NCBI RefSeq assembly: GCF_964204645.1 | Contig: NC_134028.1 | Span: 4,996,501 to 5,060,500 of the forward strand | Length of the DNA stretch: 64,000 nucleotides | DNA from: Tubulanus polymorphus | Lineage: Eukaryota > Nemertea > Palaeonemertea > Tubulaniformes > Tubulanidae | Reading direction: 5' to 3' | Part shown: positions 1 through 64,000 of the stretch, one piece after another | Position numbering within the stretch: position 1 is the stretch's first letter | Layout of the letters: each line of letters begins with the position of its first letter | The notes under the pieces: model-generated | Database searches by the model: none | Seen by the model: the letters and a program-made list of their open reading frames with translations, nothing else | What the model was told of the DNA's origin: nothing | Position numbers and translations under genes: made by a program

Positions 1-656
1 CATCCTCCGGAAACACCACCATCAACTTCACACAACGCGCGAGCGTCATATATAATTAAGGAATAATGAATAATACTTTGCGAAAACTTCGTTTTCGTTT
101 GAAGAAACTAATTGTGGATGAAAATCACTGGCCACTACACCGGTACAAATTATTTAAACATAGTTTTTATTGTATTACAAGTTCGCCTCCCAATAAAGAT
201 GTTTTTAGATATCCATCATTCTAGGCATCCGAACGTTGGTGACCAACCTGGAAATCAGAAACACATTTTAACACGCTGTAGGGACACGCACGCTGAGATC
301 TGCAACTACGAAAAGGAAAACTTCACCAGAAGATATCCTTCACGCAAACATTCAGAATTTAAACTTCAGAAAACAGAGCGAAGGCAAAATGATAATCATG
401 GTTACTGTTACGATTAAATGGATCTAAATTACAAAATTTAACTCTTTTATCATACAATCTAGCGTGATTCAGTATAATCAAATATCTAATAAATCTATTT
501 AGACATTTCGCTTCTCTGATTACAATAACCTTGGACGCTTGAGTAGACAAATATTGGCGCTAATGAAGCTGTGTGCTTGAACTGTTTATCCAATTCCCGC
601 GATGCTGTTTTAACTCGCGACAGCGCGACACTTTATAAGTGATACTCACCGAACTG
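1..656. other. Left flank, no gene recognised
   Basis: No coding exon is recognised here. The stretch lies downstream of the metallothionein, which reads toward it. A minus-strand AATAAA (TTTATT on the plus strand near 165-170) and a donor-like GTGAGT just past the metallothionein stop leave room for a spliced 3' UTR. Short open frames here have no family resemblance. Confidence 0.4.
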
Positions 657-1599
657 TTATTTACAACACGCCTTGTCGCTGCAACCACAATTCGGACCGC
701 AGTTACATTTATCACGACTACTGCAACCGTCTGGACAATTCTTTTGCGATTCGCAGCAACAACATTTACAATCGCCTTCGCATCGACAATCTTTAGTCGT
801 GCATCCGGCTTTCTGACAACATTCCGTCTTACAGTCGCACTTATCCTGGCAACCACAGGCACCTGAATCAATATAAGACTAGTGATGGAGGAAGCAGATT
901 TATGACTGAAAAAGGGCTCGATATACGAGATATACGTTTCTTTTTAAGAAACTTGTGTAACACAGTCTACCCCAATATGCCATCCCCTGACAACCACCTT
1001 CCCGCCCAACGCCAGGATTTTATCAGAGAATGAAACACCGGCACCGCTACTTTGGAACTAGTCCCGGGTTTATCGGGGGTGGGGGTAAATAACCCTGGTT
1101 TATCGAGGGGGAGGAGCTGACAAGTTCAACAAGCCTTTTAGCAATTTTCAAAATACATGATGAAACACAACAGAAAGAAGCAACGCAGTTTGGTATTCGT
1201 GTTATGAGTTCGTGAGAAACACAACAGCTTGCCGCCTAATGAAAAAAAAGCCAGCAGCAGAATATTATTGGAAATTCGATTATCGATATTACGAGAGAAT
1301 ATACGACCAATTTCATTGACACGAATTTTCTTCATTTCCTCTCAACGCGAAGAGTTGAGGCCGCAAATTAAACGTGAATAGATTCATAGGAAAATGTCGA
1401 TATCAAATACAACGTACTTCATGCATACATATTGAATTATTCATTTAACGGTATACCTTTTCATGACAATTCTTAACGTTTTTGGAGAGTTGAAATTATT
1501 GAATTCTAATCACGGCATATAAGCAATAACATAACACGGTCTGCGTTATGTGTTGAAGCTGAAATCATCTTACTTACCGGTTTGTCCTTGCGAAGACAT
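657..1599 (-). CDS. Metallothionein (two coding exons)
   Basis: Encodes a 75-residue cysteine-rich protein with 22 Cys, expected to bind zinc, cadmium or copper in thiolate clusters in the cytosol. Exon 1 (1599-1578) encodes MSSQGQT plus one base and ends at GTAAGT. Exon 2 (862-657) follows a TTGATTCAG acceptor and ends in TAA. Seen: CxC pairs (CGC, CDC, CRC, CNC, CGC), CC pairs, and one unusual run of four adjacent Cys near residue 44-47; no aromatic residue, as usual for the family. A donor-like GTGAGT lies a few bases after the stop, so a 3' UTR intron or alternative end is possible. The start is set by the ATG in the short first exon, which gives an uninterrupted frame across the intron. 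Family call is firm; orthology to a specific mollusc or annelid type is not claimed. Confidence 0.88.
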
Positions 1600-1699
1600 T
1601 CTGTTTAATTACTTCTTTTAATTAATCCAAGTTACTGCTGTAGAACCGACGCCGAAAACTGAATCAGACGAAATGATATAATTCCGACAGTAACTGCGC

Positions 1700-1956
1700 T
1701 TATAAATACTGAACACTGTTTTCAGTACTGAGTGTAACAGCGAGGCGACTCGTGCGCATATCCGCGAACGCGCGGTGGCACCGAGCGCACCAACAACACT
1801 CACCGAGTTCAATCCATGCGCCGGCTCTATCTCCTCTTCGACATTAAACAACCAACCGATGATCTTTGTTAGATATTTATTACAGGGAGCATTTCGAATG
1901 ATTCAGACACCAGATTTATCACGTAGACAGCCAAGGTCTGTGTGGATGAGGGTGCA
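1700..1956 (-). promoter_or_regulatory. Metallothionein promoter with TATA box and metal-response-like elements
   Basis: On the minus strand, a TATA-like TATTTATAAG lies at 1709-1700, about 100 bp before the ATG. Upstream of it are three matches to the MTF-1 core TGCRCNC: TGCGCAC (1758-1752), TGCGCTC (1789-1783) and TGCACCC (1956-1950). Known: MTF-1 binding to such cores drives metal induction of metallothioneins. Inferred: this gene is metal inducible. The two proximal sites are well placed; the distal one may be chance. Confidence 0.65.
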
Positions 1957-2657
1957 TTTCCCGAGAATTCCCATAAATCGAGAGCCCGGGATGATGGCAG
2001 GGGCACGTATGCCCGGAATCGTGTACGCGGTTGGATTCGTTCTTAATTTGATCGGAACTAAATGCAGGCTCCTAAACGGGGGGCATGGCGCCCTCCCCTG
2101 GAAAATCTTAAATTTGACGCATATGGGATCAGAGATACCGAGTCCTAAGTAGTGTTTGTAGGACTCAAAAGTGATGGCACTTTTTATTGAATAATAGCGT
2201 TACATAAAAATATAGAAATATCCTTCAGAATAATTTAAGATGGATTTATTATATAATAGTTTATAAGAACTAGGTGCCACAGTGGTCCGTATTGAATACG
2301 TAATACGAACATTTATATTCCGGCGGTAAATCTGCGCTAGTAGTTTAGTTCACAGAAATTCCGCTATCGTTATTCATAAGGGCGGCACTAAACGGTTGAG
2401 ATCTAACAGAGCCTCGCTATTCTACTGTGGCATGCGAGGAATACTAATACTTTTCTTAGTCAAATTTCATTTATCATTCATCACTCGTTTGTTTTAAATG
2501 AATAAGCATATCAACTTTATAAAGTTTTATTTAAGGGAAACTTCTTATTAACTCCATTTTACAAGCTTAATAGCACTCGGGCGGCGAGTACTATTGTGGG
2601 ATTCGACCTCAATCATTTGAAAGCCAGTCTATGTTGGTTTGGAAACAATACTGGGTG

Positions 2658-2672
2658 GTCACCAATAGCAAC
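2658..2672 (+). promoter_or_regulatory. RFX X-box upstream of DNAI2
   Basis: The 15-mer GTCACCAATAGCAAC fits the X-box half-sites GTNRCC and RGYAAC with a 3-base spacer. RFX factors bind X-boxes to switch on ciliary genes, and the next gene downstream is an axonemal dynein subunit. It lies about 500 bp before the ATG and about 110 bp before a likely 5' UTR donor (GTAAGG at 2785). Confidence 0.6.
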
Positions 2673-2689
2673 TTGGAGGACGCCACACT

Positions 2690-3163
2690 TCCTTCACTTC
2701 CAGCACTTGGCAACTGCAGAAATTAATAAAGTTAGGAGTTTATTTTGAGAAACAGCAGATGAACTGATATTCAGCGGATATCAGGTAAGGCAAAGATTCA
2801 TTCAGAGTCGATTTTACAATGAATAGATTTTGTCCTTTACGACCAACTTCAACTCTAACTTGCCTAAACGACTAAGTAAGTAAAGCCTTCTTTCTTGTCG
2901 CTTAAGTTAACTTTAAATTTTCAACAATTGTCATTTCTTGTCAACAAATTGTCCCCCAACAGCTGCTGTGCAGCAAGCCCTCCAGCTAGTGCCTCTAGTC
3001 TCTGTTATTTGACGTTATTGCTGGTCTGGACATTAACATTAGTTCAGTCCCTAAAGTCAAAGAGAAATCGGACGAGAGAGAAACATTCTCAACACTGTCC
3101 TGGGCTGATTTGTCCCCTCTCAAATAATGATAATGTATGTTTTCAGAAAACATTTAAATAAAG
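2690..3163 (+). other. Putative DNAI2 5' UTR exon and intron
   Basis: A donor, TCAG/GTAAGG, sits at 2784/2785 and an acceptor, TTTTCAG, ends at 3146, leaving 17 bases of leader before the ATG. The first exon boundary is not determinable; it would lie between the X-box and 2784. The intron between holds no other recognised feature. Confidence 0.4.
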
Positions 3164-6100
3164 ATGGAGATTGTTTATGTTTATACGAAGAAACGAAATG
3201 AATTTGGACGTCAGTGTAATTTCTCAGATCGGCCGGCTGAGCTTCACGTCGATATTCTGCCGGACGCAACTTTATCAGAGAACTTTGTCGAGCGAAATCC
3301 TTGCGATACCGGGATACAATGTGTTCAAGAGATGTCCGAACATGAGGTAGAATGTTACTTATAGTTTATAAGTCGTTGTATCGCTTTATATTATCTCTCT
3401 ATTTTCGGGTCATAGTTTGTATTTCATATTCAATTTGGTCTATGTCAAGTTAAGTCATCATATTTGGAAAAGTCACTAAACATAACAATCATAAAAACTA
3501 CGACAACTTAATTCTTCATAAAACTTCATAACAGGCATTAGATTCGTTCCAGTCGGCTGTGGTTGATCCTACTCCTAAAAAACAGGGTCTAGCACTGAAT
3601 CATAGCCTATGAATTAAACTTACTGATTTCGTAATATTTAAGGTGAACACTGAAAGATTTGAAACTGATACTCGAGGCATTAATCACACAGAAGGAGGAT
3701 GGCCTAAAGATGTCAATCCACAAGAGGTTGAACAGGTTATTCGTTTCCGGAAAAAAGTTGAGAAAGATGAAGTTTACATCAACACAATTCAACAGTTAGG
3801 AGGAGTGAGTATCATTAGAAATTATTTAGTAAGTTGAAATATCACAATTCTATTTGATTTGCTAATTCTTCATGATATGTTTTTAGGTGATGGAACACTG
3901 TATTCGACAAAACAATGCTATTGATATTTACGAGGAATATTTCGACGATATTGAATCAGATTTATCTGAGGAGCAACCATCGGCTAAAACTATTAATGTT
4001 TTCAGGTGAATATTTCGCCAATTCTGCAGAAAAACATTTGGTTAGATTCATATTTAATTCTTTGGTTGTTCGGTAAAACAATTGTGAAAATTGTTGGTGA
4101 ACGATGCCACAATTGGGATGATCTTAAGTTTATTACCTGGTACTTTGACAATATTGAGATATATCTGAATTCCATCTTCAGAGAAACAATTGAATGTTGC
4201 TTTTAGAAAAAATGTGGATAATTCGTTATATCCATGAGAATTCATTAGTTTCATCCATTAAAACTATTGATATTTATTCATAGAGATCCAAATGAAATCA
4301 AAAGAACCGCGACTCATATTTCGTGGTTCCCCGATGGTCCACGAAAATTAGCTATTGCTTACGCTACAATGGAATTTCAAGGAGCTTCTGCAGATACAAG
4401 CATGGACTCTTACATATGGGATGTTGGTATGTGAACTGCTGTATTTGATTGAGCTTTCGATCTTTGTCTTAAGAAGATATTTCATGATATTTCGAATGTT
4501 CTATCATTTCAGAGAACCCGAATAAACCAGAAATGACGCTGAAACCTGTTTCACCACTTGTTTGCGTTGAATATAACCCTAAAGATTCACATGTATTACT
4601 GGGAGGTTGTTATAATGGACAGTTGGGTATGTAATTCATTTATAGAATTAACTAATCTTACTGGAGAATCAACGGCAACTGACCTGGAAAACTCATAGAA
4701 TTTAACAAATTTTACCAAAAGCCTAGCAACCTGAGGGAATTCAGATAATGCTACTAACCATATGTTTCTTTATCAATACGTGATTCAATGAATGAATTGT
4801 AACATTTTAAGCCTAGAAATCTCTCACTCAGGGAATTTTGTGTAATCACAAGGAAAATCTGGAAAAAAACTCAAGGGATTTGTAAGAGGGCGGAAAGTGG
4901 CCGCCCTGATCAAGTGGAATAATAATTTCTATGAGATTTTTTTCATCTTTATCAATTTACAGCGTATTGGGACACAAGAAAAGGTTCACAACCGGTAGAA
5001 ATGTCGCCTATTGAACACAGTCATAGGGATCCTCTTTATAAAGCTATTTGGATCCAATCTAAAACCGGTACAGAATGTTTCTCCGCCTCGACTGATGGTC
5101 AGGTATTGTGGTGGGATATCCGTAAACTCGGTGAACCGACTGAAAAACTGATTTTAGACCCAACAAAAAAACAAGACCCGACGAAAGCGCAAGGATCAAT
5201 GTCTTTAGAATATGAACCGACGATTGTAAGTTGATCTTCTTTAAGATACTATGTTATATGAAGTCTTCGAGAAGCGTTCTATGATCTTTTGTAAATTTTT
5301 CAGCCCACGAAATTCATGGTCGGTACCGAACAGGGAACTATATTATCGTGTAACCGTAAAGCGAAAACTCCAGCTGAAAAAATAGTCAATGTTTGGGGAG
5401 GACATCACGGACCTGTTTACGCATTACAGAGAAATCCTTTCTTCCCTAAAAATTTCTTGTCAGTCGGTGATTGGACGGCAAGGGTAAGTTTACCGATGAT
5501 ACTTACACTTCAGAATATGTCGAAACCTTGTTAGCACATTCTGTTAATTTACAGATTTGGTCTGAAGATATTCGAGATTCTTCTATTATGTGGACTAAGT
5601 AAGTACAGAGAAAATATGAATTCCCTTAAATTTCTGAAGTCTTTGCAAAAGTCTTGCGAACATTTATCTCATTACGGCATGTATTTGTAGATATCACATG
5701 TCATATTTGAGTGATGGTTGTTGGTCGCCGATAAGACCTGCTGTATTCTTTACTACTAAAATGGATGGAACTTTAGATATCTGGGATTTCTTATTCAAAC
5801 AAAATGATCCAACATTAAGCATTCAAGTAAGTCAAAAACTTTTAGCTGTAAGGCTTCATTTTTTGTCTTCAATCTTTAAGTTTTAAATGTTTGAATATTT
5901 ACAGGTTTGTGATGAACCTCTGTACAGTCTACGCGTGCAGGAGCAAGGTCGTCTGATAGCTACAGGTTCACACACAGGAACAACAACTCTACTGGAAATG
6001 TCAGACAGTTTGTGTACTTTACAACGAAACGAAAAGAATCTTATCACTGCTGTAAGATTATTAACAACTGATGCATATTGCTAAAATTATGAGAAATTTC

Positions 6101-7954
6101 TGAAATTTATCATTTGATTCAAAAACTCATTCCAAAAGCTTCCATACAGAAAATAATTTTCTAATGAATAAATCTGAAGGCGTTTCAACTGGAAAATTTG
6201 GGTACCTCTGAAAAATAATATTTCAAAGCCAAGAACACGTGAAGCCCTTCTGCATCCAGTTCCACAGTAATAGCTTAAGTTGGATAATGATTCTTTGCCA
6301 TTGTTAAATCTTAACCGAGGAATGTTGATCTGAACCGGGGGTTATCTCTGAAATATTCATAAATATTTCCTTGTTGTAACTGATTTTATTCGCTCAGTGT
6401 TTTGAACGAGAATGTAGGCGCGAAAAAATATTAGAAGGTCGACATCGTGAAATGAAGTTGAAAGAGCGGGAAAAAAGTGCCGGCGGAACGGCTAAAAGAC
6501 CGGTAAGAATCTCGATGACACTGATTGTAATCGATCCATGTTTCTCTAAAATAGATGTTAGAACGAGAAACGAGAAGAGAAAAAATTCTCGACGCTCGAC
6601 ATCGCGAGAATAAACTGAAAGAACGAGCTAAAAGTGGCGGAGGAGAGAAGGTATTTCACCACGGCACGCGTCTGCTGTTCGGTTTGCGGTTCACATTCGT
6701 TTTATATTTTTGTCTCTAACACGTTTGAAGTTGCTGTGACTGCCACCTATATTCATCGGGATTAATTAACTGCATGTTTGTTTGTTTTTTTTTGCATTTT
6801 TTAATAATCGTGCCGTGAGACCTCGTTATAACGAACTGGATAGAATACGACTAACTGTAAAGAGTTTCACTTCATATCCTGAGTTCATTACAACGAGGTT
6901 CCACTATTTAACATTTTTGCCAAGTTTTATTCATGCAATTGTTATCGCGGTTTGCGTGCGGGTTTAGAATTTTTATCTCGCTAAAAATATATCGGCCAGC
7001 TTTAAGTGAATTTAAGAAAAAATACTAACCGAATATTTCAGATGGATTTGGTGAGTTGTTAGATAAGAGCTGTTTATAAATTTACATTTTGCAAGTTTTT
7101 GCACTCACAATACCAGTAACAGAAATTTTTGCTTGATAATCGCAATGTTTGGAACCACAAAACTTGGATTCTAAGGGGCTGTCCATAAAAGACATCCAAG
7201 GTTGAGGGGGGTATATGGACAAGGGAGGAAGAGGGACATTCTGTGGACAACGGAGGAGGGGGTCGAAATTCTATAGTGGATGTTTTTATCTAAGTTCATA
7301 ATAGCCTTTAATTTTCATAAAATGTTCAGTATTAGGTTATATTTTATCATCTTCCATTTTGATTTCTGGAGATGATTTTCATGCATCATTTCACAGCCGT
7401 CGTTGAACTGGTTATTTTTCGTTTGTTTTCATCGGCGTTCAGGAACATGAAGAGGAAGGTCAAGAAGAGGAGGGAGAGAATCTGGTTGATAAAGCTGAAC
7501 TTGACTTCTTCCACATGATCGACCAGGAGAAGAAAACTCGTGAAAAGAAAGAAGCGGCGAGAATGGAAGCCGAGAAGAAAGATGAAGAAAGTAACAAGGT
7601 AATTTTCACATTTCAATCACTTTACATTAGAAGATGACAGTTGCTTTAATTTGGATTAAGTTGATGACACTGCAGTTCTAATCATCACTATGTCGAGTTA
7701 TCCACTGGTAAATTTTAACCAATTTTTGATCCCTGGTCAACTTAAAATTTAGATTAATTTCCTCAAATTATTATTCTTTAGAACATAATTATTGAGGAGG
7801 AAAAAGAGGACGAAGAACAAGATTCCGGAACGGAAAAAGCTGATGCTGTGAGTAAAAAAGAAACTCTGATTTATTTCATTTCCAAAAAAATAATTTAGGA
7901 TTTTAATTAAAAGTTGTTCACTGATTTCAGGAATCACAAGAGAAAGAGCAGTAA
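3164..7954 (+). CDS. DNAI2: Dynein axonemal intermediate chain 2
   Basis: WD-repeat intermediate chain of the outer dynein arm, needed to assemble and dock the arm in motile cilia and flagella. Coding exons: 3164-3346, 3643-3804, 3887-4005, 4284-4426, 4513-4626, 4963-5225, 5304-5483, 5555-5598, 5691-5826, 5905-6051, 6398-6502, 6555-6650, 7042-7050, 7443-7598, 7782-7847, 7931-7954; frames join at every junction, giving 648 residues if all are used (human about 605). The N terminus [20 protein letters not shown] is near identical to vertebrate DNAI2, as are [16 protein letters not shown] and VGDWTARIW in the WD region. The tail is acidic and Glu-rich, as in the family. Exons 11 and 12 are a tandem duplicate and exon 13 is only 9 nt. 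Start is the first Met of the conserved N terminus. A likely poly(A) signal is at 8272. Confidence 0.95.
4785..4910 (+). repeat. Dispersed intronic repeat, copy 1
   Basis: This stretch in DNAI2 intron 5 shares phrases such as GAATTGTAACATTTT, CACTCAGGGAATTTT and GGGATTTGTAAG... GTGG...CGCCCTG with 37735-37870 in an iRhom intron. Both copies have the same orientation relative to the window. No ORF or terminal repeat was seen; the family is not identified. Confidence 0.6.
6398..6650 (+). other. DNAI2: Tandemly duplicated DNAI2 coding exons
   Basis: Exon 11 (6398-6502, 35 codons) and exon 12 (6555-6650, 32 codons) encode related charged helices; 22 of 30 aligned residues match ([11 protein letters not shown] against [11 protein letters not shown]). 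Both begin and end in phase 0, so either or both can be spliced in. The intron between (6503-6554) is only 52 nt. Vertebrate DNAI2 has one such segment. Confidence 0.85.
6814..6906. mobile_element. Degraded Tigger/pogo-like MITE
   Basis: ACCTCGTTATAACGAAC at the left and an inverted ACAACGAGGTTCCAC at the right match the termini of the better preserved element at 38517-38688. The outer bases are eroded. It sits in a DNAI2 intron. Confidence 0.6.
7042..7050 (+). other. DNAI2: DNAI2 9-nt microexon
   Basis: ATTTCAG / ATGGATTTG / GTGAGT: a full acceptor with a CTAAC branch-like motif just upstream, nine bases (Met-Asp-Leu) and a strong donor. It keeps the frame from exon 12 to exon 14. Inclusion is inferred. 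Confidence 0.5.
7173..7292. mobile_element. Possible short inverted-repeat element
   Basis: AAGGGGCTGTCCATAAAAGA at the left is partly mirrored by the right end near 7270-7292, with a G-rich centre. The opening resembles common invertebrate MITE termini. The match is imperfect. Confidence 0.3.
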
Positions 7955-8271
7955 TGAAAGTTCTATTGGAAGTGATGTGATATTTATAAGCGTAAAAGGT
8001 TGAAACTTTGAGATAGAAATTGGTGTTACTTCAATTCCCTATACGTAGGGTGTTTCGTTGATGCATATTTCATTGTAAATTTCTGATTCCGTCCAAATAT
8101 TTCGATTCAAAGAATTCTACTGTATTCAAGTTCGTGTTTGTTTATGATGATTATAAATATGTTTTGCTGATGATTTATGATGCGTGCAGCTGCTGCTGTC
8201 AAACTCGCCAGATCTTCTTTTTGTTTATAGAAAATTATTACATGTATTTACAAATTTGTTTTTATAACATA

Positions 8272-8277
8272 AATAAA
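8272..8277 (+). terminator. Poly(A) signal, DNAI2
   Basis: AATAAA about 320 bp after the DNAI2 stop codon; the first good signal on this strand. Confidence 0.5.
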
Positions 8278-9001
8278 CAACAACAAATGAACAATCTAAA
8301 TCTATTTCTGATCACTTTTTCTGCTGTTTACACGCCTGATTGTCAGCCTCAAAAGCTCCATGCCGATATAGCTACCATCCATACATCCACTTTTCGGGGA
8401 TTTATTAAGATCTTTATCGCTTTTTATTGCTACTAAAATAACATAATTGCTTTATGATGACAGCTATCGGGAGAGTAAAGCTAGTTAGCAGCATAATGTA
8501 TATGTATCAATCGTCTTTATTTTTCCCCCAAAAAAATCATACAATCGGTTTTTTAAATTCGTCGTTTTTAATTTGAATGTTACGGTGTAATTCATTCAAT
8601 ATTTGATTATATTTGAAAGGGCTGACAAGGCTACTTGGGGAGAGGCCGCCACCCGATTATTCAAATATCAACGAGAATCTCATCTCTCGCATCGAAGTAA
8701 CTATGTATTTTTGAAATCGGAGCCGCTCGGTCAAAAGGTCGCACCGTGTGCAAGTTGTACCATGTTGACAGAGAATTTCAGATTTTTGGTACACTGCACT
8801 ACTTAGTCAAAATCCGAGTAAATTATGGAAGCCCTGAGACGACATTGCCAGTTGCCAGTTGCCAGTTGCCAAAAGCTTATTGTTTGCTAGCTTTCCTTGC
8901 TTGCTTGAGTACCTATTCTGTCTTCGAAAAGAAAGGCTCAAATAAATTTTTTTCTCTTACCAATCTTATCCATAAACAAACATTTACATGAACGCCATTG
9001 A

Positions 9002-9270
9002 AATATTTTGGAAAAAACAGATACTATCATTTTAAGACTGAAAGCAAGAAACGAAATTCTTAATATGGACTAGTTCCTAGATTTACATGATGACACCGTT
9101 TAATCCAGTATCAAAATTAAAGAAAGAAATTTGGGTTTTTCAAATTATGAGTGGTAAGCGCAATGAAGTTGTTGGCAGAATTTCCAGAGGATCCATGCTG
9201 CAAGTAATCTAAAAAGCCTAATATGTCTCCACTCAATTGAATAAGAATTTTTATGAATTAAAATCTGTCT
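9002..9270 (+). repeat. Dispersed 270-bp repeat, copy 1
   Basis: Nearly identical to 23457-23725 (for example GTTGTTGGCAGAATTTCCAG and AATAAGAATTTTTATGAATT in both), with a few substitutions and small indels. Both copies begin in AAAACAGATACTATC and end at AAATCTGTC. No terminal inverted repeats were seen; the type is unknown. Confidence 0.8.
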
Positions 9271-11224
9271 ATTGATACAAAGAAACTCCATCGACAATCT
9301 CCTTGCCTTAACGTCTGCTGAGGAGACCACCAATTAAGCATTCAAAACGCTATGAAAGCCTGGGTATAGACAAATTCGAAAAGTCTGCATGCAAACCCAG
9401 ATGAAATTTGGTCAACCTTCCGAACAATGACCAAACAACAGTCTAAGACGAAAGACCACCGCGTCATCAAAAATCTTAATAGTTAACAACCAGGGCCCAT
9501 AGGGCTGACCGCGCGTTAGTACGGGACTTAGTTTGTGTTACGAGCGTGAATTGACTCAATTGAACTGGCGTTTAGTAAATTCCCTGAGAACCACCCACGA
9601 TCATTCGACTGTGACCATGTGAAATCTATAAGCACACAATCGCGTCAATGTATTACGACATGCTACTGCATGAAACATAATGTGATTCATATATACCTTC
9701 CACAGCCAAATCTCCAATAGTTTACCACAAATTCCAAACCAACCTCATTGGAATATATCTTTCAGGGTCGGTTTTGGTTTTTTAATGAGAAATATTGAAA
9801 CAGGCATACTTTCAATATTATGGAAACTAATGTTCAAAACATGTTTTTTTTTTTTAAATCAGATGTGTTTGCTTTTATCCATCGACGCTTCCTCAACGGA
9901 TTTCTTCCCAAGATTCTGATAAAATGGCCACCCGTCCTTGATGTAGACTTCAGGTGCTCATTTTTATGGCACTGTTTGAGTTTTATATGAATCTTAACGT
10001 GAACAAATCTACGCAGTGTGATTTGAACTTCTAGACATTCCCTGAGATGCTATATTCTCTCATTCGACCACACTCTATTAAGTCTAGCAATTGAAATTCT
10101 GATATATTTGCCTAGATCTGCCCTCGTGGTGTAATTAGCTTCAAGCCCAAGCTACTTCAGGCATGTGATATCCTGCACTTTTGATATTTTCCTTTTCGAT
10201 TTTGTTTATGTTGCGTCAAGGCTTTTGTAGTTGGATAATGTAAGCCTACACGGTCAGGCCTACCTTCTTTGCTTACTTTTTCCATTACGGTACGGTAACG
10301 CAATTAACCAGGCACTGAGAGGATAACCTAATTGTTCCTAACATCTATTACCCGAAGATTGTTTCGCTGCTATCTTTCAGTGAGCCAACGAGTTGTTGTT
10401 TGTGAAATCTGAATTTGAACATAATTTGTATTTTGAATTTTTAAACTATTAACTTTGACGTGGAAAAAAATAGAACAATCTACTGTTCGGATAATTATCA
10501 TTTAATTATCTAGCTCTACCCCTGAAAATGGATCCAATATGATTTATAGTCTTGGGATACCACAAGACACGAACGACGTAAACTAAGCAAGATAAGTAAA
10601 CGGTAGGCCTCATGTACAAATACGGGTAGAGTATATTAATCGGTTAGTTTATGTATTCGCCACAGTATTTAGGGGCAGCACTGGACGATTGAGATTTGAC
10701 AGCTGTGGCATGCGAGCAGGTAATTTATCCGCGATCCTTTTATCCTACCCTCACAATTAGATATTAGTCAATAATCCTAGGTAATCTGTATTTAAAATAA
10801 ACATTAAAACATCGATCAAAACGGGTTTTCAACTGACGTGAACTGAAAAATCAATTCCGTTCAATAAAATATCTACATTTATGTTTGCATTTGATACTGT
10901 AAAACGCGGAATTTCTCCACAATCGTTCAATCGAGTACTAGTCTTTGACACGATCAGATGGCGTTCTCTCGAGCTCTTCAGCTTTTGCTGTGTTTCCTGG
11001 CGATCTTGTGGCGCGGTGGCGTGTGGAGTGGTGGATGGAGTTATGTGTGCGGTGGATGGAGTTGTGTGCGCGGTGTGTGCAAGAGGAGTGAATGGAGTTT
11101 ATATGTGTCGTATGAATGTGTGGTATATTTTATATCTTTATTTTTTTCATTATTTTTCTATATTATTTGTTTTTTCATTTTTTTTTCTTTCATTTCATTC
11201 GTCCCTCGCCCCCGCCCTCTCAAT

Positions 11225-11844
11225 CTCAGGGTTTCAACTGGCAGCGGCAGAGTCTGAGTTCACTAATGTGGTCTTGTTCCAGCTAGTGGCGGAGTGCTGG
11301 TGATGCAGATGTTACTACGGGGGACCTACAATCAGAATAAAATGGGGGCGGTAGCAATCTTCGACTGAGGGGGCTGTTGGATCTTTAGGTCCCCAGTTTG
11401 GTCCATTCTAGTCTGAATCTGCTGGTTCATTGCCTAAGGCTACCCATTGGCGTCTTGCTGATGGGCTCCCCGTTCACCCAGTTTTTCTCTGTCATCTGGG
11501 TGTCGGTTGTCTTAGGTGGTGTGCTCAATTCTCAATTGGGTCCCCAGTTTGGTCCATTCTAGTCTGAATCGGCTGGTTTCTTCGCCTAAGGCTACCCATT
11601 GGCATCTTGCTGATTGGGCTCCCCGTTCACCCAGTTTTTCTCTCTCATCTGGGTGCCGGTTGTCTTTTGGTGTTGATGCTTGAAGATCGGATATCCCCCA
11701 AAGCCAAAGTTGTTTGTCGCTTCCCGTCTTACTCTGATTGCGGGTCCTCCGTAGTAACACCAGTGTCATTGGCACCCCGCCACTAGCTGGGACGAGGCCA
11801 CGTTACAGAACTCCGGCTCTGCCGCTGCCAGTTGGAACCCTGAG
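11225..11844. mobile_element. Snapback element with internal direct repeats
   Basis: Arms 11225-11337 and 11733-11844 are inverted copies (CTCAGGGTTTCAACTGGCAG against its complement at the right end). Between them are two direct copies of a roughly 125-bp sequence (11389-11514 and 11540-11667). There is no transposase frame. It is probably a nonautonomous foldback element. Confidence 0.7.
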
Positions 11845-14063
11845 AACCGGACTTTGCTGTTATCAGCCAGAAGTTCTGTGCTGACTTCTTTCTCTCAGGT
11901 TAGATCAAATATGATGTAAAGCCGTTAAACTATGTATTACCAGCGTCTATATGGTTGTACTTCGATTTAAGCCGTGAAACTGTGTGAATTTTATTTTTCA
12001 TCCAAGGTTCTTTCCCCTTCCATCAAAATCTTTCCCAATTTTTCTTGTCGCAGCGTATGATATCGTCTATATTGTATTCGTGAACTCTGTAATCTCGAGC
12101 ATCTTTTGTGTACTTCAAATGCATCCTAAACTCTGTATCTTCGATTTCTGATTCAGACCCCTCATCCTGGCCTTTCATCTTTTTCATCATCCACTATCAA
12201 AGTTAGATATAGTTGCAAATTTTGTCTTGTTAATTAATGATTATGTACTATTTAATTTCAGCTCATTTTAAGCAAACTTGGGGCAATGGTGGTATATCAG
12301 GGGTTGATTTTTACTAATTCCAAAATACAGGTGTTCTCAAAAAACACTTATCGTGTGGGGAAGAGGTATATGGTTTGGCTGTATATGTACCTAACCCAGA
12401 CACGAACGGAGCTGGCATAAATCTGTGGCACGATAATAGTTAATACTATTAATGATAGGGATGGTTATGAGATAATTAAAGCTTTCTCAAACCACAGTGG
12501 TCAGGCTCTGTCTGACAAACATTTTGACTTAATATATAATATGCTCTCTTCATCTTGTCATTTCGCTAGCCAGAAGTCAAACTCCGATGGTGGGAAGTCT
12601 GGTGATACCAACATCCATAATCTGACTCTGGGACTGAGTCCGATGGCACCATTGGACGTTCTAACAACATCATTACCTAGTCAACACGCGGGACAAACAA
12701 CTTGGAGGATGAATAAGGATATAACTAAGGTGAATTACTCATTAAGGTACTACTTAGATATCTACAATTAAGGTAAATTATTTTGAATTCAAGTACATTG
12801 ACATTAAAAATGTAGCTGATACATGTGTATCTGAGCACATTACTTATTTATCTGTGTCTAAGTGAACCTATTGTGTCTTCATACAGCTGTTTTAGTTTTG
12901 ATACATATTGCCAAAATCATTTAACGCAGATTTAATTCTGATCGAAGGGAGATAAAACAAATCTGTACGTGCAAAATACATTCCTGAATTTGGTAGGGGA
13001 ATACTTCAATATCACTGTGTATGTCAGATTGAGAGCCTTATTCTGACAGGATATCCTGAACTTAGGTCTTATTCCTCTCGCTAATAGCTCTCTTTTACTA
13101 ACCCCCTTCCTTCAAACTATATTCCAGCATCATGTCTTGCACCGCACCAGGGAGGTCCGGTCATAACAAGGTCTTTTGATCCTTATACACAGTGTACTGT
13201 AAAAGGGAAATAAAGATTATATTGCAATTCGGGTAAGGGAATTTCTAATTTACCACTAAAAATGTGATTTTATCTTAAGTTCTGATGAATTCAAATAGTG
13301 ATGAATTCACCACATCTGAAATTCTACTCGTGTAGGTTTTCAGGCTCCATATAAATATTGTTCGACTGACAATTAATTGTGGCTAGTATGATTACTAATT
13401 AATGGATCGCTTAGATAATTAGTTAGAATTAATTCAATATAACGAATTTAAGTTTATTAAAAATAGCGCAGTGGATGAGACGCTGTATCGTGCAATGTTG
13501 TCTGCATCTAACTTGGCCACATGTGTGTGGGATCTGTTGAATCAGTTAGGTTTTGGGGAATTCTGGGTTCGTTAAGCTAGTTATATTATCATAATCATAA
13601 GATCATTGTATATATTTTACCAGCAATATTTAAAATTACTGAAATGGATTAGAATACCATTCACTGGGCACAGATGTCTGTGGGAAGAATACATATCTCT
13701 TAAAAGTTTATTAATTGGCGATGAAGTTATTTTGATAATACGAACAAAGTTTAGCTGGGAATCGAAATGTATATAGGGGCAATTTTACTAGCAGGTTTGC
13801 ACTATATGATACTATTAATCAACTAGTCATAAAATGTACAAAATGATCTTCAACCTTGTAATATAGATATTCCAATCTCGATGTATCAAAATAGGCAGTC
13901 CCCAATCAGACGCTTGCCGGTTCAGACTGGTTGGAAGATTAATTGAAGGCACCGGAACCGAATTTCCCGTTATGTGCTTGGATTTCAAGCAAAGAATATT
14001 TATGTAAAATGGACCGCCGATCACGCAACTATATCTGTACTTCGATTTCCGATTTTGAAAAAA
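11845..14063. other. Intergenic, no gene recognised
   Basis: AT-rich sequence without a recognisable exon, RNA gene or complete element. A frame at 12541-12771 has no family resemblance. Confidence 0.4.
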
Positions 14064-14256
14064 CTTTACACGGAGAAAGCAAAAGTAAAAAGTAAAACTT
14101 AGACAAAATTATCTTAACCTTGTAAACTTTCGGACTATTTACATGAAAAGAAAAGCAAAGAAATGTAAAATTAGACAAAATTCAAACATTGTAAACTTTC
14201 GGACTATTTACACAGAAAAAACAACAAAAGATATGTAAAATTAGACTTCCAACTTA
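14064..14256 (+). repeat. Short tandem repeat ahead of the splice-unit array
   Basis: Two to three copies of a roughly 70-bp unit marked by GTAAACTTTCGGACTATTTA (near 14120 and 14190) and TGTAAAATTAGAC. It runs into the first exon-like block of the following array and could form the 5' exon of that transcript. Confidence 0.7.
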
Positions 14257-14917
14257 GGAGACCCTCGGCGATAATGAACCCGGCAATCATAAAAGGTAAC
14301 TTAATATAGTTGAAATTATTGCGATAAATTCTAAATGAAATACTTTGTCATTACAGGATATCTTCTTTTAATCATTGCAGCTAAATTTCAACTATGAGAA
14401 AAACCCAGTTTGAGATCAACTACTCGTCCAAAATCGACCAACTGGAACAGCGCACAGCCAACTAGAATCAACCAACCAACTTAGATGATCCACACCGATA
14501 ACGAATCCAGCAATCATAATAGGTAACTTAATATAGATGGAGTTATTTCTCAATGAAATGTTTTGTGATTACATGATATCTTTGTTTACTCTTCAGCTGA
14601 ATCCTATCTTCATCAAACTGCCCAGCTTGAGATCAACAACAAATCAAATCTACCGATAAGAACAGCCCACACAACAATTCAAGCTTAAATCAAATGCATC
14701 AATGAACTTAGAACATTTTAACTGATACGGAACCCAGCAAACTTGAAATGTAAGTTGATATTTTATGGAAATGATAATGATGAATTCTAAATGAAATAAT
14801 TTGTCATTACAGGCTATCTTCTTTTAATCGTAGCAGCTAAATTGCGACTATAAGAAAAAACCCAGCTTGAGATCAACTACTCTTCCAAAATCGACCAACT
14901 GGAACAGCGCCATTTGC

Positions 14918-15053
14918 CAAATTTTTGTAGTCTCTCGTACTGTAAACAGAGGGCGCATGGGTCTGCTGGCATAGCCACTGACTAGAGATAGCCACTGTTG
15001 TCACAGTTGATACAGTACGATGTGACCCGGCTGCTGGGTCAGGAAATTCATAC
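14918..15053 (+). repeat. Dispersed 140-bp repeat, copy 1
   Basis: Shared with 15507-15648: both open with CAAATTTTTGTAGTCTCTC and share CTGGCATAGCCACTGACTAG, ending near GAAATTCATAC. Both interrupt the tandem array, so they arrived after it formed or were spread with it. Confidence 0.75.
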
Positions 15054-15506
15054 AAAGTCAAACGAGCGCTTGAGGTCAACAACTCATCTAAAATCTGCCG
15101 ATTAGAGAACAGCGCACAGAAGGGGCCTGAATTCTGAATGAAATATCTGTATTTACAGGATATCTTTGTTTACTCATTTTCAGCTAAATCCTATCTATAT
15201 GAAACTGCCGCTCATGAGATCAACAACTCGTTTAAAATCTGCCGATTAGAGAACAGCACTCAGAAGGGGCCAATTTGAATTGATCTCAACATCAACCAAC
15301 CAACTTAGGAGATCCTCGCCGATAGCGAACAAAACAATAATAAAAGGTAAGTCGATATACATGAAATTATCTCATATAATGATACTGAATTGTTGTACCG
15401 CCAGCTCCTTCGTTACTGGATGTATTGCCCTAAAAATTTGCCCGGCGGTAGATCTCAACGTGTTTTATCGCTTGGGCATGGTTTCCATTCAAAATTATTC
15501 ACTTTC

Positions 15507-15648
15507 CAAATTTTTGTAGTCTCTCCTACTGTTCACAGAGGGTGCATGGGTCAGCTGGCATAGCCACTGACTAGAGACAGCCACTGTTGATACAGTACGA
15601 GCTACTGCTGCCTTTGTGACCCAGCTGCCGGGTCATGAAATTCATACA
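15507..15648 (+). repeat. Dispersed 140-bp repeat, copy 2
   Basis: Second copy of the sequence at 14918-15053, embedded in a longer (about 500 bp) non-array stretch that separates a donor at 15347 from the next acceptor at 15951. Confidence 0.75.
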
Positions 15649-17141
15649 TTATGAAATGATCATATCGGTACTTTACATGTTTGTTTCTATCTATAGTTCT
15701 GTAACCTTGGGCCTCCATGGGAAGAAGGTCAAGTGAGTCCTGAGATCCCGTATGGTCTCTATATGGGCACAGCTGATCACACCACATAAATTAGGCCACT
15801 TTGAAATGCCCAAATACTCAATTAACATGCAACGAAATAAAAAGTCGGAAGTTCTTCATTTAGAAATCACCCGTGGTTTCCACGGGCTTTCCACTAGTTA
15901 CGATTAATTCTGAATGAAGTATTAACAGGATATCTTTGTTGACTATTTCAGCTTTATCCTATCTATATGAACCGGCTGCGCTTGAGATCAACAACTCACT
16001 TGAAATCTGCCGATTAGAAGACAGCGCACAGAAGAGGCATTTAATTACCAAAATCTATGCACCCGTCCACATTGCTGATCTGATATATATCCGGCCTGTC
16101 ATTAATCTTAAACAGTGATGAACTAATGCTACTACTACAACAAATAATTAGGCAGTTGGGGTTCGAAACTAATGTCCTACCACACCGAGTATCCAAGCCA
16201 ATACCGAACCTAGAAATCGTTAAAGGTAAGTTGATATAAATGAAATTATTACGATTAATTCTGAATGAAATATTTGTATTTACAGGATATCTTTGTTTAC
16301 TTGTTTCAGCTGAATAATATCTATATGAAACTGCCGCGCTTGAGGTCAACAACTCGTTTAAAATCTGCCGATTAGAGAACAGACTAAGACAATCCTAGCC
16401 GACACCAAACCCAGTTATCACAAATCACATCTATAAGAAAAAGCCCATACTAAGATCAACTAACCATCTAGAATCTACTGATTAGAACAGACCACAGAAG
16501 AATGCACCTTGAATTTTACTAATCAACCAACTTAGAACTGCTAGCCAACACTAAACCAAGTTATCTTGAAAGGTAAATTGATTTTATTATCATTAATGCT
16601 ATATGAAAAATTGTGTATATTGTAAGATATTGTCTAATTACAGGATATCTTCTTTTATTCATTTCAGCTAAATTACATCTATAAGAAAATGCTCAGCCTA
16701 ACATTATCTAGTCAAAAATGTACTGATTCGAATAGCCAACAGAATATTCCAACTTGAATTGAAATCATCAACTACCACAGAACGAATTTAACTCAAGAAC
16801 CGACTTAGACGATCCTAGCCGATACTTAACGCAGCAATCTTGAAAGGTAAGTTGATTCACATGGAATCTATTATCATTAATGCTATATGAAATATTGTCT
16901 GAATACAGGATATCTCCTTTTGTGCATTTCAGCTAAATCACATCTATAAGAAAAAGCCCATACTAAGATCAACTAACCATCTAGAATCTACTGATTAGAA
17001 CAGACCACAGAAGAATGCACCTTGAATTTTACTAATCAACCAACTTAGAACTGCTAGCCAACACTAAACCAAGTTATCTTGAAAGGTAAATTGATTTTAT
17101 TATCATTAATGCTATATGAAAAATTGTGTATATTGTAAGAT

Positions 17142-17858
17142 CAGAGATGAAAATTCCCTGCGGATCCGCGGTTTCCCGCGGATTTCAGTATTGAAAAATA
17201 TCAATTTTCCAAATAGTCCAAAAATGATGTAAAAGTATGGGGGGGGGGGGGTGATGATCTCACTCAATTGGTCCGGCGCGATCGGTAATCAGGTGAAGTG
17301 TAAAAGCGTTCAGTGCCTGTTTTACTTATCGTCACGTAAAAGTATTGCATTTCAATGCATATTCATTGCAACACAGTGATTTTGTATGTACATTTGTACT
17401 ACGATGAGTTTGTATGTATTTTATCGATCGGTTGCAGACACGCACGCACAGCAACAGTAGTAACGTATATAGGTCTACTTACTGTTGCTGCGTGTGTGTG
17501 GCGAACGCTTTCGGATATTATACACTACTTGGTGATGATTTTTAGTGAGCATTCATCGGCGCATTTTTACTGCAATAATTCAGGGCTCGACCCGTAATGC
17601 ATGAGATGCTGAATGTCATCAAATGAGGATGTACCACATTGGAACTAGCCATTACCTTCCAAAATATAATAGTCGTTCATGGGTTCGAGATCGCTCTAAG
17701 TGCTCGGAAAACGTATTTAATTTCTAAAATTTTCTTGGGGGAGGGCCCCCAAACCCCCCCTAAATAGCTTCGCGCCTTCGGCGCTCGCTGGTGCTGGTTC
17801 GCATATGTCACTCAAGAAATTAACCCGCGGATTTTACAGGTCGGCGTTCTCATCCCTG
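17142..17858. mobile_element. 717-bp nonautonomous DNA transposon in the array
   Basis: Terminal inverted repeats CAGAGATGAAAA (left) and the complement of CAGGGATGAGAA (right) bound a block absent from sister units. AAGAT flanks both sides as a 5-bp direct repeat, and removing one copy restores the array sequence. It contains a run of ten G and a frame at 17355-17597 without a known domain. The termini recall hAT elements, but a 5-bp duplication does not fit the usual 8 bp, so the superfamily is open. Confidence 0.75.
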
Positions 17859-19099
17859 AAGATATTGTCTAATTACAGGATATCTTCTTTTATTCATTTC
17901 AGCTAAATTACATCTATAAGAAAATGCTCAGCCTAACATTATCTAGTCAAAAATGTACTGATTCGAATAGCCAACAGAATATTCCAACTTGAATTGAAAT
18001 CATCAACTACCACAGAACAAATTTAACTCAAGAACCGACTTAGACGATCCTAGCCGATACTTAACGCAGCAATCTTGAAAGGTAAGTTGATTCACATGGA
18101 ATCTATTATCATTAATGCTATATGAAATATTGTCTGAATACAGGATATCTCCTTTTGTGCATTTCAGCTAAATCACATCTATAAGAAAAAGCCCATACTA
18201 AGATCAACTAACCATCTAGAATCTACACATTAGAACAGACAACAGAAGAATGGCACCTTGAATTTTACTAACTTAGAACTCCTAGCCGACACGAAACCCA
18301 GTTATCTTGAAAGGTAAATTGATTTACTTGGAAATTATTATGATTAAAGCTATATGAAGAATTGTGTATATTGTAAGATATTGTCTAATTACAGGACATC
18401 TTCTTTTATTCATTTCAGCTAAATCACATCTATAAGAAAATGCCTAAGATTTAACTAGTCAAAAATCTACTGATTCGAATTGGCCAACAGAATATTCCAA
18501 CTTGAATTGAAATCATCAACTACCACAGAACGAATTTAACTCATGAACCGACTTGAAAGGTAAGTTGATTCACATGGAATCCATTTTCATTAATGCTATA
18601 TGAAATATTGTGTGATTACAGGATATCTCCTTTTGTGGATTTCAGCTACATCACATCTATAAGAAAAAGTCCATACTAAGATCAACTAACCATCTCGAAT
18701 CTACTGATTACAACAGACAACAGAAGAATGCACCTTGAATTTTACTAATCAACTAACTTAGAACTCCTAGCCAACACTAAATCCAGTTATCTTGAAAGGT
18801 AAGTTGATTTACATGGAATTTATTATGATTAATGCTATATGAAAAATTGTGTATATTGTAAGATATTGTATAATTACAGGATATCTTCTTTTATTAATTT
18901 CAGCTAAATCACATCTATAAGAAGAAGCTCAGCCTGAGATCAACTCGTCTTCTAGAATCTACTTATTAAAACTGCCAACAGAAGATTCTAACTTGAATTG
19001 AAATCATCACCTACCACAGAAGAGTCCAACTGCGTAGGCCTAGAAGTCCAGATGAGAAATTCAGCCAGCAGCGGTTTATCGCCCAATGACAGATTTCTT

Positions 19100-19245
19100 C
19101 TACAGGTGGAGCAGAGACAATGCGTGTGTTGTATAAAAACAATTAATCAGGACCAGCAGAGACAATGTATATATATTGTGAACATTTATTCAGGAGCAGC
19201 ACAGACAATGCGTACCTTATAAACACTTGTTCAGGAGCAGCAACG
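19100..19245 (+). repeat. Short tandem repeat in the array's last block
   Basis: Three imperfect copies of a roughly 50-bp unit with CAGGAGCAGCACAGACAATG-like cores, just before the poly(A) signal. Confidence 0.6.
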
Positions 19246-19364
19246 TCAGTAGAATATGTAAAGTATTGATTTATTTTGTGTATTACCTTTTTACAAACCA
19301 GTCTGATGTGTAACATGGGTTTCAAAATGCGTCTTAAAATGCACTGTCTATTTGAAGAGGCGGA

Positions 19365-19370
19365 AATAAA
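19365..19370 (+). terminator. Poly(A) signal ending the array transcript
   Basis: AATAAA follows the donor-less final block of the array and is the first such signal after it. Confidence 0.4.
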
Positions 19371-19389
19371 GAAATAGTTTTAATGTTGA

Positions 19390-22300
19390 TTAATGAAAAT
19401 TGAAGTTAGATAAGTAGGGCTCTGGGCCTGAGAAGGAACTATTCATATTTGAATATTTCAATTAAATGGCATCCTAATTCTTTCATATTGATTAGGCAAA
19501 CTGTTTTCGATTTGTAAACAGATGTGTCATGTCCTTTGTAATGCGACAGAAAGTTTCTTCTTGGAGTCTCATGAAATCTACGCTCCATTAATTCATGGTA
19601 TTGATCGCATTCAGCGTCACGGTTGAAATACACCTAAACTGAGACATGATATCAACAGGATAGCTCAGATAATCTTCATACTTAGTTAAACATAGCTTTG
19701 CATGATTTGTAATAATGACATAGTTTGGTCTCTTAGAAACAGTGATTCATTTTATATTGAGTGAAAATGATTTGCATAGCCTGAATGTTCAAAAGGGAGA
19801 GGGTAGTCAGTTAAACGGTTGAAACTTTTAAACGCAATAAAGGAAGTTGATACCTGATTAGTTAAACTCGTCCAGCAAGTTTATGGGCTTTGAATAAAGA
19901 TGTTTTGAAAATGATTCCTTGGCCAAAAAGTGGGCCTTCAGTATAGACTGGCTACGCCCTTGAATATCATCACGTAGTTAAGAAAAATATAGACTATAAT
20001 GTTTGGCAGTATTCTGTGTACAAATACTAAGTTTATATACCAAAGTGTTGTATTTGTTGATGCCATAATTCTTTTCCAATGCCCATAAAAGCAATTTGAC
20101 TAATGAGTAGAATATCTTGATTTTCACAGAGTTTTAGCATTGAGCTTCCATGTAGATGATCATAGCTAGGTATATGAAAACTTGTATCTTAGTACATTGT
20201 ATCCACAGAGGTATAAGAGAGGTATAGCTAGGAATAATGTGATATAAAGGAATAAATGATAATGGCCAGCAATAATTTTGATCGTTTTAATTCTGTTTAT
20301 AGCTGTTTTAACTTCTTTCATCATCATCCATATCATAAGGTTAAGTTGCTTTCAATGATCGCTTAACTCCAAATAGGGGTTTCTAATGATAAACGATTAT
20401 TTAGGAGCAGCAGTGAATTTGTAGCACTTTTTTAAAGTGAGCCCATATTTCCACCGGTAAGAAATTCCTGATGATGTAAATAGTAAAAAATAGTACAAAA
20501 TACAAAATACATAGAACAAATTAAAGAAGTAAATAAATAAAAAAACAATGAATAAAAAATACATAACAAAATAAATATTTAAAAAAAAACAAAATAAAAT
20601 CATAAGTAATAAAAAAAATAAACAAAAACGAACAAACAATTAGTTAACTTCTATAATTATAATCATCATCAGGAATTTTTTTTAATTAACTTAATCTAAT
20701 CATTAAAGGTTCTTCTTCACATGGAACAACCTTCTCTAGAGTTTCCCAACCTCTTATGATCATTTCTGTTGTTGTTTTAAGCATTCTATCGGACGGTTAG
20801 TAATAAACAAAACAAATAACCATAAACCTTAACTAAACCAAACACACTGAAAAAATAACTGATTTGATAGAATGCTTCAAATAACTGATGAAAGATCACC
20901 CGCCCTTTTACCTATAGCACACCCTGTCACTGCTGTTACTGCTGATTGTTTTAGGCATAATATCTGGGAGATTTTACATTTTACTCTTTTTTAGAAAGAA
21001 TGTTAAACAGCTTTAAACATGATTAGTTATCGATAGTAAAATTATTGTCATGTTCTCAAATAACTTTGTATTAAATGAGCGAACTGATAATGTTTGAAAA
21101 TCATAAGTTAAGACGAGGGGCAGCGGAAGCGGGACTTTGTAGGTTTTGTCTCTTGTTTAAATGCTTTTATGTCGAACTGTCGAACTATTAAAATACAGTA
21201 CATTTGTTAACAAGGAACTTACATGATAATTCCTCGAGTACGTAAATACCTGTCATTTAGCAACGTTTTGTCGTGAGAATAAAACGACACATACGTGTTC
21301 ATTATTCATCTTAGAATTTTTCGACTTTAGTTAGGTTTATAGCAACTATCAAACTGAGGTCCTATTGAATATAGAGGGGCATTCTTTTCTATAAATGAGG
21401 AAATATGAACAGTGTTGATTAGTAAATTGTCCTAGCTATGTTTTGATAGCTATATTGTCAGTTTTACAATATATGGGGCCTGATTCAAATCTGCGCATGA
21501 TGCATTTCCGATCTCGAAAAAGTTATCGAATTCAGCTTAATTGTAGATATCTCAGTGATCTGTTATTTGTAATTTACCTAGATATATGGATAGATGAAAT
21601 ATCTATACGATGATACTCAATATATCTTAATTAAAAACACCTTCAAAATACTTTGCATTAAACATAACAATGTTGAGAAAATAACATTGATAATGTTTGA
21701 AAACCTCAGGCAAGGTTGGCAAAACTCTAGCTATCTTACTTAAAACTCTAGTTATCTTGTAACATAATGTTTATGGACATGAAAAAATTAAGATTGATTA
21801 GTTAATCTCAAGCTTTCCAGTTTGAATCTGTAGGTATTATTAGTTTTAATGCTTTTATGTTGAACTGTTTTTCGAATACAGTAACTGTATGAACTGTAAA
21901 AATTCACTCATGTGTTAACGAGTAACTTACAATTCCTAAAATACAAAGAAAAGTTTGCGAAATTTCGGTTTTCTTTTAAGAATAATGTTTAATGAAATAA
22001 AATGAGAGATTCATTATTTGAGAGAGCGAATTTGTGGATTTATGGAGTTTTAATGTTTATATGTTGGAGATATGTTATGTAGTTCTTTGATGATTGATGA
22101 TGCATAAACAGAGTATCCTAAATTTCTCTTACATATGGTAAAATGCTTCATATTTCATGAAATAGCCAAATGTCACTTATGCCTGGTGACTACATGAATT
22201 GTCAAATTAATAGTCTTAGACATTCAGACTGGTCCCAATTGTCGGTGTTTTATGGATCAAAGTTTACAATTCTTTGTGTTATTTTATAATTATCCTATTG

Positions 22301-22950
22301 ATTCAAATTTTCTGAATCAGTTGTAGTCGAAATGTTTTTGGTGAATAAAAACCTTGAAAAACCTTGCAGTAGCAATTGTGATGTTAAAGGCTAGTGCGGT
22401 AATCTTATTTTTTGGATAGCTCATTATAAGGCTAAAAATTATACCTTGTTTTTCCTGATCAGCCAGCTGTCATTTTGTAAATAACAATGATACTTGTAAT
22501 CAGTTAATCTCTATAACTGCCGAATCTGTTATGGTTAGCTTGATCATGATTTTAAAGTAATACCTATAAGGTAGATAGGCGTCTGGCCGGGTCAACTTTC
22601 AAGAGTAAAAATGTAAAAATCAGATTGATTCAACATTAAATCTTACGCTTTCCAGGGTAATTGGCCAGGTTTACCTCTGGTTTTAGTGCGGGGAGCCATG
22701 GACTCTTACAGTTTAGCGCCCATGGTTGTGGCCCATAGACATTTCCGTTTTAGAGTCTATGGTTGGACCATGGTTGTATAAACTCTAGTTTATAGTTTAT
22801 ACGTCCATGGTTGGACTGTTTTTGAAATACAGTCCACGTGTTTGAGGAACTTACGTTAAAATTCCTCGAGCACATACCTGGCATTTTGTATAATTGTTGT
22901 ATGATAATAAATATGTTTGTTTGAAATTCTTTATTTTATTTGTTTAGTGA
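19390..22950. other. Intergenic, no gene recognised
   Basis: AT-rich, with a strongly A-biased stretch near 20480-20640 that is bracketed by short inverted copies of TTCCTGATGATG (20464 and about 20663). Several frames are open only because of base composition. No exon or RNA gene is supported. Confidence 0.4.
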
Positions 22951-23184
22951 GGGAGCGTTCACAAATTACGTACCTCAAAATCTCCCGTTTTTCTGACGAT
23001 AATACACCAACGGCTATTTTCATTTGAGTTTGGTACATAAAGTACGTACCAAGATTGATTAATACCCCCTCCCTCAAAGTACGTACCTTTTTGCTGACCA
23101 CTCAACTTCCCCCATGTACTACTTTGTACCAAAATTCAGTAACCCCCCTCCCCCAATGGAGGTACGTAATTTATGAACGCTCCC
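22951..23184. mobile_element. MITE with GGGAGCGTTCA termini
   Basis: The left end GGGAGCGTTCACAAATTACG is mirrored at the right end (complement GGGAGCGTTCATAAATTACG), with a second inner pair of similar sequences. TTAG lies near both outer ends and may be the target duplication. No coding content. Confidence 0.75.
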
Positions 23185-23456
23185 TTAGCTATTCTGAACT
23201 TTTTTAGTTGACCAGTCAGTGGTTTTTTTGCAATCCACCTCTTTTTTCAACCCAATATTTCCACCAGCATTGTCCGGAGACGAGGATGTGCGGAAAACAT
23301 GATGATGCGATTATATCAATGGCAATACAGCTTAAACCGGACACACTGACACTTGTTGACCGGTTAGAAGCAAGTATTTAGCTGCCGAAGAGTATTGTGA
23401 AATCAGCAATCTTTTTGATTGTCACTATAGCCATCCGTTGACCAAACAGGCTTTAA

Positions 23457-23725
23457 AATACTTTGAAAAAAAACAGATACTATCATTTTAAGACTGAAAA
23501 CAAGAAACGAAATTCTTAATATGGACTCCTGGATTTACATGATGATGTACTGTTTAATCCAGTATCAAAATTAAAAAAAGAAATTTGGGTTTTTTCAAAT
23601 TATGAGTGGTAAGCGTAATGAAGTTGTTGGCAGAATTTCCAGAGGATCCACGCTGGTGCAAGTAATCTAAAAAGCCTAATATGTCTCCTCAATTGAATAA
23701 GAATTTTTATGAATTAAAATCTGTC
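23457..23725 (+). repeat. Dispersed 270-bp repeat, copy 2
   Basis: Partner of 9002-9270, same orientation. A 75-codon frame begins in its last bases and runs into unique sequence to 23908; I do not recognise its product and consider it chance. Confidence 0.8.
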
Positions 23726-24551
23726 GGGGTTTTATTATTCGATCATGCATTCAATCCACTCGCGTCGGATCTGGGACCGCAAAGACGTGGGACTCTGGAA
23801 TTCGATATCGTTGAGCTGGGTACAGAGGCGCGTATTCAGCCCGGCAGTGGAACATTTGATAAACTCATATGGACGTATAAAATACTTTTTACGTCCATGA
23901 TAGTCTAGTACCTAGCCGTCGTTCCACAAACAAAAAACGGTTGTAGGGAATCTGAAACGAATATACGTAAACTGTGTTTTCGTCCAATTCTACGATCAGC
24001 AGAAAGGTGTCCTTTCGTCCTAGTCGACCAGTTGATACCGTGCGTATGTTTCAGAGAGACTATTAAAGAGGTGTGCTCTACTATCGGAAGCGATCCTTTA
24101 TCGAACGTCTCTTAAAATTCGAATCCAGACGAGGAGAATACTAACTAGTATATTTTCGATGACCTGTCGTGAATATTATTTATTGATGTATGTCAAAGCT
24201 CGCTACTCACAGGTCGGCCTTTTCGTTATAGTATCCGGAGCTCACGACTCGCAGGTTGATGACCCTGTTCTGATCTGATCTGAACTGAACTGAACTGGAC
24301 TGGACTTTCTGAACTATCTCAAAAATGTTGATTAGGTATTTATAAGTGATGACTAGAGTTGACACCTAACCCTAACCCTTCACCTTACCCTAAACCCTCT
24401 AGACCCTAACCCTAACCCTCTTGACCCGCTGGACCTTGCCCTCTAGACCCTTAAAATGCCGTTATATTGTTTTGTATATTAGCTATGTACTGTACCAAAC
24501 ACTGAGAAATTCTCTATCAACATGGTACATTTTGCCTTATGTGTGGGATTT
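23726..24551. other. Intergenic, no gene recognised
   Basis: Contains the frame mentioned for the preceding repeat and the telomere-like tract at 24365. No family resemblance or splice chain was found. Confidence 0.4.
24365..24420. repeat. Interstitial telomere-like tract
   Basis: Two blocks of CCCTAACCCTAACCC separated by degenerate copies. The TTAGGG-type repeat is the usual metazoan telomere unit; here it is internal and short, so it is probably a relic of break repair. Confidence 0.7.
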
Positions 24552-25084
24552 CTATGGTGGCTGATTCGGGCCATGTAATAAAAATATCACAAACGTTACA
24601 AATTTTTTTTTGCAGACGCTAAAAAGTCGTTTTATCGCGCAATAAAACTAAAATTACCACGTTAAAACGAGAAATTACCGCGATAAAACAAGAAAAAGTC
24701 GTTTTATTGCGCAATAAAATGAGAAAAAGTCGTTTTATCGTGGCAATAAAACGAAAAAGTTCGTTTTATCGCGCGATAAAACGACTTTTTCTCGTTTTAT
24801 CACGCAATGAAACGGCTTTTTCTCGTTTTAACGCGGTAATTTTCGTTTTATTGCGCTATTTTTCGTTTTAACGTGGCAATAAAACGAAAAAGTTCGTTTT
24901 ATCTCGCGATAAAACGACTTTTTCTCATTTTATTGCGCAATAAAACGACTTTTTCTTGTTTTATCGCGGTAATTGTTCGTTTTAACGTGGTAATTTTCGT
25001 TTTATTGCGCGATAAAACGACTTTTAGGTGTCTGTAAAAAAAAATGTGATTTTTTTTTTACATGGCCCGAATCAGCCACCATAG
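24552..25084. mobile_element. 533-bp highly palindromic element
   Basis: Long terminal inverted repeats (CTATGGTGGCTGATTCGGGC at the left, its complement at the right) with ATTT on both flanks. The interior is built of many direct and inverted copies of an AAAGTCGTTTTATCGCG-like motif, including the perfect palindrome TTTTATCGCGCGATAAAA near 24770. There is no ORF. Confidence 0.85.
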
Positions 25085-25813
25085 ATTTCTCTATCACACC
25101 TTGAAGCTCCAAGGTCACACTGAATTGGATATGATTCGGCGTATTCGAGTCATACAGAAAAAGGATGTATTTAAGCCCATACTGAGCCGGAGTAAACCGT
25201 CTATTACATCCGAAAGTCGGAGCTAGTCATAGTAAAAATGACTCTGGCATGGTAGGATCGGAGCTGGCCAATTCTAACTCTGGCATTCGAGTCGAAGATG
25301 GCATAAAATAGCATGTATGGGTCGAACCTATAATCAGGTTCGACTCTCAGCCTATTAACGAATTACGGCCTATTCGAAACCATCCTGCCATTGTATTGAA
25401 TTTGTCTATATTGTTCCCCACTTGCCACACAAAATTAAGTTTTTGATCCTTAAATCCCGATCAAGGTATCTATTGTCAGAGTAGATTTAACAGCGATTTC
25501 TTCAGTAATAAGATCAAGGTATAAAGAAACAGAAGAGAGAGGTAATAATGTACTACCTCCTTTTAGTAGGCCCTTGAACAACAACAGTTTTTATTAAAAA
25601 TCAATTCTATTCCTGGCTTTGCCTTTGGCCTTTGTAAATGTAATTAGTACTTAAAAGTTAGGCCTATCAATATCAACCATTCATCATCATCATCATCGTC
25701 AATTGACGGATCCATGGAAGGCGTTAGGCTACAGCCTATTTTTATCTGCGTCGATGTCCCACGCCACATTCAAGTTCATGTATTGATTGTTGGTTTTGTT
25801 TACAGATTGAATA
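25085..25813. other. METTL14 upstream region
   Basis: No gene is recognised before METTL14. An acceptor-like TTGTTTACAG ends about 9 bases before the METTL14 ATG, so a 5' UTR intron is likely, but the upstream exon was not located. A short ATC microsatellite lies near 25683. Confidence 0.4.
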
Positions 25814-28693
25814 ATGAGTGACCGTCTGAAGGAATTGCGTGAAAGATCCCAAAAACGTCGACAGTTATTGGCATTACAGGTAGCGGTATAAGTATACTAC
25901 GTTGAGTTTGTCAGGGTTCGAACGCCAAGGGGCTTGGATCAGCATAGTAGGTAGGCTAGTGCAAAAACGATAATCTGTTAATCCACAGTGTCCATAATTT
26001 ATATAAAATAACAACATGTATTATAATAGACTATTATTATATACATATTGTTATATCTCTACAACTGTTATAGTTGTTATTAGATAAATTATAGACACTG
26101 GATTAACTGATTATCGTTTTTACATTAATCTACAACTCTGATACGAGCCCCTGTTCAGACAGACATAAGCACCGTATTCTTTAATAATACTAGCGCCACA
26201 CACTGGAAAGGTGTCCTAGGCCTAAACTGCAGCAGTTAGAATGCTAACATAAAGTATGAAACTATTCTAATCCTTTGTTTCCCTGATTGTATTTTTCGAT
26301 AAAAGCATGGGGTTGCTGATGCAAATGAATTGCGTGAAGTTTTATCCAGTAAAATCGACAAACAAGAGGAGAAAACTGTGTCCAAGCAAGACTCGGAAGC
26401 TTCTACGTAAGTCCGGCCTATTATCGTAACAAGTTGATTATTAATGTTTTAAAACGTTAGTGATATCCCCCTTTATATTCGAAAAGGGTTCCACCTTAGC
26501 TTAGGCCAAAATGAGTTAAATATTTTCTCGTCTGTAGCAGTGAGAGTCCACCGGCGAAGAAAAAAAGTTTAGATGATTCTGTATTTGATACCAGTACCGG
26601 TCGTAAACTAGAAATACCAACTGAGGAACCCGAAGAGGTAAGAGAATGATGTTAGAGTATCTCGGACATCGATCACTGTCGTGTATGAAGTTGAAACTTA
26701 GGTTTTTATTGTCGTCAATTTTAGGAAATAGAAGAAAGCGAAGTCTACACTGATTCTAGTGCATTTCTGAAGGTGAAATTTGGAAAGATTATTCTATTTA
26801 CTGCTTGAGTTTTTCAATTCAGATAGGATTAAATCATTTTGCTGCACATATCTCTGCAAGAGAATCAATTATTAAGCTGGCTCCTTAGAAATTGATAAAC
26901 AACAAGATAGAGTTGATGCAATCCTTCCGACTGGTGGAAATCCTACCATATATTGTACTATGATTTATTGAAATGTTATAATCTTCTATGATCATCTTAT
27001 ATCTGAATTACTTTTCTTCACAGGGAACACAGAGTGCAAACCCGCACAACGACTATTGTCAGAACTTTGTTGACACAGGAGAACGTCCGCAGAATTTTAT
27101 TCGTGATGTTGGTGAGTACCGTATATGATATAAATCAACAGTTTTGAAATATAATACTTGATTTTAGTGCATTTTGCTGGACTTCGGTTATTTTTGATAG
27201 GTTTGGCGAACAGATTTGAAGAGTATCCGAAACTTCGTGAATTGATCAGATTAAAAGATGAACTTATACAGACTACAGCCACGCCTCCGATGTATGTTAC
27301 CTGAATACCATCTTTTGTTCATCGTTCAAATAATTTACCAATCAGTAATGATAAAAAAACGTTAAATTCATGATTAATCCTTGTGTCGTATCCTATTTTT
27401 CGCTCGTCACTTTTTCAGGTATTTGAAATGTGATTTGGAAACCTACGATATGCGAGATTTGGATAGCAAATTCGATGTGATATATATCGAACCACCGTTG
27501 GAGGAATATCAGCGTACACAAGGCTGCGTTTATGACCGCTTTTGGAGCTGGGAAGAGGTAATTATCTGGTAACAATTGACAGATGTAGAGAGAGCATCTT
27601 TTACAGATTGATGTTGTATTTATTCATTTATAGATTGAGAAATTAGAGATCAGTGACGTAGCTGCTCAGAGATCATTCCTGTGGATCTGGTGTGGGTCCA
27701 GCGATGGTTTGGATTGGGGTCGACGGGTCAGTCTAGTCTATCTTGATACTTCATGCAAAGCAGTCTAATGCGCTGTTAGGTAAAATTTCTTTATTCCATT
27801 CTCTCAAATATTTTCACAGTGCTTGAAGAAATGGGGTTTCAGACGATGTGAAGATATTTGCTGGATCAAAACGAACATCAAAAATCCTGGACACAACAAA
27901 AACCTCGAACCGAAGGCTATCTTTCAACGAACGAAGGTACACATACCGACAACTTGCTTGTATTTTTAATATTCGTAGAGTAGCCGTGTTAACCAGGTTT
28001 CAAATAAGTAACGAGAGGAGTAGTACTGTATAGGTTAACTATTTATTTGACGCACGAGCTTTCGCTTCTAATGTATAGAAGCTTCATCAGGTGAATGAGT
28101 GAACCTATATAGTACTACTCGTCTCGTTACTTATTGTATTTTTAATGAATCAATGTATGGATTTTATTTATTCACTAATATCGCTGGCGTATTTTCTTGG
28201 TTATTTATAGGAACATTGTTTAATGGGTATTAAAGGTACGGTTAGACGTAGCACCGACGGAGATTTCATTCACGCTAACGTCGATATAGACTTGATCATC
28301 GATGAAGAACCGGAATACGGCAGCAAAGAGAAACCCATCGAAATCTTTCACATTATGGAACATTTTTGCCTCGGCCGGCGTCGACTTCATTTATTCGGAC
28401 GCGACTCGACGATTCGACCGGGATGGTTAACTATCGGTCCCGAGTTAACCAGTAGTAACTTCGAATCGGAAATTTATAAAGGTTACTTTAACAAGGAAGT
28501 GAACGGTTATCTGACTGGTTGTTCAGAGGAGATCGAACGACTCCGCCCGAAATCTCCGCCGCCGAAAATAAACGGACAACAATCGGGGCGCGGTGGCCGT
28601 GGACGAGGCTGGAGTGGTAGAGGCAATGCCTCACGGGGTAGAGGAGCTTCCTCTGGTGGCCGAGGTGGTGGTCACAGAGGACAAAATAGATAG
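25814..28693 (+). CDS. METTL14: m6A methyltransferase complex subunit METTL14
   Basis: RNA-binding, catalytically inactive partner of METTL3 in the nuclear m6A writer complex. Exons: 25814-25879, 26306-26406, 26538-26637, 26725-26772, 27024-27111, 27201-27291, 27419-27557, 27634-27726, 27820-27936, 28211-28693; 441 residues against about 456 in human. Seen: the MT-A70 fold with EPPL at residues 189-192 (the altered catalytic motif typical of METTL14, where METTL3 has DPPW), [34 protein letters not shown] and [10 protein letters not shown], then an RGG-rich tail that binds RNA. Exon 3 has a tandem acceptor (TAGCAG), so Ser/Thr-region isoforms differing by one residue are possible. Convergent with UQCRC2. 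Confidence 0.96.
25970..26123. mobile_element. MITE-like inverted repeat in METTL14 intron 1
   Basis: GCAAAAACGATAATCTGTTA at the left pairs with its near-complement at the right (GATTATCGTTTTTAC), giving arms of about 40 bp around an AT-rich centre. Confidence 0.7.
28003..28135 (-). ncRNA. Hammerhead-ribozyme-like element in METTL14 intron 9
   Basis: On the minus strand the hammerhead core order is present: CTGATGA (28090-28084), a 7-bp stem II (GCTTCTA/TAGAAGC), GAAA (28063-28060) and GTC (28051-28049). 34-bp inverted arms (28003-28036 and 28102-28135) would close stem I. Type I hammerheads of this size are known in Penelope-like elements and other small retroelements. The stem III pairing is imperfect and an extra A follows CTGATGA, so activity is uncertain. 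It is antisense to METTL14. Confidence 0.45.
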
Positions 28694-28844
28694 TAACTGT
28701 GTATAAACATTCCCCATTCATTTAAAGTTTTTGTCTCATTATGTCCATCAGAAATGTCAACTTGTTCTTCACTATTATCAAGATTTTGTACGTGTATTCC
28801 ATTTCAGTAAACAACGCATTTTCTGCATGTACATTTACATCAAA

Positions 28845-28850
28845 AATAAA
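28845..28850 (+). terminator. Poly(A) signal, METTL14
   Basis: AATAAA about 150 bp after the METTL14 stop, and about 265 bp from the opposing UQCRC2 signal. Confidence 0.6.
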
Positions 28851-29114
28851 TTAACTTTTTACGAACAATCCTACATTATATCGCTTTAATTTTTTCGCCT
28901 TTGAGGCCTTTTGAGGGTTTGATCAGCCTCTTACACATTAGTCCTAGATGCAATGGAGTGATTTTGCAATGGATGATCTGACCTCCGAAAGATGTTTTAA
29001 TGTGTGGTACAGACTTCTGGAACAGCCTTCGTCTATTTTAAGACATTAACATTGTTGATTGGAAATAACCTTATTACGAAGCGAAAAAAAACACCTTTAT
29101 ATAATACACAACAG

Positions 29115-29120
29115 TTTATT
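29115..29120 (-). terminator. Poly(A) signal, UQCRC2
   Basis: AATAAA on the minus strand about 255 bp after the UQCRC2 stop codon. Confidence 0.6.
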
Positions 29121-29374
29121 ATGGTTGGAATTCTTTACAATAGATCGGCTATCAATTAATCCAAGATGTTCACAAAATCAGAAACGCAGAAAAGAGTCAT
29201 TTAAGGAAGTGTTCTTTAGTTTCTTTCTAACTATGAAATATTCTTCGTATTAGTAATAAATGAATACACGTTCTAAATTAACAAAGCATTATGAATTAAT
29301 TCACATGACACAAACTTCTCACTGTATTGTATAAATAGTACTATTTTTTAAAACGAAACCTAATTTAAGTAAAG

Positions 29375-32300
29375 TTACACGAGTTCATCGAGGAACGGAG
29401 TCGTGGCTAAATCGCCGATCGCTGCCATTGACGCTTTTCCAGTGATTACTTTCTTAGCAATCTGAAAAATATGACGCATGATAATAAAATACACACATAG
29501 CGAGTACAGACAAAAGGAAATTCAAAATTTCGATACGATTTTTCCAGTGGTTTAAAGTATTAGTTACCCCGGTTACTTACATTGTTGATATCGGTAGATG
29601 TGAGAGAATCAATTGCTTGACTGATCTCTTCGATGGTAGTGATCTTTCCAGTTGTAATGGCTTGTACGGCCATCTCTTCAACGAGACCTGTTCCAGTTTC
29701 TATTGACATGTGTAAATTAGCCTTCAACTGATTCCTGAAAAAATATAGAATATCGATAAGATTCGAAATACGTCGTTTCTTTCGGAGCAATTCTTTCTAG
29801 ACTCGCGAGTAGTAAATTAACTTACTTTCCACGGGTGATATCCGCTTCGTCAATTCCTGATTTACTGACCGCTCTCATCTGAGCTACTAGCGCGGGTAAC
29901 ACCTGACAAAGGGAGAAACCGTCAAAGAATTAGCACATTGTAATCAATTCACATTTTTACTTTCAATGTATTTTTATCGGTAGATATAGTGAAATCCTGT
30001 CAATCCGCCTTAACATATATAAATGTATGTAAAAAAATATGCTTTTTTTAAATCCAAATTTCTCATAAACCAGATTAATTTCATCAATATGATCTGGATT
30101 AAGTAATACGATCGACTGCACCTGATGAGTTATGTGATCTCACCTTGCCCATATCTTCACCTTGTCCCGATACGATGAATCCAAACAAACCGGAATCACT
30201 GTAGTTCACATTGAAACACGAAGCCTTCAAAATAAACATAAGTTTTTGTTCAAAAACTCTTAACACAGATTTAATTCAACACAACAAATATTAAAATATT
30301 TCATACCGAAATAGGATTGTTAGTAACGGCTACAGCTGCTTGATTCAATTTCGAAGACGCCGTGTTGCTTCCGTATTTGATATGCTGTCCACATCCCAAA
30401 GCTTGCTGGACGACCCCGAGTGCCAGAGCCTCCTTCGTGTTCAACGCTGCTCCTTCCGATACGAGCGCAACGTGAGCGAATTCACTGATCGTATCAATTC
30501 TCGCTTCGCCTTTAAAAAATTTGATAATTGTACTTTTTCTATCATGAAAAAATACCGTAGACATTTTCTGCTAAGACAGGTTCAAAAATATTGACAAATC
30601 AAATCCAATTCCAGCAGGGTTCATAGAAGTAAGGCCGAGGCAAAAGTGAGCACTTTTTAAGCACTGACTCTTTGAAAGTTAAAAGTGACACTTTTCTCAA
30701 GTGACTCGTCCTTTTCAACAACGAAGAATTATTTGGGATACCATAAGTAAGCACTTTAAAAATTTCGTACAAAGTAAGCTTATTATCAAGGCCTTACTAT
30801 TTTTTTCAATATTAAGCACTTGGGGTGATTTGCTATGAATCTAGTTTGGTTTAAATTAATCACAAATGTGAGATAGTATTGGGCACTAAATCCTAAATTG
30901 CAGTTCTCTCTGCTAGTTTCGTTTGAATCAATATCATCATACCTCCTCGATATTTAGTCTTTTCAGCCGAGGAACCTCCTCCGGCGACCGGCGTGTAAAA
31001 TTCTTTCGCTCTCTCGACCAATACATCGTGATCGACGCCGACTCCGACTATGGCCATACGTCCACTTGTGAAATTATGGCTGACAAAATCTTGAAGCTTT
31101 TTCCCAAAAAGGAGAAAAAAGCATTTTTGTAAGCGAAAAACGTGAGACTCGTACGAGCTTAGAAATCATCGATAAAAGCAATAAAGAATATTGACTTACC
31201 ATTTCTGGGGAGTAATGGCCAACCATGAATGATGGAGCAAAGAGAGATCTTCCCAGGCCTGATTTGTAGGCAGCCGTGTGAAGATGTTCAATTAATTCTA
31301 CAAAATAGGTCGATGATGATGATGATGACTTACAGTTTTTGCGATAACTCGATTGCAGTAATTTCACACACAGATATAATACTTACGGGTAACGGGTTGT
31401 TCGTTGAGTACGGCTAAATCTACATTCAGTCGAGGTTGTACATCGTGCACTTCCCAGTGTTTGAACGCCGGTCCAGTGCTAGCGTGTCCCAGAAATTCAG
31501 CACCAACATCGCTGAAAAAATAAATCGATTATCCATTATCAAGACAAATTCATGAGCATTTAAATGTTTAATTCTCAAGTCAAATACATACACATGCCCT
31601 CTGAGGAATTCCATATTGTATATCATGTGATCCCTTGAAGTTGAACATCTGAAAGTCAAAAAAATTTTTTTAATTCTTTAGATCAACAAGATTCATATTC
31701 ATCAACTATCAATCACAATCATGACAGCCTCTGAATCTGAATATTTAGAAAAACTCCTTAAATCTTACCCGAAAACTCCTCCAATCTGCTGAATGTTCTT
31801 CACTAATCCGAAACTGGAGCAATTCTTTGTGCTCTGAAAAGAATAAAAAAACAAACAACAAAATGAAGGCCTGTTCTGGTGGTTGGTTCTCTTGAAGTTA
31901 TCTATCAATGATTGCTCACCAAATTTGAAGCAATTCGAATGCAGTGAGAAGCTCCTAACGCATGGTGATGCTCGTAACGCGCTCCAGCTTTATAGATCAC
32001 TGATAACCTGGTGATTGGAGAATAGTTCTCCACTGATGCTACGACTGCTCCATTCGGTAGCTGCGATACCTGCAATAAACGACAAACTGTAATATCAAAT
32101 ATTGATATCAGACTCAGATTTTTAGCTCCGCGGATGGGCTTTAAAATCATTGTAACAAAATTGTCATGAAGTTACAAAAGAATAAAATGGAAAATATTGC
32201 TTTTTTGTCGAATTGAGAATGCGACAATCACCTGGTCTAAGGGAAGGAGGTCCAGGAATATAACAACATACCTTCGCTGGCTGGGCAGATGAACTTGCCT

Positions 32301-32572
32301 CTGTTGTTTTTCTGGCCGCTTGAGCAGAAAGATTTCGCTGTAATAAAGAGAGAAACTGATAGTGACGATAAAACTAGCTAAAATGTTGACATGAACTGTC
32401 TGGCTGCTCTTCTTGATCTATCTTGACTTTTTTGCCTTGTTGGTTGAATTTGATTGAAAGAAGTTGTTGTTTTTTGGTCGAAAATTGATCATTTTTCAAA
32501 CTTTTCTCACTTTAATCTCTAAAGATGTCTTACCTTCACGTGAGATAGAATATTTCTGTTGACCGCCTTCAT
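29375..32572 (-). CDS. UQCRC2: Cytochrome b-c1 complex subunit 2, mitochondrial
   Basis: Core 2 subunit of respiratory complex III in the inner mitochondrial membrane; an M16 peptidase fold without catalytic function. Exons on the minus strand: 32572-32534, 32337-32272, 32069-31920, 31833-31769, 31648-31592, 31511-31387, 31297-31200, 31096-30943, 30509-30307, 30224-30144, 29902-29826, 29734-29581, 29461-29375; 451 residues against 453 in human. The Ser/Ala/Lys-rich start with RNLSAQAARK suits a mitochondrial targeting peptide. Family phrases: LPNGAVVASVENYSPITRLS, KAGARYE, CSTSRDHMIYNMEFLRG, YSDSGLFG and the C terminus TPFLDELV. No HxxEH zinc motif is seen, as expected for this subunit. Exon 5 uses GTATGT at 31591, which restores the frame to exon 6. 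Confidence 0.95.
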
Positions 32573-33262
32573 ATTTACAAGTGCTCTATCGTAGGGAAAT
32601 GTGGCCAAAAATTCTACAAATTCCAAATTATGGAACACCAACCAGGAAGAAGAAATACTCAATGTCAAGGTTGTAGTTAACACTAATTAGCGGTGAATAA
32701 GTCCTGTGAGAAATAAATTTAATTTAATTTGTATTCGTCCGTATTTCACGGATTAGGACTCAGAATTGGATTTAGGAAATTATTTATTTGTTTACTGGGA
32801 TACTTCCGGACAGTAGTGTCGAAAGTATCGAAACCTTTGATGGTGAAATAATAGATGAATGGAGGTGTTCAGTTGTAAGTAACCAACTCTCGCATTACTG
32901 TTCAAATTCTGTAGCAAATAACGCTAACAGCCTAATAAACTTTTTATAGGCCTTGCTTGCTTAGGGCTAGGCGCAGGGGGATAGTGTCGTGACTGCCACC
33001 ACTCAGTCGCACTGGCTGGTGTCATCCATCCTCCATCATCAAATTGTGACAAGCCCCTGGTGATCCTAATCAATAAATGCTCTGGAATACTTTCTTATTC
33101 TTTTTTACGAGTTCTACTGAAACTCCTGGAAACTTGAATCTTGATTGCCATCCCATTCCCTATAAGGCCTATAATATGTAATTATGAAATCAGAGATAAT
33201 TTCTTTTAATCTTTATTTCAAGGAAAAAAATTGAATTGAAGAGTTTTTGAAAAGATTTTGAG
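32573..33262. promoter_or_regulatory. Divergent spacer UQCRC2 / iRhom
   Basis: 690 bp between the two start codons. No clear TATA box or named factor site was identified. It should hold both 5' UTRs. Confidence 0.35.
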
Positions 33263-36200
33263 ATGTCAAACAAGCCTGATGTGGAAATGCAGCCTCTGGC
33301 AAGTGGCCCCGTATCGGCACCGGCTACGACTTCTTATACTAATGCTGGTGGAGGCAGTGATGCGATGTTTCATTCGAATCCTCAACGACAGCCACTGACA
33401 GCTCCGGTACAGCACGTTCATTCGTCAGCACAAGGACCACAGCCTAGCACCGGATCGAGACTGGCTGGACTCGGAAGGTATATATCAGACCAGCTTAGAT
33501 TCAATATTTTATAGTTCAATAATTATGACCAGTCTTAAGATTTAAGATCACTCTTTTTGGACTTAAGACTCAACTATGGAACTGGTTACTCAGTCATGAC
33601 TTGAGTCTTAAATTTTCTTGAATGGTCTTAAATCTTAAGATTGGTCTTAAGTTGTTTGATTGGTTACAGAACTTAGGGGTTTAACTCATCCTTCGTCTTG
33701 TACCTTAGCCAAGTGAAAAAAAGACAACGATAATCAATATTCTATCCATAAATCTTTTCACGCAGGACTCTTAAAAAGAGCACCGCTAACTTTTTTGGAA
33801 TCGGCGACGAAGATACGTTCAACTCGGATAAATGGGAATATCGACGCGTGAAGATGTTGAATCGCAAAACCGGAAACGTTACCGATCATCGTTTCAAGCA
33901 GCAGTCGTTATCGGCGGCTCCGTCGGTCACCGCGTCCGGCGACGTCGTCGACTTCGGGCGACAACAATCGACGATGTCGTTCCGGCGACAGACAAGGCAA
34001 GCTCCGGCGAGTAGATTGAAAAAAGATTCGTTAATCAGCATGGCAGTCGGTTCAATGGTACGGAACAAATCCTCTGGTTTTCCCCGCGATTTCACAATAA
34101 AATCAGTAAAACGAATATTTTTTTGTTATTTTTTTCAGCGACGGTCGAAGAAGCATAAGAAGAAAGACGGACCACGAAGTCGGACATTTGCTCCGTCGGA
34201 TATTACAGCAGCTGATGAGGGATTTGACCTGAGTATAGGACCGACTCCGGTCACTGCACCTGCCACAGCTACCCCTGCTAGTTTAATGGTAGGTGTCAGA
34301 CTAACACGAATAATGACGTACAACCAACACTCACAAGATGGCGCTACAAAACACTGGGTTATGCATTGTGAAAATCAGTTCATTTTCACTGAAATTTGAA
34401 CTGGATTCTTAGGCTTCCAAATCCGAAAACTACCAAACAAATCATCAAATAAAATTGCTTTCTCACTCGGTGTATGATATAGATTTCACTAAAATTTGAT
34501 TTTTTAAAGAGAAAAGTTGACTCCAATTTAATTGAAATGTAGAATAAATTGCAGCGCGGTAGAGTTGCCTGTACCCCATTATCTCACCGCTCATAGATTA
34601 GCAGACGTAGTCATACATTGTTGGATGTTGGATATTGTATATTTTAGAGGATGCCATCGATGTTAACCGAAGATTTAGAAGATGAGGTATTTTTCGATTT
34701 CTCGGCACCGATTCCACCGGCTGAACCGGAAAAACCGCCACTCGTTCACATTCCTGAAGATGATGTCATACCAGCTCAGTAAGTTAACTTACCTTGAAAA
34801 AAATACTAGGTTGAAGCATTATATCAGCATCGGTATATTCAAAGTTCACCGATAGGTATTGTTTTAAAGATTTTTAAGGTTTTTCGATTTTATCTTCAGG
34901 CCGCCTGTGCGTGCAGGATGGGGAAAACCCCGACGTCCACCGCAGCCTCTGCCGTCGACCCCCGGGGTCGATACAGTCGATGGCGGTATTGGTATGAAGC
35001 GTATACTCGATAACGTGATGGATAAAGTTCAAGATAACTCCGACAGACGGCGCTTCGGTATGGGTTTTGTCGGTAAATTGTGCGGGCGTAAGATGAAGAA
35101 AGATCCCTTAAGTAGGAAAGCTCAAAAACAGTTGGATGATATTGAAGATGAAAGGTATGTCGATGTTATTCAAAGAGTTTATTTTGATGTTTATCTGATC
35201 ACAATGTAGAACTTCCTATATTGAAAAATATGAAACTAGTCAGAAGCTAGTTCAATAGATGGGATTGTGATTAGTTAGTTTATTTTCACTTGTTTTAACT
35301 GTTCAGTCGTATTCAACTTTTTAAAATGTTTTAATGCATATGTATTCCTGTTATAACATCGATGATTTAAATCTCACTTTTTCATTTCTTTGTGCTCCTA
35401 TCAAAGGCTGCTCCAGGATCCGCCCCTGTTTATTACATAACTCACAACTTGGGCATGAGAATTTACTCGAAACTGGTTTCAAAAATTTATCAAATCCTTT
35501 TTTACCATTTCAGTTATCGGCCATACTTTACCTATTGGGTAACATTCGTGCAAATCGTCATATACATCGTCTCAGTGTCTGTGTATGGTATTGCTCCGAT
35601 CGGTTTTGAGAAATCTACGATTAAAGCCGAAGTAATTTAAACGATGATATCGATTTCCTGTTTTATTTTTTGCTATAATCGTACAATGAAATGTATCGGT
35701 AACAACTCGTATCATTCTTTTTTCAATAAGGTTCTACAAACGAGTCTCGCTATTGAACAAGTTTCATACTTCGAGAAAGATAATCTTTGGATTGGTCCAA
35801 GAGAGGTAAGTTTTCCCATGTTCGAGTAGTTTATAAATTCACCAATATCCCACTAGACCAACTGAATATTTCATATTCTGATATAATATTCAATTTATTT
35901 AACAAGTCTTAAATCTGTTACGAAATTTCTAGTTTGAAAACTTTCAAATATTTGATTCTTTTCCACACATATTGGAGCATGCATATTGATTTCATTGATT
36001 GTATTACGGTATGTGAATATTTTAAAGGCTGATTTGATACATTTGGGAGCGAAGTATTCACCGTGTATGAGACGAGATTTGAATGTTTACAATGCCTTGA
36101 ACTCTGATACGGTTAAAGAGAATAAAACTGCTTGTTGTATTCGTAATGACGGCTCTGGTTGCGTACAAAGCTCTAAGGCTGAATGTTCGGTAAGTTTAAC

Positions 36201-38370
36201 ACGGACGAGCCTTACGTTGTTACATTGACTGTATGACTAAATTGGTCTCAGACTGGTCTTAAATCTAAGCTATGACTTTGCAGCTGGCCACAGGATTTAA
36301 TTTTTAGGGGGAATTTCCTTTCTTTTGCTGTCTATGGGTTGGCGAGTTCAAATTCTTTAACAAAAGATTCTTGTCAAATTCTATGGGCCATACCACGGAT
36401 AAGTATCTTCGAGTCTGTTGCATGAAATGTCAATAAATTTTCGTTTACATAGCCGACTTTGTCGTCGTGGATGAAATGGACTGTACAGGAACCCGGCCAA
36501 GTTGATCGTGTTTCTGGTTCAGTTTGCGGTCAGGATCCGAAATATTGCTCCAAACCGATGTCTGTAACTCCGTTTAAATGGAAGGATGATATTACTAAGT
36601 GGCCTGTAAGTAGATATACATAGATATTTCAGTTTGAATTGTTACATGTACATAATTGATGCTGGATCTTGCCAGTAAGTTAGATATTACTAATGCTACA
36701 TAGTGTTTAGAAGCAACCACTTATCGAATGTTAATTAGGGAAGTTTTTTTTCTCAAATTTCTTTTAGATCTGTGAGAATACTCGGAAAGCATCAAATTCC
36801 TCGCGACACATGACATGTGAATTGTTGGGACATCCATGTTGTACAGGTATACAAGGCGAATGTATGATCACTACCAGAGAACATTGCACGTTCATCAGAG
36901 GTTATTTCCACGAGGAAGCTTTCCTCTGTTCACAGGTAATCAATAGAATTTATATAGACTGATAGTTTGTATAGCCATACGCGTTAGATGTTGTTAGCGT
37001 ATAATGATACGTCTGTGTTATGGATCAATAATATTGATCACTTGACATTTAGATCTATCAAAGGGTTACTGACTATGACATCTGATGTAATTGAGTTGAT
37101 CTCTGCTGATCAGAGGAAAGGATCCCAACAGATATTTTTCAATGAGGGGATGCTGATTTCACAAAACATGTATCCTAGAATAATATTAGGGCCTTTTCGG
37201 ATTGCTCATTTCACATGACTGATTTTCTAGCTACCCTATAATCTGGATGATCTCATGAATCAAGTTATATATTAGTATGCTGAACAACAGAGAATCATAA
37301 TATGTTGAATTATACATGTACAATAACACTTCTGTATGGCAATTTCAACTTTTCCAGGTGAAATGTTTAAAAGAGATTTGTGGAATGATACCATTTGCTA
37401 ATGCTGATTATCCAGATCAGTTTTATAGATTCTGGACATCATTGTTTCTATCAGCAGGGTAAGTTATTTCAGTCTACTGTGGAAGTGCCTGTTGCTTTAA
37501 TCAATGTTAAACCTATGAAAATTTACCGATTTTTCAGATTGTTCCATTTGTTGGTGACTATACTGTTCCAAATACTCGTAATGCGAGATTTAGAAAAGAT
37601 GGCTGGACCGATCAGAATCGGCGTCATATACATGGGTAGTGGTGTCGTAGGAAATTTAGGCAGCGCTATATTTCTTCCTTATCTTGTAGAGGTATGTTCG
37701 GCTAGTAATGAGTAAAATGCGCTTCGTTATCACTACTTGATTCACTGTAAAAATGTGTGAATTGTAACATTTTGGACCTAGAAATTTCTTCGATTCACTC
37801 AGGGAATTTTTGTTATCGCATTCAGGGAAAACACAGGAGATTTGTAAATGGGTGGAAAGTAGCCACCCTGTAAAACTGATCCTATTCGTACATCTTTGGT
37901 GTAATTTCAATTGTTTTATTTATGTATTTCAGGCAGGACCAGCTGGATGTCAGTTCGGTGTTCTAGCGTGTTTACTCGTCGAGTACGTTTCCAATTGGAA
38001 ACGTATCGAGCGGCCGTGCGCCGGAGTCGGCAAATTAATCGGCGTCATCATGGTGTTATTCATCCTCGGTTTACTTCCTTGGATAGATAATTACGCGCAT
38101 CTGTTCGGGTTTTTGTTCGGTTTATTGTTGTCGTTTCTTGTGTTGCCGTTCGTAACGATCGGCTCGCAGGACCGACGCAATCGAATCATCACGCTCGTCA
38201 TTTGTTCGTTCTCCATTCTGGCGTTGTTCGCGATGTTGATCGTGTTGTTCTACGTCGTGCCGATTTACGAGTGCAAGTTCTGCTCGTATTTCAATTGTAT
38301 TCCGTTCACAGCGACGTTCTGCGAGAACATGGGAGTCCAAATTCGACGAGTTAAAGACGACATCAAATAA
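33263..38370 (+). CDS. Inactive rhomboid protein (iRhom)
   Basis: ER and Golgi membrane pseudoprotease; in animals iRhoms control trafficking of ADAM17 or EGF ligands. Exons: 33263-33477, 33766-34057, 34139-34288, 34648-34778, 34900-35154, 35514-35631, 35731-35805, 36028-36189, 36453-36605, 36768-36935, 37358-37458, 37538-37691, 37933-38370; 803 residues. Layout: cytosolic N terminus to about residue 350, TM1 at about 353-375, a Cys-rich lumenal iRhom homology domain ([32 protein letters not shown]), then the rhomboid TM core. The catalytic GxSG is GPAG at 660-663, with the Pro typical of iRhoms and no Ser, while the second-site His (about 714, in NYAHLFG) remains. This combination identifies an iRhom rather than an active rhomboid. 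One ancestral gene corresponds to vertebrate RHBDF1 and RHBDF2. Confidence 0.94.
33528..33651. repeat. Small inverted repeat in iRhom intron 1
   Basis: GACCAGTCTTAAGATTTAAG at the left is the near-complement of CTTAAATCTTAAGATTGGTC at the right. A related fragment (GACTGGTCTTAAATCTAAG) occurs near 36250. Probably a MITE. Confidence 0.55.
37735..37870 (+). repeat. Dispersed intronic repeat, copy 2
   Basis: Related to 4785-4910 (shared GAATTGTAACATTTT and CACTCAGGGAATTTT, and a G/C-rich CCACCCTG end). It lies in the last iRhom intron. Confidence 0.6.
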
Positions 38371-40213
38371 TGACACTCTCGATTCTTAGAATATAAAATG
38401 CTTTTTATCCTCAGTCTACGTATATAGTATAAAATACTAATGAATGTTAAATATTCTGCGCCAATTCATCCTTCTTCGCGAGGAGTCAAACTCGATGCCT
38501 CAAAAATCAACCAATACAGTGGAACCTCGTTATAACGAACTCGGAGACAACGATTCATCATTAGCAAATATAGAATTTCGTCCCAAGTAAGAAAATTTAA
38601 TTAATTTCATACTGGATATAACGAACTATCGGTTATAACTGAACACGTTTTCTGGTCCCGTGAAATTCCTTGTAACGAGGTTCCACTGTATATGGTATTT
38701 TGAAACTGCATTATCTCTGAAAATCTACTAGAAGCATCAACTTTCTGTGAGATCGTATGAACCCCTGCCCTTGTAGACATGCAAAAATACCCTGTTGTAG
38801 ATGTCATCTACAATATTAGTGATAGTGCATGAATAGTTGCGCTCTCAGTCTACTTGGACAATGGTTCATGGTCCTGTGGTGGTAGTATGAAAGATGCCAT
38901 CACAACAAACCCTGCAGAGGAAGATTCATCAATATCTGATATAACACAAGACGTAGGTGTAGCAAACCCTCAGGAAATATGTTTTACAATGTATTAGTAA
39001 TCGTATCGTATTATGTCATATGAAATAAGTGTTTCATGTAAGATGCTAGGATAGGAATTGAAGCAACATCATATAGGTATTGTATGATATATCAGTATTG
39101 GTGAGTGAGGGGAATAATTCAACTTTTGCCTCTTCATATCTCTACTTACTTTTTCACGGCTTTTCGTTCACAATATTTTTATCAGCTGATAAATCAAGAA
39201 TGTAATCTGGTAAACCTGAATTCACTCTAGTGTGAATAAAGATCAATAACTAATCGTCCATAGTAGAATAGAAATCAATATCAGAATAAACATGTGCAAT
39301 GTACAGTGTAGATTTGGATATTTTTATAAAGTTGACTGAAGATATTTTTACATACACTTTTTAATTTAATTTATACCGTAGTTTTCCATTATACACATGT
39401 AGTTCATATTGGTGATTATTTAATATTCACACTATTTGATTTAATGAATTGAATACTTAAATATTAATGAATTACAAAAACATGAAAGAAAATAAGTGAC
39501 GCTCCCTTAAGTGATGTTGCCCAGTCATAGTTCACCCATTCATTGCACAGCTGTTTAAGCTTCTGATTGGTACTGCTAATTTTTGTGTGATGATGCTGTG
39601 CGAATTGCTATGCACAATGTCTATTATGGTAGGAGTTACAATCCCTGTAATGCAGGACGACACTTGTCTGGTAGATTTTAATTTAGCCATACACGTGGAT
39701 GAGAACATGTGTATTTACAAGTTGAAGATATTGAATATTGTTTAACTATGATAACATAGAGGGGCATTCAGAAATTTTTTTACTACTTGTCTTCAATGAC
39801 CATGTATTTAGAACTTGATAATAGTGAAATTCGAATGTGCTTAAAATCTGCTGGCTTAATAAGATTAAATAATTATATTAATAATTATTAATATTGATAA
39901 GATTAAAGCTAAGGAAAAATATAAATTGTTACTCATGACATGTAGTTTATGTGATTTCTTTTTGAAAATAATGTATTGTTTTGTAATGTCATAAATCAGC
40001 TTGATGTATTTTTTTGTGTATAATTGTTTCTGCTTTGCAATCATGACGTTTGGAATACCGGGTATGGAAGCCATTTTAAGTGATACCATATCTTAAAATA
40101 TGACAGTTTATATAGGAACTTCTGCTGAGCGGTTTTACAATTTTGACTTCACTCAATTATCATTTTGTACTCAATTTGCACTCATAAACTGCTTATCGAA
40201 AAATAAAAACAGA
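38371..40213 (+). other. iRhom 3' UTR and convergent spacer
   Basis: Candidate poly(A) signals for iRhom are at 39235-39240 and near 39283. The MITE at 38517 would lie within this 3' UTR. Beyond about 39.3 kb I see nothing but AT-rich sequence before the opposing gene's poly(A) signal. Confidence 0.45.
38517..38688. mobile_element. Tigger/pogo-like MITE
   Basis: 172 bp bounded by CAGTGGAACCTCGTTATAAC at the left and the complement at the right, with TA on both sides as target duplication. These termini are characteristic of the Tc1/mariner Tigger/pogo group. It has no transposase, so it is nonautonomous. Confidence 0.85.
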
Positions 40214-40219
40214 TTTATT
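40214..40219 (-). terminator. Poly(A) signal for the 40976-42323 gene
   Basis: Minus-strand AATAAA, about 760 bp after the stop codon. A 73-codon frame at 40312-40533 would lie in this 3' UTR; an acceptor-like GATTTTCAG lies in it, so a 3' alternative exon is possible but not supported. Confidence 0.45.
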
Positions 40220-40975
40220 TCAAATCCAATTTTTTAATTGATTTATTTCTACCTGCCGAGGATGATCTAAAATCTTCCATTGTAAAATATCGAGTCAACA
40301 CTACAGAGAAATTAATGATTTGTCCGAGTCGTAACCGATGTTCGAACACGAAAATCCACATCCACACAAAATACTGCTATCGCTAAAAATAGAGCCGTGT
40401 TTTGACATCTCTGCGATTCACTAGGAGTGCAAGACATTGTCCTTTGATCGTAACCAGCCAAATATAATCCAGTAGGTGGCTTAATCAATTCTTGCTCTGA
40501 AAATCCAGCCATAACAAGTTTAACTAAAATCAATGTCCTCAGCGGATAAATGAATATAACCGAAGATATGCGACAAGAAGCTGAACAAAATCATAGTGCA
40601 ACCTGAATTTTATTTTGTCAAAATAATTCTATTATCTAAAGTTATTTGACACGTGTTGGGCCACATGGGCACCTCACTAAGTGTTTGGCTCATAAGTCAA
40701 CTAATAAGCTCACATTAGATAATGTAATAAAAAAACAACTGACAACACATTGTTATATAACAACATTCATTTCACAAATATACAGCACTGACTTAGTATT
40801 CTATAGCAAACATCCTAAAAAGTGATTGACATTTCCTTTTAAATGCTGCAAAGAGTGACTAACTATCATTAGTGGATGGACTTTTTCAATATATCATCTA
40901 ATGAACACGCAATTAAGATAATATCAAAGTAGCATTGTAGTAAAACTAAAGCATCTAAACATTTACTGGATTCAC

Positions 40976-42323
40976 CTATTCAGCGGGTTTATCATTTATA
41001 CATTTTTTATCTAGATGCGCTACGTATTCTTTTCCGATTAGCAATAAACTAGTGCCGGATATCAGACCGAAAAATGACCTCATGTATACGCATTCGGGAA
41101 GTAGCGCTTTCGTCGTCGCCCAAAGCAACACCGATCCGAAGTTAAAAACGACGGTTCCAAAGATACTGTACATTATCCGTTGATACGCAGATGCTGTTAT
41201 CATATGTTTACGACTGTACAAGTAAAGACCGACTCCGAGATGCGCGTTGAACCATAATTTGTTGGACACTAGGAGTTCGTGAGGTGCAAAGAGACTGAAA
41301 TGAGAAAACAACAGCGAATTAAAAGTCATCTTTGTTAGAAATGTGAAGCAATTGGAGTTTAGGTGTGCTTGACTACAACCCTGTTCGGGTAACACTAGTG
41401 CCGTATAGCAGGAAGGTGATCTAAACTGCAGTCAGATCAAAAAGGGAGTTGCACAAATGGTTGAGAAATGAAAGTTTTAGTTTCTAACATTTGTTAAAGA
41501 ATCTCGAAAGTAAAAATCGAAATTAACGCAATAATCACAGACTAATGTCTATTTATTAATTGATGAGACCTGTTTTTCTGGGATATTTTGTTTACTTTTT
41601 GGGGTACATACCTCATTTATGTCTTAACAGAATGCCAAAAATCGCGGACAACAACTGAATATCCGATATATTTCCAGTTCTGTACCAATTAGATGGATTG
41701 ACAAAAAGACTCCTTAAGTCCAGTTGAATGAGAGAGAAAATCCTCCATTTTGTCAAATTTCTTGGATTTGAACATTGTTACCATGCCTACGCCACCCTGA
41801 TTTAGTTGTTGAGACCCCACAAGAAAAATAACTTCATTTCGTAGGCATGGTGACAATGTAAAAATTCAAGAAATTTCACAAAATGGAGGATTTTCTCTCT
41901 CATTCAATTGGACTTAAGGAGTCTTTTTGCCAATCCATCTAATTGGTACAGAACTGGAAATATATCGGATATTCAGTTGTTGTCCGCGATTTTTGGCATT
42001 GTGTAAAGACATAAATGAGGTATGTACCCCAAAAAGTAAGCAAAATATCCAAGAAAAACAGGTCTCATCCATTAATAAATAGACATTAGACCTATCACCG
42101 AGCACCGAGTCGGGAAACCCGGAAGTGAATAGAATTTGGTAGGAAAGTTGCTTATTTCTAGCTAAAATACTTACTTTTTGTACAGTCTAGGGTTCATTAT
42201 GTTGACAGAAAACGCCAGGTAACTCGCCCCACCAACTGCTGGCATAAAACGATACATGACATCGTCTAATTTGATATTTTTCAGGTTTTGCAGCGAAAAC
42301 TTACTTTCTATGGGCGCGGCCAT
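40976..42323 (-). CDS. Small multipass membrane protein, unrecognised
   Basis: Two exons, 42323-42175 and 41294-40976, give 155 residues starting MAAPIESKFSLQNLKNIKLD. The join adds AA and T to make Asn, with good GTAAGT and CATTTCAG sites. Hydrophobic segments are at about 28-45, 66-80, 92-113 and 121-140, so three or four membrane spans are likely; the N terminus is amphipathic and the tail charged (HLDKKCINDKPAE). I do not recognise the family. The gene is head to head with a tetraspanin, 261 bp between ATGs. Its 880-bp intron contains the hairpin at 41542-42089. The first ATG, in GCGGCCATTTTG context, is the only start in frame. Confidence 0.8.
41542..42089. mobile_element. Long hairpin with 250-bp arms
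   Basis: Arms 41542-41791 and 41840-42089 are inverted copies at high identity (a scatter of single mismatches and no length change seen), around a 48-bp loop. It lies in the intron of the minus-strand membrane-protein gene. The arms show no ORF of note and no clear terminal motif or target duplication. It may be a foldback element or a recent inverted duplication. Confidence 0.9.
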
Positions 42324-42584
42324 TTTGAATTTTTCATAACCTCGTCGAGTCTTTTTATTCCTATGAATTTTTCCATTAGAACACTTTCGAATGCTAAATG
42401 TCGAATAAGAATAGGTTTATAAAGTAAAAACAAATCCGTCGCTGCCAATTAAAGTTTCAATTTTTACTTATTTTCGTTTATTAAAATGAGACTATTGAGT
42501 GACGTCACACGGATAATGGTGGCGAAAGAAGAATAATGAAAGATGTTGTGGCTGATTTTGGCAGCGGAATAAAAACATTATTAA
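42324..42584. promoter_or_regulatory. Bidirectional promoter with CRE
   Basis: 261 bp between divergent start codons. It holds a full palindromic CRE, TGACGTCA, at 42500-42507; at the left edge GCGGCCATTTTG resembles the YY1-type motif often seen around start sites. No TATA box stands out. Confidence 0.6.
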
Positions 42585-45500
42585 ATGGAAATGCCTCATC
42601 CTCCGCAAAGAGATCAATACTCGAAATTTACGAGTAAAATGGCCAAACGTCGGAGAAGAGATCGGTCGGAAGTCAGCTGCTGTATCAAATATCTTCTATT
42701 TGGATTTAATGTTTTGTTTTGGGTAAGCATAGAGATAAATAATGACTCGAACTGTATTGTAAATAAGCGTTTTAATGTCACATTTGAAAATGAGAAGCGC
42801 GACTCCAGAGTTAGTTATATTTACTGGGTTCTGACCTTTAACCCTAGTCCTTAATAACCTCTGTGATAGTCTGAATACCAGACGATATAGGCCTATGCGG
42901 GTTCCCCTTTTTGTTTGGGAACAACAGCTAAATAATTAGATACATTACTTGCGAGTGCCATTAGTAGGTAACCTAAAAATATAGTTAAAAAATGGCTGTC
43001 AAAATTCTAGTATTTCTTCATCAGAACAAAGAACGAATGACACTATTGAAATATGTTGTATTTAATTTTGAGCTGCAACTGTGGATCCTGAAAACCAGTC
43101 ACTCTGACATGAAAACTACATGAATCATAAACTTGATTCATACATACTTAACATATAAGCTGTTTTTTTCTAGACCACCTTTTTAATTTTTTGGTGTTGG
43201 CAATGGTGAAAACTTTAGCTAATAACATGTACGGAAGTTGTTTTATTTATAAACCTGCCCTCAGCAGGATTAGGATTAGGGTACTTATAGATAGTGTAGT
43301 TACACTATGGTTTTGGAAAGAGCCTTGGTGGTCTAGTGCGCTGGCAATATGCTGGTCCGGGTTTGAATACTGAACTGTCGTTCCTAATTGAAATAATTCT
43401 CTTCGAAGCCACCTGCCGTCTAAATTCAAATAATTCTCAAACACATCTCTTTTTTATTCAATTTTCAGTTTTCCGGAATTGGAATATGCGCGGTTGGAAT
43501 ATGGGCCTGGTCGGAGAAAGACGTGTTTTCAAATTTGAGTCAGTTGACGACGGTCACTGTTGATCCGGCATTGATTTTGATAATCGTCGGAGGAATAATG
43601 TTAGCTATTGGATTTACTGGATGCACGGGTGCTCTACGCGAAAACACATGTCTATTACTTTTTGTAAGTATGATAATGATGACTTCAAATCATTTAAGCA
43701 ATTTTTAGGCACGCTCGAAGCGCTTCCTCCTCAATGACTTGCGAAACAACCATATTTTCTAAATTAGTCAGTGCTGTATCTATTAGGGAAGCACTATGCG
43801 GGATGGGCCTCCTGAAATGTATTTGGAAAGTTCCTACTTGGAACCCAGCGTGGTCAAAATATAGGCCCTACCCTGAAAAATATTTTCATTCGATTCCAGA
43901 CTTACATTTCACCTTTTCGGATACCGGTACATCGATTCAAATGTTTGTTTCAAATCGAATTTGATGATAGTAATTTCATGAAAATAATGATTTGTTGCTT
44001 GAAAGCGCTTTACATTAATAGAAATCTTAATCAATGAATTTACCGGTAATCTTATAATTATCCTGTAAACCTGTTCTTCTTTTGCAGTACTGTGTTTCTA
44101 TAGGAGTAATATTCTTCTTCGAGCTAATCAGTGGAATATTAGGATTTGTCTATAAGGAATGGGTAAGCGTTGGTGTATTTTCACAGGGATGCGCGGCTAT
44201 AGGGTTCGGCGTCATATGTGTGATGATGTTTTTGATATGGATTTATGATTTCAATTAACAGCTGAAAGAACAGATGAAAATCCAATTCCAGTTCATTATT
44301 ACGAACTATCGAGAGGATTCCGATTTACAGAATCTCATCGACTGGGTGCAGGCTGAATGGGTAAGTATTCAATACCGATTATATTCATATTTTGTTCAAC
44401 CCTTCACTGGCGCTATCCCGCATAGGGTGTATCAAATTTCCAAGGATTTTCCGAAAATACGTGACTGCACCTTCAATCAATAAGTAGGTGCTGCCGATGT
44501 CACATCTCCCCTTTGCGTCGTATCATCATTTCTTAGATTTTCCAAATTTTAGTCTGTTTAAGTATGTACAGTTGACTTCGCTCAAGTCGTTTCTTCTGGG
44601 ACTGTAAAGATTTTTCCGACTTAAGTGATATCTCAGTTGGATATTATGTACTCCATATACGGTGTCACAAGAAATATTTTGAAAGACATCCGAGTTGAAG
44701 GGGTTAACTGTATGATAGTGAATTTTTCTGTTCGGATCAACCCAGATAATACAGAAACCTGTAGTGAAAGAAATAAGAATTCTCAGGATTTCTTTTTGAC
44801 AGATTTTCACCTCTTGATTCTACTTCGTCGGTATTTTTTATGAAAATCTGGAATTAGTCCCCCGTCGTAAAATTCCCAGAGGCAGAAAATCTGCCATGCA
44901 AGAAGTACCATGTAAAAGATTGGGGCGGGGGATATACACTGGGTATATTTTACACGGGGGAATTTGACCTTGATGGATTTCTTCCTTAGGGAATTTTTAC
45001 ATTAGGGGCTTTAAAGTTTATGTTCACACCGGCAGGGTTACCTGCTCGTAGATTGTCATGCCTGGAGCCATAAGTACGGTGTACGCGATATTTGATAAGG
45101 TTATAACTCAGAACATCGTGTCATTGTCAAGTTTCATTGCGCGCGCAAATTTTTTCGGGTGATGCTCTTACTGGAGATTACATTACCACGCGACATTCAC
45201 GACTCTGCAGATGGTGTGTCTGCGTAGCTTTCATTCGCCGTAACAAAGATATGAATTGAATTTCTCCATCAGCTTTTCCCTCAACCCACTTTCATCCTGT
45301 AGCCTTAATACTGGTTCGTACTTCAAACATAAAATCGAATGTGCATCTGTTCTCGTCGTCGTCTATCTCTCTCGTCGTCGCTGTAAAGAAGAGGCGTTTC
45401 GCTTGGGAGAGTTTTATTTGAATTTGTAGATTAGTCTGACTGCTTCTAAATATTTAGTCGATAAAGAACTCGGCTGATAAAAGCAATTCATTGTTGTCTA

Positions 45501-47779
45501 TTATAACATGTGTTTAGCGAAGCTCGATGGAGATTTATGTAGGTTTCTGTGTGTACGCACACAACAGAAACACGGTTTACATTTTTCCCCATCTTTAGTT
45601 TTTAAGCGAAATTTATCCCTTCAGACACCATTGAAATTATCATTTTCTGTTTTGTTTTTAGCGAGGTGTTTCTACTTCAGGAACTCCTTTTGTTTATACT
45701 GAGATAGAAACACTCGAAAGTCAACAGTTGAAGTATTTTCTTGAAATAACAGAACGGAAAAAACGATACTGAAAATGTTTAGATAGTTGAATAACCTCCT
45801 ATCGAAGTGTAGTAACTTGGAATTATCGAAATAAAAGTCCATCATAGATAACACTTAACAAAACTGGTTACAAAAACTAAACATAAGGAAACATTTTTAA
45901 GATCAGCAGTACCCGGGTAATCCCAATTTTTGTTTATCTTAGGTTATTGGATTTGCTAATATATATCATAGAAATGTTGATCCGTGATAATGACCACTGG
46001 GACTAGTCACTCATATCATGATAACCACTAGGACTGGTCACTCACATGATGACCACTAGAATGTGGTCCAAATATTAAGAAGTCTCGTGAAATATTTCAA
46101 ATTTTGGTTTATATGCGCAAAAACACTGGCAATGGTTAGTCTTTCTTGGATGATGACATTACGATAAGAATTATTGTACAAGTATCATGTATGAACTATT
46201 GATGTATTTATTGTAAACTTGTATCAGTCAGAGTGATGTGGGCTTCAAACACTGATCTCTATTTGTGAGTGAGCGTGAGTGAGTGGAATGAGTCACAGGC
46301 AAATTGATTCGTCAGTTTCAACGACGTCTTTTTCTAATATCATCATCCGGTTTCTCTGTAAATGCTGGTGGCTGATGCTTCTTAGAATGTCAGAGGATGG
46401 ATTTACCTCAAATATCAACGACGACGCATTTACTGCTCTTTTCAGCTTTAACTTGTGTCTGTGTGTGTAGTCACTTTCATCCAAACCGAAGAACTTTTTA
46501 ATCCTAGCTCCACACCCTTAGTGATTAAAGGGTTCACTGATCCTGGTGTGCTTAGGGGTGTGCTGAATTTATTTTTAGTTAACATATTACTTTATTATGC
46601 ACATAACTAACGTGACATGTTTTTTGTGGTATATTTCTAGTTACAATGTTGCGGCGTCGATGGGGCTGATGACTGGGATTTAAATATGTATTTCAACTGC
46701 AGCTCAAATTCCAAAAGCGCGGAGAGATGTGGCGTGCCATTTTCCTGCTGTAAGCCACAACCCGGGGTAAGCATGTAATACAATACTCTTTTGTTGACGT
46801 GTCAAGCATTTTACAAAACGTTTTTTAGTTACTTGGAATTCAGTAGTATTTTTTAAATAACTCTCAATACTAATTTTTTTTTTCAGAGTGATTTTAAACA
46901 AACATCATATAGGGTAAGATTTTATTGCTGTTTCAGTACTCTCGATTATTCGTTCATTTATAGAAGATATCATTTAATTTTCTCTCTGTTTTGGAAACAG
47001 CCAAAACTTCGTACAAAGTTTTGTAGGATGTCTTAAGAGACACAAGAATTTTGCTTCCAGTATAATAGATATGTGATTCATGTTTCTTTTACTTTTAGGA
47101 GAATCTCATCAACAAACAATGTGGTTACTATGTCCGCCATCCAAGTCAGGTAATTCATTAAGCAAAGCTGTGATTTTCAAATTATGCTGCTTTAGTGAAT
47201 GAAGTATAGCACATTGTTTTTATTTTTTTAGCTAACGTATTTACCTGAGAAGATCTATACAACAGGCTGTTTATCGGCCGGTGAAAAATGGGTTTCAGAA
47301 CATTTGATACCTGTAGCTGTTGTATTAGTAGCTATAGCCATAATACAGGTAGGTTTTTCGATCTTCCCTGAACATATCTTTAACCTTTTAATGCTCCTGA
47401 ATTCTAGCTAGCACGTAACCACGTGTTCACGAGTAGGACTCTTATTTCCGTGGCACTCTGCATCCATGATGAAATTGGATTCCTGTGATTGATGTCTTCA
47501 GATTGCTCGTACCGGTAGAAGCTTTGATGTCGCCTCCTCTGGAGAGATGTCTTATATAGATATAGGCTTGGGACGTGGTAGCAATTAAGCTACTAGAACC
47601 AGCGAAAATATATTTCCGCAGAACGCTACAATGCTGCACAGGCTCAAATCCACAACCTAGTATCGAAGACTAACCAGATCTTATGTTATAATGTTTTGTT
47701 TGATTTTCAGATCTTAGGAATATGTTTCGCACAGAATCTAAGAAGCGATATATTTGCACAGCGAGCGAAGTGGCAATAA
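42585..47779 (+). CDS. Tetraspanin, TspanC8 type (TSPAN5/14/17/33-like), with apparent frameshift
   Basis: Four-span membrane protein; TspanC8 members escort ADAM10 and set its substrate choice. Exons: 42585-42722, 43469-43663, 44088-44162, 44262-44360, 46642-46766, 46887-46913, 47099-47149, 47232-47348, 47711-47779. Family phrases: [53 protein letters not shown], the eight-Cys large loop ([19 protein letters not shown]) and [14 protein letters not shown]. Exon 5 lacks one T: after the GAT at 46678-46680 the next triplet is TAA, whereas the family needs Asp-Leu-Asn there and the downstream frame is +1. Exon 5 is 125 nt rather than 126. A sequencing error or a real null allele would both explain it. 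The 27-nt exon 46887-46913 may be optional. Confidence 0.9.
43318..43375 (+). repeat. tRNA-like (SINE) fragment
   Basis: TGGTCTAGTGCG resembles an A box and GGTTTGAAT a B box, at tRNA-like spacing, in tetraspanin intron 1. It does not fold as an obvious intact tRNA. Confidence 0.35.
44569..44710. mobile_element. TA-flanked MITE in tetraspanin intron 4
   Basis: CAGTTGACTTCGCTCAAGTC at the left and the complement of CAGTTAACCCCTTCAACTCG at the right, with TA on both sides. 142 bp; the TA duplication and CAGT ends suggest the Tc1/mariner group, distinct in sequence from the element at 38517. Confidence 0.65.
45985..46062 (+). repeat. Short tandem repeat
   Basis: About two and a half copies of a roughly 33-bp unit with GACCACTGGGACTAGTCACT-like cores, in tetraspanin intron 4. 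Confidence 0.6.
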
Positions 47780-49914
47780 CACAAGTGAACGTGTCGAGGA
47801 GTCAGTCACTCTCGACATCGGATCTCGACCAAAAAATATTCTAGTCGCTGAATGGGAAAAATTCAAATGAACAAGTTCATCATCTGGTCACAGAATGATA
47901 TGAGTTATTTTACTCGACTCAGAATGAATTGTGTTAGCGCCACTGTCTAATGTGTAAATGCGATATTAAAAATCAAAAATTGCTATTAATCGATCAATCG
48001 TGGTATTTAGATAATGCTTGTGGCTGTGACTGTACTATAATCAGTCGCTGTTTGATCGTAGACTTTACTGGCTATTCAAATAACAACAAAAACTACTGTC
48101 GCTCGAAAAAATTAGGTTTACCTGTGAACTTTAACAATGAGTCAGTGACATCTACAGCATAGACTCAAAAGTGATTATTTGATTTTTGAGTACATATTTC
48201 AAGATATCATAATATTTTCAATCATACAAATTTGTTGAGTATCCTAGCTACAGAATTAATGCTTGAAATGAATTATCAGGGATCTGCTCATCACATTCAC
48301 CCAATCTATACCAGACTTTCCGATATCTGGGATTAGTCTTTACAGAAACCAAAGTCGGATTGACTTATAGTAGAGATGCCACGCAGGTTTATTATCTAAT
48401 TAAGTGATGAATTAAGTGATGAATTGTGTTTCTCGCAAAAAACTGAAGAGGTTTTTATGAAGATTATTTTTCCGAAAACATAGTATCGAATACTGTTAAT
48501 GAAAAGCTGTCGAGCTTCATGTTATAAATGTACATAATAAATTGATTGCTTCAAACTATCTTCTACTAAGTGAATGTAAACATGTGCATGTTTCGTACAT
48601 GTACATGTATGTATACATCGTATATATGTATATTGGTGTACACAAGTGAATGTTCGATGTACGTGTACATTTGTATTACCGTGCTGTGAGATTCGCGTTA
48701 TACTGCCAGTATGATAACTCGGCTCTCCAAAGATCTAACCTGTTTTACCTCAATATTAGCATTAGTGCCTAGGTGATCTATTTTTTTTTTAATTACAATT
48801 GCTTCACCTGAAAGATGATTCTCCAAACATCTGATTCGCAATATTAGTTAGCCACTTGCTCTATACTCGTTTTCAAAGACTGAACTTTTTTCTTTAGCCG
48901 TGGATGTGGTATCAACTCGACCATGTTCGTCTAGTCTAAAATCTCGCGAATCGAGGGAATTACATCGAAAAAATGTTACAGACATTTCCCACTGAATATA
49001 ATAATCGTCAAAAACAGAGGAAAATGTTTTCAGTTGAGTCAAGTCAAATATATCTCGCCAGACAGAAACATATGGCTTCATTTTGCACTTTATGAACCGA
49101 ATGGAAAAACTGAGTTTTTATTTTACATATTTCTACTCTTGTGTAAGAACTGATGTTTTTTTTTTTAATGCGCTGCTTTGATACGTACGTATATTCTACA
49201 TGTGTTGGTTATACATGAAGTGTGTGGTATGATAGAAATCAATATGCCATTTTCTCCACAATCTAAAGCTAAAAAAACCCTTAAATCAAAAATCGAATGT
49301 ACATACGAAATAGTAAAAGTAATTTCTGTGATGTCGTGTTAATCAAAAGTCGAGATGGAAAGTTTTCTTGTTTCACTTAATTTCATATTGAAATGTTGTT
49401 CATTAACTACTTCATAATTGGAATGCAGGGAATTGACTTTTTAAAGGCTGGCGTAGGTCGATGTGCAGCGCGATGCGATCAGTTTAAGAGTTGCATGGGG
49501 TTGTAGGACCCACCTACGCCTGGCTTAACAATAACTAGTTGCAGTAACAGTAACTAGGCATAAAATGAACAGAATTTTATGTATCTTTGAGATCATTCAG
49601 GGAAAATTCTTTCGAATAACTCTAAACCCAGGTGGTTGCTGATTTTCTTTTTTTTAAGCGAATAGTTTATTATAGTTTCTGATTTGGGTTTAGATTTAGT
49701 ATAAAGCATTTATAAGCTGATTGGCTTTTAATGAAAAAATTAGCCAACCTTGCCTGGGCAATTATTATAGAGATGTAGGTATATTTTGTCAAGATTGACA
49801 CCCAAACAACAAGCTCTACTGTAGTTCTAAGTCATTATCATTAAATATCATTCTAATAATTCTTACTGAGTTTGTATGTTCATAATGTTCAGTATCTCTG
49901 TTTAGGTAAGGATT

Positions 49915-49990
49915 TGAACTTGATCGAGTCGGGAAACTGCCACAGTAAGAAACCCTGGCGTACTAGGCCAGTTGTAGCGTCACCTCATGT
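49915..49990 (-). repeat. tRNA-like (SINE) fragment
   Basis: On the minus strand, ACTGGCCTAGTACG then AGTTCAAATCC look like A-box and B-box remnants. Confidence 0.3.
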
Positions 49991-50094
49991 GAACGCAATC
50001 AGGTTTCATTTCTCATTGAATATTTACTTTCTATGATTTACGAATGATGGTATCTTATTCCGAGGCATGAATGCCTTACCCCCAATCCAATATT

Positions 50095-50155
50095 TGGGTA
50101 GGGTTTCGCAGCATAGCAGTCTCTCATGATGCCATCAGGTTTGAATCCCTTCCGA
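50095..50155 (+). repeat. tRNA-like (SINE) fragment, related to 61365
   Basis: Shares ATGCCATCAGGTTTGAATCC with the minus strand of 61365-61440; the end of that phrase is B-box-like. Confidence 0.4.
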
Positions 50156-51156
50156 GTGAGATCAGTAACGTCGACTTCATGATTACATAATATAGTACGA
50201 CGCATGTGCAATTTCTTAATATATATTTTTGCAATATGTAAGATAGAATCACACTTGAAAAAACTATATGAATAATAATATGATAAATATGTATGTGTTA
50301 TGATATATTAGTTCATTGTAATATTGATTATAGTTTAAACAAATACATAGCATAATAATACTTGTAACTGATATCCTGTGCACGCAGGAAACGGTCGGCA
50401 TTGTTAGAACATACGGAAATGCTTAGATCCGTTGATGTATCATTTGAGAATCAAGTTCAACCATAGAGAATATAAGAAATGTTCTTATTTGAGACTACTT
50501 GGATGAAGTTTCTCGAGCATCCATCATCAAGTGAAATATTGCATTCAGAATGTTGTAATCTCTAATTTTGTGATTGCTTCTACAAATTTTTGCCACAATT
50601 TCATCTCGAGGTTAAATTTTCTTTTCGTCTAAGTATGAAGACAATAGACGAACATATACTTTTGCTTTTGTCAAGGTTTGATCAAATATTATAGGCGCTT
50701 CGGTGATGGTTAAAATTGATTATGCCTATCGTTGAGTCTATACAATCAAGGAAGCCAGTTTTTACCTATATAATAAACAGTACCCTAGTATTTGTCAGAA
50801 ATAACTGAACCCTAAAAACCTAATCAACTAACCCTTACTTCTGGAGTCAATGACCTCCATACCGGTTCCACATTATGTGGAATTGGTGCGGATGTTAGTT
50901 CCGAGTTTATAAACATGTGCTATGGATAATGTGATCTTAGAATGATACATTTTAACAATCAAATCAAGAACGAAACTAGTCCCAATAACGCTATCAAATA
51001 GAATATCCCTCAGTGACCATAAATAAAATCATCGATATTTAAATAGTAGCATGTTTTATTGTATTATATATTATTATGATTATATGCAGGTTGTAAATAT
51101 AATTGTGATTTTATTCTTGTCCTATCATTTGTATTCGATATATTAACGTTTTGTGT

Positions 51157-51166
51157 AATAAATAAA
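51157..51166 (+). terminator. Distal poly(A) signal, tetraspanin
   Basis: Two overlapping AATAAA. It lies about 265 bp from the opposing caspase signal, fitting a convergent pair. Confidence 0.45.
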
Positions 51167-51426
51167 ATATGGAACTTTGTTACATCAAGTATCTGTTCTT
51201 CCTTTTGGATGTCTTAACGTATGGCGTGGCTATTTCCACCTCCTAAGACCATTTACTGGTATATTCAATGAATCCGTTGCATTCCTAATCCTTACATTGC
51301 ACGAATCTTCAGGAAAAGTTGGGAGAGCCACAGAACTTAAAACCTTTGATGATAATAAGTCAACAGTAGAACTGCATCCAGATACTTACAGAAGACTTCA
51401 AAAATTTGCCTTTTTATAAAATTCAT

Positions 51427-51432
51427 TTTATT
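51427..51432 (-). terminator. Poly(A) signal, caspase
   Basis: Minus-strand AATAAA about 770 bp after the caspase stop; the stretch 51433-52201 would be its 3' UTR, with no other gene seen. Confidence 0.5.
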
Positions 51433-52201
51433 AGCAGAGCGATATATATAAACCAGTATATAACATGTTACTTTGAACGGCCAAAAATGTTTCCATATAA
51501 AATTTTCCTGATCTTTGTTTCTTGGACCCATGATTACGTTAATTCTATTCCGAACTAAGAAGGAATGTTCATTGCATAAAATAAACCCGATTCTAAAACA
51601 AAACAACTATGATTTCTTCTCTAACCAGACATAATTTAAATCAGAATAACAACCAAAAATAAAAAGAGCATTTCAAGACTTAAAGAGTTTTAAAAATAAA
51701 CATGTTTTAAACAATATTAATAATCAATGATAAAATAAAGATATTGCAGGCATTATAGAAAGGAAATGCTTAGACATCTGATATAATGCAAAGAGCAGTC
51801 AGTTGTAAATAAATTGAGCATCAATTTCCAGTGAAAGATCGCAGTATATTAGTGTATTCGTACAAAATTATGTCCTAAACTCTGCCTTAATAGATAATAC
51901 GGTGTCACACCATGATGCCATTAAACAAGTTCATAATTTTGAAAGTCGTTAAAAAAGCTTGAGTTTTTTTCTGTGTTAACTGTAGTGTGCTAAGGAGGAG
52001 TTTACCGTAATACTTTTAATAGTTATATCCATATTTTCAAAGCTGTGTACAATGGTACTAAATAACATGTCCTGAAGTTTCAAAAGTTTACAATAAATTG
52101 TATCATCTTGAGCTAAGTTTACCTTGAATAACTAAACGTTTGTATTAAAGCTTTCAGGCAACGAGAGCACACAATACATGGCAGTTTGAATTGGAGACAG
52201 A

Positions 52202-54026
52202 TTACTTGTATTCGTGATCACCTAATTGTGATTGTGATTTGTAAAGAGTGATGCCCGCTTTAGGACAGTCTTTCACGTTGAAGTAGACGAGTTTGGTCAG
52301 CATGGAAGTGATGGCTGGAATCTGTTTCATGCCGTCTGTCCACTTACGATCGGTGCACGACTTGAATTCGTAAGCGACAATGCGGTTTACGTAGATCATC
52401 ATGTGCATCAGCTCCATAGTAGTTCCGACCTCTTTCAACACGCGACAGATTGCTTGAATGAACCACGATCCGTCTACGTTGTTTCTCCATGAGAAATGAC
52501 CTACACAGAAGAAAGTACACTCTCTCATAGAACTCATACGCTTACAGTACAAACATAATGTATTAAGCATCAACTGTGACTTAAGAATCGAGCAAGCAGC
52601 CTGCTCTTGACAGCTAATATGAAATCATGTGAATAAAATTAGATAAAATGCCACCCAAATAAGAATATGAGGTGAAATATGCACATTGTTTGGACTCGAT
52701 ACGATGTACAGTTCAGCAAAGGTTTTATCCATTCTAAACTTACCAGGAACAACGGAGTAAGCCATGAGAAAGTCGGCTTCTGTTGGAATAGTTTGAATTT
52801 TGACGTCAGGAGCCGCATCGGTTTGATCGACTTCAACGGAATGCATGAATTTAGTCCCTCGACAAGCCTACAGGAAACAACGCAGAATATTTTAACTGAA
52901 AATGACACATCTTGGGCCAAACGTCAGTGAGGCCAAATTTTAAATAGGACTATAGGCCTATGCATAAGCACAGGATTGCATTCACAAATTGAGTTGAAAA
53001 AAAACTTACAGAGGCAATTTTCAGAATTTAAGCGAGGGGATTGGGGGGAAGGGTATTTATGGGCCTGTAGGAACCCTGTTTACATAGTATATTTACCTGA
53101 ATGAAAAAAAGTTTAGGTTTGCCGACTAGGGAAGCGCATCTATCACCTTTAAATGGAGCGACTAGTGTTTCGATTGAAAGTGATCCATCGACTCCATAAA
53201 CCCGGCCTTCGATTCCGTGACTGAGAATCACGCAAACGAAGCAATCAGAATCAGTGTGGTCATCGGCACCAACTGAAAATGTTTACAGTCATTGAGAATA
53301 AAATGAGAAAGTTTCTCCCAAATACCGCTCAGTATTCCTGAAGACGACTGATCAAATGAACTATTAGCCAAGGAAATATTTCTGACTTTATTTTTCATTA
53401 TAAGTGTTATAACTAGATTCTCCCATTGTTAAATCAGGGGCTATCAGGGCTTGAAGGTACAACTCCAAAAGGACGACTGCACTTAAGGGAGGGGATTTTT
53501 TTACACTATGATACATTTATCTATCTATTTATTGTAGTGACACTATGTACCACTATGCAAAAGGAATAACATATTATTTGGGCGAACCCCCTAAAACCCT
53601 CACTCTAACTTACATTTTCTCATTAGTTTATGCATCTCGGCCATCAACAGATCGTCGTATCTGTGAACTTCGAAGCCGAGATCGACGAGTGTATTAGCGA
53701 TATTAACAGCATCGATATCCGTTCCGTCGCGCGTGAGCTGTTTCGTACTTTCGTAGAAATATTTCTGATTGATAACTACGGCTACCCCTCGATTCTTCTC
53801 GTTGAAATTATAACATAACGTCGCCGCTGCCTGCTGGTCTGAAAAATGTCAATAATAGCAATGAAAAAGCCTTACTTACAGAATTTCGTCAATGCAAAAT
53901 AATTATCAATATTAGGGCCCTAAACGATTGATCAATGACAAACTTATCAGGACTACCAGCAACTATCCAATACAGAAACAGAAATAAATCGAAATTTGAA
54001 TTTAATTTGGTAAAATTACCTGTCAT
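52202..54026 (-). CDS. Executioner-type caspase (caspase-3/7-like)
   Basis: Cysteine protease cleaving after Asp in apoptosis. Exons on the minus strand: 54026-54020 (only 7 coding bases), 53838-53614, 53272-53097, 52867-52744, 52500-52202; 276 residues, close to human caspase-3 (277). Seen: RDGTDIDA and [11 protein letters not shown] in the large subunit, catalytic His96 in SHG, catalytic Cys138 in QACRG, then an Asp-containing linker ([11 protein letters not shown]) for maturation, [11 protein letters not shown] and the substrate-pocket [13 protein letters not shown] in the small subunit. The prodomain is almost absent, so there is no CARD or DED, as in effector caspases. The tiny first exon is inferred from ATG ACAG/GTAATT; an additional upstream exon cannot be excluded. 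Confidence 0.92.
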
Positions 54027-55137
54027 GTTTACGTTTTTCGTTTTGTTTTAATGACAACAATCTGTCTTTTTGAGAATCCTCCTAGGGTTTTGTGTAGTAG
54101 TATATTTAAGGTGAAGCTGACTTCGGCCCCAACTGTGCTGGACCCAGTGAGCAGTGAACTGTGCGTAGTGATAGTGGTTTTACTTTTCGACTATTTACTG
54201 CAGTTGTTTTCTGGATGATGTCATTTAACCCGTACACCAGCGCAATTCCAGGTGGCGCTACAAGCGACAAATTCAATTCAGACTGTCTTTATTGCTCATT
54301 TTTAAAATACAACAATTCGGATAAGACAAAAATTGCAATAAAGATCACACTAAATGTAAAGAGAGACAAAAAATATTTACAATATCTACAGTATGATTCA
54401 AGCACTTGTTGTTCGACCATCAATCAATCAATCATTCAACCAATCAATCAATAATAACTTCATTAATCTTTGACTTGTAGTGTTACGCAAACTCATATAC
54501 ACAACAAAAAAGTCGACAAATGTTTTACAAAATGACAAAGCACGATACTAAGCTTAGACTGAGTAAATAAATCTATATTGTATTGTTTTGGATGTTGACC
54601 TACATAACGAACCCGGAAGTGACTCGGTAGTTGGGGTAAGCCGTCGTCGCCGCCATATTCATAGTGATTGCGTGAATTTGACAGTCAGTGGCTACAGTAC
54701 TGGTTTTCCCTCTACGAGCGCCGATAAATTGCTAATCTCTTGGGACTTTGAAGTGAGTTTTTGTAGTATGAAAAATTTATTTCAATGATTGGGTGATTGA
54801 ATAAGCACTTTTACTCAATTCAAAAAAGTAACTTGCACAAATTTTTACACAGTTTTTACAGCAGACTGACTGACAGTCGAGTCACCGTTGACCCACCTAA
54901 TTCAGATGATGATTCAGTCTTTATTCCAACTAAACGGAATATGAAAATTATAGTAGGCGTTTTGTCATTAAAAGCTAGCAACAATGATATTGTTATTGAG
55001 TCAGTATTTTATCTCGGTTTATTGTTTTTTCTACTTTCAGCGCGGCGTTCAAATGGATTGTTAAATTCGGTTATATACGCCTAGTTGACTCGGTTTCTTG
55101 GTGTTAGTTCGTTTGAATAGAGAATAAACCATCGATC
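54027..55137. promoter_or_regulatory. Divergent spacer caspase / epsin with epsin 5' UTR
   Basis: A donor-like GTGAGT at 54753 and an acceptor TTTCAG ending at 55040 suggest an epsin 5' UTR exon ending at 54752 and a second one leading to the ATG. GTCGCCGCCATATTC near 54645 resembles a YY1-type promoter motif. No coding exon is supported. Confidence 0.4.
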
Positions 55138-58100
55138 ATGGCGATGCCAATAAGACGCACGATAAAAAACGTCGTGAAAAACTACACGGACGCGCAGGTT
55201 AAAGTTCGCGAGGCGACGTCGAACGACCCGTGGGGGCCGTCGAGTACGCTGATGTCCGATATCGGCGACATGACGTACAACGTGATGGCGTTCACCGAAA
55301 TCATGCAGATGATTTGGAAGCGTTTGAACGATCACGGCAAAAACTGGCGGCACGTTTACAAGTCGCTCGTGCTGCTCGAGTACATCCTGAAAACGGGCAG
55401 CGAGAAAGTGGCGCAGCAGTGCAAGGAGAACATATTCGCGATACAGACGTTGAAAGATTTTCAATACGTCGAGGATAACAAGGATCAGGGCGTGAACGTG
55501 CGCGAAAAAGCTAAACAATTAGTCGGATTATTGAAAGACGAAGAGCGGCTGAAAAACGAACGCGCGAAAGCGATGAAGGCGAAAGAGAGATTCGCGCAGA
55601 GTTCAACGGGTATAAGCAGTACGGGGCAATCGGTACGTATCTACTAACTGTCAATGTTTGGAGCTTGAATAGGCTTTCAATTTTTCGGTGCTTGTCCTTG
55701 TTTTAGTGTCCTATCTCGCGACCAATTTTTTCTCTAATATGATGACCAACAGAATTCTGCTTAAGTCGGCCAGCTATTAATTGCAATTGTCCTATCAGAA
55801 AATCTTTTTCAGTTTAAGCAAATTGGTTGAGTCCAATGCCCTGCTGTACAAAATAGCCTAGAGCCGCCGACTGTTCCTGATTTTCAGTATTTTGTCTCTA
55901 GAAATATTGTGATGTGTACTGAAATATGAAAGATGTTACTGAGCGCGTTGCTTTCATATTTCAGCGAAACAGCACAGAACAGAGTCATTTAGTCATTAGT
56001 TCTAATTTTTGCCTAGGGCGAATTTATAGCAGCTCAAACAGATTGATATCAATTGACTGTTTGCTTAATGATTAGGCTCGATTTCATCTTGAAAATGAAA
56101 TAACAACTTAACTTTTCATCGCAATATCTCATACGTAGTTTGAACGGATTTTTTGCAGAAGCTAAAATTTGCGAAAAAAATAAAAGTGCCCGGAGTGAGT
56201 TTTCATCGCAAAAATTGAAACGTCGAAATATAACATTTTTGTTCATTGTTTTAATTAGTTAATTGTTCATTGTGCTGTGCGTTGAAAACCATTACTTATA
56301 ATTAACCTAATTAACGACTATGTACTAATTGGTTCTTCGTCACCTCATTTGCTGTTAGTTATGATTGAAGAGGTGATGATTTAAACTGCTGGACCAGAAA
56401 TAAATATCCTGATATTATTTGTCATTTTGTTGTTGCCCTTGTTCATATCGACTTAATAGGCCTATCGAAAATATTGATTGATATAATATCAAACATTATT
56501 ACTGCTTTGAAACGGGCCTAAAAATTGTCCATTTCACCTCAGATTCTCAAATTCATTTAGAGAGCTCAAATTTATTTGAGATCTATTCAATTCTGATAAT
56601 AAATATGAAGTGTAATATAATGGATTTGTAGGAAGAGGGTGATGGTGGTGCCTGGGTGAGTTATAGTTTTATAACTACGAAATTACTCTCGGTCATAGTT
56701 TTGCATTAGGTAGCAACGTTCATTTGTTCCGATGGAAAAATGTTATGTTTCAATTATAGAGGTTATGCAATGTTATTTCGTTTGGATCAAAGATCGAGAA
56801 CAGTAAGAATTTACCTATTGAATAAAAGTACCGGTGGTACGTAATTTCACTAATCCAATCGAAGGGATTTATTTAACGTTGCTTTCTAAGACTGTAGAGG
56901 GCTTGGTTTACACTAAAGATTACGAATTAGCGAAGCATCCCTCTTGCAGGATTTTTAGCCCATAAGTTTGGCTTCAGTAAAAAACCCTGCCCTAAGATAT
57001 AGGCCTAGCACCATTAGAAAAATATGTGCGTATGCTTTCGAATTCATTCCGATGAGATGGGATTTCTGGCATTGTAGTTGTCTGGCTCAAATCCTTGCAA
57101 GAAAGGTGCTTACATCGTTTAACCGAGTTCAGGTGGTTTAAACTATGGCCGAGTGTAAAATGTATATATTAATGAATCAAGTGTTTCTACTATCATCGAT
57201 ATTGTGATTATTTTATAGCCTATATGATAGATATGTGAATATTTCTATATATGGAGTTGTGGTTTGTAGACATGGATTTTTACTTAATCTATGTTTCGAA
57301 GTAGAAAGCCTAGATTACGAAAGACTAGGCGCAATACTTTCAGTTTTCTTAGAAAATTTGTGTAAGAAATTTCCTAGATCAAAGAAGTTAAAGATTTTCA
57401 CGATATTTGGCAGTCATAAATGGAACCTGTTTTCAAGGCCTAGGCCTAGATATATTTGTAACTGAAGGAAACTTTTGTGCGTACAGAAACATTCATTGCG
57501 ATCTTCTAAACACAATGAATGATAAAAATATATTCTTAATTGAAAAGCTAGCCAAAAGGACAAAATGTATTTGTTAGTCGTCATTATTTACAGTAAGATA
57601 TAGAATCATATTTTTGTTACAATGTATATATCGTAGTTAATAGAAGTGTTAGCTTCAGGTAAAATTTGAATCTTAGGAGCGTGCGATGATGGCCAGACAG
57701 ATTGCGCCGCTTGAACTAAAGAATGTTCTTGCAGCGTATAAATTACCGGATTTTTTATCTGATTGTTGAAATAGCATGCGTCGTAATCATTTATTATTAT
57801 TTAGTTATATATCGTATGATATTACATATCTGTATGAAACAGTTACATATACATCCTTTGGGCATATCTATAAGTAAATTATTGCATACGGAAAAAGAAG
57901 AAAAATTGTCTGGTCATTTTTGTTAAACGAATTTGTTTGTATTTTCAGTTTGGTCGTGGTTCTGGCACGTCTGCGCCTACACTCAGCTCTGGCGCTGGAG
58001 GTTACTCAGATCCGTACGGTGGCGCCACCGGAGATTTATCAGGTGATGATAGGCCTAATGATCTCTCACGAATGGCTTATGTTTAAGATGATTGGTATCT

Positions 58101-61100
58101 CCTACAAACCCTCCACACCTGCCAGGAACGAAGTCAGGTTTTAAAAGTACAGAATTGGAAATTTTGAGTTCGTGTTAACAATCTTCCATCCGGCCTGAAC
58201 CAGCAAGCGACTAATTGGGGTTAATTTTTTTGGCTGTCTGATTTTATACATCAAGACCCAGTTCTGCTGCAGTTGTTAGATTCAACTCTACTTCCAAAAT
58301 TGATTTTGTCTCTAAACTATGGCATTGACTGCTGAAGCTGTAGATAATAAATGAATGATTAATTTTTGTATGTAGGTCGTCGTACGTCTGTTGAGTTGGA
58401 ACAAGCGCGGCCGTCGACGGTCGGAGAAGAGGAGCTACAGTTACAGCTGGCTTTAGCGATCAGTAAAGAAGAAGCTGATCAGGATCAAAAGAAGAAGCGT
58501 AACGATGACGTTCGATTTCAGATGGCTGTGGAAGAGAGTAAGAAAATGACTCCCGGTAATACGCCCAGCGGCAATGACGATGGGGTAAGGATTTGTTCAT
58601 ATCCTGCACAGTCGGGCTGTAGCTATGTCCGTGTACATGCACTATGAACTGAAAGTGATCAGTTTTACAGCTGTATTCCTCAGATCATCACCAGTCGGTA
58701 AATAACCCAGCAAGTATTACAAAGACACCTTCGTACTGCAATGTGGTTCAGGACTATTTGCTGAGTTATCGATATTAACAAGAACTGATTGTTTGAATGG
58801 AATCTTATCAATACTCTTATTTATTTCGGATCATTCAATGTTCGCAATTTCTATGAATGAAATTTACTCTGATATCAAATTTACTTAAAAACTAAATTCC
58901 TGAAATGTTTTTTTTGTTGAGTTTTTTCCCGAATTGATAAGAGCATATCAATCGAATGTTAAACGGCAATATTCAAATAATTTTTGACCGCATAATGTGT
59001 AAATACACTTGTACTGATAAACACTTTTTCAAAGCTGTTAATGCACTTAGTGGTCTTATGGTTAAAACATTGAACTGTCATCCGGGTTTTGATCGGACCT
59101 TTTGTGTGCGCTTTTCATCGATGTTAGAGTAGTTGTAAGAGGTTTTTGTAAAGGTTGTTTGAGGCTGAATGAGTTAGGAACAAAACACAAATCTACATTA
59201 GGAAATATCTACTTCAAATGAAACTTCACGGATACTGAAACCAGGAAAACACTTGTATTCATTCATCCACTTAAATTTGCATGTTCTGGTTCGGTCTCAT
59301 TTGGGCACGTTAATCCACATCTACAAAAATATTCCGTTCAATAATCGACACTCCGTCTCATAACAGAATTCAAGGAAAAAAACAAAGAAAAAAGTAAGAA
59401 TTGAAATTTTTGCTTGTTGATGCATTTAGTTCCTTTAATTTACTTTTTGTTTAATTTTCATTCTACTATTTATTTAGGTCGATTCACTAAAAAGTGATAT
59501 TATTTTGTTTATTAGTCTTTTCGTTATCGGCGCCTGGCGGATTGCTAGATTTTAATATTCTATTTTAGTTGGATTAATAGGTCCTTTTAGAGCCTCTTAT
59601 GAATTTCTTTGGAGTTTTCTTCTTTTTTTTATTTCAAGTTCATTCAAATTATTTGGGTTAATAGCTTTTTCGAGTAACCTAAATTCTCTTCTGTGAAATT
59701 TTTTTGTCCTCGAACAAAAATTTCTCGGAAATTTATTGTTAATTTCCCGTCTAAATGTTTCACATTTGAAATTACAATCATCCACAAATATACACGGCGA
59801 TACTGTAATACTTGCTTTAATCTGTCTCTGCATACATCTTTCATTATATCAGAAGACAACATCCATTTTACAAAGCACCCATCAAATACATGGGTCTTAA
59901 AGCTCTCTTAGAGTTTCTGGGTTATGCATGGTAGGAATATGTAGATACTTAGCTACTTTTTTTCAAGCTGATTATGTATTGTTTTCAGGTACGACCACCG
60001 CCCAGTCATAAAGTAAGCCGCGAAGTTATCTTGTTTATTGTTTATAATAACATTTACTTAAAACGCTTTCGAAAATTAACAGCGCATGCGTGCCTGAACT
60101 AATTGTTCCCCGTTGAAAAGGATATCTATGACTATTTTAACAAACCCACCCCGCTGTTGCTTATACTTGGTAAATCAAGATCTGAAGTTGAAGAAAGATT
60201 TTATCAATTAAATGAACTAATCATCGCCCGGTATTGCTGTTAAACCTTGCTCGATCCTGTTACTCTCTGTTTCCGTTCTCATCTGCTCTTAAAGATTTTC
60301 AATCAGAATTATTCTCCTCGTTGAATACTGTGTGTTTGATCTGAATGTGAATCATTAATCATTGTCCTAGTCTCATTCAACGCTACTCAGTCATTATCCC
60401 ATTAAAATTTACCTGTCACGCTAATTTCATCTTAACTATTAGAAAATTTGCTTCGATGCTACGTCTTACTCTTGTCTTCTCATTTTAGCCTACATTAGTA
60501 GACATACTTGACGCGTCGGCTAAGACCGCCGCTGAGCCCGTGCAAAACGATCCATGGGCCGCCCCGACTAGTAAACCACAGAGTGATCCGTGGGCGCCGG
60601 TACCAGCCGCAGCGAATGACCCGTGGGGTCCACCGCCTAGTATTCCTCCCAGACCGGCTGACCCGTGGGCTCCGTCTAACGACATAATGTTTAACAACTC
60701 ATTACCGGGTAAATATAAGCCGAATGTTTACGTTTATTCGGCGGAACGATTTTTGTTACTGTTTATATTTTCAAATTTCAGTGCAGAACGATGTGTGGAG
60801 CATTCCTGCGACTCAAACTCAGACTTCTAGATCTGCCCAATCGTCACCGTGGGAACCGCTTCAGCAGCAGACGGCGACGTCGAATTCGGCGTCAGCATCG
60901 CTGGATGCGTTCGGAGATCTAGCAGCGCCGTCTCAGTCGCAAGATGAGTTCGCTGTCCTGAGTTCACGGACCGCGCCTTTAACGACGGGACCGTCTAAAA
61001 GTAACAGTTTCGACGTTCTAAACATAATAAACGGTTTGTGTTTTTTCGACCGAAATTATTCGAACTCAATCGAGATAAAACAATTTTAACTCACAATAGA

Positions 61101-63274
61101 TGTTATTAATTTCATATCATCAGGTTCCGGTGAGAGTCCGCAGCATGATCCGTTTATGTTATCTGACATGGCCGGTTCATTACCGGATGATAAAAAGAAA
61201 ACACCGGCGGATTTCCTCGGCGCAAATTCCAACCTGGTGAACCTCGACAATCTTGTCTGTCGACCTACTCCTCCTGCTGCAGGTACGCTTACTAACACAA
61301 AGTTATATTGATTACTTTCGAAAATAAAGATCCAACTTGGTCAGCAAAGTGTTGTAAATCCTCCCTCAGCGGGGATTCAAACCTGATGGCATCGAGACTG
61401 CCAAGGCACTAAACTTTGCCTGATTAGCCCGAATACGCAGAAACATGCGTAGCTTAGATGATGTCCCAGCCGAACAGAAATGGTCCAGGTTATTGCATTT
61501 ATAGCTAGCTAGCTATCTGAAGTTGTATCTTCAATTGTACATGATGCGTTCAAATGGTCGCCATAAGTTTTTGTGCGGCTAACCTTTGCACTCAGGCTAA
61601 TCCGAAAGGAATATTGGTGTTGTAGCCGAGACTGGCGATGTTATCACAATCCCCTGCCAAGATAGGACGAGCGTTATAAGACTGCATTCTCATTATACAA
61701 GCACTTTAGAATTACTTGATTTTACTTATTGTATCAATATGGCCCTTTGATTCGAGATGTTTTGATCATTCCGCAACTTTCTATACTGGTAGTAATAACG
61801 AGCTATAGGGATAATTTTTCGATCCAATTCCTTCCTGTATATTTACTGCACACTTCCTGGTATCTTTTTGTTCGATCTATGAGTTATAATTCAACTACCG
61901 GGCGGATGCGTTAGGAGTGGGCGGGGATCGGCATGATTTATACTTGTCGTGTATAATTCTGCACTGTGTTTTTGTGTGTACGTTCGTAGCATGTACATTG
62001 TTTAATGCACCTTGTTACAGAGTTATCAAAGATAACTGAAGTAGATTGGTCCGGAACGACCAATAATAACAAAGGTAAAAACCCCCGTTTATTTTTCAAA
62101 CTTCGTATTCGGATTCAACAGAGCTAACCAGTAAATAACACAACAATTCAAACTCGAAATTGATTCACGTAGTAGATATTCAGCGCTACTTTTATAGACA
62201 CAAATCTTGGCTTTCAAATCCACCTTTAACCTCATCAGTACGGCTGGATTCACCCCTTCAGACATTCACTATTGTGATAAGCGTAGGTCTCTATTTGACA
62301 ACGTTTGAATATCGAGTATATGGCAAAATTATACGGGGTGGCGCCACTTACCTGAAAATCAGGGAATTTTGTAAGAAAAAAAGGTAAAAATCAGGGAAAT
62401 TAGTTAGCTAGATCAATGTGTATGATCAAATAGTCCTGTATTATGAAAATTGGAAGAACGGTGATATAGTATGGAATGTCTGAAGGGATGAGCCCAGTCT
62501 GCAGATTAATACATCTACATTAGAATGTGTTCATCGATGTATTAACACATTTGTAATGCTTTGTTTGAATTGTGAGCACTTTTTTTTTTAGCTTTCGAGG
62601 CGTGGCTCGAGTGCTTTTTTAATTCGTCTTACATCCAATCAGTGATGATAGATATTAGTTTATCTATTTATTAATTCTTCAAATTAACAATGCTGAGTGT
62701 GATTTCTAACTAAAGATATTTGTCGAACGATATTAGATTCTAATAGATTCTACACGTACGTTTTTCATTTGCTGCATGCTAAAAGGCTGTTATTCACATA
62801 AATCTCGGTGTGTCGGCTAACTTTTTTTGAAGACATTTTTAATTCAAAGGAATAAGTTTGCTTTTCATGTGTATTTATCAACCTGGGCTCGGTTTTATAG
62901 ACTGGCATTACCTTTAACCCTGGGGCTAACGGGATTGATAGTGAATTGACTAAGCCCGCGGGTTAAAGGTGATGCCAGTCTATAAAACCGGCCCCTGGTC
63001 TGCGTAAAGCTGTTATTCGTGCCTTATTCTTATATCGTATATATTCCGTTCGATATTTCCAGGTACAACAAATCCGTTTGCTAGCTCGAATCCATTCAGT
63101 TCTCAACCTCAGCAGCGTATACCGATTAATCAGATTCCCAGCGCCGGTTTCACGGCTCCTAGTTCATCGCTGCCGCCACCTATAATTCCGAGTCCTTCGC
63201 AGGGCATGCAACCGATGATGACGACGACAACAACATCGAATCAACAGCAAGGGGGATACAATCCGTTTTTGTGA
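55138..63274 (+). CDS. Epsin (clathrin adaptor, ENTH domain)
   Basis: Membrane-bending clathrin adaptor that sorts ubiquitinated cargo; it corresponds to Drosophila liquid facets and vertebrate EPN1-3. Exons: 55138-55632, 56632-56655, 57949-58042, 58376-58584, 59989-60012, 60489-60708, 60782-61033, 61124-61282, 62021-62074, 63063-63274; 580 residues. Seen: ENTH domain at about 5-150 (REATSNDPWGPSS, WKRLNDHGKNWRHVYKSL, DNKDQGVNVREKAKQLV), two ubiquitin-interacting motifs at about 222-236 and 248-261, four DPW AP-2 motifs in 283-356 plus NDVW, clathrin-box-like LVDIL and LVNLD, and NPF motifs at 514-516, 520-522 and 577-579 for EH-domain partners. Exons 2 and 5 are 24-nt, frame-preserving microexons (EEGDGGAW, VRPPPSHK) and may be optional. 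Exon 1 is distinctly GC-rich against its surroundings. Confidence 0.95.
59041..59100 (+). repeat. tRNA-like (SINE) fragment
   Basis: TTAGTGGTCTTATGGTTAAA followed by CATCCGGGTTTTGATCGGACC, tRNA-like in order but degraded, in an epsin intron. Confidence 0.3.
61365..61440 (-). repeat. tRNA-like (SINE) fragment, related to 50095
   Basis: Minus strand reads TTTAGTGCCTTGGCAGTCTC then ATGCCATCAGGTTTGAATCC, the latter shared with 50095-50155. Confidence 0.4.
62881..62998. mobile_element. 118-bp MITE in the last epsin intron
   Basis: The left end, CTCGGTTTTATAGACTGGCA, pairs with the right end over about 40 bp (complement GGGCCGGTTTTATAGACTGG) around a short unique centre. Confidence 0.8.
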
Positions 63275-64000
63275 GAACAAGTTCCTCGCAACGATGTCGT
63301 AGCGTAAACAATTACTATATTATGATATATAGAGTTCAGTGATATATTGATATTTGTGTTGAAATATTTCTCCGTGTGTGCAGATTTACTGAAAAATTCT
63401 GGATATAAGTAACACTTGCTTTTCTGGCGGCATTGGATGCATAAGAATTCACCGTTTATTCATTTGAAGTCTATCGATGTAGATTGTACGATACATTTTG
63501 CCGTGGTGGAAAAACTCGAAAGACGAAAAACATACATAATATTGTTTAGTTCAGAAACGTGGTCGCGTCGCGTTCATTGATTCATAGAGAAGTCACTTTT
63601 TTATTAGTTTGATCTGTTAAGCTAAATAAATAGATTAATGTGATAATGTACATGATTGTCTCTGTGGTTGTAGTGACATCCTCTCAAAGTGATTTAGTGG
63701 AAAATTCTGGAGATTTTGAAAAGTGTCATACGCTGATTCGGATACATTGTACCAAACAGTCAATGTATGATGGGTTGATTGAGCAACATTTATACTCCTG
63801 TAGATAAGGTTTACTCGTATTTGCCTATATTATTTTGATGGTAATATCTCGCAGTAGAACCCATTCCCAGGACAATATGAAACTGTTTTTGATGTATATC
63901 GCTCGGTACATGATTGGAATGATGCTGAATACATGAACTGCAAGTAGTGAAGAACAAATCAAGCTTATGATGTAATTTTTCATATGGCTTAGACATGAGT
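63275..64000 (+). other. Epsin 3' UTR and right flank
   Basis: AATAAA at 63625-63630 is a likely poly(A) signal about 350 bp after the stop. Nothing else is recognised to the window end. Confidence 0.5.

Follow-up and report, generated by a model that had tools for sequence, protein, structure and literature searches.

Two kinds of organization are already known, but separately: transposons that contain satellite-like arrays, and noncoding RNAs whose exons or introns are repeated. The former include the Cg_HINE nonautonomous Helentrons of the Pacific oyster, which, according to excerpts of the published account, make no target-site duplication (PMC7492417). Among the latter are FIRRE, with RRD repeats in 7 of its 13 human exons (PMC4820808, in excerpt), and Bsr and SNORD113-116, noncoding RNA genes with tandemly repeated introns that gain and lose copies through non-allelic recombination (PMC11028025, in excerpt). 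At the locus described here, both kinds of organization seem to be united in one dispersed element whose repeat unit consists of an exon and an intron with a constrained acceptor.

The window, that is, the entire stretch of 64,000 nucleotides of Tubulanus polymorphus contig NC_134028.1 that we analyzed, resembles the Cg_HINE elements, as characterized in the excerpted account (PMC7492417), in containing a noncoding dispersed element with a central satellite-like tandem array, copy-to-copy variation in array length and modular flanks; unlike in Cg_HINE, the array unit carries splice-like sites and a constrained acceptor, the element spans 10-16 kb, and one copy (C11) possesses inverted ends and a 9-bp duplication, two old copies showing no duplication. 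The likeness to FIRRE lies in the coincidence of repeats with exons of a noncoding RNA, but the FIRRE repeats are, in the excerpted description, local to one locus whereas the unit studied here is dispersed (PMC4820808). The tandemly repeated introns and the gain and loss of copies are reminiscent of Bsr and SNORD113-116 (PMC11028025, in excerpt); the introns here, however, contain no C/D snoRNA (RTGATGA is present in 11 of 165 introns, none with a spaced CTGA, and spaced C and D boxes in 0 of 165), and the array has no match in Rfam at the gathering score.

A pattern scan confirmed the 13 acceptor-like and 12 donor-like sites that a previous sequence-only reading had seen recurring in register, between positions 14296 and 18904 and including the junctions 16846/16933 and 18559/18646 (Table 1). 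The donors (first base of GT) are at 14296, 14523, 14750, 15347, 16226, 16573, 16847, 17086, 18082, 18314, 18560 and 18799, and the acceptors (first exon base) at 14381, 14597, 14837, 15184, 15952, 16310, 16668, 16933, 17903, 18168, 18419, 18646 and 18904. The intron-like pieces are 74-105 nt long (10 measured) and T-rich (42%); the exon-like blocks are 141-179 nt long (7 measured) and A/C-rich. As that reading also held, no donor follows the last acceptor, and the last block leads to AATAAA. Besides the larger insert listed in Table 1, the array includes two related insert-like stretches (14911-15065 and 15500-15659).

Table 1. Features of the array and of the surrounding dispersed repeat (positions in the window)
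Feature	Position	Strand	Details
Left inverted end of compound element	8750..8793	+	84% inverted match to 24491-24535
Subterminal direct repeat, left copy	8998..9269	+	280 bp; 92% match to 23453-23725
Core of dispersed repeat	9277..22948	+	common to young copies (parts missing in some)
Tandem repeat upstream of array	14088..14246	+	period ~70; amplified in another copy, L058
Tandem array, units of intron-like piece plus exon-like block	14296..19040	+	13 acceptors, 12 donors; 15 profile matches in window copy
Intron-like piece, example	16847..16932	+	86 nt, GTAAGTTGATT ... TTTCAG; pattern scan and unit conservation
Exon-like block, example	16933..17085	+	153 nt; A/C-rich, G-poor; structure signal absent
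Insert with short inverted ends, interrupting array	~17142..17858	.	~0.7 kb; C11 copy is without the insert
Intron-like piece, second example	18560..18645	+	junction 18559/18646 named in the sequence-only reading
Terminal exon-like block	18904..19370	+	without donor, then AATAAA at 19365-19370
Subterminal direct repeat, right copy	23453..23725	+	280 bp; 92% match to 8998-9269
Right inverted end of compound element	24491..24535	-	84% inverted match to 8750-8793

The whole array in the window is one copy of a dispersed family. The unit is found at no fewer than 34 places (window included) on 11 contigs of the 268-Mb genome, with 129 unit matches; the figure of 34, obtained by our own grouping with 40 of 345 candidates scored, is a lower bound. 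The array is part of a repeat of 10-16 kb; 11 copies of it are young, and many others are older and shortened. Beyond the array, ten other copies match the window over long stretches, the longest of these flanking matches reaching 90-96%, and the similarity between copies continues far past the array on both sides. Copies differ in their number of units, and some units have evidently been duplicated in place, which agrees with the earlier proposal of growth by unequal crossing-over: in the L057 copy, units 96-97% alike follow each other at a spacing of 233-235 bp, and the window contains 300 bp listed at 100% identity, 1235 bp apart, in place of which the C11 copy contains a single segment of this kind.

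On balance, the sequence features make it somewhat more likely than not that this is a mobile repeat with a repeat-built noncoding transcription unit whose RNA would probably be spliced. That the splice-like sites recur in register does not speak for them independently, since any repeated unit repeats its sites; independent support comes from differential conservation, which was measured in 21 of the 34 or more loci (the window and 20 others). Of 201 matched unit pieces, 36 were dropped and the 165 spanning the intron core were retained; donor counts refer to the 139-141 of these 165 units with letters at the site, and acceptor counts to 164 units. The acceptor AG is intact in all 164 units, and 17 other AGs are intact in 21-93%; in these units, it shows 0 inferred changes, the mean rate over all 265 columns being 0.053 per sequence. 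The donor GT is intact in 133 of 139 units, and GTAA[GAC]T occurs 60-260 nt downstream of 86 of 148 acceptors compared to 461 of 2221 background windows. Thus, the splice-site bases do not mutate as fast as the rest of the unit: the acceptor splice-like sites resist mutation, and the claim that each unit has splice-like sites of its own is supported by differential conservation.

The alternative that survives best, and that we regard as possible although doubtful, is a nonautonomous transposon with a satellite-like internal array and no splicing; in this case, the ~60-bp conserved block up to the acceptor would have been retained as a DNA or protein-binding motif required for mobility, or through the history of the founding copies. 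Internal tandem arrays of 140-180 bp do occur in dispersed elements of the oyster, as stated in the excerpted account (PMC7492417). The intron-like part of the unit has a lower rate of change than the exon-like part (0.042 vs 0.058), and the tests of three accessory splicing signals were all negative. The pyrimidine tract shows no pyrimidine-preserving bias (36:39 vs 289:320 in the exon, p = 1.0), the branch-like motif YTRAY is at chance level (96 of 165 units vs 55% in shuffled units), and donor position +5 is among the fastest 2% of columns, with G in 76 of 139 units. Other results that count against splicing are that only 95 of 153 donors are intact at the poorly aligned downstream edge and that a second AG, 24 nt upstream, is also fairly conserved (139 of 162). 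It counts against this alternative that the acceptor AG is the only change-free pair among the 264 pairs of adjacent columns, with C or T at position -3 in 163 of 164 units, and that the donor GT is also slow amid fast neighbors (mean rate of 0.025 vs 0.072 for the 31 flanking columns). Furthermore, just 5 of 4000 random units, which were generated with the array's own order-1 composition and scored with approximate splice-site frequencies, contained a donor and an acceptor 60-130 nt from each other that equaled the pair of one typical unit.

The large dispersed repeat is most likely a mobile element, with no protein gene detected among the 10 scanned of the 45 frames listed in the region. The C11 copy has the same inverted ends as the window copy, flanked on both sides by a 9-bp target-site duplication, GTCTGAACC; no such duplication was found by eye in the window copy, and none was recognized in the two old copies with other ends. 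Mutator-like elements are TIR transposons with 9-bp duplications, and the ends and duplication of the C11 copy resemble theirs. The present family differs from them in that there is no transposase in the frames tested, that a single clean duplication was found and that the ends are missing from most young copies. Among the 11 young copies, the left inverted end is found in the window and C11 only and the right one in the window, C11 and C10 only. Just 2 of the 11 young copies have retained both, so that mobility of the large repeat is no more than likely and its ends are provisional. The limits of the element are provisional also because the two old copies have in common a sharp left edge without a recognized duplication, and the left edges of the other young copies differ, lying near 8819-8824, 9045 or 9277. 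In favor of mobility, matches to both ends lie within ~390 bp at C3:7962387-7962776, apparently a short form. However, both inverted ends also occur in smaller elements. Given the rarity of the ends in young copies, the differing edges and the occurrence of the ends in smaller elements, they may be those of a smaller element that became attached to the core.

The absence of the inverted ends from most young copies would also fit a family of host genes for functional noncoding RNAs, multiplied by segmental duplication and with selection acting on each copy. Such a family would be compatible with the lack of single-copy changes at the acceptor AG among close copies (0 vs 3.6 expected, P 0.027; 127 units in 11 clusters) and with the fate of the polyadenylation signal, given that the AATAAA region was matched in 17 of the 21 loci searched, with the motif in the corresponding position in 11, displaced by a few bases in 3 and lost in 3. 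The donor, however, shows no recent constraint in the same set of close copies (2 single-copy changes vs 2.9 expected), and both the inverted ends with the 9-bp duplication in C11 and the abundance of older and shortened copies are more in keeping with a mobile repeat, so that we consider a host gene family improbable.

The exon-like blocks show no coding signal and have stops in the frames, as had been proposed: an open frame is lacking in 124 of the 139 full-length blocks, and codon periodicity is absent across the family tree (phase rates of 0.053, 0.055 and 0.058; permutation p 0.66). That the blocks are tandemly duplicated coding exons of a now decayed protein gene could be suggested by the 15 of 139 blocks that are open in one frame over 150 nt, but shuffled blocks are equally often open (13.5%), and the 10 frames scanned (68-153 aa, out of 45 listed in the region) have no Pfam match at the cut-off, including no transposase; together with the lack of periodicity, this refutes such a gene as the present state of the family and leaves it very unlikely. 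The frame at 12421-12768 has no match in PDB or Pfam, and an exact search of viral_contigs with a 36-nt piece of the unit gave no match. The conserved fold that the sequence-only reading suggested looking for in the aligned exon blocks is absent: with RNAalifold, 10 blocks gave 0 predicted pairs, and the folding z-scores of nine blocks (-0.45 to 1.43) contain no structure signal. For known RNA families, all matches in the element and its relatives were below the threshold, and the single snoRNA-like match at the gathering score in the window lies outside the array. Old copies carry tRNA-like 75-bp repeats at their right end, but ARAGORN found no tRNA in L072, L074, L075 and L057. Finally, a single-copy lncRNA gene built from repeats, the original proposal, agrees with the sites, polyadenylation signal and stops as first described but can be practically discarded, its single-copy status being already refuted by the occurrence of the unit at 34 or more genomic places and by the similarity that extends far outside the array on both sides. 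Of that interpretation, the splice-like sites of each unit, the lack of coding signal in the blocks and the variable number of units stand, and the single locus does not.

For a mobile repeat with a repeat-built noncoding transcription unit, the features of the family suggest the following scenario. Each unit of ~240 nt would provide one 3' splice site and, usually, one 5' splice site; putative transcription of the + strand would yield units spliced into a noncoding RNA of ~150-nt modules that would end at the AATAAA downstream of the array. Unequal exchange within each copy would have made the array grow and shrink, and whole copies, array included, would have moved to new sites. We infer transcription, the use of the splice sites, the role of the RNA and the way of moving from this combination of features. 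More tentatively still, and with less likelihood than this scenario, the array of exon-intron modules might be the main cargo of the mobile element, its RNA being spliced to a concatemer and its acceptors being kept because splicing, or the concatemer, helps the element persist; the element would then be shaped by splicing signals rather than by a protein or an RNA fold. Persistence might benefit if the element's own units were removed from host transcripts at insertion sites or if a nuclear RNA were formed.

Among the titles and abstracts of the literature searched, no arrangement of this kind was recognized, and a search for lncRNAs with tandemly repeated exons yielded no paper. The family carries the warning that a tandem array of splice-like sites seen in raw sequence may turn out to be the interior of a dispersed repeat. 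If the element is transcribed, its dozens of copies with differing numbers of units would form a natural series for asking whether a repeat-built RNA benefits from the number of its modules, and the same series would allow one to ask why a mobile element keeps splice sites.

A pattern scan of the window recovered the tandem array of units, each with donor-like and acceptor-like sites, that the sequence-only reading had described at 14280-19385, with intron-like pieces of 74-105 nt (n = 10 measured) and exon-like blocks of 141-179 nt (n = 7 measured). The final block lacks a donor and is followed by AATAAA. The array was detected by a repeat search and by a profile of the unit; it is absent from the Tandem Repeats Finder listing of the window, presumably because of unit divergence and interruptions. 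Among 4000 random units matched in composition, 5 had a donor-acceptor pair equal to that of a typical unit, a figure based on approximate splice-site frequencies, to which recurrence in register adds nothing because the unit is repeated.

Coordinates of features in and around the repeat (window positions)
Feature	Position	Strand	Remark
Donor-like sites	14296 to 18799	+	12
Acceptor-like sites	14381 to 18904	+	13
AATAAA	19365	+
Inverted ends	8750-8793, 24491-24535		84% alike
Inverted repeat	11224-11346, 11723-11845		flanks 153-bp tandem repeat; within dispersed core (11224-11845)
0.7-kb element	17142-17858		short inverted ends and G run; inside one intron-like piece; lacking in copy on contig C11
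~236-bp stretch	22948-23185		inverted ends 22950-22976/23159-23185; skipped by copies spanning the place, e.g. on contigs C11, C10, C5, C8
Telomere-like CCCTAA repeats	24360-24427		inside right inverted end; common to copies on C11, C10 and at C1:30.48M
TTTTATCGCG/CGCGATAAAA-like repeats	24620-25025		dense array, right of element
Weak SNORD36 match	7321-7394	-	30.9 vs gathering score 30, E 0.63
Frame matching MT-A70	28223-28690

The proposal of a long noncoding RNA built from repeats stands as far as the conservation of the splice-like sites goes but not as a local feature. A search of the window's own genome (268 Mb, 77 contigs; 40 of 345 candidates scored) yielded at least 129 matches to the unit at E <= 0.001, which we grouped into at least 34 places on 11 contigs. 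Among the 20 loci retrieved for comparison, ten (L009-L017 and L024) show long matches to the window copy beyond the array, with 90-96% identity in the longest flanking matches and parts of the shared stretch missing in some; the remaining loci are roughly 65-87% alike, piecewise. On contig C8, two copies adjoin each other.

Of the 201 matched pieces, 36 were set aside and the other 165 units, drawn from 21 loci, were aligned; a tree was built and the changes in each column were tallied (mean rate 0.053). The acceptor A and G show no changes in 164 units each and form the sole adjacent pair of change-free columns (1/264), preceded at position -3 by C in 153 units, T in 10 and A in one; for 17 other AGs within the unit, the intact share runs from 18/84 to 152/163. 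The donor GT is intact in 133/139, with a mean rate of 0.025 vs 0.072 in 31 flanking columns, and GTAA[GAC]T lies 60-260 nt past 86 of 148 acceptors vs 461 of 2221 background windows. Thus, the splice bases change more slowly than the rest of the unit, where equal rates would have spoken against the original proposal. In comparisons of close copies, which form 11 clusters with 127 units in total, the acceptor has no single-copy changes vs 3.6 expected (P 0.027); when shared differences are also counted, there are 0 at the acceptor (P 7e-6) and 4/210 at the donor (P 0.035).

Against this stand several results. Donor position +5 is usually G; here, G is present in only 76/139, and the column is within the fastest 2%. 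Single-copy donor changes among the same close copies are not fewer than expected (2 vs 2.9), and the downstream-edge donor column, where the alignment is poor, is intact in 95/153. In the pyrimidine tract, which is slower than the exon (5.6 vs 8.2 events per column), exchanges of one pyrimidine for the other are not enriched relative to the exon (36:39 vs 289:320, p = 1.0); branch-like motifs occur in 96/165 units vs 55% expected, and another AG, located 24 nt before the acceptor, is kept in 139/162. Furthermore, the intron-like part changes more slowly than the exon-like part (0.042 vs 0.058), which an RNA functioning through its exons would not predict. Weighing the conserved AG and GT against the negative +5, tract, branch and donor results, we consider splicing of the units likely on these sequence comparisons, short of proof.

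The exon-like blocks give no coding signal: of the 139/165 units with the full 150 nt, 124 have no open frame and 15 have one (13.5% in shuffled blocks), and there is no codon periodicity (p 0.66). RNAalifold found 0 conserved pairs in 10 blocks, folding z-scores, which range from -0.45 to 1.43 across nine exon blocks and from -0.46 to 1.18 across six introns, give no structure signal, and neither spaced snoRNA boxes in the units nor an Rfam family at gathering score within the array was found.

The copy on contig C11 has the same inverted ends as the window, with GTCTGAACC outside both, a 9-bp target-site duplication; at C3:7962387-7962776, matches to both ends lie within about 390 bp, apparently a short form. 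Inside each inverted end of the window copy is a 280-bp direct repeat. The inverted ends may nonetheless come from a smaller element that became linked to the core, because they are scarce in the 11 young copies (left end in two, window and C11; right end in three, window, C11 and C10; 40 of 91 candidates scored), the left edges of other copies vary (near 8819-8824, 9045 or 9277), visual inspection showed no duplication at the window copy, and a different sharp left edge, common to two older copies, lacks a recognized duplication. Of 45 stop-to-stop frames listed for the region, the 10 tested gave no Pfam match at cut-off. Our best reading is still a mobile, probably nonautonomous element, of which the inverted ends are candidate limits. 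Two older copies (L072 and L074) have right ends with ~75-bp tandem repeats and a GGTTCGAACCC box-B-like motif, and another (L075) has about one such unit; ARAGORN found no tRNA in these repeats.

Variation in unit number, predicted between individuals, is borne out between copies within the genome, with 2 to 16 profile matches per locus, fragments among them. At one older locus (L057), the units (233-235 bp) are 96-97% alike and therefore multiplied in place. In the window, the repeat search gives 100% identity for the 300-bp segments at 16624 and 17859, although we read one base as different; the copy on C11, with about 95% identity to the window, has a single such segment.

To the right of the element, the match of one frame to MT-A70 and the presence of METTL14 among the named relatives in a protein search indicate an animal genome; on our reading, this gene starts near 25.8 kb, and Rhomboid and ENTH domains lie beyond it.

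The preferred reading, somewhat favored overall, is then a large element in which no protein gene was detected and that would be moved by proteins supplied elsewhere. Its plus strand would form a transcription unit of repeated exon-intron modules with a polyadenylation signal; 17 of 21 loci have a match there, of which 11 have AATAAA in the aligned position, three have it shifted and three have lost it. If transcribed, the units would be spliced into a concatemer RNA, for which a selfish role is the simplest guess. Among known systems, Cg_HINE elements of oyster carry satellite-like arrays (PMC7492417), the noncoding RNA gene Bsr of the rat has introns repeated in tandem (PMC11028025), and the repeats of FIRRE coincide with its exons (PMC4820808); the dispersed element described here seems to join features of all three kinds.
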